49,675 bases of DNA from positions 1 to 49,675 of the forward strand of contig JAQBPN010000030.1 of assembly GCA_028287505.1 (NCBI GenBank), in the 5' to 3' direction. The notes beneath the pieces are model-generated. The model searched no databases and was not told the DNA's origin. It saw nothing but the letters and a program-made list of their open reading frames with translations. Origin of the DNA: Fibrobacterota bacterium (GTDB lineage: Bacteria; Fibrobacterota; Fibrobacteria; UBA11236). This document shows positions 1 through 49,675 of this stretch, in pieces; positions within the stretch are counted from its first letter, which is position 1; every line of letters starts with the position of its first letter. Both the position numbers and the translations under genes were made by a program.

Positions 1-128
1 CCCAGGCTGGCCAGCAAGGGGAAAACGTTGAAGGCGATCAACAGGGCCAAGGCGGGCATGATGCACAGGTTGCGCACCTTGGCATCGGACATGAACCGGC
101 CGTGGGGCCCGGATTGACCGCGGGTCAT
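1..128 (-). CDS. Sugar ABC transporter permease, N-terminal fragment (cut by window edge)
   Basis: Only the first 42 residues are present; the gene runs off the left end. A short basic N-terminus is followed by the beginning of a hydrophobic segment (CIMPALALLIAFNVFPLLAS), as in MalF/UgpA-type permeases, which start with a transmembrane helix and a conserved FxxFPLxxS-like stretch. The ATG overlaps the TGA of the upstream binding-protein gene (ATGA at 125-128), so the two are translationally coupled. Binding protein followed by permease is the usual order in carbohydrate uptake operons. The family call rests on one helix plus context. Confidence 0.7.
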   Translation of the reverse strand, partial: MTRGQSGPHGRFMSDAKVRNLCIMPALALLIAFNVFPLLASL

Positions 129-1552
129 TGGATCCTTCCGCGCTTGCGCAGGATGGCCTCATGTTCCGACTGGATCTGGCGGACCGCGTCCACCGGATTG
201 GCGCCGTCCTGGAACACGGCGCAGAACTCGCGCTGGCAGGCTTTCATCATATCGTCATACTCCGGCACGGACCAGAAGTCCCGCATCAATTGGAACGCTT
301 CCTCGAACAGGCGGTTGTAAGGGGCCGCCTTGCGGAAGACCGATCCCGACAGCACGGTTTTGTTGGCGGTGAACCCGCCCTTTTCGGCCCAGAGCTCCTG
401 GGTGCCCGCGTCCGAGAACCATTTCAGGAAGTCCTTGGAGCGCTCCTGCCTCTCCGGGGAGATATGCGCGTTGATGCTCATGCCCTGGCCTCCCAAGGCC
501 GCCGCCCGCCGCATAATGCCATCCGCGCCGATGTGCCCGGGCGCGTTGAAATACCCGGTCTTATCGTAGAAATCCGGATTGTTGCCCGGGTCCGCGATGG
601 CGGGGAAAAAGGCGAAGAAGTTGCAGGCCATGGCCGCGCGGCCGGCGATGAACTCGGCCGCCACCTCCCCATAGCCCATATTGCGGCCGCCCGGGGACGT
701 GCTCTCCATCAGTTCCGTGTAGAACCGCAGGGCGTCGATGGTACCGCGCGAATCGATGGTCACGCGGTTGGTGACGAAGTCCCCGTATTCCCCGCCGAAG
801 GCCCACATGACGGGCTCGAAGCTCATGGTGGCCATGTCGTAATTGCGGGAGGTGGGCATGACCAGGCCCGCCATGCCGGGTATGGCCTGCTTGAAATACC
901 TGGCGATCAGGGCCAGCTGTTCCCAGGTCTTGGGGGGCGCCAGGGGAAACGCAGGGGTTACATGGTTGGTTTCCAGGAAACGCGCGAAGGCGGCCTTATG
1001 GGCGGCGTCTTCGAACAGATCCTTGCGATAGGCCCAGGCCAACGCGTCCGCCTCGCAGGGCACGGCGTAATAGCGGGCCCCGCCCTTGGGGTATTCGCAA
1101 TACCATTTGAGCGCGGCCGGCTCCAGCTCGTCCATCTTCACGTTCTGCTTCATCCAATCGGTGAGTTCCAGGTAGTGGCCGCCCACCACTCCCAGCCCCA
1201 TCCATTGGCTGTCCCCGATGATGATGTCGTAATTGTCGTCCCGGTTGCGGAACTCGGAAAAAGTGGCGTCCCCGAATGCGCCGTCCCAGGACTTCTTCAC
1301 CACTTTGACGGAAACGCCGGACTTGGCCTGATAGAGCTTTCCGAGCTCGGCCAAGGCGTCCGAAGGGCGCCATTCGGCCCAGAGGATCTTGATTTCCGGG
1401 ACCCGGCTCCCGGATCCGCAACCGTTCAGGGTGCCCAGGAAAGGCAGCGAGGCCATCAGCAACGGCAAGGTCCAGGCGCAGGCCCGCATCGCGGGCCGGA
1501 TAGAGGCGCGCCGCGACCATGCGCATGCGATATGAGGCAAAATCTTTCCCAT
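125..1552 (-). CDS. ABC transporter sugar-binding lipoprotein (family 1 extracellular solute-binding protein)
   Basis: 475 residues, the usual size for UgpB/MalE-type carbohydrate-binding proteins. The N-terminus has a hydrophobic signal segment ending in a lipobox (LNGC, about residue 45), so the mature protein is probably tethered in the periplasm. The body has the expected mixed alpha/beta composition, with features such as the early LGKLYQAKSGVSVKVV strand and a late GGQGMSINAHISPERQE region. ATG 1552 gives a long n-region; M22 (1489) would give a more normal signal peptide, but neither has a clear Shine-Dalgarno. It is coupled through ATGA to the permease downstream. The exact sugar cannot be told. 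Confidence 0.85.
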   Translation of the reverse strand: MGKILPHIACAWSRRASIRPAMRACAWTLPLLMASLPFLGTLNGCGSGSRVPEIKILWAEWRPSDALAELGKLYQAKSGVSVKVVKKSWDGAFGDATFSEFRNRDDNYDIIIGDSQWMGLGVVGGHYLELTDWMKQNVKMDELEPAALKWYCEYPKGGARYYAVPCEADALAWAYRKDLFEDAAHKAAFARFLETNHVTPAFPLAPPKTWEQLALIARYFKQAIPGMAGLVMPTSRNYDMATMSFEPVMWAFGGEYGDFVTNRVTIDSRGTIDALRFYTELMESTSPGGRNMGYGEVAAEFIAGRAAMACNFFAFFPAIADPGNNPDFYDKTGYFNAPGHIGADGIMRRAAALGGQGMSINAHISPERQERSKDFLKWFSDAGTQELWAEKGGFTANKTVLSGSVFRKAAPYNRLFEEAFQLMRDFWSVPEYDDMMKACQREFCAVFQDGANPVDAVRQIQSEHEAILRKRGRIQ

Positions 1553-1685
1553 GGGAGAGCCACAAAATATAACCCGGTATTGCGAAAGCTTTTGCTGGTT
1601 TTTTCGAAAGGACAGGGCGGAAGGGGCCCGGATGGGGAAAGCGGGGGTGGGGAATGGGCCCGGGAGGAGGAGAGTAGTGGGTAAG

Positions 1686-1716
1686 CCGGCAGCGCCCTGG
1701 CCCTAGGGCCTGCCGG
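1686..1716 (-). terminator. Hairpin after the outer-membrane barrel operon
   Basis: CCGGCAG (1686-1692) and GCCCT (1694-1698) pair with AGGGC (1705-1709) and CTGCCGG (1710-1716), giving a 12-bp GC-rich stem with one bulged C and a 6-nt loop. It lies 22 bp beyond the stop of the last barrel gene. No T-run follows on the minus strand, so it may act as an mRNA 3' end stabiliser rather than an intrinsic terminator. Confidence 0.4.
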
Positions 1717-1737
1717 ACGGAAAAGGCATTCCCCGGC

Positions 1738-3225
1738 CTAAATGCCCCAGGAAAGCTGGGTCATCCAATACCAGTGGTCGTTGGAAACCGTGATTTCATT
1801 ATGATCGAATTGCGGTCCATAGAAGTAGCGGGAGGACACCATGCGCATATGATCGTTGGCCGCCTGCGCGGACAAGGTGATGTAGTTCCCGAACTTCTTC
1901 TGGATGAGCACGCTCCATTTGTAATCATCCTTGGTGGCCAGATCATTCCATTCCGTCTTGGAAGCGATGGAATCGGAAGCGAGGGGGAAAGCGGGAAGGG
2001 GATTGGCATCGTTGGCGATTTGCGAGGTGTTGTTGAGCCAAGGCGTGCTCAGATGCTCCACCTGCACGGAGAACAGGTCCAGCAACTTGAAGCAGGGAAG
2101 GTTGAAGCCTACCATGATGGGCATGCGATCGGTCATCTTGGTATAGAAGATGGGGTAATCCTTGATGCCGAGTATGGCGATTTCCGAATAGAGCTTCAAA
2201 TCCTGAGGTCCGAAGATTTCCGATCCGAGGACCTTCTTCAGATCCAGGCTGGCCCGGCCCATGGCCAGGATCCCGGCGCTCGAGTAGTAGTTGATATCCG
2301 GTTTGTTGTCGACCCTGTCCAGGGCGGTGACCGCCGCGACCGTATCCTGCAGGACTTGCAGGGCCGCGGCCTTGGCGCTGTCCGCGGCGGTATGCTTGTT
2401 GTTGTAGAACTCGACCTGGTGCCCGTAGAAGTTGGTGTTGGTGGTATAGTCCTGTCCGTCCTTGGTGAAGTATCCGTTTTCCAGGGTGTGCTTGGAGGTG
2501 CGCGAGGGGTTGACCGGGATGAGGCGCTTGAAGTTGACGCCCGCGCCCAGGTCCAAAAGCCCGTCCGCGATGCGGTAGCTGACGATTGCGCCCAGGGACC
2601 AGTCATACAAAGGAGCCAGGTTGGTCTCCGTGGTGAGAAGCATATCCGCCTTGAAATTGCCCAGGTTCAGGCTGGTCTTGAGCCCCTGCACGTTGGCAGC
2701 GGCGCTGTTGACCAGCACGTATCCGCCGGTCATGGTATAACCCGGATAAGCCCCGGAACGATACAGGTATTCCCCCAGATCGTTGGCATCCGGGTTGTAC
2801 TTGTACATGAACATGCCCGAACCGACGGTCAGATAGGGGTTTTGCGGATCGCCGAAATGATATTCTGCCACCGCCTTGGTGGGGCCGATGAAGAAGCCTT
2901 TCCGCTGGCTGCCGTAAAAGCCCGGATCCACCTTCTCGGGCTTGCGGTATTGGAAGACGCCGCCCAGGCCGCCGCTCAGGAAGAGCCGGTCATTGATGAC
3001 GGCTTCCTTGGTGATGAAGGCCCCGAAATGATCGATCCAATCGTTGGTCCAGATCTCGCCCACGTTGCCCGGGCCGATCTTGTAGACGCCCTTTTCGAGC
3101 TGTCCGAATTCCTGCAGCGCCCCGATTTCCAGGGGCTTGGACTCTATCTTGGGGCCGTCCTCCGCGAACGACGGCGCCGCGAAGAGACCGATACCACACG
3201 CCAATGCCAAGGATATCTTCTTCAT
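1738..3225 (-). CDS. Outer-membrane beta-barrel protein, paralog 3 of 3
   Basis: 495 residues with a clear signal peptide (MKKISLALACGIGLFAAPSFA). The mature part is rich in aromatic and glycine residues alternating with polar ones, typical of a large porin-like barrel. It ends WYWMTQLSWGI, a beta-signal-like C-terminus. Blocks shared with the two genes upstream include GALQEFG, a DHFGAF-type block, YNPDAN-LGEYL, PLYDWS, DLGAGVNFKRLI and DRMPIMVGFN, so the three arose by tandem duplication. It starts 12 bp after the previous gene, with an AAGGGAAA ribosome site overlapping that gene's stop. I do not recognise a named family; substrate unknown. Confidence 0.75.
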   Translation of the reverse strand: MKKISLALACGIGLFAAPSFAEDGPKIESKPLEIGALQEFGQLEKGVYKIGPGNVGEIWTNDWIDHFGAFITKEAVINDRLFLSGGLGGVFQYRKPEKVDPGFYGSQRKGFFIGPTKAVAEYHFGDPQNPYLTVGSGMFMYKYNPDANDLGEYLYRSGAYPGYTMTGGYVLVNSAAANVQGLKTSLNLGNFKADMLLTTETNLAPLYDWSLGAIVSYRIADGLLDLGAGVNFKRLIPVNPSRTSKHTLENGYFTKDGQDYTTNTNFYGHQVEFYNNKHTAADSAKAAALQVLQDTVAAVTALDRVDNKPDINYYSSAGILAMGRASLDLKKVLGSEIFGPQDLKLYSEIAILGIKDYPIFYTKMTDRMPIMVGFNLPCFKLLDLFSVQVEHLSTPWLNNTSQIANDANPLPAFPLASDSIASKTEWNDLATKDDYKWSVLIQKKFGNYITLSAQAANDHMRMVSSRYFYGPQFDHNEITVSNDHWYWMTQLSWGI

Positions 3226-3237
3226 TGCCGTTTCCCT

Positions 3238-4800
3238 TTAGATATTCCACCCGAGCTGGAACATCCAATACCAGCTCGAGGACTTGTGGAGGACTTCGTC
3301 CGGTTGGAACCGGGAACCGTAGAACCAATCCGTGCCGATGACGCGCATGTGATCGCGGGCGATTTGCCCGTTGAGGGTCAGGCCGGCCAGGATTTTCCGG
3401 CGCAGAAGGATGGACCAGGCGTAATTGTCCTTCTTGGTCAGGTCGTTGAACGCCTTATCGGAGAATACCGCGGTGCCGTTCTCGGGGATGTACGGGATGG
3501 ACCAATTATGCTCTCCCACGGTGTAGGTGTTGTTCAGGTTCGGGGAGTTGTAGTACTCGACCTGCACCGACAGGAGGTCCAGGAGGTGGAAGGTGGGCAG
3601 GTTGAAGCCGGCCATCATGGGCATCCGGTCCGTGATCTTCTCGTAGTATACGGGATAGTTCTCGACGCCGAGGATGGCGATTTCCCCGTACAGGCGCAGG
3701 TCTTCCTTCGAGAACAGCTCCGAGTCGAAGAGCTTCTTGAAATCCACGCTGGCGCGGGCCATGACCATGGTTCCCGCGGGAGTATAATACTTGGCGTCGT
3801 TCACCTTGCCGGTGGTGGCGTCCACCCAGGGGCCGCCCTTTGCCAGGGAATCGACGATGGCCAGGAGCGCCGTGCTTTTCGCCGCATACTGGTCGGCCAG
3901 GACGGAGTCCTGGGCCGTGCCTTTGGCCCGGGTCGAATCCGCCAAGGTGGCCAGGAAATCACCCGGGTTCTTGTAATAGCGGGCTTCGCCGGAGTACCAG
4001 GTCCCGTTCCTTTGGAAGTAGGAGTTCTCCAGCGCCTCCACCGTGGTCCTTTTCTTGTCCACCTGGATGAGCCGCTTGAAGTTCACGCCGGCGCCGAGAT
4101 CCAGAAGCCCGTCCGCGACCTTGTATCCGGCCACTAGGGCCAGGGACCAATCGTAAAGGGGCGGCAGGCCGGTCTCGGTGGAGAGGATGACGTCCACGTT
4201 CAGGTTGCTGGTATGCGCATTGGCCCGGAATCCCTCCAGCACGGTGAACTGATCGCCGATGGCCGTGAGTCCGCCGTTGCCGCCGGTCATGATGAAGGTG
4301 GGATAGGGGCCCGCGCGGAACAGGTATTCCCCGAGGTTGTTGGCGTCCGGGTTGTACTGGTACGGGAACATGCCCCCGCCCACGCTGAAGACCCCGTTGT
4401 CCACCCCGCCGAAATGATACATGGCTTCGGCGACGGAGGGGCCGACATAGAACATCTTGTACTGGCTGCCGCCGAACTCCTCGCCCGTCTTCTCTTCTTT
4501 CGGGAATTCGAAGATGCCGCCCAGACCGCCCTTGAGCACCAGGCGATCGTTGACCGTGGCCTCCTGGACCAGGAAGGACCCGAAATGGTCGACCCACTCC
4601 GCGGCGAATTCCTTCTGGTTGGAAATCAGGTATCCCTTCTGGATCATGCCGAATTCCTGCAGCGCGCCGAAATGCAACGGCGACAACTTGACTTCCATGC
4701 CGTCTTCCGCCCGGGCTGCCCCTGCGAAAACGGCGCCGGCCCAAAGCAGGCTTGCCGCCAACTTCGCCCTCATATTGGCTCCTATCCTTGAATTGGCCAT
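3238..4800 (-). CDS. Outer-membrane beta-barrel protein, paralog 2 of 3
   Basis: 520 residues from ATG 4800, chosen because GAGGAAGG lies 8 nt upstream and the start falls 14 bp after the preceding stop; M10 (4773) is an alternative that would shorten the n-region. A signal peptide (LAASLLWAGAVFAGAARA) precedes a barrel-like sequence. It shares GALQEFGM, WVDHFGSFL, GGLGGIFEF, YNPDANNLGEYLFRAG, PPLYDWSL, DLGAGVNFKRLI and DRMPMMAGFNLP with its neighbours and ends SSSWYWMFQLGWNI. An insert of about 60 residues in the middle differs between the copies and is probably a surface loop. Role probably passive or specific uptake across the outer membrane; substrate unknown. Confidence 0.75.
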   Translation of the reverse strand: MANSRIGANMRAKLAASLLWAGAVFAGAARAEDGMEVKLSPLHFGALQEFGMIQKGYLISNQKEFAAEWVDHFGSFLVQEATVNDRLVLKGGLGGIFEFPKEEKTGEEFGGSQYKMFYVGPSVAEAMYHFGGVDNGVFSVGGGMFPYQYNPDANNLGEYLFRAGPYPTFIMTGGNGGLTAIGDQFTVLEGFRANAHTSNLNVDVILSTETGLPPLYDWSLALVAGYKVADGLLDLGAGVNFKRLIQVDKKRTTVEALENSYFQRNGTWYSGEARYYKNPGDFLATLADSTRAKGTAQDSVLADQYAAKSTALLAIVDSLAKGGPWVDATTGKVNDAKYYTPAGTMVMARASVDFKKLFDSELFSKEDLRLYGEIAILGVENYPVYYEKITDRMPMMAGFNLPTFHLLDLLSVQVEYYNSPNLNNTYTVGEHNWSIPYIPENGTAVFSDKAFNDLTKKDNYAWSILLRRKILAGLTLNGQIARDHMRVIGTDWFYGSRFQPDEVLHKSSSWYWMFQLGWNI

Positions 4801-4814
4801 CGTGCCGACCTTCC

Positions 4815-6293
4815 TCAAATCCCGTAACCGAACTGGAGCATCCAGTACCAGTCGCTGCTGCGGCCCAGAACCTCGACGGGTTCCGGCGCGGTCCAAGTAT
4901 CGATACTGACGGTGCGGAGATGATCCCGGGCCACCTGGGCGGAGATGTAAGATGCGCGGCCGAAAGTCTTTTTGGCCAATATCGACCAGGACAGGTTGTC
5001 ATTCTTGGTGATGTCGCCGTACTCGGTCTTGGACCGGGTCACGTCGCTGCCGTTGGGGGTGGTGGGGACTGCGGAATTGGAACGCACCAGCTCCCAGTAG
5101 GAATTCAGGTTGGGGGAGTTGAAATACTCGGCCTGGATGGAGATGAGGTCGATGAATTTGAATCCGGGGAAGTTGAAGCCCGCCATGATGGGCATGCGTT
5201 CGGTGATCTTTTCGTAATAGAAGGGATAGTTCTGCACGCCCAGGATGGCCGCTTCCGCGTAGAGGCGCAGATCATTGGGGCCGAAGAGCTCCGAGCCGAT
5301 GAGCTTCTTGAAGTCCACGGAGGCGCGCGCCATGGTGATCAGGCCCTGTTGGGTGTAATACTTCGGGTCAATGCCGGCCGAGTCCGGATTGGCGAGCCAG
5401 AGCTTGACGTTGGAGCCTTTCAGGGAATCGGCCGAGGCCAGCGCCTGATAGGTGGCGGCATTGGCGGGATCTTCCGTCATGCGGCGCTTGTAGAAGTTGC
5501 TGCGCTCGTAATAGTAGGCGTCGTACCCCGTATAGGTCTCGCCGTCCTTGGTAAAATACGCGTTGGAAGAAATGTGGGGTGAGGTCCGCGAAGGCTTGAC
5601 CGGGATCATGTGCTTGAAGTTGACGCCCGCGCCCAAATCCACCAGCCCGTCGGCGAACTTGTATCCCACCACGGCGGCGGCGGAGAGATCGTAGAGGGAA
5701 GGCATGGAGGTTTCCGTGATGAGGAAGAAGTCGCTGGTCAGGGCGCCGCGGTTATAGCCGGCCCTCAGGGCCTGCAATTGCACGGAGGTTTTGTTCATGA
5801 ACCAGAGCCCGCCCGAGGTCACGTAAACGGGATAGGTGCCCGAGCGGAACAGGTATTCGCCCAGATTGCTGGCGTCCTCGTTGTATTTATAGTCGAACAT
5901 GCCGAACTGGAATCCAAGGCCCTGTCCATCGCGCGCGGCGGCCTTCCAGCGGATATCGGCCACGGAAGGGCCGATGAAGAAGTTCTTGTACTGGCTGCCG
6001 CCCCATTGGGCCTGGACCACTTCGCGCTTCTGGTATTCGAACACGCCGCCGAGCCCTATGTCGAAGGCCAGGTCATCCCCCGTGTTCACGGTCTGGGCGA
6101 TGTAGGCGCCGAAGTGGTTGACCCACTCGTCGCTGAAGACTTTGTTGTTTCCGTACTGGCCGCTTTGCAGCATGCCGAATTCGGAGAAGCCCCCGAAGGC
6201 CAGCGGTTTGTACACCGGCTTGGAGTCGTCTTCGCCGTATGCGGCCGCCAGCATTCCGGCGAGAGTCAAGGCTACGCCAATCTTATGGACCAT
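4815..6293 (-). CDS. Outer-membrane beta-barrel protein, paralog 1 of 3 (first in operon)
   Basis: 492 residues. ATG 6293 is preferred over an in-frame ATG 45 bp further out because the signal peptide (MVHKIGVALTLAGMLAAAYG) begins there; the ribosome site is weak (GGGGCGTG). The sequence repeats the family blocks FSEFGML, EWVNHFGAY, GGSQYKNFFIGPSVAD, YNEDASNLGEYLFRSG, DLGAGVNFKHMIPV and ERMPIMAGFNFPG, and ends WYWMLQFGYGI. It is the most divergent copy, with RWKAAARDGQGLGF where the others have a YHFG block. It leads a three-gene operon with 12-14 bp gaps. No specific family recognised. Confidence 0.75.
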   Translation of the reverse strand: MVHKIGVALTLAGMLAAAYGEDDSKPVYKPLAFGGFSEFGMLQSGQYGNNKVFSDEWVNHFGAYIAQTVNTGDDLAFDIGLGGVFEYQKREVVQAQWGGSQYKNFFIGPSVADIRWKAAARDGQGLGFQFGMFDYKYNEDASNLGEYLFRSGTYPVYVTSGGLWFMNKTSVQLQALRAGYNRGALTSDFFLITETSMPSLYDLSAAAVVGYKFADGLVDLGAGVNFKHMIPVKPSRTSPHISSNAYFTKDGETYTGYDAYYYERSNFYKRRMTEDPANAATYQALASADSLKGSNVKLWLANPDSAGIDPKYYTQQGLITMARASVDFKKLIGSELFGPNDLRLYAEAAILGVQNYPFYYEKITERMPIMAGFNFPGFKFIDLISIQAEYFNSPNLNSYWELVRSNSAVPTTPNGSDVTRSKTEYGDITKNDNLSWSILAKKTFGRASYISAQVARDHLRTVSIDTWTAPEPVEVLGRSSDWYWMLQFGYGI

Positions 6294-6592
6294 CGTCACG
6301 CCCCGGAAATCGGATCTACCCGAGTTTGAAAGAACCATATCGATACCTTTGGAAAAGTTGTCTTTCCGTTACAAAACTTGCAAGGGCGAATCCCAGGGGA
6401 AACCTGCGTGTTTCCCTCCGTTCCCGGTGTCCGTCCGCTCTTGTCCTTTAAACCATGGCTCGTCGTCAGTATAAACCGGAGATTGGAAGAAAACGGAGAG
6501 GAGCCTTTCGGCGGGGCGAACGCGGCCCAAGCGGCCCGGAACGATCCGGGCGCGTGGAAACCGGGCGCGGCGCCCTGGTCCTTATCCTCTGC
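6294..6592. other. Intergenic region upstream of the barrel operon
   Basis: About 300 bp without a credible gene. It must hold the barrel-operon promoter, but I could not pick a convincing -35/-10 pair. It contains a perfect 7-bp inverted repeat, GGGAAAC (6397-6403) and GTTTCCC (6410-6416), 104 bp before the first barrel start, which could be an operator or the 3' hairpin of the DUF1080 gene. No T-run is present. Confidence 0.4.
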
Positions 6593-7645
6593 TCAGAGGA
6601 TGTTCAATTTCTGGGTCACGGATCCGGAGGCGAGGTCCAGCCTCAGGAGATACAGTCCGGTCTTGGGCAATTCGGCGAAATAAGCTTTGCGGCCGCCTTC
6701 GGAAAGCGAGGCCCGGCTCATGACCTTGCCGTTCAGTCCGATGAGCGATGCGCGCTGCACGGTTTTGTCCGAGAAAGTGGCGGTCAGGGTTCCGGCGGCT
6801 TGGCGCAGGCTGGAGATGAACGCGACCTTGGGACCCACGGCGGCATTGCCGATGGCCGTGGTGCCGCAGGAGGATCCGTCCGTATTGATGGGGCCGAAGC
6901 AGGGATGCGCGGTGGTGATCTTCAGATCCTTGATGATCCACTTGCCGCCATGATCGCCCTGGAGGCCGAGGTAGCCTTCTTCGATATAACCGCTGTTGCG
7001 ATCGCCGACCACTTTATTGGTCAGGCGGTTTTCCGCGTTCCACTTGCTGACGTTGTAGGCTTCCCAGAAAGCGGGGCTGTGGTACTTGTAGCCGACCACC
7101 TTCTTCTCGTTCATCCAATGCTCGACGCTGTCGCCCTTGACGACGATGCGGACGGAGTTCCACTTGTTGGTGGTGAACAGCTGGTAGGTGATGGGATCCG
7201 GCGCGTACAGATCGTAGGCGCTGCCGGGGTTGTCCTTGCCCAGGTTGGTGACGTTGTTGATGGCATATTCCACGCCGGTCTGCCAGGCGCGGTCGCCGGT
7301 CAGAAGGCTGCGGTAGAAAATGCCCTGGTTGTTGTCGATGCGGAAATTCATCCGCAACTCGAAATCCTTATAGGTCTTGACGGACCGGATGTCGGGGGCG
7401 TTGCCGATTCCCATCGTGATGCAATGGCACGTCGCATCCAGGATCCACTTGGAATCCAGATTGGTGTTGGTGGCGTTGCCTTTGACGTAATCCACCCAGT
7501 TGCTTTTGAAGCTGGCCAGGGTCCCGTCGAACAGGAGGCTGTAGCCGTCCGCAACGTCGGCGGGACTGAGAACGTTGTCTTCGGCGCGGGCTTTGCCCAG
7601 CTGAATCGACAACATTGCGGCAGAAATCAGGATCCATTTTTTCAT
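6593..7645 (-). CDS. Secreted DUF1080 (3-keto-disaccharide hydrolase-like) protein with C-terminal sorting-like domain
   Basis: 350 residues. A signal peptide (to about residue 22) is followed by a DUF1080/PF06439 fold typical of concanavalin-like sugar-active proteins: LFDGTLASFKSNW near the start, the FELRMNFRIDNNQGIFYRS block, GVEYAINN, WNSVRIVVKGDSVEHWMN, and a closing GYLGLQGDHGGKWIIKDLKI. After about residue 255 comes a linker and an 80-residue tail ending TGLYLLRLDLASGSVTQKLN, resembling type IX-style C-terminal sorting or anchoring domains. Family knowledge suggests glycan turnover; the substrate is not evident. It is monocistronic, with its own promoter at 7734-7762. Confidence 0.85.
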   Translation of the reverse strand: MKKWILISAAMLSIQLGKARAEDNVLSPADVADGYSLLFDGTLASFKSNWVDYVKGNATNTNLDSKWILDATCHCITMGIGNAPDIRSVKTYKDFELRMNFRIDNNQGIFYRSLLTGDRAWQTGVEYAINNVTNLGKDNPGSAYDLYAPDPITYQLFTTNKWNSVRIVVKGDSVEHWMNEKKVVGYKYHSPAFWEAYNVSKWNAENRLTNKVVGDRNSGYIEEGYLGLQGDHGGKWIIKDLKITTAHPCFGPINTDGSSCGTTAIGNAAVGPKVAFISSLRQAAGTLTATFSDKTVQRASLIGLNGKVMSRASLSEGGRKAYFAELPKTGLYLLRLDLASGSVTQKLNIL

Positions 7646-7733
7646 CAGATGCTCCCCACAAGCAGAATGTTGGCCCGTCCGCGGCCCCAGGATTGGGCGA
7701 ATTCGCTTGAAAACAGGCTTTTAGAACAATCGT

Positions 7734-7762
7734 AATATATCCCGGCCTTATGTGATTGGCAA
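7734..7762 (-). promoter_or_regulatory. Sigma-70-type promoter of the DUF1080 gene
   Basis: On the minus strand TTGCCA (7762-7757) and TATATT (7739-7734) are separated by exactly 17 bp, each matching the consensus at 5 of 6 positions. Predicted transcription start is near 7727, leaving a leader of about 80 nt before the ATG at 7645. Confidence 0.65.
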
Positions 7763-7881
7763 GGCGATTCTTTCCCCGAAATCGTGGAATTCCGGGGGGT
7801 TACAGAAGACAATAGTCGTGTCGATTGCATGGGGATAACATAGGCGAAAACCGCGTTTTGCGTTGTCAGGAAAGGGTTTCC

Positions 7882-7920
7882 GGCCCAAAAGGGTTCTCCA
7901 CGGAGAGAACTTCTTTGGCC
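7882..7920. other. Imperfect inverted repeat in an otherwise empty intergenic region
   Basis: The arms begin and end with GGCC and close on GTTCTC / GAGAAC with a 6-nt loop; the outer part pairs with small bulges. It lies between the DUF1080 promoter and the terminator of the spermidine-synthase-like gene, where I see no gene between about 7763 and 8035. It could be a structured RNA remnant, a protein site or chance. No T-run adjoins it. Confidence 0.3.
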
Positions 7921-8035
7921 CGATAAAAGGGGCATTCGGGAACCCGGGGCGCGATAAGATTCCGTATTCTGTCAGTGTACATTTTGTGCTTCGGCCCGCA
8001 ACTCCCCGGGACGCTTTCGCTTTACCGGGAGGTTA

Positions 8036-8066
8036 AGAAGCGGTCTTATGGTATGAGACCGCTTCT
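8036..8066 (-). terminator. Terminator hairpin containing the stop codon of the MFS/spermidine-synthase gene
   Basis: AGAAGCGGTCT (8036-8046) pairs perfectly with AGACCGCTTCT (8056-8066) around a 9-nt loop. The stop codon (8065-8067) overlaps the proximal arm. The T-run on the minus strand is short (TTAACC), so efficiency is uncertain, but the perfect 11-bp stem at the gene end is convincing. Confidence 0.6.
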
Positions 8067-11031
8067 AAGGCCCCGCATTCCCGGAGGGAGTGGGCCCGTC
8101 CCCAAAGGCACCGCGGACCTCCTCCAGGCGCAGGCGCGCTTGCCGTCCGACGTAGGAGTTCTCGCCCGCCGATTCCAGGGCCTTCCCATAGAATCGCATG
8201 GCGTTGGCCGGCACCCCGTTGACCAGGCAGACTTCCGCCATGGCCAGGTATACCGCCGCCGAGCCGCCCGATTTCAGGTTGCGGTTGAGCGCCGCCATCT
8301 GGACCACGGAGCAGCGCGTCTTCATTTCCGCATCGTCCAGGAACTCCCAATCGGTGACATGCGCCTGGGAGCAGTAGGCATCCAGGCTCTTGGTGAATTG
8401 TTGGCGTTGGGGCGGCGTGGCCGCCGGCCAATCCATCATGCCCGGAAAGGGTTTGGACACCGAAAGGGCGTATTCGGCGAATTCCAGGCGGCTTTCCGGA
8501 TCGGCGCGCAGGGAATCGCGCAGGGCCCGGGTGGAATCCGACAAGGGAGGGCCCGCGGCGATGGCCGCTTCGATGGCCCGGCTGTCGAAGGTGAAGCGCA
8601 ATCTGGGGGCCGAGAACTCCAGCAAGGGGAGATTGTCGGTGTTGATCGGTCCGGGACCGAATAGCCCGGGCAGGTTTTCCGATTCCAGCAACCGGTAGAA
8701 AAGACGCGGATCTGCGAGGCGGAGGTTCGTGGACCGGGCCAGGGCCTCCCGTTTTTCCGGAGTACCCGCGAGTCCGGGGCGGCCCGTTCCCTTTATGCCC
8801 ACCAGCAGATAATCGCTGGCCGATCCCGGCAAGCGACGATCATCGGGCATGGTCCTGACCAGCATGCCGTTGGGGAATACCTGCGCGAAGGTGCGGCCCA
8901 CCATGGAAAAGGTCTCCCAATCCATCTGGTAGGAGTGCAGGAATTCCACCATCACGCCGCCTTCCTCGAGATGGTCGCGCGCGCGCTGGAAGAACTCCTT
9001 CGTGAACAATTCCGCCAGGCCCGCCATCCAGGGATTGGAGGGCTCGGAGATGATGACATCGTACTTTTCCCGCGACAGCAGAAGATGGGCCTTGGCGTCC
9101 TGCAAGATGAGGTGGGTGCGGGAATCCTCCAACAGCGCCCCGTTCCAGGGTTTGAAGAATCCGCTGGCCTCCGCCACCTGGGGATTGATTTCCAGCACGT
9201 CCAGGCGATCGATATCGTACTTGAGCGCCTCGCCCGCGGTGATGCCGCTGGCCAGGCCGAGCACCATGACCTTTTTGGGATGGGGATGCAGCACCATGGG
9301 AAACTGGCACAACAGCACCTGGGTGAACATGTCCAGGCGCGAGGATGCGTCCGCCTTGCCGCTCACGAACAGACCGTATTCATGGTTTCCCAGCAGGTTG
9401 AGGGTCCGCCATACGGAAGTGAATCCGCCGATTCCGTCCCCATAGAACACCTGCTCTTCCGGAATCAGGACCGGGGACGCGGGATGGCGTCCGAAAAAGG
9501 CGTCCAGCCAGGAGGTGGTTGCGATGGCGGAACCCGGGATGCGGTTGGCCGCCCTTCCCAGGGAGACGCGATCCCAGCTTGGAAAGTTGAGGCACAACGC
9601 GATGGCCAGCGCCGAGGCCGCCACGGACCCCAACAGGCGCCACACCCGTTTTCCTTCCTTGCCCCGGCTCCGCAAAGCCGCGAAGGCCAGCGCCGCGGCG
9701 GCGATCAATTGCACGGCCGCCAGCGCTCCCAGGCTGCGCTCGCTCCCCAGGCGCGGGATCATCAGGAAGCCGGCGATCCAGGCGCCCAGCACTCCGCCGA
9801 AGGTATTGACCGCGTATGCGGTTCCCACGCTCCGGCCCAAACGCTCGCCGGCGCGGGCGGCCAGGCGCATGGTCAATGGAAAGGCCGCGCCCAGGAGGAA
9901 GGTGGGCGCCAGCATGAACGCGAAGAGGAACAGGGATTTCACCGCCAAAGATCCGATGAACCGGTCCTGGAATTGGAAGTCTATTTTCTGGAAGAGGAAC
10001 AGGCTGTTGCCCATGCGCTGGCCGGCCGCCAGCGCCAACAGGGCCGCGCCGCCCTGGGTGACCGCGAGCAGCCAGGCGGGATTGCGCACACGATCGGAAA
10101 TGCGGCCGAAAGCCCAGCCCCCCAGCGCCAATCCCGTGATGAAGACCGCCAGGACCAAGGTGAAGGCATGGGTGGTGGGACCCATGATGAGGGTGAGGAC
10201 CTTGGTCCAGGTGACCTCGTAGGCCATGGCGCAGAACCCGGAAACGGCGAAGACGATCAGGGCGGCGCGGAACCCCGCCTGGGCCGACCCTCCGGCTTCA
10301 GTAACATTCAGGCTACCCTGGCCGCGGTTTCCCTTGTTCCCTCCGGGACCCTTGGCCTTGGCCGGGCCCGCCGCCCGGGAAGCCTCGGCCCGCATTTCCG
10401 GCGCGGCCTCCCGCGGGGCGCGGCCGCCCAGGACCATGCACAATGCGCCCACGGCCCCGTTGAGCGCGGCCGCGATCAGGGTGGTGGCCTTGAGCCCCAG
10501 GGCCGGGAAAAGCCAGAACCCGGCCGTCAGCACGCCCGCCGCCGCCCCTAAGGTGTTGACGGCGTACAGGAAGCTCAAGGGCCCGCCAACCCGGTCCGGT
10601 CCGCGCACGCAATATTTGCCGAGCAGGGGCAGGGTGGCGCCCATGCACAGAACGGGAAGGATGAGGAGCGCCGCGCACAGGGAAAAGACCACGGTGTTGT
10701 AGAGGAAGGGGGATGCGTACCAGTGGGAATACACGGCGGCGAAAACCGGCCGGCACAGGGAGAGCAGCGTCGGCAGGGCCAAGGCATAGAGTCCGATGAA
10801 CAGTTCCAGGACGCCGTAGGCCTGCAGCAGTCGGCCGGGCCGGGCCAGGCGGTCCGCCAGCCGGCCGCCCAAGGCGCCGCCCAATCCCAATCCGCCCATG
10901 AAGACGGAGAGGATGATGCTGACCGCGTAAGGCGATCCGCCGATCACGTGGGTGAGATGGCGCGTCCATAGGGTTTCGTAGACCAGGCTGCCGAAACCGG
11001 AGACGAAGAAGCAGGCTAGGAGAATGTTCAT
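8065..11031 (-). CDS. Fused multi-pass membrane (MFS-like) / spermidine synthase-like protein
   Basis: 988 residues. The N-terminal half is an internally duplicated membrane domain: GFGSLVYETLWTRHL near residue 12 and GFCAMAYEVTWTKVL near residue 265, each followed by a GLxLGG helix and an RxxDR loop. Residues from about 590 form an aminopropyltransferase-type Rossmann domain, with VMVLGLASGITAGEAL as the SAM-binding loop, LDVLEINP, and YDVIISEPSNPWMAG. The classical GGGDG loop reads GLASG, as in many fused membrane homologs, so polyamine synthesis is not certain. The C-terminal 200 residues look TPR-like. It lies 56 bp after the TIM-barrel gene on the same strand and may belong to the eboD arm. 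Confidence 0.85.
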   Translation of the reverse strand: MNILLACFFVSGFGSLVYETLWTRHLTHVIGGSPYAVSIILSVFMGGLGLGGALGGRLADRLARPGRLLQAYGVLELFIGLYALALPTLLSLCRPVFAAVYSHWYASPFLYNTVVFSLCAALLILPVLCMGATLPLLGKYCVRGPDRVGGPLSFLYAVNTLGAAAGVLTAGFWLFPALGLKATTLIAAALNGAVGALCMVLGGRAPREAAPEMRAEASRAAGPAKAKGPGGNKGNRGQGSLNVTEAGGSAQAGFRAALIVFAVSGFCAMAYEVTWTKVLTLIMGPTTHAFTLVLAVFITGLALGGWAFGRISDRVRNPAWLLAVTQGGAALLALAAGQRMGNSLFLFQKIDFQFQDRFIGSLAVKSLFLFAFMLAPTFLLGAAFPLTMRLAARAGERLGRSVGTAYAVNTFGGVLGAWIAGFLMIPRLGSERSLGALAAVQLIAAAALAFAALRSRGKEGKRVWRLLGSVAASALAIALCLNFPSWDRVSLGRAANRIPGSAIATTSWLDAFFGRHPASPVLIPEEQVFYGDGIGGFTSVWRTLNLLGNHEYGLFVSGKADASSRLDMFTQVLLCQFPMVLHPHPKKVMVLGLASGITAGEALKYDIDRLDVLEINPQVAEASGFFKPWNGALLEDSRTHLILQDAKAHLLLSREKYDVIISEPSNPWMAGLAELFTKEFFQRARDHLEEGGVMVEFLHSYQMDWETFSMVGRTFAQVFPNGMLVRTMPDDRRLPGSASDYLLVGIKGTGRPGLAGTPEKREALARSTNLRLADPRLFYRLLESENLPGLFGPGPINTDNLPLLEFSAPRLRFTFDSRAIEAAIAAGPPLSDSTRALRDSLRADPESRLEFAEYALSVSKPFPGMMDWPAATPPQRQQFTKSLDAYCSQAHVTDWEFLDDAEMKTRCSVVQMAALNRNLKSGGSAAVYLAMAEVCLVNGVPANAMRFYGKALESAGENSYVGRQARLRLEEVRGAFGDGPTPSGNAGP

Positions 11032-11087
11032 GGTGTTCCGGGGATCCGCGCGTCCGCGCAGCGGCAGGAAATATACTAAAGGGTATT

Positions 11088-11918
11088 CTAAAGAGCTTTG
11101 GTCAGCACTCCGTGCTTGCGCAGGAATTCCAAAGACGCTTCGATGGCCGAAGCGTAGGTGTCCTTGAACGGGTACAGATCCGGGGTATAATCGCCGCGAT
11201 AGCCGATCTCGTGAAGCGCCGCGAAGATGGCGTCGAAATCCACGTCCCCGTCCCCGTAAAGCTTATGCGCATGCACCCGTCCGCGGATGTCTTCCAGGTG
11301 GACGTTGCGCAGCAAGGGCCCCAGGGAGCGGATGGCCGCGCCGATGTCCTCGCCCACCACCTGGCTGTGGCCCACGTCGAAATTGGCGTATACTTCGCCC
11401 GGAAATCCGCGGCCCAACGCGATCAACTGCTCCGCGGTATTGACGACGTGCTCCGGTTCCTGCTCGATCATGATTTTCACGGACTTGGGTTTGTGCCGCA
11501 CCAGCACGGCCAAAGCGCTCCGGAATCCCTCCAACTGCCGGCCGCGCGCCGCCTCCGAATCCGTAAGGCCCGTGGTCAAAGTCAGGTGCGGGCATTCCAG
11601 GGCGAACGCGATGGCCAGGCATTTTTCGGCCGCATCGGTCTTCTGCGCGCGCGCATGGGGATCCAAGGCGGATAGCCCGGGCCAATGGGGCTTGGGACCC
11701 ATCAGATGCGGCGCACCCATATGCACGTTGCGGAAAACCAGGCCGCGCGATCGGAAGGACTCGCGCACGATTTCCCAATGGCGCGCGTCCCCGGAGCGCC
11801 GCAACATTTCCGCGGTGATGACCAGTTCCACGCCCGTAAAGGGAGTGGGGGTCAGGATGTCGGCGATTTGGGAGAGCGGGAGTCCGTCCGGCAGGGAGCC
11901 GGTGCTATAACAGAGCAT
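11088..11918 (-). CDS. Sugar-phosphate isomerase/epimerase-like TIM-barrel protein in ebo-like cluster
   Basis: 276 residues from ATG 11918. The ORF extends further out, but that part lies inside eboD; ATG 11918 overlaps the eboD stop by 14 bp, implying coupling. The fold is xylose isomerase-like (AP endonuclease 2 family): FTGVELVI near the start, VFRNVHMGAPH, the metal-site strand IMIEQEPEHV, YANFDVGHSQVVGED, LLRNVHLEDIRG and GDGDVDFDAIF. Glu, Asp-His and His-Glu pairs fit a divalent-metal site. Known ebo clusters carry a TatD-type hydrolase (EboB), also a metal TIM barrel; this may fill that slot, but that is inference. Confidence 0.75.
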   Translation of the reverse strand: MLCYSTGSLPDGLPLSQIADILTPTPFTGVELVITAEMLRRSGDARHWEIVRESFRSRGLVFRNVHMGAPHLMGPKPHWPGLSALDPHARAQKTDAAEKCLAIAFALECPHLTLTTGLTDSEAARGRQLEGFRSALAVLVRHKPKSVKIMIEQEPEHVVNTAEQLIALGRGFPGEVYANFDVGHSQVVGEDIGAAIRSLGPLLRNVHLEDIRGRVHAHKLYGDGDVDFDAIFAALHEIGYRGDYTPDLYPFKDTYASAIEASLEFLRKHGVLTKAL

Positions 11919-13131
11919 CCCAGTACTCGAGCAGGACGCGATTGAGCTGGAACTCGCAGACGGGCGTGAGCACGGACTGCGGTTGTCCATCGCCTTGCCG
12001 GCCGTCGGCATCCTGCCGATTGACCTCGCCCACCGCCTTCAGCAGGATGAAGGCCATGCCCTTGCCCACCTTCTTGTTGTCCCGTTGCACGCTCGTCATG
12101 ATCTGCCCCACGGAAATGTCGTTGGGGATGGGCGGGATGCCGCGCAAGCGGCTGAGCAGCAGGGATTGCTTCTTGAGCTCTTCCAGGGGCATGATTCCCA
12201 GCTGGTGGGCCAGCTGCCCGGCGACGTTGATGCCATGGTACACGGCTTCGCCGTGCATGAGCCGGCCTTGCGACAGCCATTCCAGGGCGTGGCCTACGGT
12301 GTGCCCATACTCGAGCATCAGGCCCAGGGATTTCTCCTTGGGGTCCAGGCGCGCGATTTCGAATTTCTGCGCCAGGCTGTTCACCAGCAGGCGCTCCAAT
12401 TGGGGCTCGGAAAAGACGTCCTTTACGGAGAAGAAGCGCAAGGCTTCTTCATAGTGCTCGCCGCCCAGAAGGATGGCGTTCTTGCAATACTCCACCGCCG
12501 CCGCGCGCAATTGGCGCAGGGGTTCCGTGCGGAAGTACCGGGAATCCGCCACCGCGGCCAGGGGCGTGCTGAAAACGCCGAGCCGGTTCTTGCCTCCGGC
12601 GAAGTTGATGCCCTGCTTGTTGGACACGATCACGTCGCTCTGGGCCATCAAGGTGGTGGGTACTTGCAGGAAACGGACGCCGCGATAGACCAGGGACGCG
12701 GCCAGGCCGCCGATGTTGAGCGTAACCCCGCCGCCGAAATTGACGACGATGGAGGACTTGGTAATGCCTCGTTCGAAGAGCTGCTGACACAGGAATTCCA
12801 GGTTGGACATCTTCTTCTCGCCTTCGCCCTCCCCGATCAGGATGATTTCAGGGGCGAAATGCGGCGAAAGGAGCTGCAACAGCTCGGCGCCGTGGAGATG
12901 GAAGACGTGCTGGTCGGAAATGATGAAGACCCGATCCGGCTTGTGCCCCAGCAGCAGTTCCGGGAGGCGATCCACCGCGCCCGCGCCGAACAGGATGGGC
13001 ATGCCGCCGTTGAGGGGTGAGTTCCAGGTTTGAACGGGAGCGGCCCGGTCGGATCGGATCTGAGAACCGGCAGCGAAACGGGAGTCGGCGGCCGGATTGG
13101 CCGCCACCTTGGCTTGGTCGTGCTTTTCCAC
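11905..13131 (-). CDS. eboD: EboD-like sugar phosphate cyclase (3-dehydroquinate synthase superfamily)
   Basis: 408 residues, GTG start. The dehydroquinate synthase fold is recognisable: VFIISDQHV, NFGGGVTLNIGG, RGVRFLQVPTTLMAQSD, then zinc-ligand motifs YGHTVGHALEW and MHGEAVYHG. Two signature positions differ from AroB: the Asp after GGGV is Asn (TLNIGG), and the usual GGK after the AQxD motif is NKQGIN. Together with the adjacent eboE-F-C genes this marks it as the cyclase of an ebo cluster rather than a shikimate enzyme. The C-terminal 40 residues are an extension. The GTG sits 6 nt after a -10 element with no ribosome site, suggesting leaderless translation. Confidence 0.85.
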   Translation of the reverse strand: MEKHDQAKVAANPAADSRFAAGSQIRSDRAAPVQTWNSPLNGGMPILFGAGAVDRLPELLLGHKPDRVFIISDQHVFHLHGAELLQLLSPHFAPEIILIGEGEGEKKMSNLEFLCQQLFERGITKSSIVVNFGGGVTLNIGGLAASLVYRGVRFLQVPTTLMAQSDVIVSNKQGINFAGGKNRLGVFSTPLAAVADSRYFRTEPLRQLRAAAVEYCKNAILLGGEHYEEALRFFSVKDVFSEPQLERLLVNSLAQKFEIARLDPKEKSLGLMLEYGHTVGHALEWLSQGRLMHGEAVYHGINVAGQLAHQLGIMPLEELKKQSLLLSRLRGIPPIPNDISVGQIMTSVQRDNKKVGKGMAFILLKAVGEVNRQDADGRQGDGQPQSVLTPVCEFQLNRVLLEYWDALL

Positions 13132-13137
13132 TAAATT

Positions 13138-13166
13138 AATCTAACCCAAGGCCTTAACTTTGGGAA
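13138..13166 (-). promoter_or_regulatory. Promoter of eboD with probable leaderless start
   Basis: On the minus strand TTCCCA (13166-13161), a 17-bp spacer and TAGATT (13143-13138) are followed after 6 nt by the GTG start at 13131. No Shine-Dalgarno is present. It lies in the 97-bp divergent region between eboD and eboE. Confidence 0.5.
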
Positions 13167-13228
13167 CCGGAACTTTGGCCTGGCAAACCCGGGCGGGGCC
13201 ATCCCTGCCAATCAGAAGGCTATAAAAC

Positions 13229-14467
13229 TTGAAAAACCTGGCCCTAACCTATTGCACCAATGTGCATCCGCTGGGGGATTGGGCCACCTGGAGCGATATA
13301 ATCGGCCGTTTCGGGCCCGCCATCCGCGCCGAACTGGGTTGGAAAACCCAACCCATGGGCCTCTGGTTTCCGGCCGCCTTAATAGAAGAGATGAGCCGGG
13401 ACCCCCAAAACGCCCGGCAAAGGCTCAAATCCCTGCTGTCGGAGAACAATCTTTCCGCCTTCACCTGTAATGCATTCCCTTACGGCAACTTCCATGACGC
13501 CGTGGTCAAGACCAAGGTCTACCGGCCCGATTGGACCACGCCGGAGCGCTTGGCCTATACTGTAGCCTGCGCGCGTCTCCTCTCCAGCCTGGTGCCGGTA
13601 GGCGGGGAAGGATCCGTTTCCACCCTTCCCCTGGGTTGGCGCATCGGCTGGAGCGAGGATCATTCCCGGAAAAGCGCCGAAAACCTGTGCGCCTTCATCC
13701 GCGAGGCCCGGTCCCTCAGGGAAAGCGAAGGCATCTCGCTTCGGCTGGGCCTGGAACCGGAGCCGGGTTGCGCCCTGGAGACGATCGACCAAGTGCTCGC
13801 CTTCTGGGACGCGCATCTGCGCCCGGCGGCGAACCGCGCCGGGGTTTCGCCCGACGACCTGGCGGATTTCTGCGGCATCTGTTACGATACCTGCCATCAG
13901 GCCGTGCAATTCGAGGATGCGGTGGAAGTGCTCGATCGCCTCAGGGCGGCCGGGATCCGCATCGTGAAAATGCAGCTCTCCAGCGCCTTGGAGTTCAAGC
14001 CCGATCCCGATCGGTCCTCGCTGGAGCTGCGCAGGCAGTTCGTGGAGGATCGCTTCCTCCATCAGACCCGCGTCCGGACTCCCGCCGGAATCGTCTCCTT
14101 CGACGATTTGCCGGAAGTACTGGCCGGCTCCGGCACCTTGGCCGCCGGCGGCGCGCCCTCGGGCGCGGGGTCTCCGGCCATAGACCTCTGGGAGCATCCC
14201 TGGCGCGTGCATTTCCATCTGCCCATCGATTCCCGGAGCCTGCTGGATTCCCCCGCCGTCACCACCACCCGGGACGACATGCTCAAAGCCTACCGCCACG
14301 CCGTCGACAAAGGCCTGTGCCGCCACTTCGAAGTGGAAACCTACACCTGGAGCGTGCTGCCCCAGGCCCATCGGCCCAAGGACGACGCCGACCTGGCCCG
14401 CTGCATCGCGCGCGAACTCAGATTCATCGAAGCCCATACGCCCACGGGAACCATACCCAATGCATAA
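13229..14467 (+). CDS. eboE: EboE-like metabolite traffic protein (xylose isomerase-like TIM barrel)
   Basis: 412 residues from a TTG start preceded by AGAAGG with a 9-nt spacing. The opening ALTYCTNVHPLGDWATW matches the family signature (TYCTNxHP near the N-terminus). Later blocks fit a metal TIM barrel: CNAFPYGNFH, LRLGLEPEPGCAL, GICYDTCHQAVQFED and IRIVKMQLSSALE, with Glu, Asp, His and Gln ligands. The C-terminal WEHPWRVHFHLPI and FEVETYTWSVLP are also typical. In cyanobacteria ebo genes are needed to move scytonemin precursors to the periplasm; the chemistry of EboE is unknown. It is divergent from eboD and overlaps eboF by 8 bp. Confidence 0.88.
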   Translation: MKNLALTYCTNVHPLGDWATWSDIIGRFGPAIRAELGWKTQPMGLWFPAALIEEMSRDPQNARQRLKSLLSENNLSAFTCNAFPYGNFHDAVVKTKVYRPDWTTPERLAYTVACARLLSSLVPVGGEGSVSTLPLGWRIGWSEDHSRKSAENLCAFIREARSLRESEGISLRLGLEPEPGCALETIDQVLAFWDAHLRPAANRAGVSPDDLADFCGICYDTCHQAVQFEDAVEVLDRLRAAGIRIVKMQLSSALEFKPDPDRSSLELRRQFVEDRFLHQTRVRTPAGIVSFDDLPEVLAGSGTLAAGGAPSGAGSPAIDLWEHPWRVHFHLPIDSRSLLDSPAVTTTRDDMLKAYRHAVDKGLCRHFEVETYTWSVLPQAHRPKDDADLARCIARELRFIEAHTPTGTIPNA

Positions 14468-15848
14468 GACAGCCGTTCTCAACGTGGTGGGCCTGACGCG
14501 ATCGCTGATCGGCCCGGGCACGCCGCGCATCCGCAAATTCATGCAAGAGGGTTGGAGCGCGCGCCTGCAGGAACCCTTTCCCGCCCTCACCTGTTCCAGC
14601 CAGGCCGCCATGCTTACGGGCGCGCCGCCCGCCGGGAACGGCATCGTGGCCAACGGATGGTATTTCCGCGAGCTGGCGGAAGTGGGATTCTGGAAGCAGA
14701 ATAACGGCCTCATCCAGGGGGAAAAGGTCTACGACAAGCTGAAGCGCGAGCAGCCCGGGTTCACCTGCGCCAAGCTCTTCTGGTGGTACAACATGTACTC
14801 CGGCGCCGACTGGAGCGTGACGCCCCGGCCCCAATACCCCGCCGACGGGCGCAAGATATTCGACGTGTACACGGAACCGGACGAGATCCATGATTATATG
14901 GTGAAGGACTTGGGCCCTTTTCCCTTCTTCGAATTCTGGGGTCCCGGATCGGGCATAGGCTCTTCCAAATGGATCGCCGCCTGCGCCAAGTGGATCTTCG
15001 AGCGCAAGCGCCCCACCCTGAACCTGGTCTATCTGCCGCACCTGGACTATTGCCTGCAGCGCTTCGGGCCGGGCGCGCCGGAGATCCGCAAGGAACTGGA
15101 AGCCATCGATACGGTGGTGGGCGATCTGATCGACTACTACCGGGAGCGCGGCGTCCGCATCATGATCGTTTCCGAGTACGGCATCACCAAGGTTACCCGC
15201 CACACCCATCCCAATCGCATCCTGCGGCGGGCGGGCCTGTTGAAAGTGCGGACGAGCCTGACCTGGGAGCTGCTGGACGCCGGAGCCAGCGCCGCATTCG
15301 CGGTTTCCGATCACCAGATCTGCCACATCTACGTCAAGGACAAGGCCCGCATCGGCGAAGTGGCCGCGCTCTTCGAAAAGGAACCCGGCCAGCGGGCCGT
15401 CCTGACGGGGGACGCCATCGAAAAGGCCGGACTCAGGCACGATCGCAGCGGCGACGTGATCCTGATGGCGGAGCCGGACAACTGGTACACCTATTATTAC
15501 TGGAACGATGACCGCAAGGCACCCGACTTCGCGCGCTGCGTGGACATCCATCGCAAACCCGGATACGATCCGGTGGAACTGTTCCTCGATCCCGCCATCC
15601 GCAACGTCAAGCTCAAGATGGGCCTGACCCTGCTCAAGAAGATGCTGGGCTTCCGCTATTACATGGACGTGATCCCGCTGACTCCGGAGCTGGTCAAGGG
15701 CAGCCACGGCACCCCCGCCGACAATCCGGATGAGGCGCCCCTGGTGATCTCGGACGTGATGGCCCTGGATCCCGGCGCGGAAGCCCTGCCGATGACGGCC
15801 GTGCGCGATTTGATCGAATCCCACGTCACCCGGGAGCCCGGAACTTGA
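14460..15848 (+). CDS. eboF: EboF-like nucleotide pyrophosphatase/phosphodiesterase (alkaline phosphatase superfamily)
   Basis: 462 residues. The N-terminus NVVGLTRSLIGPGTPRI and PALTCSSQAAMLTG (probable Thr nucleophile at about residue 44) define a type I phosphodiesterase. Further metal-site motifs are YLPHLDYCLQRFGP, IVSEYGITKV with a nearby RHTHP, and DIHRKPGYDPVELF. The Asp expected at the first metal site is replaced in the NVVGLT strand, leaving Asn as a possible ligand. No signal peptide is seen, so it should act in the cytosol, on a phosphorylated product perhaps made by EboD. It overlaps eboE by 8 bp and eboC by 4 bp. Confidence 0.85.
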   Translation: MHKTAVLNVVGLTRSLIGPGTPRIRKFMQEGWSARLQEPFPALTCSSQAAMLTGAPPAGNGIVANGWYFRELAEVGFWKQNNGLIQGEKVYDKLKREQPGFTCAKLFWWYNMYSGADWSVTPRPQYPADGRKIFDVYTEPDEIHDYMVKDLGPFPFFEFWGPGSGIGSSKWIAACAKWIFERKRPTLNLVYLPHLDYCLQRFGPGAPEIRKELEAIDTVVGDLIDYYRERGVRIMIVSEYGITKVTRHTHPNRILRRAGLLKVRTSLTWELLDAGASAAFAVSDHQICHIYVKDKARIGEVAALFEKEPGQRAVLTGDAIEKAGLRHDRSGDVILMAEPDNWYTYYYWNDDRKAPDFARCVDIHRKPGYDPVELFLDPAIRNVKLKMGLTLLKKMLGFRYYMDVIPLTPELVKGSHGTPADNPDEAPLVISDVMALDPGAEALPMTAVRDLIESHVTREPGT

Positions 15849-16747
15849 AGCCCAAGGCCTTTCTCGCGCTGGTGCGCATCCCCACCGTCTTCAGTTCCAT
15901 GTCCAACGCCTACGCCGGCTATTTCATCGGAGGCGGACGCGATCTTTCGCCCCGCCTGGTGGAGGGCATTCTGGCCGCGGCCCTGTTCATCATGGCCGGC
16001 ATGGCTTTGAACGACGTGGCCGACAAGGACGTGGACGCCCGCGAGCGCCCCACCCGTCCCATTCCCTCCGGAGCCATTCCCCTGGGCCAGGCCTGGGCCG
16101 CCAGCCTGGCCATGATGGGGCTGGGGCTGGCGCTGCTGTGGTTGGCGAATCCCGTCTCCACCGCCGTGGGAGCCGCATTGTGCCTTTGCATCTTCGCCTA
16201 TAACTTTTTGCTGAAGGGCACGGCGGTCGGTCCCGCCGCCATGGGATTGTGCCGGGCGTTGAATCTTCTCACCGGCGTCTCCCTCACCTGGTCCGGGTTC
16301 CCGGGCCCGGCGGCCTTTCCCAACGCCTTTCCCAACGCCATATGGCTGGCGCTCTTTTCCCTGTGGGCGTATATCGCGCTGGTGACTTTCCTGGCGCGGG
16401 ACGAAGTGGGCGGCAATTCGCGCCGGCGATCCATCCTGTTCCTCTGCGGCCTCGGCCTATGGTTCATCGGCTGGCCTACCGTGGCGCTGGCCTGGTTCCG
16501 CGCCCAGCCCTTGATGGCCCTGGCCTGGCTGGCGCTGGCCATGTTCCTGCGCGGACCCCTGCGCAACCTGGCCGCCGAACCCTCGCCCAAGCATACCGGC
16601 CAGATGGTGGGGGGCATGCTGCGGCTGGTGCCCTTGGTGGACGTGATCGCCATGCTGGCCAATCAGGTGCCGCCGGAGTATGCGTTGGCGGGAGCCTTGT
16701 GGATCGTGCCCGCCTACGCGGTGGGCAAGTGGTTCTATAGCACCTGA
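15845..16747 (+). CDS. eboC: EboC-like UbiA-family prenyltransferase
   Basis: 300 residues with seven to nine hydrophobic helices. The catalytic Asp-rich motif begins at Asn56 (NDVADKDVD) and runs into RPTRPIPSG, the UbiA signature for prenyl diphosphate and Mg2+. A degenerate second motif occurs near residue 180 (ARDEVGGNSRRR). The start is TTG overlapping the eboF stop (TTGA), so translation is coupled. Known role of the family: transfer of an isoprenoid chain to a polar acceptor in the membrane; in ebo clusters the acceptor is unknown. It overlaps the convergent acetyltransferase gene by 13 bp at the 3' end. Confidence 0.88.
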   Translation: MKPKAFLALVRIPTVFSSMSNAYAGYFIGGGRDLSPRLVEGILAAALFIMAGMALNDVADKDVDARERPTRPIPSGAIPLGQAWAASLAMMGLGLALLWLANPVSTAVGAALCLCIFAYNFLLKGTAVGPAAMGLCRALNLLTGVSLTWSGFPGPAAFPNAFPNAIWLALFSLWAYIALVTFLARDEVGGNSRRRSILFLCGLGLWFIGWPTVALAWFRAQPLMALAWLALAMFLRGPLRNLAAEPSPKHTGQMVGGMLRLVPLVDVIAMLANQVPPEYALAGALWIVPAYAVGKWFYST

Positions 16748-17253
16748 ATCCTGGCGTAGAGCAGCTCATCCGCCACCTGGCCGTCCTTGATCGCGCTGCA
16801 ACGCATGCGCCCTTCCAGGACATAGCCGGCTTTTTCCAGCACGCGCATGGATGCGGGATTCCAGTGCAATACCTGCGCGTACAGGCGCCGCAGCTTGAAT
16901 GCCTCGAAGGCGAAGTCGGAAAAAGCGCTCAGCGCCGCGGTCATGATGCCTTGGCCCCAAAAGGGCTCTCCCAGCCAATAACCGATTTCGGCGGTGCCCT
17001 GGTGCACGTCTTCCTGGAGCAGGATCCCGATGCCGCCCGCGAGAGCGCCGTCCCAGGCGATGGCCAGATGGGCGATAGGCGACTGCCGGTTGACGCCGCG
17101 CACCCATTCCCTGGCATCGCCCTTGGTATAGGGATTGGGAAAGCGGTCGCGCAGATTGCGCCAGACGTTCCGGTTGTCGGCCAGGCTCGCCAGGTCCGGG
17201 ACATCCGCGAGAGTCCAAGGGCGGATCTCCCCGCCGGCAAATGCGATCTTCAT
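16735..17253 (-). CDS. GNAT acetyltransferase (RimJ/RimL type)
   Basis: 172 residues from ATG 17253; a longer in-frame start would add a 32-residue hydrophobic leader unlike the family. The fold is GNAT: IRPWTLADVPDLASLADN at the start, AIAWDGALAGGIGI, the TAEIGYWLGEPFWGQGIMTAAL acetyl-CoA region, LRRLYAQVLHWNPASMRVLEKAGY, and GRMRCSAIKDG. This pattern is typical of enzymes acetylating N-termini of ribosomal proteins or small amines. The substrate is unknown. The 3' end overlaps eboC tail-to-tail. Confidence 0.88.
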   Translation of the reverse strand: MKIAFAGGEIRPWTLADVPDLASLADNRNVWRNLRDRFPNPYTKGDAREWVRGVNRQSPIAHLAIAWDGALAGGIGILLQEDVHQGTAEIGYWLGEPFWGQGIMTAALSAFSDFAFEAFKLRRLYAQVLHWNPASMRVLEKAGYVLEGRMRCSAIKDGQVADELLYARIQVL

Positions 17254-17508
17254 GGGCACCCAAACATAAAAATAGCCTCTCCAACATCCCAAACTCCACG
17301 ACAGAAAGCCGAACCCGGGCGCGAAGACGGAAAGATGGATCCGGAGCAAGCCCGGATAAGAGCCGGATATGGGCGTTTTTGAAAAGACTGCGTGACCACG
17401 GTCGCCTTGTCACGGAGGAGGTGGAACATAAAACGCGGAAATCATAATCAGTGCTAAAGGTTTCAAAACCCCCTTCCGAAAATAAGTGTGGAACAGGGAG
17501 GACATCAC

Positions 17509-18378
17509 ATGAACACGCTCAAATCGAAATCGGTAAAGATTCTCATCGGGTTGCTCGCGCCCGCTTTCTTCGCGAACTGCGGCAGCTCCCCCACTTCGGT
17601 GGCGGACAGGCAGCCCGAACGGAATGAAACGGACGCCACGGTGAATTCCACCGTTATCCTCGGCAAAGTGGGAGTGCTCGGCAAGACCTCCGCCATCACC
17701 TTGTCCAAGCTGGTGCTCACGGCCGTTTCCAGCGCCACCCCTCCCGATACCGTCCGCGACACGTCCGCCGTGAGCGGTAACGCCCAGGTTTCCGTGCTGC
17801 GCGTCCTGACCCTGGCCCCCTTGCGCAACTGGGTCGTCAGCGCCAAGTCCCTGGACGCGAAGGATTCCGTGATCCACTCCGGATCCAGCGCCTCCTTCTT
17901 CGTCAAGCCCGCGGATACCGCCGACGTGAGCCTCAACCTCACCTCCCGTTTCGCCATGTACGAAGCCCGATTCAATACCGTCCCCGACAGCATCAGCTCC
18001 ACCTTGCCCGGAACCGGCAAGGACAAATTGAACCTGAACCGCGTGGTCCTGCTGGTGGACGGCGTCATCAAGGCCGATTCCTCTCTGCCCGCGGGAAGCT
18101 ATTTCTCCGCCAACCAGAGCGTGAACGTGTTCTGGGATTACATCACCCCCGGCTCCCACACCGTGACCCTGGAAGCCTACGGCGCGCTGCATGCCTACTC
18201 CGGCAAGCTCTACAGCGGCGCGTCCACCTTCACGGTGACCGCCGGCAACGACGACACCCGCTCCATCACGCTCGACTGGGTGGGCCCCACCACCGGCACC
18301 GGCAAGCTGACGGTGACGCTGGGCAAGGTGGGCAAGGTCGTCATCAACGGCGGTCTCCCCGGCACCGTCATCCACTGA
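17509..18378 (+). CDS. Orphan exported (probable lipo-) protein
   Basis: 289 residues. ATG 17509 is chosen because GGGAGG lies about 7 nt upstream; an in-frame GTG at 17488 has no such site. The N-terminus (SKSVKILIGLLAPAFFANCGSS) is a signal sequence ending at a Cys, but Asn at -1 makes the lipobox atypical. The rest is Ser/Thr/Val rich and predicted beta, with two near repeats of LGKVG (residues about 51-62 and 275-282), suggesting Ig-like domains. No function can be assigned. It is followed by a strong terminator. Confidence 0.7.
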   Translation: MNTLKSKSVKILIGLLAPAFFANCGSSPTSVADRQPERNETDATVNSTVILGKVGVLGKTSAITLSKLVLTAVSSATPPDTVRDTSAVSGNAQVSVLRVLTLAPLRNWVVSAKSLDAKDSVIHSGSSASFFVKPADTADVSLNLTSRFAMYEARFNTVPDSISSTLPGTGKDKLNLNRVVLLVDGVIKADSSLPAGSYFSANQSVNVFWDYITPGSHTVTLEAYGALHAYSGKLYSGASTFTVTAGNDDTRSITLDWVGPTTGTGKLTVTLGKVGKVVINGGLPGTVIH

Positions 18379-18398
18379 AACCTCCCCGATCCGCTCAC

Positions 18399-18436
18399 AA
18401 CGCCGCCGCGACTCCGCGGCGGCGTTACGCGTTTTT
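18399..18436 (+). terminator. Rho-independent terminator after the orphan lipoprotein
   Basis: AACGCCGCCGCG (18399-18410) pairs with CGCGGCGGCGTT (18415-18426) around an ACTC loop, a perfect 12-bp stem. TTTTT follows at 18432-18436 after a 5-nt gap. It is the clearest intrinsic terminator in the window. Confidence 0.8.
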
Positions 18437-18582
18437 GCCTGCGGACATCCATCCGGACCCATATCCATCGGGGTCCGGCGCGAATGGAATCGCCGGCCTC
18501 AAGCTCCTCCAACCCCTCCTGAATTTCCGATAAAATCCCTCGAAAGATCCCCAAGGCGCTTGCCCCGCTTACCGACTTTACC

Positions 18583-18611
18583 TTGCTTGACCTGCGGTCT
18601 ACCCCGATAAT
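18583..18611 (+). promoter_or_regulatory. Candidate promoter of the minor pilin operon
   Basis: TTGCTT (18583-18588) and GATAAT (18606-18611, 5 of 6 consensus) are separated by 17 bp. The predicted start near 18618 leaves about 33 nt before the first gene, which has GGAG at 18639-18642. Confidence 0.5.
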
Positions 18612-18650
18612 ATCCAGACCCGCATCGCCCGGATTTCCGGAGAAATGTCA

Positions 18651-19151
18651 ATGGTTCCGTCGCCCAAGCAAAACGAATTCAACCTGGCCCAGCGCCCCCC
18701 CAGGGAGCGTCCAACCTTGGAGCAGATGCGCAGCAGGCTGGCCTCGGCCCCGCCCGAAGCAAAAGTCAAGCTCCCGAAAAGGAAGTCGCGCCGGCCCAGC
18801 GGCAAATCCCTGGCGGCGATGGCCTTGTTCGTGGCGGTCCTGGTGGGAATGAACCTTCTGGTGCGCTCCCACAAGGACATCATTCTGGAAACCATCGGGA
18901 TACAGACTTTCGCGACCCCCTTGGCCCCTCCGGACGGCCTCTCCCTTGACGATCGCGCCCGCTTCTGGGCCTATGCCGCATTCGACAACCGTAAACTGCG
19001 CGAGCGATTCCACGTCCTCGCCACCGCCTTTATCGATCCGGCCGACGCACGACACCATGTGGAAGATGTGCTGACCCTGGAGCTGGGCGCGGAAACGCGG
19101 GCGGAAATCCTGGCGCTGAAACAACCTCCCCTCCGGGCGGCGGGCCCATGA
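18651..19151 (+). CDS. Pilus-locus single-pass membrane protein (unknown family, copy 1)
   Basis: 166 residues. ATG 18651 is preferred to ATG 18645 because GGAG is 8 nt away from the former and only 2 nt from the latter. A basic cytoplasmic segment of about 50 residues rich in Lys/Arg (KRKSRRPSGK) precedes one transmembrane helix (AMALFVAVLVGMNLLV). The outside part contains LDDRARFWAYAAFDNRKL and IDPADARHHVEDVL. It is clearly paralogous to the gene at 22823 at the far end of the same pilin cluster. Its stop overlaps the next ATG (ATGA). Likely a pilus assembly or platform accessory, by position only. Confidence 0.75.
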   Translation: MVPSPKQNEFNLAQRPPRERPTLEQMRSRLASAPPEAKVKLPKRKSRRPSGKSLAAMALFVAVLVGMNLLVRSHKDIILETIGIQTFATPLAPPDGLSLDDRARFWAYAAFDNRKLRERFHVLATAFIDPADARHHVEDVLTLELGAETRAEILALKQPPLRAAGP

Positions 19152-19612
19152 AGGAACGCGGATTCACCTTGGTGGAAATGATGGTGGTCCTGCTCATCTT
19201 AAGCATAACCACGGGCGTTTTCGCGCACTCGCTGCTCGGCCGGTCCAAGAAAGCCGCCGATGTGAATGCCGTGAAAACCCTGCTGAACATGGCCGCGCGT
19301 CGATCGATCGTGGAAGCCAAGCATTTCGGAGTGCATTTCGATTCCACTCTTCACACCGCCTCGCTGTTCGTGGACAGGAACGAGGACAACATCTTCAGCG
19401 GCACGGATACGCTTTCATCGATCGCCAAATTGAGCCCCTTGGGCAGATTGAGCATGGCCACCACGGCCGCCGTGGCCATGGGGGACGTCTGTTTCAAAAA
19501 GAACGGGGCCGTGTCCTCCGGCGACAGTTTCCAAATCACCTTGGTGGGCGTGAACGGCGACTCCGCAAAGATGCAAGTCATCGCCGCTTCCGGCCGGGTG
19601 CTGGGACCTTGA
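19148..19612 (+). CDS. Minor type IV pilin / pseudopilin (GspH/FimT-like)
   Basis: 154 residues. The N-terminus MKERGFTLVEMMVVLLILSI is a class III prepilin leader: a short basic leader cleaved after Gly, with Phe at +1 and Glu at +5 followed by a hydrophobic helix. The C-terminal globular part is short and beta-rich. ATGA overlap with the gene upstream. It should be processed by a PilD-type peptidase, which is not encoded in the window, and assembled in a pilus tip or pseudopilus. Confidence 0.88.
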   Translation: MKERGFTLVEMMVVLLILSITTGVFAHSLLGRSKKAADVNAVKTLLNMAARRSIVEAKHFGVHFDSTLHTASLFVDRNEDNIFSGTDTLSSIAKLSPLGRLSMATTAAVAMGDVCFKKNGAVSSGDSFQITLVGVNGDSAKMQVIAASGRVLGP

Positions 19613-19614
19613 CT

Positions 19615-20037
19615 ATGAGCGGCCGGCGGCAGGAACTGGGAATGAGCCTGGTCGAGGTGATGATCGCCATGATGGTGACCGGCATCGCTCTCGTCGCCTT
19701 TGTGCAATCGGTGAAGCCTACCATCGCGAGCAACAAGTCGAACAAGAAATACATCGATATTACCGCCGGCCTTTCGGAGGTCCTGGACTCCGCCATGACC
19801 CAGCCCGTGAGCTCCCTGGACAACATGAACGGGAACGTGTACAAATCGCGCCAAGGCGTTGACGTGAAGCTGGTGGTGTCCGCCTATACACAGGTCCAGG
19901 CCGATGCCGTCATGCCCGGACTGGATGTTTCCCGGATGCGCAAGATCATCGTGAAAGCGGTGGCCGACACCACGCGCACTTTGAGCGGATCGGTTTCCAA
20001 CTACCAGGAAGCCACCGCCGGAAAGTGCTACCCATGA
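19615..20037 (+). CDS. Minor type IV pilin (PilV-like)
   Basis: 140 residues from ATG 19615, with GGGA about 9 nt upstream; a TTG 6 bp earlier overlaps the previous stop and is a less likely start. The leader is basic (MSGRRQELG), then MSLVEVMIAMMVTGIALVAF with Met at +1 and Glu at +5, the pattern of PilV/GspI minor pilins. The stop overlaps the ATG of the next gene (ATGA). Confidence 0.85.
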   Translation: MSGRRQELGMSLVEVMIAMMVTGIALVAFVQSVKPTIASNKSNKKYIDITAGLSEVLDSAMTQPVSSLDNMNGNVYKSRQGVDVKLVVSAYTQVQADAVMPGLDVSRMRKIIVKAVADTTRTLSGSVSNYQEATAGKCYP

Positions 20038-20885
20038 GCGCGCTGTCCGGCTTGCGCGGACCGCTTCCGGGCGCCCCTTGCCCCAAGCGGCGCCAGAGCG
20101 GTTTCACCATTGTGGAAATGGCCCTGGCCGGGACCATAGGCATGCTGGTGGTGGGCTCGGGATTCATGCTCTACCGCTCCCAGACGAGCATGCACTTGCG
20201 CCAGAACGACGTGAACGAAGCCCAGCTGACCGTGGACTATGTGGTGAATATGATGCGCACGACGGTGGTTTCGGCCGGGGGGGGCCTGCCCCAGGGAGCG
20301 AGCGGGTTGCGGAAATGCGCCGCCGGACGCGGCGTCGCCACCTATGTGAACCGCGACGACCTTTCCTCCATCGTGGTGGACGACCTGAACCTGAGTCTTA
20401 CGGATGGAGTCCTTCCGGTAAACGATATCACCCCGTTCGACGGGGCCGGCTATATCATGGTTTCCCACAATGAAGATTGCCTGCTGGGGGAAATGCAGAG
20501 CGTGAACACGGCGGCGAAGACCATCACCTTGAAGGATCCGACCATCGAGTCCAAACTGGCCGGCGCCGATTTCGTCTATCCCGTGGAGTACTGCTCCCTG
20601 TTCGTGGATACCATGGGCTCCCTGCGCAAAACCATCCTGGCGGAAGGCTCGACCATGAAGAATATCCCCCTGGCCGTCAACATCGATTCGCTGGACGTGA
20701 GCTTCGACGTGAGCCTGGAAGGGAACGGCAGCTTCATCCGCAACATCACCGACAGCAGCAAAGTGTCGCGCGTCAGGGTCTATGTGCGCGTCAAAGGGGC
20801 GCATACGCTCGTCGGCGCCATGAAACGCAATTTCGAGACCATCATCGGCGTCCGGCGGGGCCGCCTCTACAACAGGGCAATGTGA
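20034..20885 (+). CDS. Minor type IV pilin (PilW-like)
   Basis: 283 residues from ATG 20034, coupled by ATGA to the PilV-like gene. The long leader (about 24 residues, ending KRRQSG) precedes FTIVEMALAGTIGMLVVGSG, with Phe +1 and Glu +5. A large C-terminal domain follows, including KCAAGRGVATYVNRDD and EYCSLFVDTMGSLRK, where two Cys could form a disulfide. Size and order (FimT-PilV-PilW-PilX) match minor pilin operons that prime pilus assembly. Confidence 0.85.
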   Translation: MSALSGLRGPLPGAPCPKRRQSGFTIVEMALAGTIGMLVVGSGFMLYRSQTSMHLRQNDVNEAQLTVDYVVNMMRTTVVSAGGGLPQGASGLRKCAAGRGVATYVNRDDLSSIVVDDLNLSLTDGVLPVNDITPFDGAGYIMVSHNEDCLLGEMQSVNTAAKTITLKDPTIESKLAGADFVYPVEYCSLFVDTMGSLRKTILAEGSTMKNIPLAVNIDSLDVSFDVSLEGNGSFIRNITDSSKVSRVRVYVRVKGAHTLVGAMKRNFETIIGVRRGRLYNRAM

Positions 20886-20887
20886 GC

Positions 20888-22678
20888 ATGCAGGACACGG
20901 AGCGAACGGCGGCGGACGGTAAACAGCGCGGTTACGTGCTGCTCCTGACCCTGGTGGTCCTGGCCGCGGTGATGGGCCTGGGCCTGTCCATGATGACCAA
21001 CGTGTCTTCCGGGCGCAAGATCGCCGCGGAATCCCGCAAGGGTTCGCAATCCCGTTACGCCGCCGAGTCCGCCATCGCCATGGTCATCAACCGCACGGCC
21101 AATTCCGTGGACAGCAACGGGTACATGGTGGAATTCCCCTCCACCACCGTGAACCTCTACGGCCATAGGGTGGTGGTCACCAGCGATATGGAGGCGAATG
21201 CCTCGGGCGCGGAGCGCATGGACAGCATCCGCACCAAGTTCGATCTGCTCACCTTCCGCTCCTATTCCAACATCGAAGCCGTCTCCACGGACACCGTGAA
21301 CGGTTCCCGCGCCCGCATCCGCCAGCGCATCGCTTTCGACCAATACCCCATCTTCCAGTTCGCCACCTATTGGGAAGGGGTGATGCTTCTGGATCCGGGC
21401 TCCGACATGACCATCAACGGACGCGTGCATTGCAACGCCCGCGTGAAGCTTTTTCCGTGGGCCCAGCTGTCCCTGGAAGACTGGTTCACATCCCCTTGCG
21501 ACATCTGGAACATGCGCAGCGGAGGCAGCAGCAGCATCCGCTTCAAGCGCGTGGACGGTACGCTCGGCTCCTACATCACGCCCCCCGCGTCCTTCACGCC
21601 GGTGGACACTCCTTATTATGGGGGTACCAAGCGGATGCGGATCGCCTACGGCAACCAGGTCCCCATCTTCAAGATGCCCATCGGCACGCGCAATGCCATC
21701 CTCATCATCCAGCCCAAGGGCGTGGACGACAAAGGCGCGGCCGGATTCACGGAATCGACATCGTCCAAGAAGCAGAAGTTCGTCTATAAAGCCGATCTCA
21801 TCTACCGCAAGCGCAACGCGGCCGGGGGCCTGGCGAAAACCTGGAGCCGCAACCTCGCGGATGGATCGGAGGCGGCGGAGTCCGCGGCCTCTACCACCAA
21901 CCTGAACACATCCATCGTGAACCCCCCCGGCAATCCGAACCCGGATCTGCTCTACGACTACGGCGACAAGACCTGGATGAACGCCTCCTTCGTGGACGTT
22001 TCCAGATTCTTCGTGGCCTCCACCGTGGCCGCAGATCAGGTCATCTACCTGGAAGGCCGCTTCAACACGGTCACCGCTCCCGCCACCCGGGACGTTTTCG
22101 TGCTCTACAACGCCGGGACCCTGGCCCGCAACATCACCTTCGTGTCCAATTGCCCCATCTATATCTGGGGCAACTACAACAAGATCTCCACCAAATCCTC
22201 CGCCATCGCGGCCGACATCATTTCCGTGCTCTCGCCGGGCTGGAGCCCATCCTACGTGGCCAATACCGCCGTCCGCAACGCCCAGGACGATGTCATCAAC
22301 GCCTGCCTCCTCGGCGGCGTGCGCCGGGCCCGCGTGCATCCCCTGTGGAACGATCCCGCGGACGTCAACTACTACAACTGGAACCAGGACGACAACGCAA
22401 GCTATTCCGATCGCATCGGCCAGCCCCACAACCATATGTCCCTCATGGAGGATTGGAGCGACAAGACGCTCACCTTCACCGGATCCCAGGTCGCCCTTTG
22501 GCGCTGTCTGTACCTCACCGGCCTGTTCCGTTGGAACCCGGACAACAACGTCTATACCCAACCCAACCGCAATTTCAATTTCGACACGCGTTACAACTCG
22601 CTCAAAAACATGCCCCCCGGCACCCCCACCGTCATCTCGCCCTTCAATCTGGATTATTACGAGATACATGAGGAGTGA
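20888..22678 (+). CDS. Large PilX-like minor pilin / pilus-associated protein
   Basis: 596 residues from ATG 20888, 2 bp after the previous stop; the open frame extends upstream but within the PilW-like gene. The N-terminus KQRGYVLLLTLVVLAAVMGLG is PilX-like: Gly then Tyr, with no Glu at +5. The AESAIAMVINRTANS segment is typical of PilX/GspK N-domains. At about 600 residues it is several times longer than usual PilX; the extra region (YWEGVMLLDPGSDMTING, NITFVSNCPIYIWGNYNK, RRARVHPLWNDP) looks like a beta-helix with repeated polar ladders. Possible tip adhesin or scaffold. Confidence 0.8.
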   Translation: MQDTERTAADGKQRGYVLLLTLVVLAAVMGLGLSMMTNVSSGRKIAAESRKGSQSRYAAESAIAMVINRTANSVDSNGYMVEFPSTTVNLYGHRVVVTSDMEANASGAERMDSIRTKFDLLTFRSYSNIEAVSTDTVNGSRARIRQRIAFDQYPIFQFATYWEGVMLLDPGSDMTINGRVHCNARVKLFPWAQLSLEDWFTSPCDIWNMRSGGSSSIRFKRVDGTLGSYITPPASFTPVDTPYYGGTKRMRIAYGNQVPIFKMPIGTRNAILIIQPKGVDDKGAAGFTESTSSKKQKFVYKADLIYRKRNAAGGLAKTWSRNLADGSEAAESAASTTNLNTSIVNPPGNPNPDLLYDYGDKTWMNASFVDVSRFFVASTVAADQVIYLEGRFNTVTAPATRDVFVLYNAGTLARNITFVSNCPIYIWGNYNKISTKSSAIAADIISVLSPGWSPSYVANTAVRNAQDDVINACLLGGVRRARVHPLWNDPADVNYYNWNQDDNASYSDRIGQPHNHMSLMEDWSDKTLTFTGSQVALWRCLYLTGLFRWNPDNNVYTQPNRNFNFDTRYNSLKNMPPGTPTVISPFNLDYYEIHEE

Positions 22679-22822
22679 GGCGCCAATGGCCGGCGAAATC
22701 CATCATCAATTACCCCAAACCGTCCAATAGGATTTACCCCCTAATGACTGGCGGCTGCGTCCGCCCGGCCCTCATAATAGAGGCAAACCTGAACATTCGA
22801 CCCCACCGGGAGTAACCACGGC

Positions 22823-23350
22823 ATGGCTGACGAGAACGAAAACAATCTGGTGCAACGGGCGCGCGAAGACAGGCGCACGTTGGAAAAGATGCGCCGCAAG
22901 TTGGCGACATCAGGCCATATGGGAAAAAACGACGTCGCCAAACTGAAGTCGGCGAAACGCGGCATCCGCATCTGGCCCATCGCGGCCGCGGCGGCCGTCC
23001 TCCTGATCGGCCTCAATTTCGCCCTGCGCGGCCCGGACGATCATGCCATTGCCGCCATTGCCGGCAAGAACGGCCATAAGGCCCCCCTGGCCCCGCCGGC
23101 CACGGCCAACCTGGACGAGCAGGCACGCTTCTGGGCTTACGCCATCTACGACATCGCCAAGCTCAAGTCCCATTTCACCATCCCCAAGGGCTCCGTCATC
23201 GATCCGGCGGCGGCACGGCAGAATCTGGAACGCCTGCTGGCCGAAAACCTGGGCAATGAGGTCCGCAAAGAGATTTTCACCTTCCAACAAAACGCCCCTC
23301 AGGCGCCGGAAGGCAAGAAAATCGGGGCCGCCAGGAAGCCAACCGAATAA
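22823..23350 (+). CDS. Pilus-locus single-pass membrane protein (unknown family, copy 2)
   Basis: 175 residues, with CGGGAG about 10 nt before the ATG. Architecture repeats copy 1: a charged N-terminal segment with a coiled-coil-like RAREDRRTLEKMRRKLA, one transmembrane helix (IWPIAAAAAVLLIGLNFAL), then LDEQARFWAYAIYDIAKL and IDPAAARQNLERLLAENLG. Aligned with copy 1, the LDxxARFWAYAxxD and IDPAxAR blocks match closely. It starts 144 bp after the PilX-like gene. No named domain recognised; a role in pilus assembly is inferred from its position. Confidence 0.75.
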   Translation: MADENENNLVQRAREDRRTLEKMRRKLATSGHMGKNDVAKLKSAKRGIRIWPIAAAAAVLLIGLNFALRGPDDHAIAAIAGKNGHKAPLAPPATANLDEQARFWAYAIYDIAKLKSHFTIPKGSVIDPAAARQNLERLLAENLGNEVRKEIFTFQQNAPQAPEGKKIGAARKPTE

Positions 23351-23399
23351 TCCCCTCCGCAGCCGGTCCCGGGCCCCGCCCCGGGCCGCCTGCTTGCAT

Positions 23400-23434
23400 T
23401 TGACAACTCCCTGACAAGAGTTTACACTGTTAAC
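23400..23434 (+). promoter_or_regulatory. tetR promoter with overlapping operator (site 1)
   Basis: TTGACA (23400-23405) and TACACT (23423-23428) are 17 bp apart. The near-palindrome GTTTACACTGTTAAC (23420-23434) covers the -10 element and ends 1 bp before the ATG. The same 15-mer with one central change occurs at 24063-24077. Predicted transcription start is at or beside the ATG (23436), so the mRNA is probably leaderless. Confidence 0.7.
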
Positions 23435-23435
23435 C

Positions 23436-24020
23436 ATGTCTGACCTCAGGGAGCGCATCCTGGAATGCGCTTTGGATTTGTATCTGGAAGAGGGGCTCAA
23501 GGGCCTTTCCATGCGCCACGTGGGCGATAAGCTGGGCGTGAGCGCCACCGCCATCTACCGGCATTACCGCAATAAAGAAGACCTGGTCCACAACGTCATC
23601 GGGGAGGCGGTCAAAATCTTCGGCGGCTACCTGTTCGCGGCCTTGTCGGCCAGGACGCCGGAGGAACGGTATCTCAAGGGTTGCGAGGCCTATCTCAACT
23701 TCGCCCTGGAGAAGAGCAAGTATTACGAAGTCATCTTCATGGCCCCGTCCCAATTGGGCGAGGAGGATTTGCCCGAGGACTTGCACCAGCGGAGCATGGC
23801 CACCTTCCAATTCCTGGTGGACCGGGTCCAGGAAGGCATGGAATCCGGCTACTTCCGCAAAGACGACGCATTCTCCGTGGCCATGACCATCTGGGCCCAC
23901 GGGCACGGCCTGGTGGCCATCTACCTGGCCAAGAAATCCAAACTGGACGAAGCGGGCTTCAGGAAGCTCTTCTGGGAATCCCATGGCCGGCTTTTGCACG
24001 GCCTCCGCATTTTCCCCTGA
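23436..24020 (+). CDS. TetR/AcrR-family transcriptional regulator
   Basis: 194 residues. The N-terminal helix-turn-helix is canonical: ILECALDLYLEEGLKGLSM, then VGDKLGVSATAIYRHYRNKE with the TxxxIYRHFxxKEDL-type recognition helix. The C-terminal ligand domain is variable, so the inducer is unknown. No ribosome site precedes the ATG. A 15-bp near-palindrome overlaps its own promoter and another lies in front of the adjacent TonB receptor operon, so it probably represses both itself and that operon. Confidence 0.92.
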   Translation: MSDLRERILECALDLYLEEGLKGLSMRHVGDKLGVSATAIYRHYRNKEDLVHNVIGEAVKIFGGYLFAALSARTPEERYLKGCEAYLNFALEKSKYYEVIFMAPSQLGEEDLPEDLHQRSMATFQFLVDRVQEGMESGYFRKDDAFSVAMTIWAHGHGLVAIYLAKKSKLDEAGFRKLFWESHGRLLHGLRIFP

Positions 24021-24041
24021 CACCATGCGCGATACCTTCCA

Positions 24042-24077
24042 TTGACGCTCTTCAGCCTACGTGTTTACATTGTTAAC
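24042..24077 (+). promoter_or_regulatory. Promoter and TetR operator (site 2) of the TonB receptor operon
   Basis: TTGACG (24042-24047) and TACATT (24066-24071) with an 18-bp spacer form the promoter. The operator GTTTACATTGTTAAC (24063-24077) matches site 1 at 14 of 15 positions, the difference being the central base. The layout over the -10 region is the same as at site 1, as expected for a repressor. Confidence 0.7.
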
Positions 24078-24122
24078 CTGCTTCGCAGGGAACCATTTCC
24101 CCGCGATCACGGACGAGGAAAC

Positions 24123-26606
24123 ATGCGTTTCGGGGCAGGATTGGGTAAGGGAGCCGCCATGGCGTGCCTTTGCGCGTGCGCATCGGCCCTCGGCGCCGCG
24201 CATGCCGCCGGAACCATCCGCCTCCTGGGTAACCTGCGCGATACTACCTTCCCCCCTCCCGTTCCCGTGCGCCTGGAAGTCCTGGAAACGGGAGACACCC
24301 TGAACTTCGCCGCCGGGACCCCTTTCCGGGTCAATCTTCCCAAGGACACCCTGTGGAACCTATGCTTCAGCGCGGCCGGGACCGCGGGCGATACCGCGGC
24401 AGGCACGGCCGGAGGGGCCGCGCGGACGGAAAAATGCTATGAAATCCGCTACCTGGGGACGGACTCCGTTTTCAGCGCCGACATCGGCGAAGGCCCGGCC
24501 ATCGTGGTGGAAAACCCTTCCGGAGCCGGACCGGCCGCGACAGCGGCCCCGGAAGATACCGGCGCCGCCGACGCCGAGTCGGCAACCTTCAAATCCGAAG
24601 AAGCGGTCCAGCTCAAGAAAGTGCTGGTGCGGGCCCAGCGCGCGCCCAAGCGGTCGCTGGGCAAGTCCACGGTCTCCGCCAAACTCATCAAGCGCATGCC
24701 GGGCCTGGCCGAAGCGGACGTGATCCGTTCCATCCAGGCCCTGCCGGGCGTGGTGGCCAGTTCGGACTTCTCCACCAAGATCTATGTGCGCGGAGGCGGC
24801 TCCGATCAGAATCTGATCCTGCTGGACAAGGCCGTGGTCTACTCGCCGGTGCATTTCTTCGGCCTCTTCTCCACCTTTCTGGTGGAAGGCATCGATGAAG
24901 TCAACTTCTACAAGGGGGGCTTCCCTCCCGAGTACGGCAACCGCCTGTCCTCGGTGCTGGACATCAAATCCCGCGAGGGCGGCAAGGATTCCGCGAACAC
25001 GTGGTTCAAGGGGTCCGGCCTGAAAATCAGCACGTTCGCGTCCCAGGCGAACGTGGAAGGGCGGCAGGGGCCTTTCCGATGGCTGATCGCGGCACGGCGC
25101 ACCTATATCGACCAGGTTCTGGGCGTGCTGCGCGATCAGGGCCTGACGGACCTCGATCTCAATTATTTCTTCTACGATCTGCAGGGGAACGTCCATTACG
25201 ATATCGACAAGAACAAGGGCCTGATGCTGTCCTGGTACAACGGCCGCGACCTCCTGGATTTCACTCCCTTCAAGGTGGAGTGGGGCAACACGGTCATCCC
25301 CGTGAACTACTCCCAGGTCATTTCCAAGGATTGGTCCACCCAGGCCACGGCGTCCTACAGCCATTTCAGCCAGAAGTTCGGCCTGGAAAACATCTTCGAA
25401 TTCTACAACCGCATCATCACCGCCAATTACAAGCAGTCGTTCGAATACAGCGGCCTGGACGCCCACCGCCTCACCATGGGAGTGGATCTGAACTGGATGG
25501 AAACCATTTTCACCAACGATCAGATCATCGCCAAGATCAAGGTGCGGGACTATACCGCATTCTTCCTCAACAGCCTTTTCCTGCAGGACAAGTGGACGGT
25601 GGGGGACGCCGAACTCACCGGAGGCCTGCGCGTAACCCATTCCACCACCCTGGACGAGCCAGGCCTGGAGCCGCGCGTCTCCCTCAAGTACAAGCTTCCC
25701 CACAACCAATCCCTGGACTTCCACACCGGCTACTATCTGCAGTACGTGAACTCGATCCAGTTTTCCGATCAGGAGAACCTGAACGAGTTCTACTATCCCG
25801 CCAAGAAGGTGTCCACACGCACCGTGGAGCCCACCTCGTCCCTGCTTTTCTCGGCCGGGTACGGCGCGGACAAGGTGCTGGGCCAATGGGACATGACCCT
25901 GGAAGGCTATTACAAGACCCTGAACCACTTGGTGATCTTCGCCCCCAACGAGACTCCGGACTCGGTGCAGAACAACGTGGACCTCTCCCTGGGCGATCTG
26001 TTCAAGGAGGCCGAAGGCTACAGTTACGGATTCGAGGCGTCCCTCCGCAGGCCGGAAGGCCGCGTCTTCGGGGGTCTCTCATACTCCAACGGAACCTCGG
26101 TGATACGGGAAGAGTTCAATCCCAATTCCTATTTTCCCTCCTGGCACCAGCCTCACAGCGTGAAAGCGGACTTGGCCGTCAATTTCACCGGCAAGGACGG
26201 CTTCTGGCTGAAGAAAAACACCAAATACCTGCGCATGTCCACGCAACTGAAGTACGCCACCGGCCTGCCCTATACCGAGTACATAGGTTACATGAATGCG
26301 CATCTGTTGGATCAGAACCAGGGAAAGAACGCCGGCGGGCCCAATCCCGAGTACGAGGACAACATCGACCTGCAACGCGGCAACCGCAACGCCGCATTCG
26401 TGCCCGCCTATTTCCGCTGGGATCTGAAGGCCGTCGATTGGGGAAAAGAGGGCAAATGGAATTTCTCCTGGACCATCCTGAACATCACCAACCACGAGAA
26501 CATCTTTTTCTACACCTATCAGCGCCAGGACAACCCGCCCCAGCGGACGCAAATCACCCAGTTCCCCAACTTCCCCTTCCTGATCAACTATGAATACTTC
26601 TTCTGA
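24123..26606 (+). CDS. TonB-dependent outer-membrane receptor
   Basis: 827 residues from ATG 24123 (GAGGAAAC just upstream), followed by a signal peptide (LCACASALGAAHA). Residues about 35-150 form an extra N-terminal beta domain. The plug is clear: RMPGLAEADVIRSIQALPGV, IYVRGGGSDQNLILLDKAVV, and GGFPPEYGNRLSSVLDIKSREG. The barrel follows to the C-terminal LINYEYFF (terminal Phe). It heads the operon feeding the TonB2-like system downstream. The substrate is not apparent. The 3' end overlaps the next gene by 17 bp. Confidence 0.9.
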   Translation: MRFGAGLGKGAAMACLCACASALGAAHAAGTIRLLGNLRDTTFPPPVPVRLEVLETGDTLNFAAGTPFRVNLPKDTLWNLCFSAAGTAGDTAAGTAGGAARTEKCYEIRYLGTDSVFSADIGEGPAIVVENPSGAGPAATAAPEDTGAADAESATFKSEEAVQLKKVLVRAQRAPKRSLGKSTVSAKLIKRMPGLAEADVIRSIQALPGVVASSDFSTKIYVRGGGSDQNLILLDKAVVYSPVHFFGLFSTFLVEGIDEVNFYKGGFPPEYGNRLSSVLDIKSREGGKDSANTWFKGSGLKISTFASQANVEGRQGPFRWLIAARRTYIDQVLGVLRDQGLTDLDLNYFFYDLQGNVHYDIDKNKGLMLSWYNGRDLLDFTPFKVEWGNTVIPVNYSQVISKDWSTQATASYSHFSQKFGLENIFEFYNRIITANYKQSFEYSGLDAHRLTMGVDLNWMETIFTNDQIIAKIKVRDYTAFFLNSLFLQDKWTVGDAELTGGLRVTHSTTLDEPGLEPRVSLKYKLPHNQSLDFHTGYYLQYVNSIQFSDQENLNEFYYPAKKVSTRTVEPTSSLLFSAGYGADKVLGQWDMTLEGYYKTLNHLVIFAPNETPDSVQNNVDLSLGDLFKEAEGYSYGFEASLRRPEGRVFGGLSYSNGTSVIREEFNPNSYFPSWHQPHSVKADLAVNFTGKDGFWLKKNTKYLRMSTQLKYATGLPYTEYIGYMNAHLLDQNQGKNAGGPNPEYEDNIDLQRGNRNAAFVPAYFRWDLKAVDWGKEGKWNFSWTILNITNHENIFFYTYQRQDNPPQRTQITQFPNFPFLINYEYFF

Positions 26607-28305
26607 ATCCCGCCGCATGTTCGCAGGACTCGCCGCCGCCGCCGCCGCGACGGTCGTCGTCCTGGTCGCCTGCATCCAAGGACCGTGGGACTATTACCCC
26701 AAGGACCCGGAGGTCTTCAAGGGCGTGTTCCTGACCGGATACGCCTTGGCCGGAAGGCCCGTCGAGCATGTCTGCTTCGAACGCGTTCTGGATCTGTCCG
26801 AAGAGGCCACGCAGGCTTTCGCGTTCTATGACAGCGCGGACGTGCGCATCGCCGGCCGTTTCTCGGGAGCTGCCGGGACGCTTGTCCTGGCGCCCGTCGT
26901 GGACACGCCCAATTGCTTTAAGGGCGATTCCGCCTCCCTGGTGGAACGCGACGGGGACTATGCATTGACGGCCCGCATCTCCTGGGACAGCGCCGGAACC
27001 AAGGTCACTTCCGTGTTGACGGCCACGGCCCACGTGCCCAGGCTTTTCAAAATGCATGATAGCGCTACCGCTCCTAGTTTCGCCGATCCGAAAAGGAAAG
27101 TCAGTGTTCCGGACACTATCTTCACCAGGGAATTCTTTACATCCCTCCCCCCCGACATCCTGGTCGCTTTGGGCCGGGAATTCCCGGAAGCCGTCCCGTT
27201 GGTCCTGGACAGCGGCGCAGACACATCCACGGCATTGCGGGACTACATCGCCCTCCACGGCAAAGCCATCCAGGCCCGCCTGTTGAGCCTGCTGTCAGCC
27301 GATCAGTTCACCTATACCAAAGGCGATACCCTGTTATACCTGAACGGCCCGCTCAATACCTTGTCCCATCATTTCTCCGCCGACCGCTCCCCGGACGTGC
27401 ACGCCGTGCTCATCACCCAGCAGTTCGATTCCAACAGCTCGCGGCCGGAGACCCGCTTCGATTCCCCCCTTGGTTTCAAACCGGATTCCTCCCGGTATTA
27501 TTTTCCGGGATCCATCCGCCGCCTGATCATCTACCCGGATGCCAAGGGCGCCAATGGCTATAACCTTCTGGACAGCATGGGCGTGGTCAACGTCTGGTTC
27601 CACACCCTGCGGAACAGATTGTATTTCTACGGCTTCGAGCAGGCCTATTACGACTACACGAGCACGGCCGTGGACGGGAGCGATGCGCGGGTGAAACCCA
27701 AATACAACGTCACCGGCGGGCGGGGCATCTTCGCGGGCGCCATTCCGGATTTCTTCGACGTCAATATCAAGATCGATTCGCTGACCACCAAATCCTATCC
27801 CTTGCAAATCACGCACGGACTTTTCTGCAGCAAAGAAGGCTGGCAGGACAGTAAGGATTGCAGGGACTATTACCCGGCCTACTGTAACGCCAACGATTGG
27901 AAGCCCGGGGAGTGCGGCCAAGCCGCCGTCGCCGCATGCCTGGAAGCGGATGCGGCCCCGGACACGTTGCTGAAGGCCCGCTGCACCGTGGAAGCCGATT
28001 CGGCCCGGCAGAACGCGGACCTCGTCAAGTTCGGGGAAGATCAATTCTGCATCCCCCGTAACTTTCCGGATTCCATTCCCGCCTGCGCCGCCTCCCGCAA
28101 GCGGTGCCTGGATTCGCAAGGGATCAACTCCTGCAAGCAGGCTTTGTGGAACTTTTGCCTGGACCGCTCCTGGAGCGCGAACCTGGAGCAGTGCCAACCG
28201 GCGCTGGCCAGTTATTGCCATGACAAGCCGAGATTGTCGGAAACCCTGTGCCGGCACGCGGACGAATATTGCGCCGCCCATGCCGGGTCGGTGCTATGCA
28301 AGTAA
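26590..28305 (+). CDS. Cysteine-rich lipoprotein paired with the TonB receptor
   Basis: 571 residues. A hydrophobic segment ends in a lipobox (VLVACIQG, Cys about residue 28). The N-terminal 400 residues are mostly beta, with RRLIIYPDAKGANGYNLLDS and VVNVWFHTLRNRLYFYGF. The last 160 residues contain 16 cysteines in spaced pairs (for example YCNANDWKPGECG and RCLDSQGINSCKQ), suggesting disulfide-bonded helical hairpins. The overlap with the receptor gene means coupled translation, so it may be a surface partner that captures substrate, as SusD or heme-binding lipoproteins do. No known family recognised. Confidence 0.8.
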   Translation: MNTSSESRRMFAGLAAAAAATVVVLVACIQGPWDYYPKDPEVFKGVFLTGYALAGRPVEHVCFERVLDLSEEATQAFAFYDSADVRIAGRFSGAAGTLVLAPVVDTPNCFKGDSASLVERDGDYALTARISWDSAGTKVTSVLTATAHVPRLFKMHDSATAPSFADPKRKVSVPDTIFTREFFTSLPPDILVALGREFPEAVPLVLDSGADTSTALRDYIALHGKAIQARLLSLLSADQFTYTKGDTLLYLNGPLNTLSHHFSADRSPDVHAVLITQQFDSNSSRPETRFDSPLGFKPDSSRYYFPGSIRRLIIYPDAKGANGYNLLDSMGVVNVWFHTLRNRLYFYGFEQAYYDYTSTAVDGSDARVKPKYNVTGGRGIFAGAIPDFFDVNIKIDSLTTKSYPLQITHGLFCSKEGWQDSKDCRDYYPAYCNANDWKPGECGQAAVAACLEADAAPDTLLKARCTVEADSARQNADLVKFGEDQFCIPRNFPDSIPACAASRKRCLDSQGINSCKQALWNFCLDRSWSANLEQCQPALASYCHDKPRLSETLCRHADEYCAAHAGSVLCK

Positions 28306-28322
28306 ATGGAAGGAATGATGCC

Positions 28323-29213
28323 ATGATGAACTCCAACAGACGGAATACGGCGGTGCTGCTGATCGCCTTTGCGTTCCCGCTGGCCGGATTCGGCCAGGAC
28401 GAGGACGCGGGCGGGCGCCTCGAGTCCGACATCCAGAAGGCCAGGAGCGAAATCGTCCAGGCCAAGAAGGACGCGCAGAAGGCGGAGGCGGAATTGCAAA
28501 AGACCGATTCCCTGCTGAAGGAAGAGAACGCGCGCGCCGTGCAGACCGAAGATCGCCAGGCCAAGGACCGCGAACGCCGGGAGAAGGAGAACGCCGCCCT
28601 GCAGGTCCGCCTACAGGAGACCCAGGCCAAGATCAATGCGGAGCGGTCCGGATTGGGGCGCTGGCAGAACTCGGAAGACGAGATCAAGGCGCGCCAGAAG
28701 CGCCTGGCCATGGTCTTGGCCGGCTATTGCGATTCCGTGGCGGCGCGCATCGAAGCGGGTCCGCCCTGGGAGCGGGAGCCGCGCGTGGACAGGGTCAAGT
28801 CCCTGAAGAAGGATCTGGAAGCGGGCTCGGCCACCATCGAGGAAGGCTTCGCGCGTCTCAACGCCGTCATCAAGGAGGAGATCAAGGGAGGGGATGAAAT
28901 CGCCTTGTTGAACAAACCCATCACGCGCAAGAACGGCGATGTCGTGAACGCGCAGGTCCTCAAGATCGGAAACCAGTGGCTGGTGTACATGGACGAAGAA
29001 GGCAAACGCTTCGGCATCCTGGAAAAGAAACCGGGCTCGGACGGCGCCCCGGCCTGGGACTGGCGCGAAGACCCGGGCTTCGCCGAGAAAAACCGCATCA
29101 AGGCCGCGCTGGAAGTGAAATCGGCCAAGCGCCCGCCCCAACTGGTGGTGCTGGACCTGGGTCTGGCCGCCAATGCGGCCCCGCAAGGGTCCGCCGCGAA
29201 AGGAGGCAAGTGA
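28323..29213 (+). CDS. DUF3450 family periplasmic coiled-coil protein (TonB2 system)
   Basis: 296 residues from ATG 28323 (AAGGA 9 nt upstream; an adjacent ATG at 28326 is possible). A signal peptide (AVLLIAFAFPLAGFGQ) precedes a long coiled coil to about residue 130, rich in Lys/Glu/Gln, then a globular domain (VNAQVLKIGNQWLVYMDEEGKRFGILE). This matches DUF3450 proteins encoded first in Vibrio-type TonB2 operons. TGATG overlap with the next gene. Confidence 0.85.
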   Translation: MMNSNRRNTAVLLIAFAFPLAGFGQDEDAGGRLESDIQKARSEIVQAKKDAQKAEAELQKTDSLLKEENARAVQTEDRQAKDRERREKENAALQVRLQETQAKINAERSGLGRWQNSEDEIKARQKRLAMVLAGYCDSVAARIEAGPPWEREPRVDRVKSLKKDLEAGSATIEEGFARLNAVIKEEIKGGDEIALLNKPITRKNGDVVNAQVLKIGNQWLVYMDEEGKRFGILEKKPGSDGAPAWDWREDPGFAEKNRIKAALEVKSAKRPPQLVVLDLGLAANAAPQGSAAKGGK

Positions 29214-30712
29214 TGAATCGTCTGGCCATCGCCGCATTGTCGGCCATGCTCGCAGCCGGATCCGTTCTGGCCAAGGAAGATCCCGATGCCATCAAGAGAA
29301 AGGCCCTGGAGGACATCCGGCGGGAACTGACCTCGCTGGAAAACCTGAAGGCCGAGAAACTGGAAGCGCTGGAGAAGAAGGAAGCGGAGCGCTGGGACAC
29401 CCGCTATCGCAACGCCGCCCATGCCAAGGAGAACGAGGAGAAGTCCCGCTCGCTGGAAGAGAAGTACGGCCGCCTGGCTTCGGACTTGACCCGGTTGGAA
29501 GAAGAGCTGGTCAAGGCCCGCAACGAGGCCAAGGACAAGGCCGATGAAGCCGCGGCCATCCAATCCGGCTGGGACGCCTTCAACGCCACCATCAAACGCG
29601 TCGTGGACGGCGCCGCGGAAAACCTGTCCTTGGACGTGCCGGTGGCCCTGGAAGATCGCACCCTGCGATTGTCCCGCGCGGGCGATTTGCTGGCGGCGAA
29701 GTCCGGATCGCAACCTGCCACGCAGGACGCGCTTTCCGCGTTCCTGGACGTATCCCTGATCCGCCTCGATCAGACCCTGATCCAAAGCGTCGCCTCCCGG
29801 CAGGCCGTATTCGCGGGCGGGCGGCCGGCGGAAGCCTGGCGCCTGCAGCTGGGCACCGTGTTCGTCGGCGAGCTGGAAAAGTCCGGAAAAGGGGAATCCC
29901 AGATCCTCCTGCGCACGGGCAATCTGCAGGGCAAAACCTTCGTCTGGCGCGAAGACCTGGCCCAGGACTACAACCGGCTGCTCGCCGCGTCCATTTCCGA
30001 TGCGTCCCAGGGAAAGACCTCCGTCAACCTGCCCATGGACGTGCTGCAATACAAGAGCCTGGGCTCCGGCTTCGTGAAGGGCGAGGAGGAATCCCTCTCC
30101 AAGCGGTTCGCATCCTGGTTCAAGGGCGGCGGCGTGACCCTGTATCCCCTCTTCGCAGTCGGCATCATCGCCCTGTTGATGATCGCGGAGCGCCTGATCT
30201 ATTTCGCCCGCAAGAACACCAATGCGCGCGCTTTTACCGCGCGCTTCCTGCAACTGGCCGAGTCGCGCCGCTGGCAGGAGGCCCGCGATCTTTGCTCCAA
30301 ATCCGGCAGCGCCCTGGCGCGCACCCTGGGCGCCCTGGCCGCGCATGGGGAGCAATCGCGCGATTCGGCGGAGAAGGCCGTGCGCGAAGCCATGTTGCGC
30401 GAGGTGCCTGCGCTCGAAAAGCGCCTGCCCTTGATCGCCGCCATGGGCGCGGCGGCCCCGTTGCTCGGCCTGCTGGGCACGGTAAGCGGCCTGGTCACCC
30501 TGTTCAAGGTGCTGAACCAGTTGGGCGCCAACGATCCCAAGGTGCTCGCCGGCGGCATTTCCGAAGCCTTGATCAACACGGAAACGGGCCTGGCCATCGC
30601 CATCCCGGTGCTGCTGCTCCACGGCTTCCTGAACGAAAAGCTCGACACCATGAACGCGGCCCTGAGCAGCGCGGCCCTGGAAACATTGAACAAGATCTGG
30701 CCCAAGGGATAA
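29213..30712 (+). CDS. ttpC: TtpC-like ExbB/TolQ protein with extended periplasmic N-terminus
   Basis: 499 residues, preceded by AAAGGAGG. Residues 1-20 are a signal peptide (LAIAALSAMLAAGSVLA); residues about 25-115 are coiled coil; then a periplasmic domain up to about 310. The C-terminal part is a standard MotA/TolQ/ExbB domain with three helices, including LPLIAAMGAAAPLLGLLGTV and the GLAIAIPVLLLHGFLNEKLD end. In Vibrio this extended ExbB-like protein (TtpC) is required with TonB2. Position between DUF3450 and a normal ExbB supports the call. Confidence 0.85.
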   Translation: MNRLAIAALSAMLAAGSVLAKEDPDAIKRKALEDIRRELTSLENLKAEKLEALEKKEAERWDTRYRNAAHAKENEEKSRSLEEKYGRLASDLTRLEEELVKARNEAKDKADEAAAIQSGWDAFNATIKRVVDGAAENLSLDVPVALEDRTLRLSRAGDLLAAKSGSQPATQDALSAFLDVSLIRLDQTLIQSVASRQAVFAGGRPAEAWRLQLGTVFVGELEKSGKGESQILLRTGNLQGKTFVWREDLAQDYNRLLAASISDASQGKTSVNLPMDVLQYKSLGSGFVKGEEESLSKRFASWFKGGGVTLYPLFAVGIIALLMIAERLIYFARKNTNARAFTARFLQLAESRRWQEARDLCSKSGSALARTLGALAAHGEQSRDSAEKAVREAMLREVPALEKRLPLIAAMGAAAPLLGLLGTVSGLVTLFKVLNQLGANDPKVLAGGISEALINTETGLAIAIPVLLLHGFLNEKLDTMNAALSSAALETLNKIWPKG

Positions 30713-30737
30713 CCCCAAGCGGGATTCGCAAACGAAA

Positions 30738-31373
30738 ATGTTCACAATCATCTACGAAACATGGCAACAGGGAGGTCTCGTCCTCATCCCCATCCTATTG
30801 GTGGGGTTCTGGGGATTCTGCCTGGTGCTGGCCACGTATGCGGATTTGGGCGCCGGCCTCTGGCGCACCAACCTCAATCCGCTTTTCGAGCGCGTCCGCA
30901 ACCTGCTCGCAGCGGGCGACCTCGCGGGCGCCAGGAACCTCGCGGACGGGGCCCCGCAACTCGTAAGGTACGGCCTTTCCCTGGCCCTGGAAAACCGCGC
31001 CCTTTCCGAAGAGGCATTACGCCGCCTGCTTTCCGAAAGGCTGGCGCTTTCCCTGTTCAACCTGGAGCGCCACCTGCCCCTGGTGCGCGTGATGGCCGCC
31101 TCGGCGCCCCTGCTCGGCCTGCTGGGCACGGTCAGCGGGCTCATCCACACCTTCCAGGTGATGACCGAATACGGCAACGGGAACGCGGTCCTTTTGGCCC
31201 ATGGCATTTCCGAAGCCCTGATCGCCACCCAGAGCGGCCTGCTGCTCGCCATCGTCCTCATCCTGCTGGGCCAGCGTCTGGAAGGGCGCGTGCATTGGCT
31301 GCAGAACCAGGTCGAATACGGCATCACCATGATGCTCAACCAGATTTACAACCCCAAGGAAGGAGGGCGCTGA
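30738..31373 (+). CDS. exbB: ExbB2-like proton channel subunit
   Basis: 211 residues with three membrane helices. The first helix (LVLIPILLVGFWGFCLVLAT) is followed by a cytoplasmic stretch, and the paired helices carry VRVMAASAPLLGLLGTVSGL and HGISEALIATQSGLLLAI, the ExbB/TolQ signature. The ribosome site is weak; the gap to the upstream gene is 25 bp. It should form the proton channel with the ExbD directly downstream. Confidence 0.9.
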   Translation: MFTIIYETWQQGGLVLIPILLVGFWGFCLVLATYADLGAGLWRTNLNPLFERVRNLLAAGDLAGARNLADGAPQLVRYGLSLALENRALSEEALRRLLSERLALSLFNLERHLPLVRVMAASAPLLGLLGTVSGLIHTFQVMTEYGNGNAVLLAHGISEALIATQSGLLLAIVLILLGQRLEGRVHWLQNQVEYGITMMLNQIYNPKEGGR

Positions 31374-31374
31374 T

Positions 31375-31782
31375 ATGGAGCCGTTCCTGATCCAAACCAA
31401 GAAACGCGGGGGCTTCGAACTCAACGTCGTGCCCCTGATCGACGTGGTGTTCGTGCTGCTCATCTTCACCATCCTCACGTCCTCCCTGACCAAGGAGACG
31501 GGCGTGACCGTGGACAAGCCCCAGGCCCAGTCCGCGGGCGAACTGAACCGGCAAAGCATCCTGGTGGCCATCACCCGGGAAGGGACCGTGCACGTGAACG
31601 AGCGCCAAGTGGATCTGGAAAGCCTCCAGGACGTCCTGCATCGGATGCTGGCGGACAACGCCTTGGGGGAAGTGGTGTTGATCGCGGACCGGGAATCGAA
31701 TACGGGATTGTTGGTCACCGTCATGGACGCGTGCAATCTCGCGGGTGCGAAGAAGATTTCTGTCGCGGCGATGAGTAAGTAG
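31375..31782 (+). CDS. exbD: ExbD2-like proton channel subunit
   Basis: 135 residues. A cytoplasmic start, then one helix (NVVPLIDVVFVLLIFTIL) with the essential Asp of ExbD/TolR, and a periplasmic domain with QSILVAITREGTVHVN and VVLIADRESNTGLLVTVMDA. The start lies 2 bp after exbB, with AAGGAAGGAGGG upstream. Downstream the operon is interrupted by a 538-bp repeat-bearing segment before tonB. Confidence 0.92.
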   Translation: MEPFLIQTKKRGGFELNVVPLIDVVFVLLIFTILTSSLTKETGVTVDKPQAQSAGELNRQSILVAITREGTVHVNERQVDLESLQDVLHRMLADNALGEVVLIADRESNTGLLVTVMDACNLAGAKKISVAAMSK

Positions 31783-31813
31783 CCGTGGGGTTGGGGTCTC
31801 TTTGTAGATGGGG

Positions 31814-31923
31814 TTTGGGGGCGGGCCATCCCGCGCTGCGGAACTCGCGCGGATTATTCTTTCGTAGACTTTCACCGGGCCCGCGCTCAGACAAGCCTCC
31901 GCGCGGGATGGCCCGCCCCCAAA
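31814..31923. repeat. Long inverted repeat, REP-doublet or MITE-like element
   Basis: A perfect 23-bp arm (31814-31836) is matched by its reverse complement at 31901-31923, separated by 64 bp. The arms contain GGGCGGGCCATCCCGCGC and its complement. The segment lies directly after exbD, between two genes of one operon. Size, GC-rich arms and intergenic setting resemble paired REP sequences or a miniature transposable element; no transposase is present. It could also act as an intra-operon hairpin limiting read-through to tonB. Confidence 0.6.
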
Positions 31924-31952
31924 GCCCCTCCCTCCAGGGCGACCCCAAGACC

Positions 31953-32324
31953 ATGCGACCCACCACTGAGCGCGGCGGTAAGGATATTCGCCCGGCGGAT
32001 ATTTTGCGGCGGGTTGGGATGGGGAGAAGGAGTCCGAACAATTTATCGCGGCGGGGTGGAAAACGGAGAGCTGTACCGGGCAATTTGTCGCGACAGGGTG
32101 GGATACGGAAAATAGCCCCGGGAGGGTTGTCGGAGCGGGTTAAGAGAAGAGGCGGGCCTGGGGGTTTTGTTTATCGGATCAATGGGCGGAGAGTCAGTCT
32201 TGGGGAGTTGTTGCGGTTGTTTAAGAGGTGGGAGCGGCTCGGGAGAGCGGCTCGGAGAGGTGCGGGGCGTTCGTCCTTGGATTTGGCGCGGCGGGGGAAG
32301 TTTTTCCTGAGGTGGCGGTTGTGA
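31953..32324 (+). CDS. Possible arginine-rich repeat ORF between exbD and tonB
   Basis: The frame is open from GTG 31785; ATG 31953 is one of two internal ATGs and neither has a good ribosome site. From 31953 the product has 123 residues, very basic, with 14-residue repeats (such as NLSRRGGKRRAVPG and NLSRQGGIRKIAPG) and then a non-repeat tail (RINGRRVSLGELLRLFKRWERL). Its TGA overlaps the GTG start of tonB (GTGA). It could be a real small basic protein or an expanded, non-coding repeat that happens to be open. Codon usage is unlike neighbouring genes, with many AGA/AGG/CGG Arg codons and fewer C-ending codons. Confidence 0.35.
   Translation: MRPTTERGGKDIRPADILRRVGMGRRSPNNLSRRGGKRRAVPGNLSRQGGIRKIAPGGLSERVKRRGGPGGFVYRINGRRVSLGELLRLFKRWERLGRAARRGAGRSSLDLARRGKFFLRWRL
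31959..32165. repeat. Imperfect 42-bp tandem repeats (four units plus a degenerate fifth)
   Basis: Units at 31998-32039, 32040-32081, 32082-32123 and 32124-32165 share a 42-bp period (14 codons), and a degenerate 39-bp unit precedes them at 31959-31997. Aligned translated units conserve Leu at 2 or 3, Arg at 4-5, Gly at 6-7, basic residues at 8-10 and Pro at 12-13. The period is a multiple of three and the frame stays open through all units. Confidence 0.6.
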
Positions 32325-32962
32325 AGAGGTTGATCCGGAACGGCGCGATCGGGTTGGTGGCTTTGGCGTTGAGCGCCGCGGTGACGGTGTTGATTCCATT
32401 GATGAACAGCTTGATCAATGGCGGCGGGCCTGGCAGGGGCGGGCCGCGGATTGTGGCGCAAGTGTCCATGAAGCAATTGGAATCGGCGCGGCAGGCGGAG
32501 CAGCCCCGGCGCAAGCTGAAACAGCCCACGCGGGCCAAGCCGGTGCAGGCCTCGGTGAAATCCGGGCCGCGCTTCGCCATGGATTTGGCCGTGGGGGGCC
32601 TGGAAGGGGCCGCGGTGCCGGTGGACATCGTGAACAAGCCGAGCGGCGGCGGTGGACAGGCCGGAGGGGAGTCCGGGGACGTGGACGAAAAACCGGCGCC
32701 GAGCGCCCCGCCCCCTTTCCGGATGCCGGACGGGGTCAAAGCGGCGGAGAAGGATGCCTATCTGGTATTGTCGTTCTGCGTGGACCAGGCCGGCCGGGCG
32801 TACGAAGTGCGGGTGGCGGAGGAAAAGCCCCAAGGGTTGGGAATGGCGCAAGCCGGACGGGAGGCCCTGCGGCAGACGGTATTCACGCCCGCCAGAAAGG
32901 GCGGATTGCCGGTTTCCTTTTGCGGCCTGGCGATTCCCTTTGAAGTGAAGTTCGGGAACTGA
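32321..32962 (+). CDS. tonB: TonB2-like energy transducer
   Basis: 213 residues from GTG 32321, with GAGG 9 nt upstream; the frame extends further upstream but without membrane or family features. A single N-terminal anchor (GLVALALSAAVTVLIPLMNS) is followed by a Pro/Lys/Gly-rich spacer and a short C-terminal TonB fold (KDAYLVLSFCVDQAGRAYEV, LRQTVFTPARKGGLPVSFCG, IPFEVKFGN). Two Cys in the C-domain are unusual. The weak similarity is backed by its place between exbD and the TPR gene, as in the Vibrio TonB2 operon. It appears to follow a repeat-bearing insertion. Confidence 0.75.
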   Translation: MKRLIRNGAIGLVALALSAAVTVLIPLMNSLINGGGPGRGGPRIVAQVSMKQLESARQAEQPRRKLKQPTRAKPVQASVKSGPRFAMDLAVGGLEGAAVPVDIVNKPSGGGGQAGGESGDVDEKPAPSAPPPFRMPDGVKAAEKDAYLVLSFCVDQAGRAYEVRVAEEKPQGLGMAQAGREALRQTVFTPARKGGLPVSFCGLAIPFEVKFGN

Positions 32963-32972
32963 GGTAGCGGAC

Positions 32973-34208
32973 ATGTTACTGCACGGAAAAGGCCGGATGG
33001 GCCGGACGGGCCCGATGAAAGCGGGGCCGCAAGCAGGATCCCGGAAACCGCGGGCCGCGGGCGTCGCCTGGGCGGTTCTGCTGGCATTGGCCGGTTCCAT
33101 GGGGAACGCCGCCTCGGCTGCAACGGCCGCTCCCGGACCGGCCCAGGCTGCGGCCGCCAAAGGCCAGGCCGCGCCCGCACCCGCCATCACGCCGCGCCAA
33201 AGCACCGTGGACCTGGTGAACCGTGCCAACGCCCTGTACAACCGCGGCGAATTCGCCAAAGCCATGATCCTCTACCGCAAGGCCGAAGCGCGCGGGGCCG
33301 ATTTGGGGACCATCTCTTTCAATATCGGCAATTGCCTGTATCGCCTGGACAGGCTTCCCGAAGCCGCCGCCGCCTTCCGGAAGACGGAGCGGCTGACCGA
33401 CGGCAAATACCTGCCCGCCTTGTTCAATCTCGCCGCCGTACTCTTCCGCCTGGAGCAATACGGCGAATCCATCGCCGCCTACCGCCGCGCCCTCAAGGGC
33501 GACCCGGAGAACACGAGCGCCTGGTTGTATCTTGCCGACGCCTACGGCCGGACCCGGGACTACGTAGGCGCCCTGCAGGCCCTGGAGAAGGCCCGCGCCC
33601 TGGACCCGGAAGATCTTTCCGTCGTCTACCAGATGGCGGAAGCCCATGCGTCCATGAAGGAGTATACCGCCGCCATCGCCTTGGTGCGGGAAGCCTACGC
33701 CCGCAAACCCGCGGAAGTGGACTTCGTCTTCTACATCGGGGATCTCTACCGGTCGCAAGGGGATCTGGAAGGGGCCGCCGGCGCCTACCGCGAAGGCCTG
33801 GCCTTGCGCGAAAAGGATCCGGAATCCCTGTACAAGCTTGCCGACGTGCTGGCCCAGGATAAGAAACCCTTCCTGGCCATGGAGTACCTGCAAAAGGCCC
33901 TGGCGTTCAAACCGGAATTCACCGATGCGGCCGTGTTCCTGGGCAACCTTGCCTTCGATGCCAAGTGGTGGGACCGCGCCGAAACCGCCTACCTGCAGGC
34001 CCTGAAGGCCGGCAACCGCGAAGGGTTGGAAGGCCTGCGGAACCTCGCCTATGAATATCATCAGCAGGGGCGTAATGATCGCGCCGCCCAGGTTCTGGGG
34101 GGCGCGCTTCCCCTACGTCCCGGCGACAAGGGCTTGGCTATGGAGGCGGAACAATACCGGGACCTGCAAAAAGAAAAGAAACCGGCGCCTCTTCCGCCTC
34201 TTCAGTAG
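32973..34208 (+). CDS. Periplasmic TPR protein of the TonB2-type operon
   Basis: 411 residues with GAGG 9 nt before the ATG. A signal peptide (GVAWAVLLALAGSMGNAASA) follows a rather long basic n-region. From about residue 75 there are nine or so TPR units in tandem, for example NIGNCLYRLDRLPEAAAAF, LYLADAYGRTRDYVGALQAL and YKLADVLAQDKKPFLAMEYL. Vibrio TonB2 operons also end with a TPR protein. Likely a periplasmic scaffold. The stop overlaps the convergent hemerythrin gene by 7 bp. Confidence 0.85.
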   Translation: MLLHGKGRMGRTGPMKAGPQAGSRKPRAAGVAWAVLLALAGSMGNAASAATAAPGPAQAAAAKGQAAPAPAITPRQSTVDLVNRANALYNRGEFAKAMILYRKAEARGADLGTISFNIGNCLYRLDRLPEAAAAFRKTERLTDGKYLPALFNLAAVLFRLEQYGESIAAYRRALKGDPENTSAWLYLADAYGRTRDYVGALQALEKARALDPEDLSVVYQMAEAHASMKEYTAAIALVREAYARKPAEVDFVFYIGDLYRSQGDLEGAAGAYREGLALREKDPESLYKLADVLAQDKKPFLAMEYLQKALAFKPEFTDAAVFLGNLAFDAKWWDRAETAYLQALKAGNREGLEGLRNLAYEYHQQGRNDRAAQVLGGALPLRPGDKGLAMEAEQYRDLQKEKKPAPLPPLQ

Positions 34209-34654
34209 GCTTCCAGTTCCGTGTGCTCCTCCTTGAAGGACTCGATGTCCTCGGCTATGCCGGCCGCTTCTTCGTCCTCGAGCGTTTTCTGGGCCAGCGG
34301 GAAAAGCTCCTGCTCTTCCGTCTCCACGTGCTGATCCACGTTTTCGCGCAGGGTCCGGCATTTGGCGGTCCATTCCGGAGTGCCTTTGTCCATGGATTCC
34401 AGCTCGTCCAACAGGCGCTTGACCAGCTTATGCTCATCCAGGGACTCCAACGTCAGCTCCCGCGTTTCTTCCTCGCCCTTGAGCTGGCTGTAGAAGAACT
34501 TCTCCTCCGCCTGGGAGTGCACGTCCAACTCCCGGTATAGCGCGGAAAAAAGCTGCTCGCGGCGGCGCTCCTGATCCTCCCCGGCGGCCTCCAGCTGATC
34601 GAAGAGACTTTTCACCTTCTCATGATCCTGGTGCAGCATTTCGTATAGATTCAT
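34202..34654 (-). CDS. Hemerythrin HHE cation-binding domain protein
   Basis: 150 residues from ATG 34654, with AAGGAAG 7 nt upstream. It is a four-helix bundle of the HHE type: MLHQDHEKVKSLF near residue 8, VHSQAEEKFFY near 45, LDEHKLVKRLLDEL near 75 and HVETEEQELFPLA near 112. His and Glu residues suited to a non-heme di-iron site are all present. No signal peptide, so cytoplasmic. Family roles include oxygen, nitric oxide or iron sensing and damage repair. Confidence 0.9.
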   Translation of the reverse strand: MNLYEMLHQDHEKVKSLFDQLEAAGEDQERRREQLFSALYRELDVHSQAEEKFFYSQLKGEEETRELTLESLDEHKLVKRLLDELESMDKGTPEWTAKCRTLRENVDQHVETEEQELFPLAQKTLEDEEAAGIAEDIESFKEEHTELEAY

Positions 34655-34943
34655 GACTTGCTTCCTTTCCATTGGGAATATGGAAGGATGGGATGCAAAG
34701 CGCCACATGGGACGGCCAACCCCGTCATACCGCCCGGTAACGCTTGGAATCCTTTCCTTCCGTGCCGGGATGCGGCCCGCGCGGACCGGACATACCCCGC
34801 CTAATTTTAAAAGAAAAAAATTCTCGGGGTCCCGGAAAGCGCGGGGTTTCCGGGAGTTTTACCGGGAAAGGGCGCGCGGCGGCTTGGCCCCCAAACAGCG
34901 GGTTCGTCCGAAGGCGATTCCTTTTTTAGATTTCCCCTTCCCC
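34655..34943. other. Divergent regulatory region between hemerythrin and CDF genes
   Basis: 289 bp without a gene. An A/T-rich stretch (34801-34823) could be an UP element. A hairpin CCCGGAAA (34831-34838) / TTTCCGGG (34847-34854) with an 8-nt loop is followed by AGTTTTA, so it may be an attenuator or terminator ahead of the transporter. I found no match to the known manganese riboswitch pattern. Confidence 0.4.
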
Positions 34944-35903
34944 ATGGATTCAGCCCTTTCACGCAGCGCGCCCCGCAAGGCCACCTTGGTGGCCTCGATG
35001 GTCGCCTTGTTGCTGATTCTCGTAAAGCTGTTCGTCGGTCTTTCCACGGGGGCGGTGGTGGTGCTGGCGTCCGCCGTGGACTCGATGCTGGATTTCCTGG
35101 TTTCCTCCTTTAACGTGTACGCCGTCCGCAGCGCCGAGCGCCCGAGCGATCAGACCTACAATTACGGGCGGGGCAAGATGGAGGGCGTGGCGGCCTTTTC
35201 CGAAGGCCTCTTCATCCTGGCTTCAGCGCTTTACATCCTGCGCCAGGCCATCTTCAAGTTCCTGACGCCGGGAACCTTCCGCTTCCATCTCCCCAAAGCC
35301 ATTCCCACCGCCGGGCTGACCTGGGCCATGGCCGCCATGGCATTCTCCCTGCTGATTACGGCCGCCCTCGTTGCCTACCTCAAGAAAAGGGCCGAAGAAT
35401 CCCCCAGCCTCATCATCCGCGCGGACACGCTCCACTACCAGACCGACCTCCTCAGCAACGGCGGCATCCTGGTCGCTCTCCTCCTCATCCGCCTCACCGG
35501 TTGGGCCTGGCTCGATCCGGCCATCGCCGTGGGCGTGTCCCTGTTCGTGGCCCGGGCCGCCATCCCGCTTCTGCGCAAAGGCCTGGCCATGCTGCTGGAC
35601 AGGGCGCTGGAAGAAGGCCTGGTGGAGAACATCCGCAAGATCGCGGAATCGCACAGCCATCGCGTGAGCAACGTGCATGAACTCAAGACGCGCCGATCCG
35701 GAGACACCAACCTGGTGGAATTCCACCTGGTGTTCGACGAGAACATCAAGCTGCGCGAAGCGCATCAGATCGCCGATGAAATCGAGATGCGGGTGCGGGC
35801 CCTGGAAAAGGCCCGGTGGATCATCAACATCCATCTGGATCCCGTGGACGATTCCCATCGCGATCAAAAGCTGGCGAAGCAGGGCCTGGAAGACCGCGAG
35901 TAA
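34944..35903 (+). CDS. Cation diffusion facilitator (FieF/MMT1 type)
   Basis: 319 residues from ATG 34944; no ribosome site is obvious, and longer in-frame starts give an Arg-rich extension without family character. Six membrane helices are followed by a C-terminal cytoplasmic domain. The transport site is intact: D46xxxD50 in helix 2 (DSMLD) and H164xxxD168 in helix 5 (HYQTD), the set used for Zn2+/Fe2+ efflux by FieF. The cytoplasmic domain has VNIHxD-like ending WIINIHLDP. Metal cannot be fixed from sequence. Confidence 0.88.
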   Translation: MDSALSRSAPRKATLVASMVALLLILVKLFVGLSTGAVVVLASAVDSMLDFLVSSFNVYAVRSAERPSDQTYNYGRGKMEGVAAFSEGLFILASALYILRQAIFKFLTPGTFRFHLPKAIPTAGLTWAMAAMAFSLLITAALVAYLKKRAEESPSLIIRADTLHYQTDLLSNGGILVALLLIRLTGWAWLDPAIAVGVSLFVARAAIPLLRKGLAMLLDRALEEGLVENIRKIAESHSHRVSNVHELKTRRSGDTNLVEFHLVFDENIKLREAHQIADEIEMRVRALEKARWIINIHLDPVDDSHRDQKLAKQGLEDRE

Positions 35904-36200
35904 GCCCTGGCAGGCCCTGCTTCGGGCGGGTTCCAGTCAAGACAAGGTAAAGCCGCGCATGCTCCGGAACCATTCGCCCCGGATCGATTCCGCCCCCCTT
36001 GATCCATCGCTCCCAGAATCGCCCGCCCCGCCTGTGGAAATTCGGGATATTGGGGGTAACTTTTAAGGTACCATCCCCAAAAACCGCGATTCCCCGGCTT
36101 TCACATCTGTGAAAAATGAATTGCTCCGGCGCTATATTCCCGCCCCCTCCCCGGCCCCCCGCTATACTATGGGTTCACACCGAAGCTCAGGGGGCCTCCA
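35904..36200. promoter_or_regulatory. Upstream region of the GH16 gene with a 16-bp palindrome
   Basis: TTTCACA-TC-TGTGAAA occupies 36099-36114, perfect in its 7-bp arms, reminiscent of CRP/FNR-family sites. TATATT (36133-36138) lies 18 bp further and could be a -10, placing the palindrome centre at about -38 (class II activator position). A second -10-like TATACT is at 36163-36168. The rest of this 297-bp gap shows nothing recognisable. Confidence 0.45.
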
Positions 36201-37181
36201 ATGCAAAATCTTTTCCTCAAATGCATCCCTCTCCTTTCCGCCCTAGTGGTCACGGCGCATGCGCAGACCGGTTGGGACCTCACTTTTTCCGATGAATTCA
36301 ACGGGACGGCCAATACCTACCCCGACCCGACCAAGTGGAACATCGAAGTGAACGGCAATCCGCCCAACAGCGAAGCGGAAGCCTACGTGAAGAGCACGCA
36401 GAACGTGAGCCTGAACGGATCGGGCCAGTTGGAGCTGACCGCCCTGAAGCAGGCATCGGGCGGCAAACAATATACCTCGGGCAAAATCAATTCCTCCGGC
36501 AAGTTCATGCAGACCTACGGCCGCTGGGAAGCGATGATCAAGCTGCCCGCGGGCACCGGCTTCTGGCCCGCCTTCTGGATGCTCGGCGGCAACAACGGAT
36601 GCGGCGGCTGGCCCAGCTGCGGCGAGATCGACATCATCGAGAACCGCGGACGCCTGGCCATGGTCTCCAGTTCGGCCATGCACGGACCCGGTTACTCCGG
36701 CAATACCCCCATCGCGCATACCTACAATCTGCCCAAGGGAGCCGCCAGCTTCTTCGACAGCTACCACCTTTTCGCCATGGAATGGACCGCCACCACGGTC
36801 AAATTCTACGTGGACAGCAGCCTGCACTACACCGTGAACAAGACCGACGTCACGAGGTACGGCAATTGGGTCTACAACCATGATTTCTACACCATCTTCA
36901 ACCTGGCCGTGGGCGGCCAGTTCGACGGGATGCAATTGCCTCCGGCCACGGCCTTCCCGGCCAAGGTGATGGTGGACTTCGTCCACATCTACAAGCCCGG
37001 TACCGGCTCGATCATCGTGGGCCTGGGACCCAAGCGCTTCCAGGGCAGATCGGTGGGCGATCTGGACAAGCTCACCACCTATGATTTTTCGGGACGGATG
37101 CGATTGGCGAAATCCGGCGGGCTCACTCCCTTGGCCGGCGTGGGTCCTTCCGGCAGCGCGCCGCTGATTCTTTCCCGCTAG
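36201..37181 (+). CDS. GH16 endo-beta-1,3-glucanase (laminarinase-like)
   Basis: 326 residues with signal peptide (IPLLSALVVTAHA). The GH16 fold opens with WDLTFSDEFNG and includes YGRWEAMIKLPAGTGFWPAF and the catalytic motif GEIDIIEN, with nucleophile Glu142 and acid/base Glu147. FHLFAMEW-type and FYTIFNLAVGG blocks follow. The domain ends near residue 270 (VDFVHIYKPG) and a 50-residue tail follows that is not a clear sorting domain. Expected to cut beta-1,3 or mixed-link glucans outside the cell. AGGGGGC before the ATG is a possible ribosome site. Confidence 0.92.
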   Translation: MQNLFLKCIPLLSALVVTAHAQTGWDLTFSDEFNGTANTYPDPTKWNIEVNGNPPNSEAEAYVKSTQNVSLNGSGQLELTALKQASGGKQYTSGKINSSGKFMQTYGRWEAMIKLPAGTGFWPAFWMLGGNNGCGGWPSCGEIDIIENRGRLAMVSSSAMHGPGYSGNTPIAHTYNLPKGAASFFDSYHLFAMEWTATTVKFYVDSSLHYTVNKTDVTRYGNWVYNHDFYTIFNLAVGGQFDGMQLPPATAFPAKVMVDFVHIYKPGTGSIIVGLGPKRFQGRSVGDLDKLTTYDFSGRMRLAKSGGLTPLAGVGPSGSAPLILSR

Positions 37182-37380
37182 GCCGGACCGCCCCGCATGG
37201 GTCACATAGGGGGCCCATAGCGGGGCCCATCCTTCCGGAGACATCCGTCCTTCCCCGAAATACCCGTGGATTTTTCCGGGTTCCCGGCCTATTCTAATCC
37301 CTGCAAGCGCGGCCTGGAGAGGACTGGCGGCGCGTGCGCCGGGGCGGGGATGTTCCCGTCCAAAGGGAGTCCCTGATATC

Positions 37381-38469
37381 ATGAAATCCGCTTTAGCCTC
37401 CGCCGCAAAATCCGCAGCCGCCTTCCTCGTTTTGTTTTGCCTCTGCGCCCCGGCGCACGCGCAACCGAAGTATGTCGGCTGGTCCATGGCCTATTACCCC
37501 GGTTGGGACCAGGAGGATTTGACCCCCGATAAGATCAATTGGAAAGCCATCACCCACCTCGCCCATTTCGCGCTCATCCCGGGCCCCAACGGCACCCTCA
37601 ATCCGGACGCCAATGATCTGCAGGAGCCCTTCATCAAGGACGCCGTTGCCGAGGCCCACAAGCACAACGTCAAGATCCTCATCAGCATCGGCGGCGAGAA
37701 CGCAGGAACCGCCCTGGAAGACGCCTGCTCCCCGGCCAACATCCATACCTTCGTGAAGAACCTGCTGGCCTTCATGCGCAAGTACGGATACGACGGCATC
37801 GATACGGATTGGGAGGACGGGTTCAACGACGCGGAATTCCTGGCCTGGCACAAGGAACTGCGCGACTCCATCAACAAGATTTCACCCAGACCGCTTCTCA
37901 CCATCGCCGGCGGCGGCTACTTCGCGGAGCATTGCGCCCGCGCCTGGCCCTACGTGGATCAGATGAACGACATGTGCTACGACCTCAAGTACAACCATCT
38001 GACCGCGCGCCTCAAACAGTTCACCGATCAAGGCGTTCCCAAATCCATCCTGGGCGTGGGCATCGGCATCGGGAATGATCCCACGGAAGGCAACGGGGAG
38101 ATGGTGGACGGGACCGCCGCCGATTGGGACGGCAAGGTCAATTGGGCCATCAGCAACGGTATGGGCGGCATCATGCAATGGGAAGTGATGGACAATGCCC
38201 TGGTCGCCGCCTGTTACACGCACCTGCAGCAATACATCAATCCCAACGGAACGCCGGTCCGTCCGGCCGCCGGGGCCCGGCCCAGCCGCCGCGCACCTTC
38301 GATCCGCATCGCCCTTAATGAAAAGACGGGCGTGCGGGAAATCAGCTATACGGCCGCTTCCAGTTCAATCGGGATTGGGCCCTGGGAGGAGTGGAACCGT
38401 TTCGATGTCAAAGGCGGTTTCCTGGGCCGCCGCACCCGTGCGAACCTGATCCCGTCTGCTAAGCAATAG
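37381..38469 (+). CDS. GH18 chitinase-like glycoside hydrolase
   Basis: 362 residues, AAAGGGAG upstream. A signal peptide (AAAFLVLFCLCAPAHA) precedes a GH18 barrel: VGWSMAYYPGW, THLAHFALIPG, KILISIGG, and the catalytic DGIDTDWED with Asp138, Asp141, Asp143 and acid/base Glu145. Later NDMCYDLKYN and GIMQWEVMDN complete the barrel near residue 275. The final 80 residues are a Pro/Arg-containing linker and a short beta segment that may be a sorting tail. Together with the GH16 gene it suggests attack on fungal cell walls. Confidence 0.92.
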   Translation: MKSALASAAKSAAAFLVLFCLCAPAHAQPKYVGWSMAYYPGWDQEDLTPDKINWKAITHLAHFALIPGPNGTLNPDANDLQEPFIKDAVAEAHKHNVKILISIGGENAGTALEDACSPANIHTFVKNLLAFMRKYGYDGIDTDWEDGFNDAEFLAWHKELRDSINKISPRPLLTIAGGGYFAEHCARAWPYVDQMNDMCYDLKYNHLTARLKQFTDQGVPKSILGVGIGIGNDPTEGNGEMVDGTAADWDGKVNWAISNGMGGIMQWEVMDNALVAACYTHLQQYINPNGTPVRPAAGARPSRRAPSIRIALNEKTGVREISYTAASSSIGIGPWEEWNRFDVKGGFLGRRTRANLIPSAKQ

Positions 38470-38525
38470 CCCCGCCCGGGCTTGAATGTTCATGGCTGAA
38501 CACGCAGCCCGCTTCACAACATAGA

Positions 38526-38549
38526 GCCGTCTCCGGACGGCAACGTCCT
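38526..38549 (+). terminator. Possible terminator after the GH18 gene
   Basis: GCCGTC (38526-38531) and GACGGC (38536-38541) form a perfect stem with a TCCG tetraloop, followed by AACGTCCTTT. The stem and T-run are short. Another inverted repeat, TGTTCA (38487-38492) / TGAACA (38497-38502) nested in GGGCT/AGCCC, lies closer to the gene. Confidence 0.35.
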
Positions 38550-38578
38550 TTGCATCCCGAAGCGGATCTCATTAGATT
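38550..38578 (+). promoter_or_regulatory. Candidate promoter of the Fur-family gene, leaderless layout
   Basis: TTGCAT (38550-38555, weak) and TAGATT (38573-38578) are 17 bp apart. The ATG is 7 nt after the -10 and lacks a Shine-Dalgarno, so transcription probably begins at the start codon. The -10 hexamer is the same as at eboD. Confidence 0.4.
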
Positions 38579-38585
38579 GTACTCC

Positions 38586-39056
38586 ATGCAAAAAACGAAT
38601 GTGCCGCGTGGCGATAAAAGCCCGGCACCTGCTCCCGGTCAGCGCCAGACCAGGCAGCGGGAAATTATTTTCGATATCATCAAGTCGTCCAACGGGCCCT
38701 TGACCATCCCCCAGATCCACGATAAGGCGCTCAAAAGCCTGAAAGGAAAAAAAAGCCCCGGGGATAAATCCATCGGTATCGCCACAGTCTACCGCACCAT
38801 CAATCTATTGCAGGACAATCAGCTGATCCACAGCGTGATCCTGCCATCAGGCGAAACCCGCTACGAGAGCAGCCACCTGGATGAACATCACCACCATTTC
38901 CAGTGCGTCAAATGCAGCCACGTATACGATTTGGGGATCTGCCCGGTGGGCATTCCCAACGGCACCACCATTCCCGGCGGATTCCAGGTGCAATCCCATG
39001 AATTGACCCTTTTCGGGCTTTGCCCGTCCTGTACCGGCTCCAAAAAAACCCGCTGA
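38586..39056 (+). CDS. Fur-family metalloregulator
   Basis: 156 residues from ATG 38586. A winged-helix DNA-binding domain (QREIIFDIIKSSNGPLTIPQ, GIATVYRTINLLQD) is followed by the metal/dimer domain with HLDEHHHHFQCVKC and a C-terminal CPSC. The two CxxC pairs make the structural zinc site and the His cluster a regulatory site. Whether it senses iron, zinc, copper-related stress or peroxide is not decidable. It is the first gene of the metal island and its likely targets (A/T-rich palindrome 39282-39297, promoter at 39352) are immediately downstream. Confidence 0.9.
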   Translation: MQKTNVPRGDKSPAPAPGQRQTRQREIIFDIIKSSNGPLTIPQIHDKALKSLKGKKSPGDKSIGIATVYRTINLLQDNQLIHSVILPSGETRYESSHLDEHHHHFQCVKCSHVYDLGICPVGIPNGTTIPGGFQVQSHELTLFGLCPSCTGSKKTR

Positions 39057-39064
39057 CAGGTCAG

Positions 39065-39235
39065 TCAACCGCCGCACAGACACCTACGCCCACCTTCCTC
39101 GATACGGATCTCACGCTCCAGACGCCCACGGGAATCGGCGCCGGTTCCGGATCTGCTTTTGACGCCACTCAAAATGAGGATGACCGCGGCAATAAGGAAG
39201 AAGCCCATCAGCAAATAGCCACTCCTGTTCTCCAT
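39065..39235 (-). CDS. Small single-pass membrane protein (56 residues)
   Basis: ATG 39235 with an ideal GGAGGAG site 9 nt upstream; a TTG 18 bp further out would lie on that site. After six residues comes one transmembrane helix (YLLMGFFLIAAVILILSG), then a basic tail ending RRCLCGG with a CxC pair. An A/T-rich palindrome resembling a Fur box lies about 50 bp upstream. It is convergent with the Fur gene (8-bp gap). No family recognised; the CxC suggests metal or thiol chemistry, which is speculative. Confidence 0.6.
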   Translation of the reverse strand: MENRSGYLLMGFFLIAAVILILSGVKSRSGTGADSRGRLEREIRIEEGGRRCLCGG

Positions 39236-39281
39236 AATCCGCGTCTCCTCCAATTTTTCCCCGACAGGGATGCTTTCTTAA

Positions 39282-39297
39282 TAATAATTAATTATCA
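39282..39297 (-). promoter_or_regulatory. Fur-box-like A/T-rich palindrome
   Basis: On the minus strand TGATAATTAATTATTA, with a perfect 12-bp palindromic core (39284-39295), resembles the GATAAT/ATTATC heptamers of Fur boxes. It stands out in GC-rich DNA and lies upstream of the 56-residue membrane protein, 226 bp beyond the Fur-family gene. Confidence 0.5.
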
Positions 39298-39351
39298 TTT
39301 GTGGAAAACAGGAGCCTTGATTCCCAGGGGTTTGGCGCTTTTTAGAGCTGC

Positions 39352-39400
39352 TTGACATCGGATTCCTGTCAGTCTATTTTACCATGATATTGAGATATCA
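39352..39400 (+). promoter_or_regulatory. Promoter of the metal-uptake operon with downstream operator
   Basis: TTGACA (39352-39357), a 17-bp spacer and TATTTT (39375-39380) form a good sigma-70 promoter. TGATAT-TGAG-ATATCA (39385-39400), a perfect 6-bp-arm inverted repeat, covers the predicted start site and ends at the ATG (39401), an ideal repressor position. Confidence 0.65.
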
Positions 39401-39805
39401 ATGACCATCAAGGCCAAGTCAAAGCCGCTCCAACCCAAGGCGCCCCTGTCCAAACGCCTCTTGGTCCTTTGCTGTGTCTCCTTTTATCTCTTCCTGTCCA
39501 TAGCCTCCACCGCTCCTTCCCTGCACAGACACCCGTGCAGCTTGGACGGGATCGGGTCGGGAAGCGCCTGCACGGACGCCCTTTCCCATGCCAAGGGCGG
39601 CGCCAAAGACAACAGCTCCTCCGATTCCTGCGCCTTGTGCCACTGGCAGTCCCTGGGAATGGATGCGCCGCAACGGCCCATCGTCCTGATTCAGGTTTTC
39701 CACTATTCTCCCGCTCCCGCCTATCCCGCCCCGCAAAGCGCCGAGCAATCGGCCTTCCCCGGCGGGGTATCTTCCCGGGGACCTCCCCGGTTTTCCCTCT
39801 CCTGA
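39401..39805 (+). CDS. Cys/His-rich small exported protein (DUF2946-like)
   Basis: 134 residues. A basic start and one hydrophobic segment (LLVLCCVSFYLFLSIAS) form a signal or anchor. The mature part carries HRHPCSLDG, a further Cys, and SDSCALCHWQ, a CxxCHW motif seen in small DUF2946-type proteins that often precede copper- or metal-related receptors. The C-terminus is low complexity (Pro/Ser). It leads the island's operon. Family assignment is by motif memory, so moderate. Confidence 0.6.
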   Translation: MTIKAKSKPLQPKAPLSKRLLVLCCVSFYLFLSIASTAPSLHRHPCSLDGIGSGSACTDALSHAKGGAKDNSSSDSCALCHWQSLGMDAPQRPIVLIQVFHYSPAPAYPAPQSAEQSAFPGGVSSRGPPRFSLS

Positions 39806-39946
39806 TCGCTTCCATCCATAACTGATCTCCCTCCGGCCTTCCGGCGGACGTCGTTTTCTTGCGCTTCGGCAGGCCGCATCCGTGCTTTGCCGTGCTTATG
39901 CGCTTCCATGGAAAAAAATCAAACCATTTCGAATCAAAGGGAAAAA

Positions 39947-40558
39947 ATGAAAAACACGATCACGAACAAAAAGCTTCAGCTCGGCCTCGGCATACTCGGC
40001 CTGACCGGCACCCTCTTCCTGGGCGGATGCAAAGACGTTACCAAACCGGACAATACCGACCCGCAGGAAAATTTCAGCACCGTCATCCTGAACTTCACCA
40101 ATACCGCGGATGCCGCGGATAAAATGTCCGACACGGTCAAATTCGCGGTCAGCTTCTCGGCCGGGCCCACGTTGTCCAAGAACCAGACCATCGCCCTGAA
40201 ATCGGGCGCCACCTATACCGTCACCACGGAATTGTGGGACGAAACCCGGTCGCCCAAGGTCGATATGGCGTTGGATGTTGGGGGAGATTCGGATATCCAT
40301 CAGCTTTTCTATACGGTTTCCGGAGCCAATCTTACCGTCACCTATGACGATAAAGACGTCAACAACCACCCTGTCGGCCTCGAAACCACCTTTAAGGCGG
40401 GCGCCGCGGGCACGGGCACGCTCACGATCACCCTCAAGCATCAGCAGGAAGGGACGACCAAATTGAAGCCGGCCATCGATTGGACGGCCCATCCGCAAGG
40501 GGACATCACCGTAGGTGAAACCGACGTCGAGGCGCCCTTCAACGTCACCATCCTGTAA
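39947..40558 (+). CDS. Lipoprotein paired with the second TonB receptor
   Basis: 203 residues from ATG 39947, with AAAGGGAAAAA upstream. Signal peptide with lipobox LFLGGC (about residue 27), then a Lys/Asp-rich linker and an all-beta domain (TVILNFTNTADAADKMSDTV, TLTITLKHQQEG). Its TAA overlaps the receptor ATG (TAATG), so the two are coupled. Small lipoproteins placed like this often present the substrate to the receptor. No named family recognised. Confidence 0.75.
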   Translation: MKNTITNKKLQLGLGILGLTGTLFLGGCKDVTKPDNTDPQENFSTVILNFTNTADAADKMSDTVKFAVSFSAGPTLSKNQTIALKSGATYTVTTELWDETRSPKVDMALDVGGDSDIHQLFYTVSGANLTVTYDDKDVNNHPVGLETTFKAGAAGTGTLTITLKHQQEGTTKLKPAIDWTAHPQGDITVGETDVEAPFNVTIL

Positions 40559-43104
40559 TGGGAAAACCGGCTACTCGGAACCCGGCCCCGTCCTCCATGG
40601 ACGGGGCCTTTCCCAGGCGCCCCTCTTCCGGGCGCGCGTGGGTGGCATTGCCTTTTTTTCTGGCCGCTTTTCTTTTCGGTTTAGCCCCGACTTTCGCCCA
40701 GGAAGCCAGGCAGGTGGGTTCCAGCCGTCGGGACTCCGCCGCCACGGTATCGCCCGCGAATTCCCTTTCGAAGGATTCCTTGCCCGCCTGCGGATTGAGC
40801 CTTACGGGCCTGTTGCGCGAAGCGGTTTCCGGAAAGCCTGTCCGGAGTGCGTCAGTCCGGCTGGAGAAAACCGGAAGAGAGGCGACTTCCGATTCTACCG
40901 GCCGCTACCGGCTGGATATGCTTTGCCCCGGCCATTACGACGTGCTGGTCACCGCCCCGGGCCTGCTGCCGTCGCGCCGCGACGTGGATCTGCAAAACGG
41001 CGACTCCGCCGATTTCGCGCTCGCCTCCGAACAACCGGCCCCAGGCTCCAAGATGGTGGTCAAGGTCCAGGGAAAACGGGCGCCGAAATCCCTGACCCAG
41101 ACCCAGAGCGTCCTGAGCGGCGCCGCATTGGATAAGACCCGCGGCAAGTCCCTGGGCGAAGCGTTGAAATCCGTGAACGGCGTGACCGGCCTCCAATCCG
41201 GCGCCTCCATCGTGAAGCCCGTCATCGACGGGTTGCACAGCAACCGCATCCTCATCATGAACAACGGCGTCCGCCAGGAAGGCCAGCAATGGGGCTCCGA
41301 GCACGCGCCCGAAATCGATCCATTTCTCGCCACGCAGATCACCGTGATCAAGGGCGCCGCCGGCGTGCGCTATGGTTCCGATGCCATCGGAGGCGTGGTG
41401 CTGCTGGAACCGCCTCCCTTCCGGAGCAAGCCCGGCGTGGGCGGCGAGCTGAACCTGGTGGGTTACTCCAACAACCATGAAGGCGTAAGCTCCGGGTCCC
41501 TGGAGGGCAGTCCGGCATCGATTCCGGGCCTGGGCTGGCGGCTGCAAGGCACCGCCAAGAAAGCGGGCGAGACGCAAACGCCCGACTATTTCATCAACAA
41601 TACCGGCTTCCAGGAATTCAATTATTCCACGGCCTTGGGGTATCAGAAGGAAGGCACGGGGTTGGATCTTTTTTACAGCCGATTCCATACCAAGCTCGGG
41701 ATTTTTTCCGGCACGGAAATCGGAAGCGTCGCCGATATCGAGACCGCCATCCGCCGCGAAAAGCCTTTGGTGGACCGGCCTTTTTATTGGGACAGCACCT
41801 ACCAGATCGCCAATCCCTATCAGACCGTGGATCATCAATTGTTCAAAGCGCGCGCATTCACCAGGACCGGGAACCTGGGAATCCTGGGCCTTACCTATGC
41901 CCTGCAAAACGACAACCGGGATGAATTCTCATTCCGGTTCGAGCACAAAGACCTTCCCGTGCTGCTGTTCAACATCACCACCCAGACCGCCGAGCTGGTC
42001 TGGGAGCATAACCCGGTTCATGGCTTCAAGGGCAGCGCCGGCATCAGCGGCATCGCCCAGGAAAATTATTACCAGTACCGGGATTTCGTTCCCAACTTCA
42101 AGGATTATGGCGGAGGCGCATTCTGGACGGAAGCCTGGACGGCCGGGAAACTGCAACTCGAAGGCGGGGCCCGTTACGACTATCGTTGGCGGCAGATATT
42201 CAGGTTCAACAACCATGGTTTCAGCGCGGGAGGCTCCCCGCCCAGCGACTCGGTGCTCACTCCGGAATTCCAATACCAAACCGTCTCGGAAATGCTGGGG
42301 GCGGCCTATGCGGTCACGCCCGATCTGAAAGCCAAAATCAATCTGTCCTCCGCCTGGCGCCCACCCGGTGTGAATGAGTTGTACAGCTATGGAATCCACC
42401 AAAGCGCGGGCGCATTCGTCATTGGCGACACCAGCCTGCAGGCCGAACGTTCCTATGATCTCACAGGCGATCTGGAATATCACTTCGGCAAGAAACTGTC
42501 CCTGGAATTGAGCGCCTATTACAATTACATCCAGGATTACATCTATCTCGAGCCGGTCCGAAACATCCAAACCGCGACCGGAGCCTTTCTCACCTTCCAA
42601 TATCGGCAGACCGATGCCGTATTGGGCGGCGTGGACCTGACCGCCGACTACAAATTCACGGATCGAGTGTCCTATCAGGGCCGGGTCTCCTCCATGCGCG
42701 GTTTCAATGAACGGACCAAGCAATACCTGTTCATGATGCCCGCGGACCGTTGCGAGAACGGGTTCACCTATGCTTTTCCCGCCTGGAAACGGCTCAGCAA
42801 CGCCTATGCGGGCGCAAGCCTGCAAACCGTCCTCAGGCAAAAGTACGCCCCGCCGGCCAGCCTGGATCATGATCTGCCCACGCCGGACGGATACAACCTG
42901 TTGAACCTGGACGCGGGGCTGAGCCTATCCATGGCCGGGCGTCCCGTGGATTTCGAACTGGGAGCGAACAATGTATTGGACGAAAAGTACCGGGAATACA
43001 CCGATCAGTTCCGCTATTTCGTGGACGAAATGGGGCTGAACATATTCCTGCGGATGAAGATGCCCTTCGAGCTTGGCGCCTTCGCGTCCAAGCAAGCCCA
43101 TTAA
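40558..43104 (+). CDS. TonB-dependent receptor with carboxypeptidase-regulatory-like domain (putative metal receptor)
   Basis: 848 residues. Signal peptide about residues 27-48; residues about 80-160 form a CarboxypepD_reg-like beta domain (LTGLLREAVSGKPVRSASVR, GRYRLDMLCPGHYDVLV). The plug contains GKSLGEALKSVNGVTG, PVIDGLHSNRILIMNNGVR and VIKGAAGVRYGSDAIGGVV. The barrel ends with short aromatic strands. The plug style is close to that of metal or heme receptors such as ZnuD types. The island's Fur regulator and multicopper oxidase suggest copper, zinc or iron; inference only. Confidence 0.88.
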   Translation: MGKPATRNPAPSSMDGAFPRRPSSGRAWVALPFFLAAFLFGLAPTFAQEARQVGSSRRDSAATVSPANSLSKDSLPACGLSLTGLLREAVSGKPVRSASVRLEKTGREATSDSTGRYRLDMLCPGHYDVLVTAPGLLPSRRDVDLQNGDSADFALASEQPAPGSKMVVKVQGKRAPKSLTQTQSVLSGAALDKTRGKSLGEALKSVNGVTGLQSGASIVKPVIDGLHSNRILIMNNGVRQEGQQWGSEHAPEIDPFLATQITVIKGAAGVRYGSDAIGGVVLLEPPPFRSKPGVGGELNLVGYSNNHEGVSSGSLEGSPASIPGLGWRLQGTAKKAGETQTPDYFINNTGFQEFNYSTALGYQKEGTGLDLFYSRFHTKLGIFSGTEIGSVADIETAIRREKPLVDRPFYWDSTYQIANPYQTVDHQLFKARAFTRTGNLGILGLTYALQNDNRDEFSFRFEHKDLPVLLFNITTQTAELVWEHNPVHGFKGSAGISGIAQENYYQYRDFVPNFKDYGGGAFWTEAWTAGKLQLEGGARYDYRWRQIFRFNNHGFSAGGSPPSDSVLTPEFQYQTVSEMLGAAYAVTPDLKAKINLSSAWRPPGVNELYSYGIHQSAGAFVIGDTSLQAERSYDLTGDLEYHFGKKLSLELSAYYNYIQDYIYLEPVRNIQTATGAFLTFQYRQTDAVLGGVDLTADYKFTDRVSYQGRVSSMRGFNERTKQYLFMMPADRCENGFTYAFPAWKRLSNAYAGASLQTVLRQKYAPPASLDHDLPTPDGYNLLNLDAGLSLSMAGRPVDFELGANNVLDEKYREYTDQFRYFVDEMGLNIFLRMKMPFELGAFASKQAH

Positions 43105-43116
43105 AGGAGAATCAAC

Positions 43117-43764
43117 GTGGTCCATATCATCGAAAACCTGGCTCCCATCCTGCTGCTGATCGAGAAAGCCGTGCTGGCCTTGCTCGTCTTCCTGGAGGCG
43201 GCCGTCCTCGCCGTTTTCCTGTGGCGGTTCCGGAGTTACACCAAGCAGCAAGGCAATGCTCCGAAATGGATCAAAGCCCTGACCCAGGGCCTTAAACAGG
43301 ACGGCCTGAGCGCGGTCTCCTTGACCGAAGCGGACATGCTGACCATGCCGGGCCGGGTGGTCAAAACCGGCCTGGACAATCAGAGCCTGCCTCCCGAGGC
43401 CATGGAAAAAGTCTTCGAAGTGCAGGAATCGATGGAAAAGCGGACGCTCGATCAAGGCTTGTCCTTTCTGGGGACGGTGGGGGCCAACGCCCCTTTCCTG
43501 GGATTGACCGGCACCGTCATCGGCATCCTGGTGGCCTTCGATCGCTTCGCCGCTTCCGGGGGACGCGGCAGCACCGAGGTCATGGTGGCCATTTCCCAGG
43601 CCCTCGTGGCCACGGCCATCGGCCTGATGGTGGCCATACCCGCGGTGGTCTTTTACAATATCCTCCGCAACCGCAGCAAACGCATCCTGGAGGAAGCGCG
43701 GGAAATCCGGGGATTGATCCTGGCGCAAAGCCTGCGGGCCGTCTTTTCCAGGCCGGAGGCGTAG
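43117..43764 (+). CDS. exbB: ExbB/MotA/TolQ proton channel subunit (second system)
   Basis: 215 residues from GTG, with AAAGGAGA 6 nt upstream. Three helices: ILLLIEKAVLALLVFLEAAV, then LSFLGTVGANAPFLGLTGTV and ALVATAIGLMVAIPAVVFYN, the ExbB consensus pair. Unlike the TtpC-like protein of the first system it has no periplasmic extension. It starts 12 bp after the receptor gene, so this receptor carries its own motor. Confidence 0.92.
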   Translation: MVHIIENLAPILLLIEKAVLALLVFLEAAVLAVFLWRFRSYTKQQGNAPKWIKALTQGLKQDGLSAVSLTEADMLTMPGRVVKTGLDNQSLPPEAMEKVFEVQESMEKRTLDQGLSFLGTVGANAPFLGLTGTVIGILVAFDRFAASGGRGSTEVMVAISQALVATAIGLMVAIPAVVFYNILRNRSKRILEEAREIRGLILAQSLRAVFSRPEA

Positions 43765-43765
43765 C

Positions 43766-44179
43766 ATGGCCGCTCCCGCAAGGAATGATGACGAAGACAT
43801 CATCGCCAATATCAACATCACTCCGCTGGTGGACATCTTCCTGGTCCTCCTGATCATTTTCATGATCACCAGTTCCGTCATCGATCAAAGGGAGATCAAC
43901 ATCAGCCTGCCCAAGGCCGCCCATGCGGGTACGGAAGCTCCCAAGGCCTCGGGATTGATCATCGACAAAGACAAACGGATGTTCCTGGACGGGGTTCCAT
44001 CGGATTCCGCGGGCATTACCATGGCTTTGCAAAGCGCGGTGGCAAACGCTCCGGACCATGAGGTGCTGATCGCAGCCGATCAGGAGCTGGCTTATAAGGA
44101 AATCGTCCGGGTCATCGATATCGTGCGGGGCGCCGGCATCATCAAATACGCCCTGAAAGTGGTCCGCAACCGATCATGA
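43766..44179 (+). CDS. exbD: ExbD proton channel subunit (second system)
   Basis: 137 residues, 1 bp after exbB. One helix with the essential Asp (ITPLVDIFLVLLIIFMITSS), then a periplasmic domain (ASGLIIDKDKRMFLDG, HEVLIAADQELAYKEIVRVI). Its stop overlaps the tonB start by ATGA. Standard ExbD size. Confidence 0.92.
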   Translation: MAAPARNDDEDIIANINITPLVDIFLVLLIIFMITSSVIDQREINISLPKAAHAGTEAPKASGLIIDKDKRMFLDGVPSDSAGITMALQSAVANAPDHEVLIAADQELAYKEIVRVIDIVRGAGIIKYALKVVRNRS

Positions 44180-44913
44180 ACAAGACCATGCCCAAGCCCC
44201 GGCGCCCGCGGCGCTTGACCGGAAGCGGTCCCGGCGGGATCCGATTGAACCCGCCGCCGGAAAGCAGGTTCGGCAAAGCGAATCTGCTTCTGGCCTTGGG
44301 TTTCATCGGGGTGGTGGGTTTGGCGTCGCATTTCGGCGGTAAAGCTTTGGCGAAGCCGGCATCCCAGGATGAGGAACTGCGTCTAGTCGACGAAGCCCCG
44401 CCTCCGCCCCCGGATCCCATTGCCGTCCCGGAGCCTCCCAAACCGCCGCCCCCTCCGCCTCCCGATCCGGATCAAACCCCGCCGCCGCCAAAGGCCGAGC
44501 CGCCGCCCGCAGCCGTTTTCGGCGTGCCGGAAGAGGCCACCGACAAAGCCGGAGACTTGTCCGTGGCCACGGGCAATACCCTGATGAAGCCGGCGGATTC
44601 GCTGGTGCAGAAGGCGCAGCCGCCCCTGCCCGCGGCCCCGGTGCGCCTGGACCGGCAACCGGCGGCTTTGAACCAGGTGGTTCCGGAATATCCGGGATGG
44701 GCCCAGGAACAAGGCATCCAGGCCGAAGTCCGCTTGTCCGTGACCATCGATCCCCAAGGCAAGGTGACGGACGTGGCGATTGCGGCCTCGGGCGGCAAGG
44801 AATTCGACGCCAATGCCATCAAGGCCGCCAAGGCCACCCGTTTCCAACCGTTGGTCCGGAATGGGGCGGCCCTTCCCGCCTTGTTCGAAATCACCTACGA
44901 GTTCACCTTATGA
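44176..44913 (+). CDS. tonB: TonB energy transducer (second system)
   Basis: 245 residues. A basic cytoplasmic start, one helix (ANLLLALGFIGVVGLASHF), a long Pro-rich spacer with runs of six to seven prolines (KPPPPPPPDPD), and a C-terminal TonB fold: QVVPEYPGWAQEQGIQAEV, RLSVTIDPQGKVTDVAIAAS, AIKAAKATRFQPL and ITYEFTL. It is a classical TonB in contrast to the short one at 32321. Confidence 0.92.
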   Translation: MNKTMPKPRRPRRLTGSGPGGIRLNPPPESRFGKANLLLALGFIGVVGLASHFGGKALAKPASQDEELRLVDEAPPPPPDPIAVPEPPKPPPPPPPDPDQTPPPPKAEPPPAAVFGVPEEATDKAGDLSVATGNTLMKPADSLVQKAQPPLPAAPVRLDRQPAALNQVVPEYPGWAQEQGIQAEVRLSVTIDPQGKVTDVAIAASGGKEFDANAIKAAKATRFQPLVRNGAALPALFEITYEFTL

Positions 44914-44949
44914 ACGGGCGCTCCAATTTAATAGGGGAAAGGAATCGAG

Positions 44950-45153
44950 ATGAAAAAAAAGCCATGGGACCGTTTTGCGGGCCCGCCCCGGTCAGGTAAC
45001 CGTGGAGTCACCCCAGTGCGGGAAAAACAAACGGGGCTGGCGGCCTTGAGCGCCTATGCCCGGGCGCTATGCCGGAGCCTGATGCGCCAATTGCCCAATC
45101 TGGACCCGAGCCGCATCCGGCGCAAAAGCCCGCCCCATAAGGAAGGAGAGTGA
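44950..45153 (+). CDS. Small basic protein downstream of tonB
   Basis: 67 residues with AAAGGAATCGAG 7 nt before the ATG. Strongly basic, with a central helix (LAALSAYARALCRSLMRQL) and a KxGE-type tail. No signal peptide. It lies 36 bp after tonB and 1 bp before the next small gene, so it belongs to the operon. Not recognised. Confidence 0.55.
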   Translation: MKKKPWDRFAGPPRSGNRGVTPVREKQTGLAALSAYARALCRSLMRQLPNLDPSRIRRKSPPHKEGE

Positions 45154-45154
45154 A

Positions 45155-45361
45155 ATGGACGAAATGAAGCAAAAGAAGAAATCCTCTCCCTGGACGAGGC
45201 GAGGGATTCCCTTGGCCTCCCTGAGGAAGGAAAAATTGAACGACCAGATGGTCTGCGAATGCGGAGACCTGCTCTGCGATCTCCCCGAGCATTCGGGCTT
45301 CAAGAGATTGCTGCAGGATCTTTTCAAAATGGCCGAAACGGAGCGGAAAAAATCCGCGTAA
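45155..45361 (+). CDS. Small CxCx4C protein upstream of the multicopper oxidase
   Basis: 68 residues with AAGGAAGGAGAG just before the ATG, the best ribosome site of the operon. The middle reads QMVCECGDLLCDLPEHSG, with three Cys and one His in 15 residues, fitting a soft-metal site. The ends are basic and helical (GFKRLLQDLFKMAETERKK). Cytoplasmic by lack of a signal. A copper or zinc chaperone or sensor is conceivable; no family recognised. Confidence 0.6.
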   Translation: MDEMKQKKKSSPWTRRGIPLASLRKEKLNDQMVCECGDLLCDLPEHSGFKRLLQDLFKMAETERKKSA

Positions 45362-45393
45362 AATTCGGCCTCGCGAGGGGGACGTGCCACACT

Positions 45394-46965
45394 ATGCATG
45401 TGCGGATGCGGTTATTTCTCATGCCTTTGTTTTTCCTGGGTTGCCTCTTCGACACGAAGAATTCCCCGGCAGGCGATGCCTATTCCGTGGACGCCGCCGG
45501 ACTGCCCCCGGCCCAGGCGACCCGCGTCATCGAGGCGAAAGCCGGCGATACCCTGAGGCTCAAAGTGGAGTACGTGCGCAAGGAAATCGCCGGCCGAAAC
45601 GTCCGCATGCTGGGGTTCAACGGCTCCATTCCCGGACCCACGCTCAAGGTGCCCCAGGGCGCCGAAATCACGGTGATTCTGACCAACGGAAGCGATGTGC
45701 CCATGACCTTGCATTCCCACGGCGTGCGGCTTGATTATCATTTCGATGGGGTGGACGGGTACACGCAAAAGGCCGTGGCTCCCGGCGATTCCTTCGTCTA
45801 CCGGCTGCATTTCCCGGATGCGGGCGTTTTCTGGTATCACAGCCATTACCGCGAGGACTTCACCCAGGAAATGGGCCTCTACGGCAATTTCATCGTCGTC
45901 CCCGCGGATTCCACCTACTGGAACCCGGTTGACCGGGAGGTTACCCTGGTCCTGGACGACATCCAGCTGGATTCCGGGGCCATGCACCCCTTCCGGGTTT
46001 CGGAAACGGACCACACCCTGATGGGCCGTTTCGGCAGCACCTTGCTTATCAATGGGGATACGGGCTATACACTGACGGTAAAGCGCAAGGAAGTGGTCCG
46101 CTTCTACGTCACGAACGCCGCCAACGCCAGGGTCTTCAATTTCGGGATCGACCAGAGCCAATTGAAAATCGCGGGCGGGGACAACGGCCGGTACGAAACT
46201 TCGGTTTTCTCCCCCCTGGAATTGATCGCTCCGGGGGAACGATCGGTTTTCGAGGTGTACTTCAACGACACCGCAACGCATGAAATCCTCCATTCGACTC
46301 CCGGCCAGACCTTTGTCATGGGAAGAATCCGAGTGACCGCGGATATGGTCGGCTCCGGGAACGACAGCAACTTCTTTTCCCAACAGGACACTTGCGCCCA
46401 GGTCATCCATTCCATCGATCCTTTCCGCCCCTACTTCGGCAAGGAGCCGGACGAGGAATTGATCCTCACCGGCACCATGGGCGCCATGGCCATGGATTCC
46501 CCTCCAATGCCCATGGCCATGAAAATCGCCGCGCCGGAACATGACCCTCAAGCCCTGGACGGCATGGGCATCGAGTGGACCGACCATATGGCCGACGTCA
46601 ACGAAGCGTCCACCACCCGGAACATGCGCTGGATCATCCGCGACAAGCGCACCGGACTGGAGAACCATGACATCCTTTGGAAGTTCAAGACCGGGGACAA
46701 AGTCATGATCCGGATCTATAACGATTCCGCGGGCGCGCATCCCATGCCCCACCCCATCCACTTCCATGGCCAACGGTTCCTGGTGGTCAACGTGAACGGA
46801 AAGAGGAATTTCAACATGGCCTGGAAAGACACCTTCCTGATAGGCCGTGGCGCCACTGCGGACCTGCTGTTGGACGCGAGTAACCCGGGCAGCTGGATGG
46901 CCCATTGCCATATCGCCGAGCACATGGAAGATATGATGATGTTTTTCTTCAGGATCGAAGACTGA
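45394..46965 (+). CDS. Multicopper oxidase, probable lipoprotein (CueO/CopA-like)
   Basis: 523 residues from ATG 45394 (GAGGGGG about 13 nt upstream). The N-terminus LFLMPLFFLGCLFD is a signal with a lipobox-like end. All four copper motifs are intact: HSHG at 107, HSHY at 149, HPIHFHG at 453 and HCHIAEHMEDM at 504, so type 1, 2 and 3 coppers can be bound. A Met-rich insert (GTMGAMAMDSPPMPMAMK, near residue 370) resembles the Cu(I)-binding region of CueO. Likely oxidises Cu(I) or Fe(II) in the periplasm, next to the metal uptake genes. Confidence 0.92.
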   Translation: MHVRMRLFLMPLFFLGCLFDTKNSPAGDAYSVDAAGLPPAQATRVIEAKAGDTLRLKVEYVRKEIAGRNVRMLGFNGSIPGPTLKVPQGAEITVILTNGSDVPMTLHSHGVRLDYHFDGVDGYTQKAVAPGDSFVYRLHFPDAGVFWYHSHYREDFTQEMGLYGNFIVVPADSTYWNPVDREVTLVLDDIQLDSGAMHPFRVSETDHTLMGRFGSTLLINGDTGYTLTVKRKEVVRFYVTNAANARVFNFGIDQSQLKIAGGDNGRYETSVFSPLELIAPGERSVFEVYFNDTATHEILHSTPGQTFVMGRIRVTADMVGSGNDSNFFSQQDTCAQVIHSIDPFRPYFGKEPDEELILTGTMGAMAMDSPPMPMAMKIAAPEHDPQALDGMGIEWTDHMADVNEASTTRNMRWIIRDKRTGLENHDILWKFKTGDKVMIRIYNDSAGAHPMPHPIHFHGQRFLVVNVNGKRNFNMAWKDTFLIGRGATADLLLDASNPGSWMAHCHIAEHMEDMMMFFFRIED

Positions 46966-46980
46966 GAGCGAGGCCCGTTC

Positions 46981-47331
46981 TCAACGCTGCATCGACATCA
47001 GTGTGAAAACGCTTCCCACCAGAGCGGAGCAGTCCTTGTCCTCATCGTCCTTCGCGTAGTAGTAATCGTATTTGTCCCCGTCCTTGCACTTCTTCTTGTA
47101 GCTCGCGGGGCATACGGCGGCATCGCTCCAGGAGCCGCCCGCGGACGTGCAGGTGGATTTCGACGCTTTCTGATTGTTGAAGTCGTTGGGCTCTTCGATG
47201 CATATTTCCGCGACGGTGCTGCGCGCGTCGCAGGTAAACACCGTACCGGCCTGGCTGTTCTCTTCGGTGTTGCAAGAGACCTGGAACAAGGCCGGAGCGG
47301 CCGCAATGCATAGCCAACGGAACGATTTCAC
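46981..47331 (-). CDS. Small Cys-rich probable lipoprotein
   Basis: 116 residues from GTG 47331, with GGGAGG 4-5 nt upstream; an ATG 39 bp further out lacks such a site. Signal sequence (LCIAAAPALFQVSC) ends in a Cys with a non-standard lipobox. The mature part has Cys spaced as FTCDARS, ICIEEP, STCTSAGGSWSDAAVCPASY and KKCKDG, suggesting three disulfides. It converges on the oxidase gene with a 15-bp gap. Function unknown. Confidence 0.65.
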   Translation of the reverse strand: MKSFRWLCIAAAPALFQVSCNTEENSQAGTVFTCDARSTVAEICIEEPNDFNNQKASKSTCTSAGGSWSDAAVCPASYKKKCKDGDKYDYYYAKDDEDKDCSALVGSVFTLMSMQR

Positions 47332-47550
47332 CGTGCCTCCCTTTTCCTTTTCCGAATCGCGATAATCCATGTAGCAATTGCCCCGGAAAACCGCAGAGGG
47401 ATTCCGCGGGAACCCTTCTCCGGTGTTAGCCTCCGTGTTACTGCCTCCGAAAACGCGCGCATGCGCGCCCGGGATGTCGGAATGTTTTACAGCCGATCGC
47501 GAATGGCGTTTTTTGTCAGGGGGTTGCGAGGCGGAAGGCGGGGCGGAAAA

Positions 47551-48804
47551 CTAGGGCGCGACGACGAAAGGCCGGGAGATGGCCGCCGCCGGGCCTTCCA
47601 GGCGGAACAGATACAAACCGCGCGCCAGGCCGTCGATGGGCACTTCCGTTTCTCTGCTTCCGCCATTTCCTTTTTCCCGGAGCGGGACATCGGCAACCTT
47701 GCCGCCGGCAATTCCGTAAATCGCCGCGCGCGCCGCGCGGTCCCGCTGGATGGGCAAGGTGACGAAAAGCCGGGAAGCCGCGACGCGAAGCGAAAGGCCG
47801 TCGCCACCGCGCGCCATCGGCGCGGAGATGGCGGTGGGATCATCGGGAGAGGTGAGGAAATAATTCGCCACCAGGAAAAGCGTGATGAGCCGGTGGTTGA
47901 CCCAGACCACTTTCAACGCGCTTGCCGCGACGTTGAAGTTGTCCGTGGTCCAGGTCTGTCCGTCCAAGGAGGTGAGCAGGTCCCCTTTGACTCCCACGGA
48001 TACCAATTGGCTTCCCGTCCAGGCCACGGAAGTCAGGTAGTTCCTGGTTCCGGAAGTCCTGGGCGTCCAGGTGACGGCATCGGGGGAGGTCAGCACCGTG
48101 CCGCTGTCGCCCACCGCCACCAATTGCGTTCCCGTCCACGTCACCGAGGCCAGATCCAGTTTGAGGCCCGAATCCATGGGCGTCCAGTCGATGCCGTCCG
48201 GAGATGTGAAGACGGCTCCGGGGGAGCCGACGGCCACCAATCGGGTTCCCGTCCAAGTCACTTCGGCCAGCAATTTGTTGAAGAGCGCCGCGTTCCCGTT
48301 CCTGGACGTCCAGGTGATCCCGTCCGGGGACGTCAAGATGGCCGCGTTGCCGGAACCGCTCAGGGGCGGCCCGCCCACCGCCACCAGTTGGCTCCCGGTC
48401 CAGACCACGGAATACAGAACGTTGGTGGAATCCAATGCCCTTTTCGTCCAGGTGATCCCGTCCGGGGAAGTCAGGATGGTGGACCCGCCGGATGCATTGT
48501 CGGTGGGGCCGCCCACCGCCACCAGTTGGCTTCCGGTCCAGGCCAGGGAGTGGAGAAAGCTTTTGGTTCCCGAGGCGCGGGGAGTCCAGGTCTTTCCGTC
48601 CGGGGACGTCACGATCACGCCGGTCGTATCCTTGGACCGCCAGCCCACGGCAACCGATTGCGAGCCGGTCCATTGCATGGAAGAGAGATTCGCGGCCTGG
48701 GCCGCGTTGACCCAAGGGACCACATCCCAAGCCGACTGGGCGAAGGCTCCGGTCGTGGTGGCGAGAATGGGGGCGATCCGGAGCAGTCGTCTAAGGTAAT
48801 GCAT
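47551..48804 (-). CDS. Secreted repeat protein (beta-propeller-like) with C-terminal sorting-like domain
   Basis: 417 residues with signal peptide (LLRIAPILATTTGAFA). From about residue 40 to 310 there are six to seven repeats of about 42-50 residues built on VxWTGSQLVAVG, then ILTSPDGxTWTxR. This is the BNR/sortilin-like or propeller blade pattern. The repeats are similar also in DNA, so expansion is recent. A tail of about 90 residues ends GLARGLYLFRLEG, like the tail of the DUF1080 protein, and probably directs export or anchoring. Partner unknown. Confidence 0.8.
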   Translation of the reverse strand: MHYLRRLLRIAPILATTTGAFAQSAWDVVPWVNAAQAANLSSMQWTGSQSVAVGWRSKDTTGVIVTSPDGKTWTPRASGTKSFLHSLAWTGSQLVAVGGPTDNASGGSTILTSPDGITWTKRALDSTNVLYSVVWTGSQLVAVGGPPLSGSGNAAILTSPDGITWTSRNGNAALFNKLLAEVTWTGTRLVAVGSPGAVFTSPDGIDWTPMDSGLKLDLASVTWTGTQLVAVGDSGTVLTSPDAVTWTPRTSGTRNYLTSVAWTGSQLVSVGVKGDLLTSLDGQTWTTDNFNVAASALKVVWVNHRLITLFLVANYFLTSPDDPTAISAPMARGGDGLSLRVAASRLFVTLPIQRDRAARAAIYGIAGGKVADVPLREKGNGGSRETEVPIDGLARGLYLFRLEGPAAAISRPFVVAP

Positions 48805-48818
48805 CTACAAGTCCGTCA

Positions 48819-48840
48819 AAAATGGTTCCTGCACCATTTT
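48819..48840 (-). terminator. Terminator of the ABC exporter gene
   Basis: AAAATGGT (48819-48826) and ACCATTTT (48833-48840) are perfect complements around a 6-nt loop; on the minus strand the stem ends in TTTTT before GACGG. It lies 36 bp after the exporter stop and immediately upstream of the repeat-protein gene. Confidence 0.55.
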
Positions 48841-48875
48841 ACCATCTTTCCGGGGATTCGACCGGCTCCAGAGCC

Positions 48876-49675
48876 TCAAATCCGCGATTGATAGGTGAAA
48901 AGCTGGAAATATCGGCCTTTTTTGGCGATTAATTCGTCATGGGTGCCGCGTTCGACAATCAGACCGCCCTCCACCACCAGGATGGCGTCCGCGCGGCGGA
49001 TGGTGGAAAGGCGATGGGCGATGACGAAGGTGGTGCGTCCCCGCATCAGGCCAGCCAGGCTTTCCTGGATGAGCATTTCGCTTTCCGCGTCCAGGTTGGA
49101 GGTGGCCTCGTCCAGGAACAGGATGCGCGGATCGGCCAGCAGGGCGCGGGCGATGGCCACGCGTTGCCGCTGGCCTCCCGAGAGTTTGACGCCCCGCTCT
49201 CCGATCAGGGTGTCCAATCCCTTTTCCAGGCCGTCGGTGAATTCTTTGAGGTTGGCGGCACGTACCGCCTCGGTTACCTCGGTCCCGCCCGCTTCCGGCC
49301 GGCCGAAAAGGATATTGTCCCGGATGGTGCCTTCGAAGAGGAATTCGTCCTGGAGCACCACGGCCAGATGCTTGCGGTAGCTTTCCAATTTGATCGTCGC
49401 GAGGTCGATGCCGTCCACGAGGATCCTTCCTTGCGTCGGACGCAGGAAGGAAGCCGCCAGGCCCGCCAGGGTGGTCTTGCCGGATCCGGAGCTGCCCACC
49501 AGGGCGATCACGGTGCCGGGGGCGGCCTCAAGATCGATTCCGCGCAATACCTCTTTGCCGGGCTCATAGGAAAAGCGGACGTTCTCGAAAGCCACCCGGC
49601 CCTGCAACCGATCGAGTTCGCGGATCCGTTCCGGTTCCCGGCCTTCCGGTTCCAGCTTGAGGATTTCCTCCATGC
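48876..49675 (-). CDS. ABC exporter, C-terminal nucleotide-binding part (cut by window edge)
   Basis: About 266 residues are visible and the frame is open to the right edge; the first Met (MEEILKLEPEGREPERI) is typical of the linker between membrane and ATPase domains, so the true start lies outside. The ATPase has Walker A GSSGSGKTT, Q-loop VLQDEFLFEGTIRDNI, signature LSGGQRQR, Walker B ILFLDEATS and H-loop AHRLST, all intact. The order and linker fit an MsbA/LmrA-type half exporter for lipid or drug export. Confidence 0.9.
   Translation of the reverse strand, partial: MEEILKLEPEGREPERIRELDRLQGRVAFENVRFSYEPGKEVLRGIDLEAAPGTVIALVGSSGSGKTTLAGLAASFLRPTQGRILVDGIDLATIKLESYRKHLAVVLQDEFLFEGTIRDNILFGRPEAGGTEVTEAVRAANLKEFTDGLEKGLDTLIGERGVKLSGGQRQRVAIARALLADPRILFLDEATSNLDAESEMLIQESLAGLMRGRTTFVIAHRLSTIRRADAILVVEGGLIVERGTHDELIAKKGRYFQLFTYQSRI

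Follow-up and report, generated by a model that had tools for sequence, protein, structure and literature searches.

With moderate confidence, we interpret the locus described here as the main part of an ebo system that is split between two places and whose canonical EboD has given way to a cyclase of the 2-deoxy-scyllo-inosose synthase (DOIS) type, predicted to work with a dedicated TIM-barrel isomerase, epimerase or dehydratase. The ebo cluster is widespread, also occurs in some algal plastids and is required to export the scytonemin precursor; neither its substrate nor its product was established in the ebo literature that we searched.

Locus organization and distribution of the ebo genes

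The analyzed window was a 49,675-nucleotide stretch of contig JAQBPN010000030.1 from a Fibrobacterota bacterium. The six genes listed by the first-pass annotation are open at their annotated positions and form two divergent arms (Table 1). Assignment of the locus to the ebo type was upheld, with EboE above its curated cut-off, eboF adjoining, and UbiA and dehydroquinate synthase (DHQS)-fold proteins present. The described division into divergent arms was likewise correct, the set as a whole lying in two chromosomal places.

Table 1. Features of the ebo locus within the window.
Feature	Position	Strand	Evidence
eboE	13229..14467	+	NF035939 372 bits, cut-off 250
eboF	14460..15848	+	PF01663 203.5 bits
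eboC-like UbiA prenyltransferase gene	15845..16747	+	PF01040 66.5 bits
DOIS-type sugar phosphate cyclase gene, in eboD slot	11905..13131	-	BtrC best solved relative; tree
Xylose-isomerase-like TIM barrel gene, 276 aa	11088..11918	-	PF01261 79.3 bits
Fused MFS/spermidine-synthase-like membrane protein gene, 988 aa	8065..11031	-	NF037959 151.5 bits, cut-off 40
AT-rich element ACTAAATTAATCTAA	13130..13144	.	Divergent intergenic region

EboE is a TIM-barrel "metabolite traffic protein" with a TTG start and the motif TYCTNVHP close to its N terminus; its gene is single-copy in the genome and overlaps eboF by 8 bases. EboF belongs to the type I phosphodiesterase/nucleotide pyrophosphatase family (PF01663) and shares 46–54% identity with EboF of Bacteroidota and Actinomycetota and 69–88% inside the family. 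The UbiA gene, which overlaps eboF by 4 bases, encodes an EboC-like protein whose membership in the UbiA superfamily is certain according to its PF01040 match. This protein remained below the cut-offs of both EboC (NF035940; 128.8, cut-off 250) and SCO3242 (138, cut-off 260) and is approximately equidistant from the two. Its gene directly follows eboF in four related genomes (G001, G002, G004 and G005), lies ~8 kb from eboF in G003 and is found on a different contig in G006 and G007.

The genes eboA and eboB, previously reported as not seen, lie side by side on another contig (C103) of the same genome, where the EboA domain scored 161.6 bits (cut-off 50) and EboB is adjacent; their apparent absence was an effect of the window. 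Loss of eboA/eboB is ruled out by this pair and by its presence in all ten family genomes (this one and nine others). The ebo set in this genome is split, not incomplete. The Fibrobacterota evidence here and below derives almost entirely from draft or metagenome assemblies.

Between the two arms, the AT-rich element ACTAAATTAATCTAA is mostly kept in five genus members and is a possible shared promoter/operator of both arms. Scans for consensus promoters and terminators at the divergent promoter returned nothing.

Identity of the cyclase

According to profile searches, the cyclase has a DHQS fold (PF01761, 97.0 bits; PF24621, 78.0 bits). The earlier description as a dehydroquinate synthase-like protein was accurate in this respect, but its designation as EboD was not. 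Against the EboD model (NF004852/PRK06203, cut-off 333) the cyclase scored 134 bits, compared to 557 for Maribacter EboD. Its top solved match was the DOIS BtrC (156.6 bits), ahead of the best DHQS (139.9); Maribacter EboD favors DHQS, with a DOIS score of only 82.6.

In phylogenetic trees, the Fibrobacterota cyclases and DOIS were sisters (support 100/99 and 100/100) and EboD formed a separate clade (100/100); these trees carried long-branch warnings, the Fibrobacterota cyclases sit on their own long stem branch, and the DOIS sequences from plasmid records are labeled by annotation, not assay, with BtrC alone a solved DOIS. The AU test rejected a grouping of Fibrobacterota cyclases with EboD (p-AU 0.0019) and, together with the trees, rules out EboD as the identity of the cyclase.

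Six DOIS-only positions of the cyclase (N139, S170, Q173, N218, E274 and N352) were identical in nine Fibrobacterota and five DOIS-type sequences, and absent from all ten DHQS/AroB/aminoDHQS-type and all eleven EboD sequences. E274 aligns with BtrC E243; BtrC E235 aligns with E266, a position occupied by glutamate in every group compared. A fold search with the AlphaFold model of the cyclase placed DOIS first, with 2gru/2d2x as the closest structures. On this sequence evidence, the cyclase in the eboD slot is of DOIS type and not EboD.

The cyclase is also not the housekeeping AroB, since a separate, single-copy ordinary AroB (361.8 bits) is encoded elsewhere in the genome (C16). Against the AroB equivalog the cyclase scored 229.5 bits (cut-off 305), and it has G270 and E274 where DHQS has R at 270 and N at 274. 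The genome holds no third DHQS-family member elsewhere that could be a canonical EboD. Literature searches, with subscription journals mostly outside their coverage, did not turn up any ebo cluster described as carrying a DOIS-type cyclase.

The relationship to BtrC, the DOIS of butirosin, comprises the sister clade, the six signature positions and the best fold match. In contrast, identity to characterized DOIS is ~27%, and the genomic context is ebo here and aminoglycoside biosynthesis for BtrC. Because of this low identity and the long stem branch, the substrate and product of the cyclase may differ from those of DOIS.

EboA, EboB, EboC, EboE and EboF are common to this system and canonical clusters, suggesting a shared end product; a cyclase of DOIS-like ancestry might accordingly make the canonical EboD product (e.g., a C7 cyclitol) as a non-orthologous replacement, with the TIM barrel as an accessory. 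We regard this as rather unlikely, as nine genomes carry the DOIS-only active-site residues without variation and the cyclase slot of actinomycete ebo clusters is filled by a myo-inositol-phosphate-synthase-like protein, of a family whose substrate is glucose-6-phosphate.

The TIM barrel and the adjacent membrane protein

The claimed coupling of the TIM barrel to the cyclase was confirmed: the two genes overlap by 14 bases and are adjacent in eight of the ten family genomes, contig ends interrupting the other two. The TIM gene probably starts at 11918, giving 276 aa, rather than at 12011, because four relatives (L014, L015, L017 and L020) start equivalently, 14 bases inside the cyclase 3' end. 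The structural model (pLDDT 94.8) was closest in fold to the epimerase UlaE.

As the outgroups of the first TIM-barrel tree were too poor to prove orthology, whole-genome best-match tests were used in six actinomycete genomes. The best matches were the TIM barrels of ebo clusters, at 24–30% identity between Fibrobacterota and actinomycetes. Two unexpected extra places (L168 and L169) turned out to be second ebo clusters, each carrying INO1-like, EboC, TIM, EboA, EboB, EboE and EboF. These comparisons mark the TIM barrel as a genuine partner of the ebo genes.

In a survey of 90 loci, canonical EboD was present in 45, none of which had the TIM barrel. The TIM barrel accompanied an INO1-like protein in 15 loci and a DOIS-type cyclase in 11 (some being the same genome twice), and occurred with no cyclase found in three. 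The TIM barrel and EboD are mutually exclusive in the loci examined, mainly as a between-phyla contrast that represents few independent events.

The Fibrobacterota set has EboA, EboB, EboE, EboF, an EboC-like UbiA protein and a DHQS-fold cyclase in common with the ebo ABCDEF type of Bacteroidota and Cyanobacteria (PMC5133447, PMC6282210), but differs in its two loci, divergent arms, DOIS-type cyclase in place of EboD and extra TIM barrel by the cyclase. With the actinomycete clusters (Saccharothrix, Streptomyces, Catellatospora; SCO3242-type UbiA) it shares the TIM family and EboA-B-E-F, and neither has canonical EboD. The actinomycete genes, however, form a single collinear cluster with a myo-inositol-1-phosphate-synthase-like protein in the cyclase slot, and their TIM barrel is fused to EboA or adjoins it, whereas the Fibrobacterota TIM barrel adjoins the cyclase.

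The divergent orientation of the arms would also fit a minus arm (cyclase and TIM barrel) that belongs to a separate cyclitol or aminocyclitol pathway and abuts the ebo arm by chance, and DOIS is indeed part of aminoglycoside biosynthesis, being the first enzyme of these antibiotics and acting on glucose-6-phosphate. Such a chance arrangement appears improbable: the cyclase and EboE genes are divergent in all ten family genomes, preserving the junction; related TIM barrels lie inside actinomycete ebo clusters or are fused there to EboA; and, among the window proteins scanned, those flanking the cluster included no recognizable aminotransferase, amidinotransferase or glycosyltransferase.

The membrane protein gene shares the strand of the TIM gene and follows it after 56 bases, and its product matches NF037959, with the domain layout of fused MFS/spermidine synthases. 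The first-pass annotation had proposed that this 988-residue aminopropyltransferase-like protein adds a polyamine or aminopropyl step to a reduced ebo cluster without eboA/eboB. The gene and its profile match stand, but the enzymatic role is not supported. The protein scored under every aminopropyltransferase equivalog cut-off (NF002956, 148.6 bits, cut-off 472), and the catalytic aspartates of spermidine synthase are replaced (IDSTDP by SEPSNP, GGGDGG by GLASGI). Of six genus genomes, two (G000 and G004) have the gene at this locus, three lack it, and the remaining one has it elsewhere, at only 32% identity. No AdoMet decarboxylase (speD, PF02675) was found in the genome. An aminopropyl step on an ebo metabolite is rejected on the grounds of this synteny, the residues and the missing speD; with eboA/eboB in the genome as well, the proposed model is already contradicted and we give it almost no credence. 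The protein is probably a neighbor outside the pathway, and it is the link of the TIM barrel to the ebo genes that is kept in relatives and actinomycetes. Of the refuting outcomes named in the first-pass annotation, those concerning eboA/eboB and the spermidine-synthase gene were therefore observed, and the one concerning the TIM barrel was not.

Proposed pathway and its implications

Building on the observed gene content, split, conservation and cyclase ancestry, we infer the following chemistry for a DOIS-type cyclase paired with a TIM barrel. Ancestry and active-site letters suggest that the cyclase would convert a sugar phosphate, most likely glucose-6-phosphate, to an inosose, e.g., 2-deoxy-scyllo-inosose. 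Judging by its fold, the translationally coupled TIM barrel would isomerize, epimerize or dehydrate the inosose ring. Protein families and published work on other ebo clusters point to the later steps: EboE and EboB may process the remodeled ring, the UbiA enzyme would add a prenyl group to it, EboF would take off a phosphate or pyrophosphate-linked group, and EboA may organize the pathway proteins. Such a route would yield a prenylated cyclitol, possibly the lipid-like agent that underlies the reported export of metabolites by cyanobacterial ebo; a metabolite traffic or scytonemin-type export role has been published for Nostoc punctiforme (PMC6282210).

A broader reading, which we advance only tentatively, is that ebo in general draws on a six-carbon cyclitol derived from glucose-6-phosphate. 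The ring step might then be filled in three ways (EboD, a DOIS-type cyclase with the TIM barrel, or an INO1-like protein with the TIM barrel), all leading through EboA-B-C-E-F to a prenylated cyclitol.

Annotation as "eboD" or "aroB" can mislead in such clusters. A DOIS relative within the ebo set is a concrete clue to the ebo product: if the ring slot can be occupied either by a DOIS-type enzyme or by one resembling inositol-phosphate synthase, with the same TIM-barrel partner in each case, the candidates for the likely input narrow to glucose-6-phosphate, and a soluble two-enzyme assay becomes feasible.

Organization of the split ebo system

The window, contig C95, belongs to an assembly of 6.07 Mb with a completeness of 98.7%. 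All six genes that the first-pass annotation had placed at 8065-16747 were found there, in a plus and a minus arm separated by a divergent region of 97 bases. For the TIM barrel, 11918 is a more probable start than the earlier 12011, because the starts of relatives match that point, 14 bases within the cyclase gene.

EboE was present in all ten family genomes (G000, the window's own, to G009) and in G010, from another family of the same order, and was absent from 50 further genomes of the class. Its closest named relatives were Fibrobacterota metagenome assemblies (loci L014-L017, 56-80% identity). The EboA domain model gave a single strong match in G000 (C103:16222-16638, 161.6 bits), adjoined by the second TatD-type match of this genome. 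The eboA and eboB genes, initially reported as unseen, lie side by side on contig C103. The adjacent pair occurred in 10/10 family genomes, with EboB truncated by a contig end in G005; therefore, the ebo system of this family is complete and divided between two places. What had been read as an ebo-like cluster is a genuine, split ebo system. Dispersed and rearranged ebo genes have been described previously (PMC5133447).

Coordinates of ebo genes and neighboring features
Feature	Contig or locus	Position	Strand	Remark
eboE	C95	13229-14467	+	plus arm
eboF	C95	14460-15848	+	plus arm; 8-base overlap with eboE
UbiA gene	C95	15845-16747	+	plus arm; 4-base overlap with eboF
Cyclase	C95	11905-13131	-	minus arm
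TIM barrel	C95	3' limit 11088, probable start 11918	-	minus arm; 276 aa
MFS/spermidine-synthase-like	C95	8065-11031	-	minus arm, after TIM barrel; 988 aa
AT-rich element ACTAAATTAATCTAA	C95	13130-13144		divergent region; largely kept in five genus members
EboA	L109 (C103)	11030-11875		adjacent to EboB
EboB	L109 (C103)	10093-11028		adjacent to EboA
GntR/LacI-type gene	L109 (C103)	12381-14057		divergent from eboA-eboB
GNAT acetyltransferase	C95	16735-17349	-	adjoins eboC; same place in G004, G005
Uncharacterised protein	C95	17488-18378	+	near eboC; same place in G004, G005, also G002
Three adjacent ORFs, ~500 aa	C95	1738-3225, 3238-4896, 4815-6338	-	no Pfam match for any of the three
3-Keto-disaccharide hydrolase domain (PF06439)	C95	6593-7645	-	type IX secretion sorting tail matched weakly, at 19.2 bits against a cut-off of 23

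The GntR/LacI-type gene, relatives of which adjoin EboA in G004 and G005, is a candidate regulator. The three ORFs at 1738-6338 look like tandem outer-membrane-type paralogues; at least the second and third have long stretches in common (e.g., NYPxYYEKITxRMPxMAGFN).

Ancestry of the cyclase

The cyclase in the eboD slot scored below the cut-offs of the AroB, PRK06203 and P_lya_rel_AroB models (PRK06203: 134 versus 557 for Maribacter EboD). Among solved relatives, the 2-deoxy-scyllo-inosose synthase (DOIS) BtrC ranked first (156.6 bits), followed by dehydroquinate synthase (DHQS, 139.9 bits), whereas Maribacter EboD preferred DHQS and placed BtrC second to last. The top two matches among the plasmid records listed were annotated as DOIS (153 bits each). 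In maximum-likelihood trees, the nine Fibrobacterota cyclases grouped with DOIS (100/99; 100/100 without two long rows) and EboD formed its own clade (100/100). Forced grouping with EboD was rejected (p-AU 0.0019).

Residues N139, S170, Q173, N218, E274 and N352 were identical in 9/9 Fibrobacterota cyclases and 5/5 DOIS-type sequences, and these letters occurred in no DHQS/AroB/aminoDHQS-type or EboD sequence compared. In the alignment, E274 and G270 replace, respectively, an asparagine and an arginine that are substrate contacts in DHQS structures. The predicted structure had a pLDDT of 81, with weaker stretches at 1-29, 171-183 and 375-383; in a fold search with it, 2gru and 2d2x, both DOIS, outranked all DHQS. 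Profile cut-offs, structure ranking, trees, the p-AU value and residues together rule out EboD. The cyclase is not the AroB of the genome either, which is encoded elsewhere in G000; no third family member was found there.

The TIM barrel as an ebo partner

The link between TIM barrel and cyclase noted at the outset recurs in the family: the genes adjoin in 8/10 genomes. G005 has the two genes at contig ends; in G007, a contig break falls within the cyclase, and the TIM gene was not found. When six whole actinomycete genomes were searched, the top TIM-barrel match was the known ebo locus in five; in the sixth (G062) that locus came second, 2 bits behind another ebo cluster (L169). An additional match in G061 was also a second ebo cluster (L168), and one weaker further match lay on G064:C1. 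These comparisons indicate that the TIM barrel belongs to ebo. In actinomycetes it precedes EboA or is fused to it, and the cyclase slot holds a myo-inositol-1-phosphate-synthase-like (INO1-like) protein (PF07994, 173 bits), whereas in the window the TIM barrel adjoins a DOIS-type cyclase. TIM-EboA-type fusions were cited as unpublished data in PMC5133447. L168 and L169 are second full clusters in their genomes (INO1-like, EboC, TIM-EboA, EboB, EboE, EboF). The model of the window's TIM barrel, of high confidence (pLDDT 94.8), was nearest to L-xylulose-5-phosphate and ketose 3-epimerases and, at ~17% identity, is readable to enzyme class only.

Canonical EboD occurred in 45 of 90 loci surveyed, none of which carried the TIM barrel; this exclusion reflects few independent events, because the pattern tracks phyla and some Fibrobacterota loci are one genome counted twice. 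The TIM barrel accompanied an INO1-like protein in 15 loci and a DOIS-type cyclase in 11, and three TIM-bearing loci had no cyclase found. Within the order, G010 provides a contrast, with a canonical EboD cluster without TIM barrel (L103). One order thus holds two ebo types. The G010 cluster (L103 5100-11728) comprises EboB, EboF, EboD and EboE, with EboC on another contig; the EboA-domain model found no EboA. Seven loci (L018, L024, L032, L037, L042, L043, L046), six from Planctomycetota, had EboE without another ebo gene within the stretch fetched. The L018 EboE, 53% identical to that of the window, may be transferred or misbinned.

Unlikely aminopropyl step and proposed pathway

The MFS/spermidine-synthase-like gene was at the ebo locus only in G000 and G004 (49% identity). 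G002 has a homologue elsewhere (32% identity), and none was found in G001, G003, G005, G006 or G007. Aligned to Thermotoga spermidine synthase, GGGDGG is replaced by GLASGI and IDSTDP by SEPSNP, with loss of residues that serve decarboxylated AdoMet binding and catalysis of transfer. No AdoMet decarboxylase was found in G000 by a search positive in 8/14 control genomes. Given the replaced motifs, patchy presence and missing decarboxylase, the aminopropyl step originally suggested appears unlikely, and we abandon it.

DOIS and INO1-type enzymes both use glucose-6-phosphate; because it is common to both, we infer that the cyclase would take this substrate. The first product would be an inosose-type ring, which the TIM barrel would remodel; the UbiA protein would prenylate and EboF would hydrolyse. 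The pathway would end in a prenylated cyclitol with a function in metabolite export, a role proposed for Nostoc (PMC6282210). The 2016 proposal was an isoprenoid-cyclitol with sedoheptulose 7-phosphate as source (PMC5133447), whereas the window variant argues that, in Fibrobacterota and actinomycetes at least, the pathway is entered from glucose-6-phosphate. The interest of the system lies in the replacement of the cyclase and in the TIM-barrel partner of the replacement.
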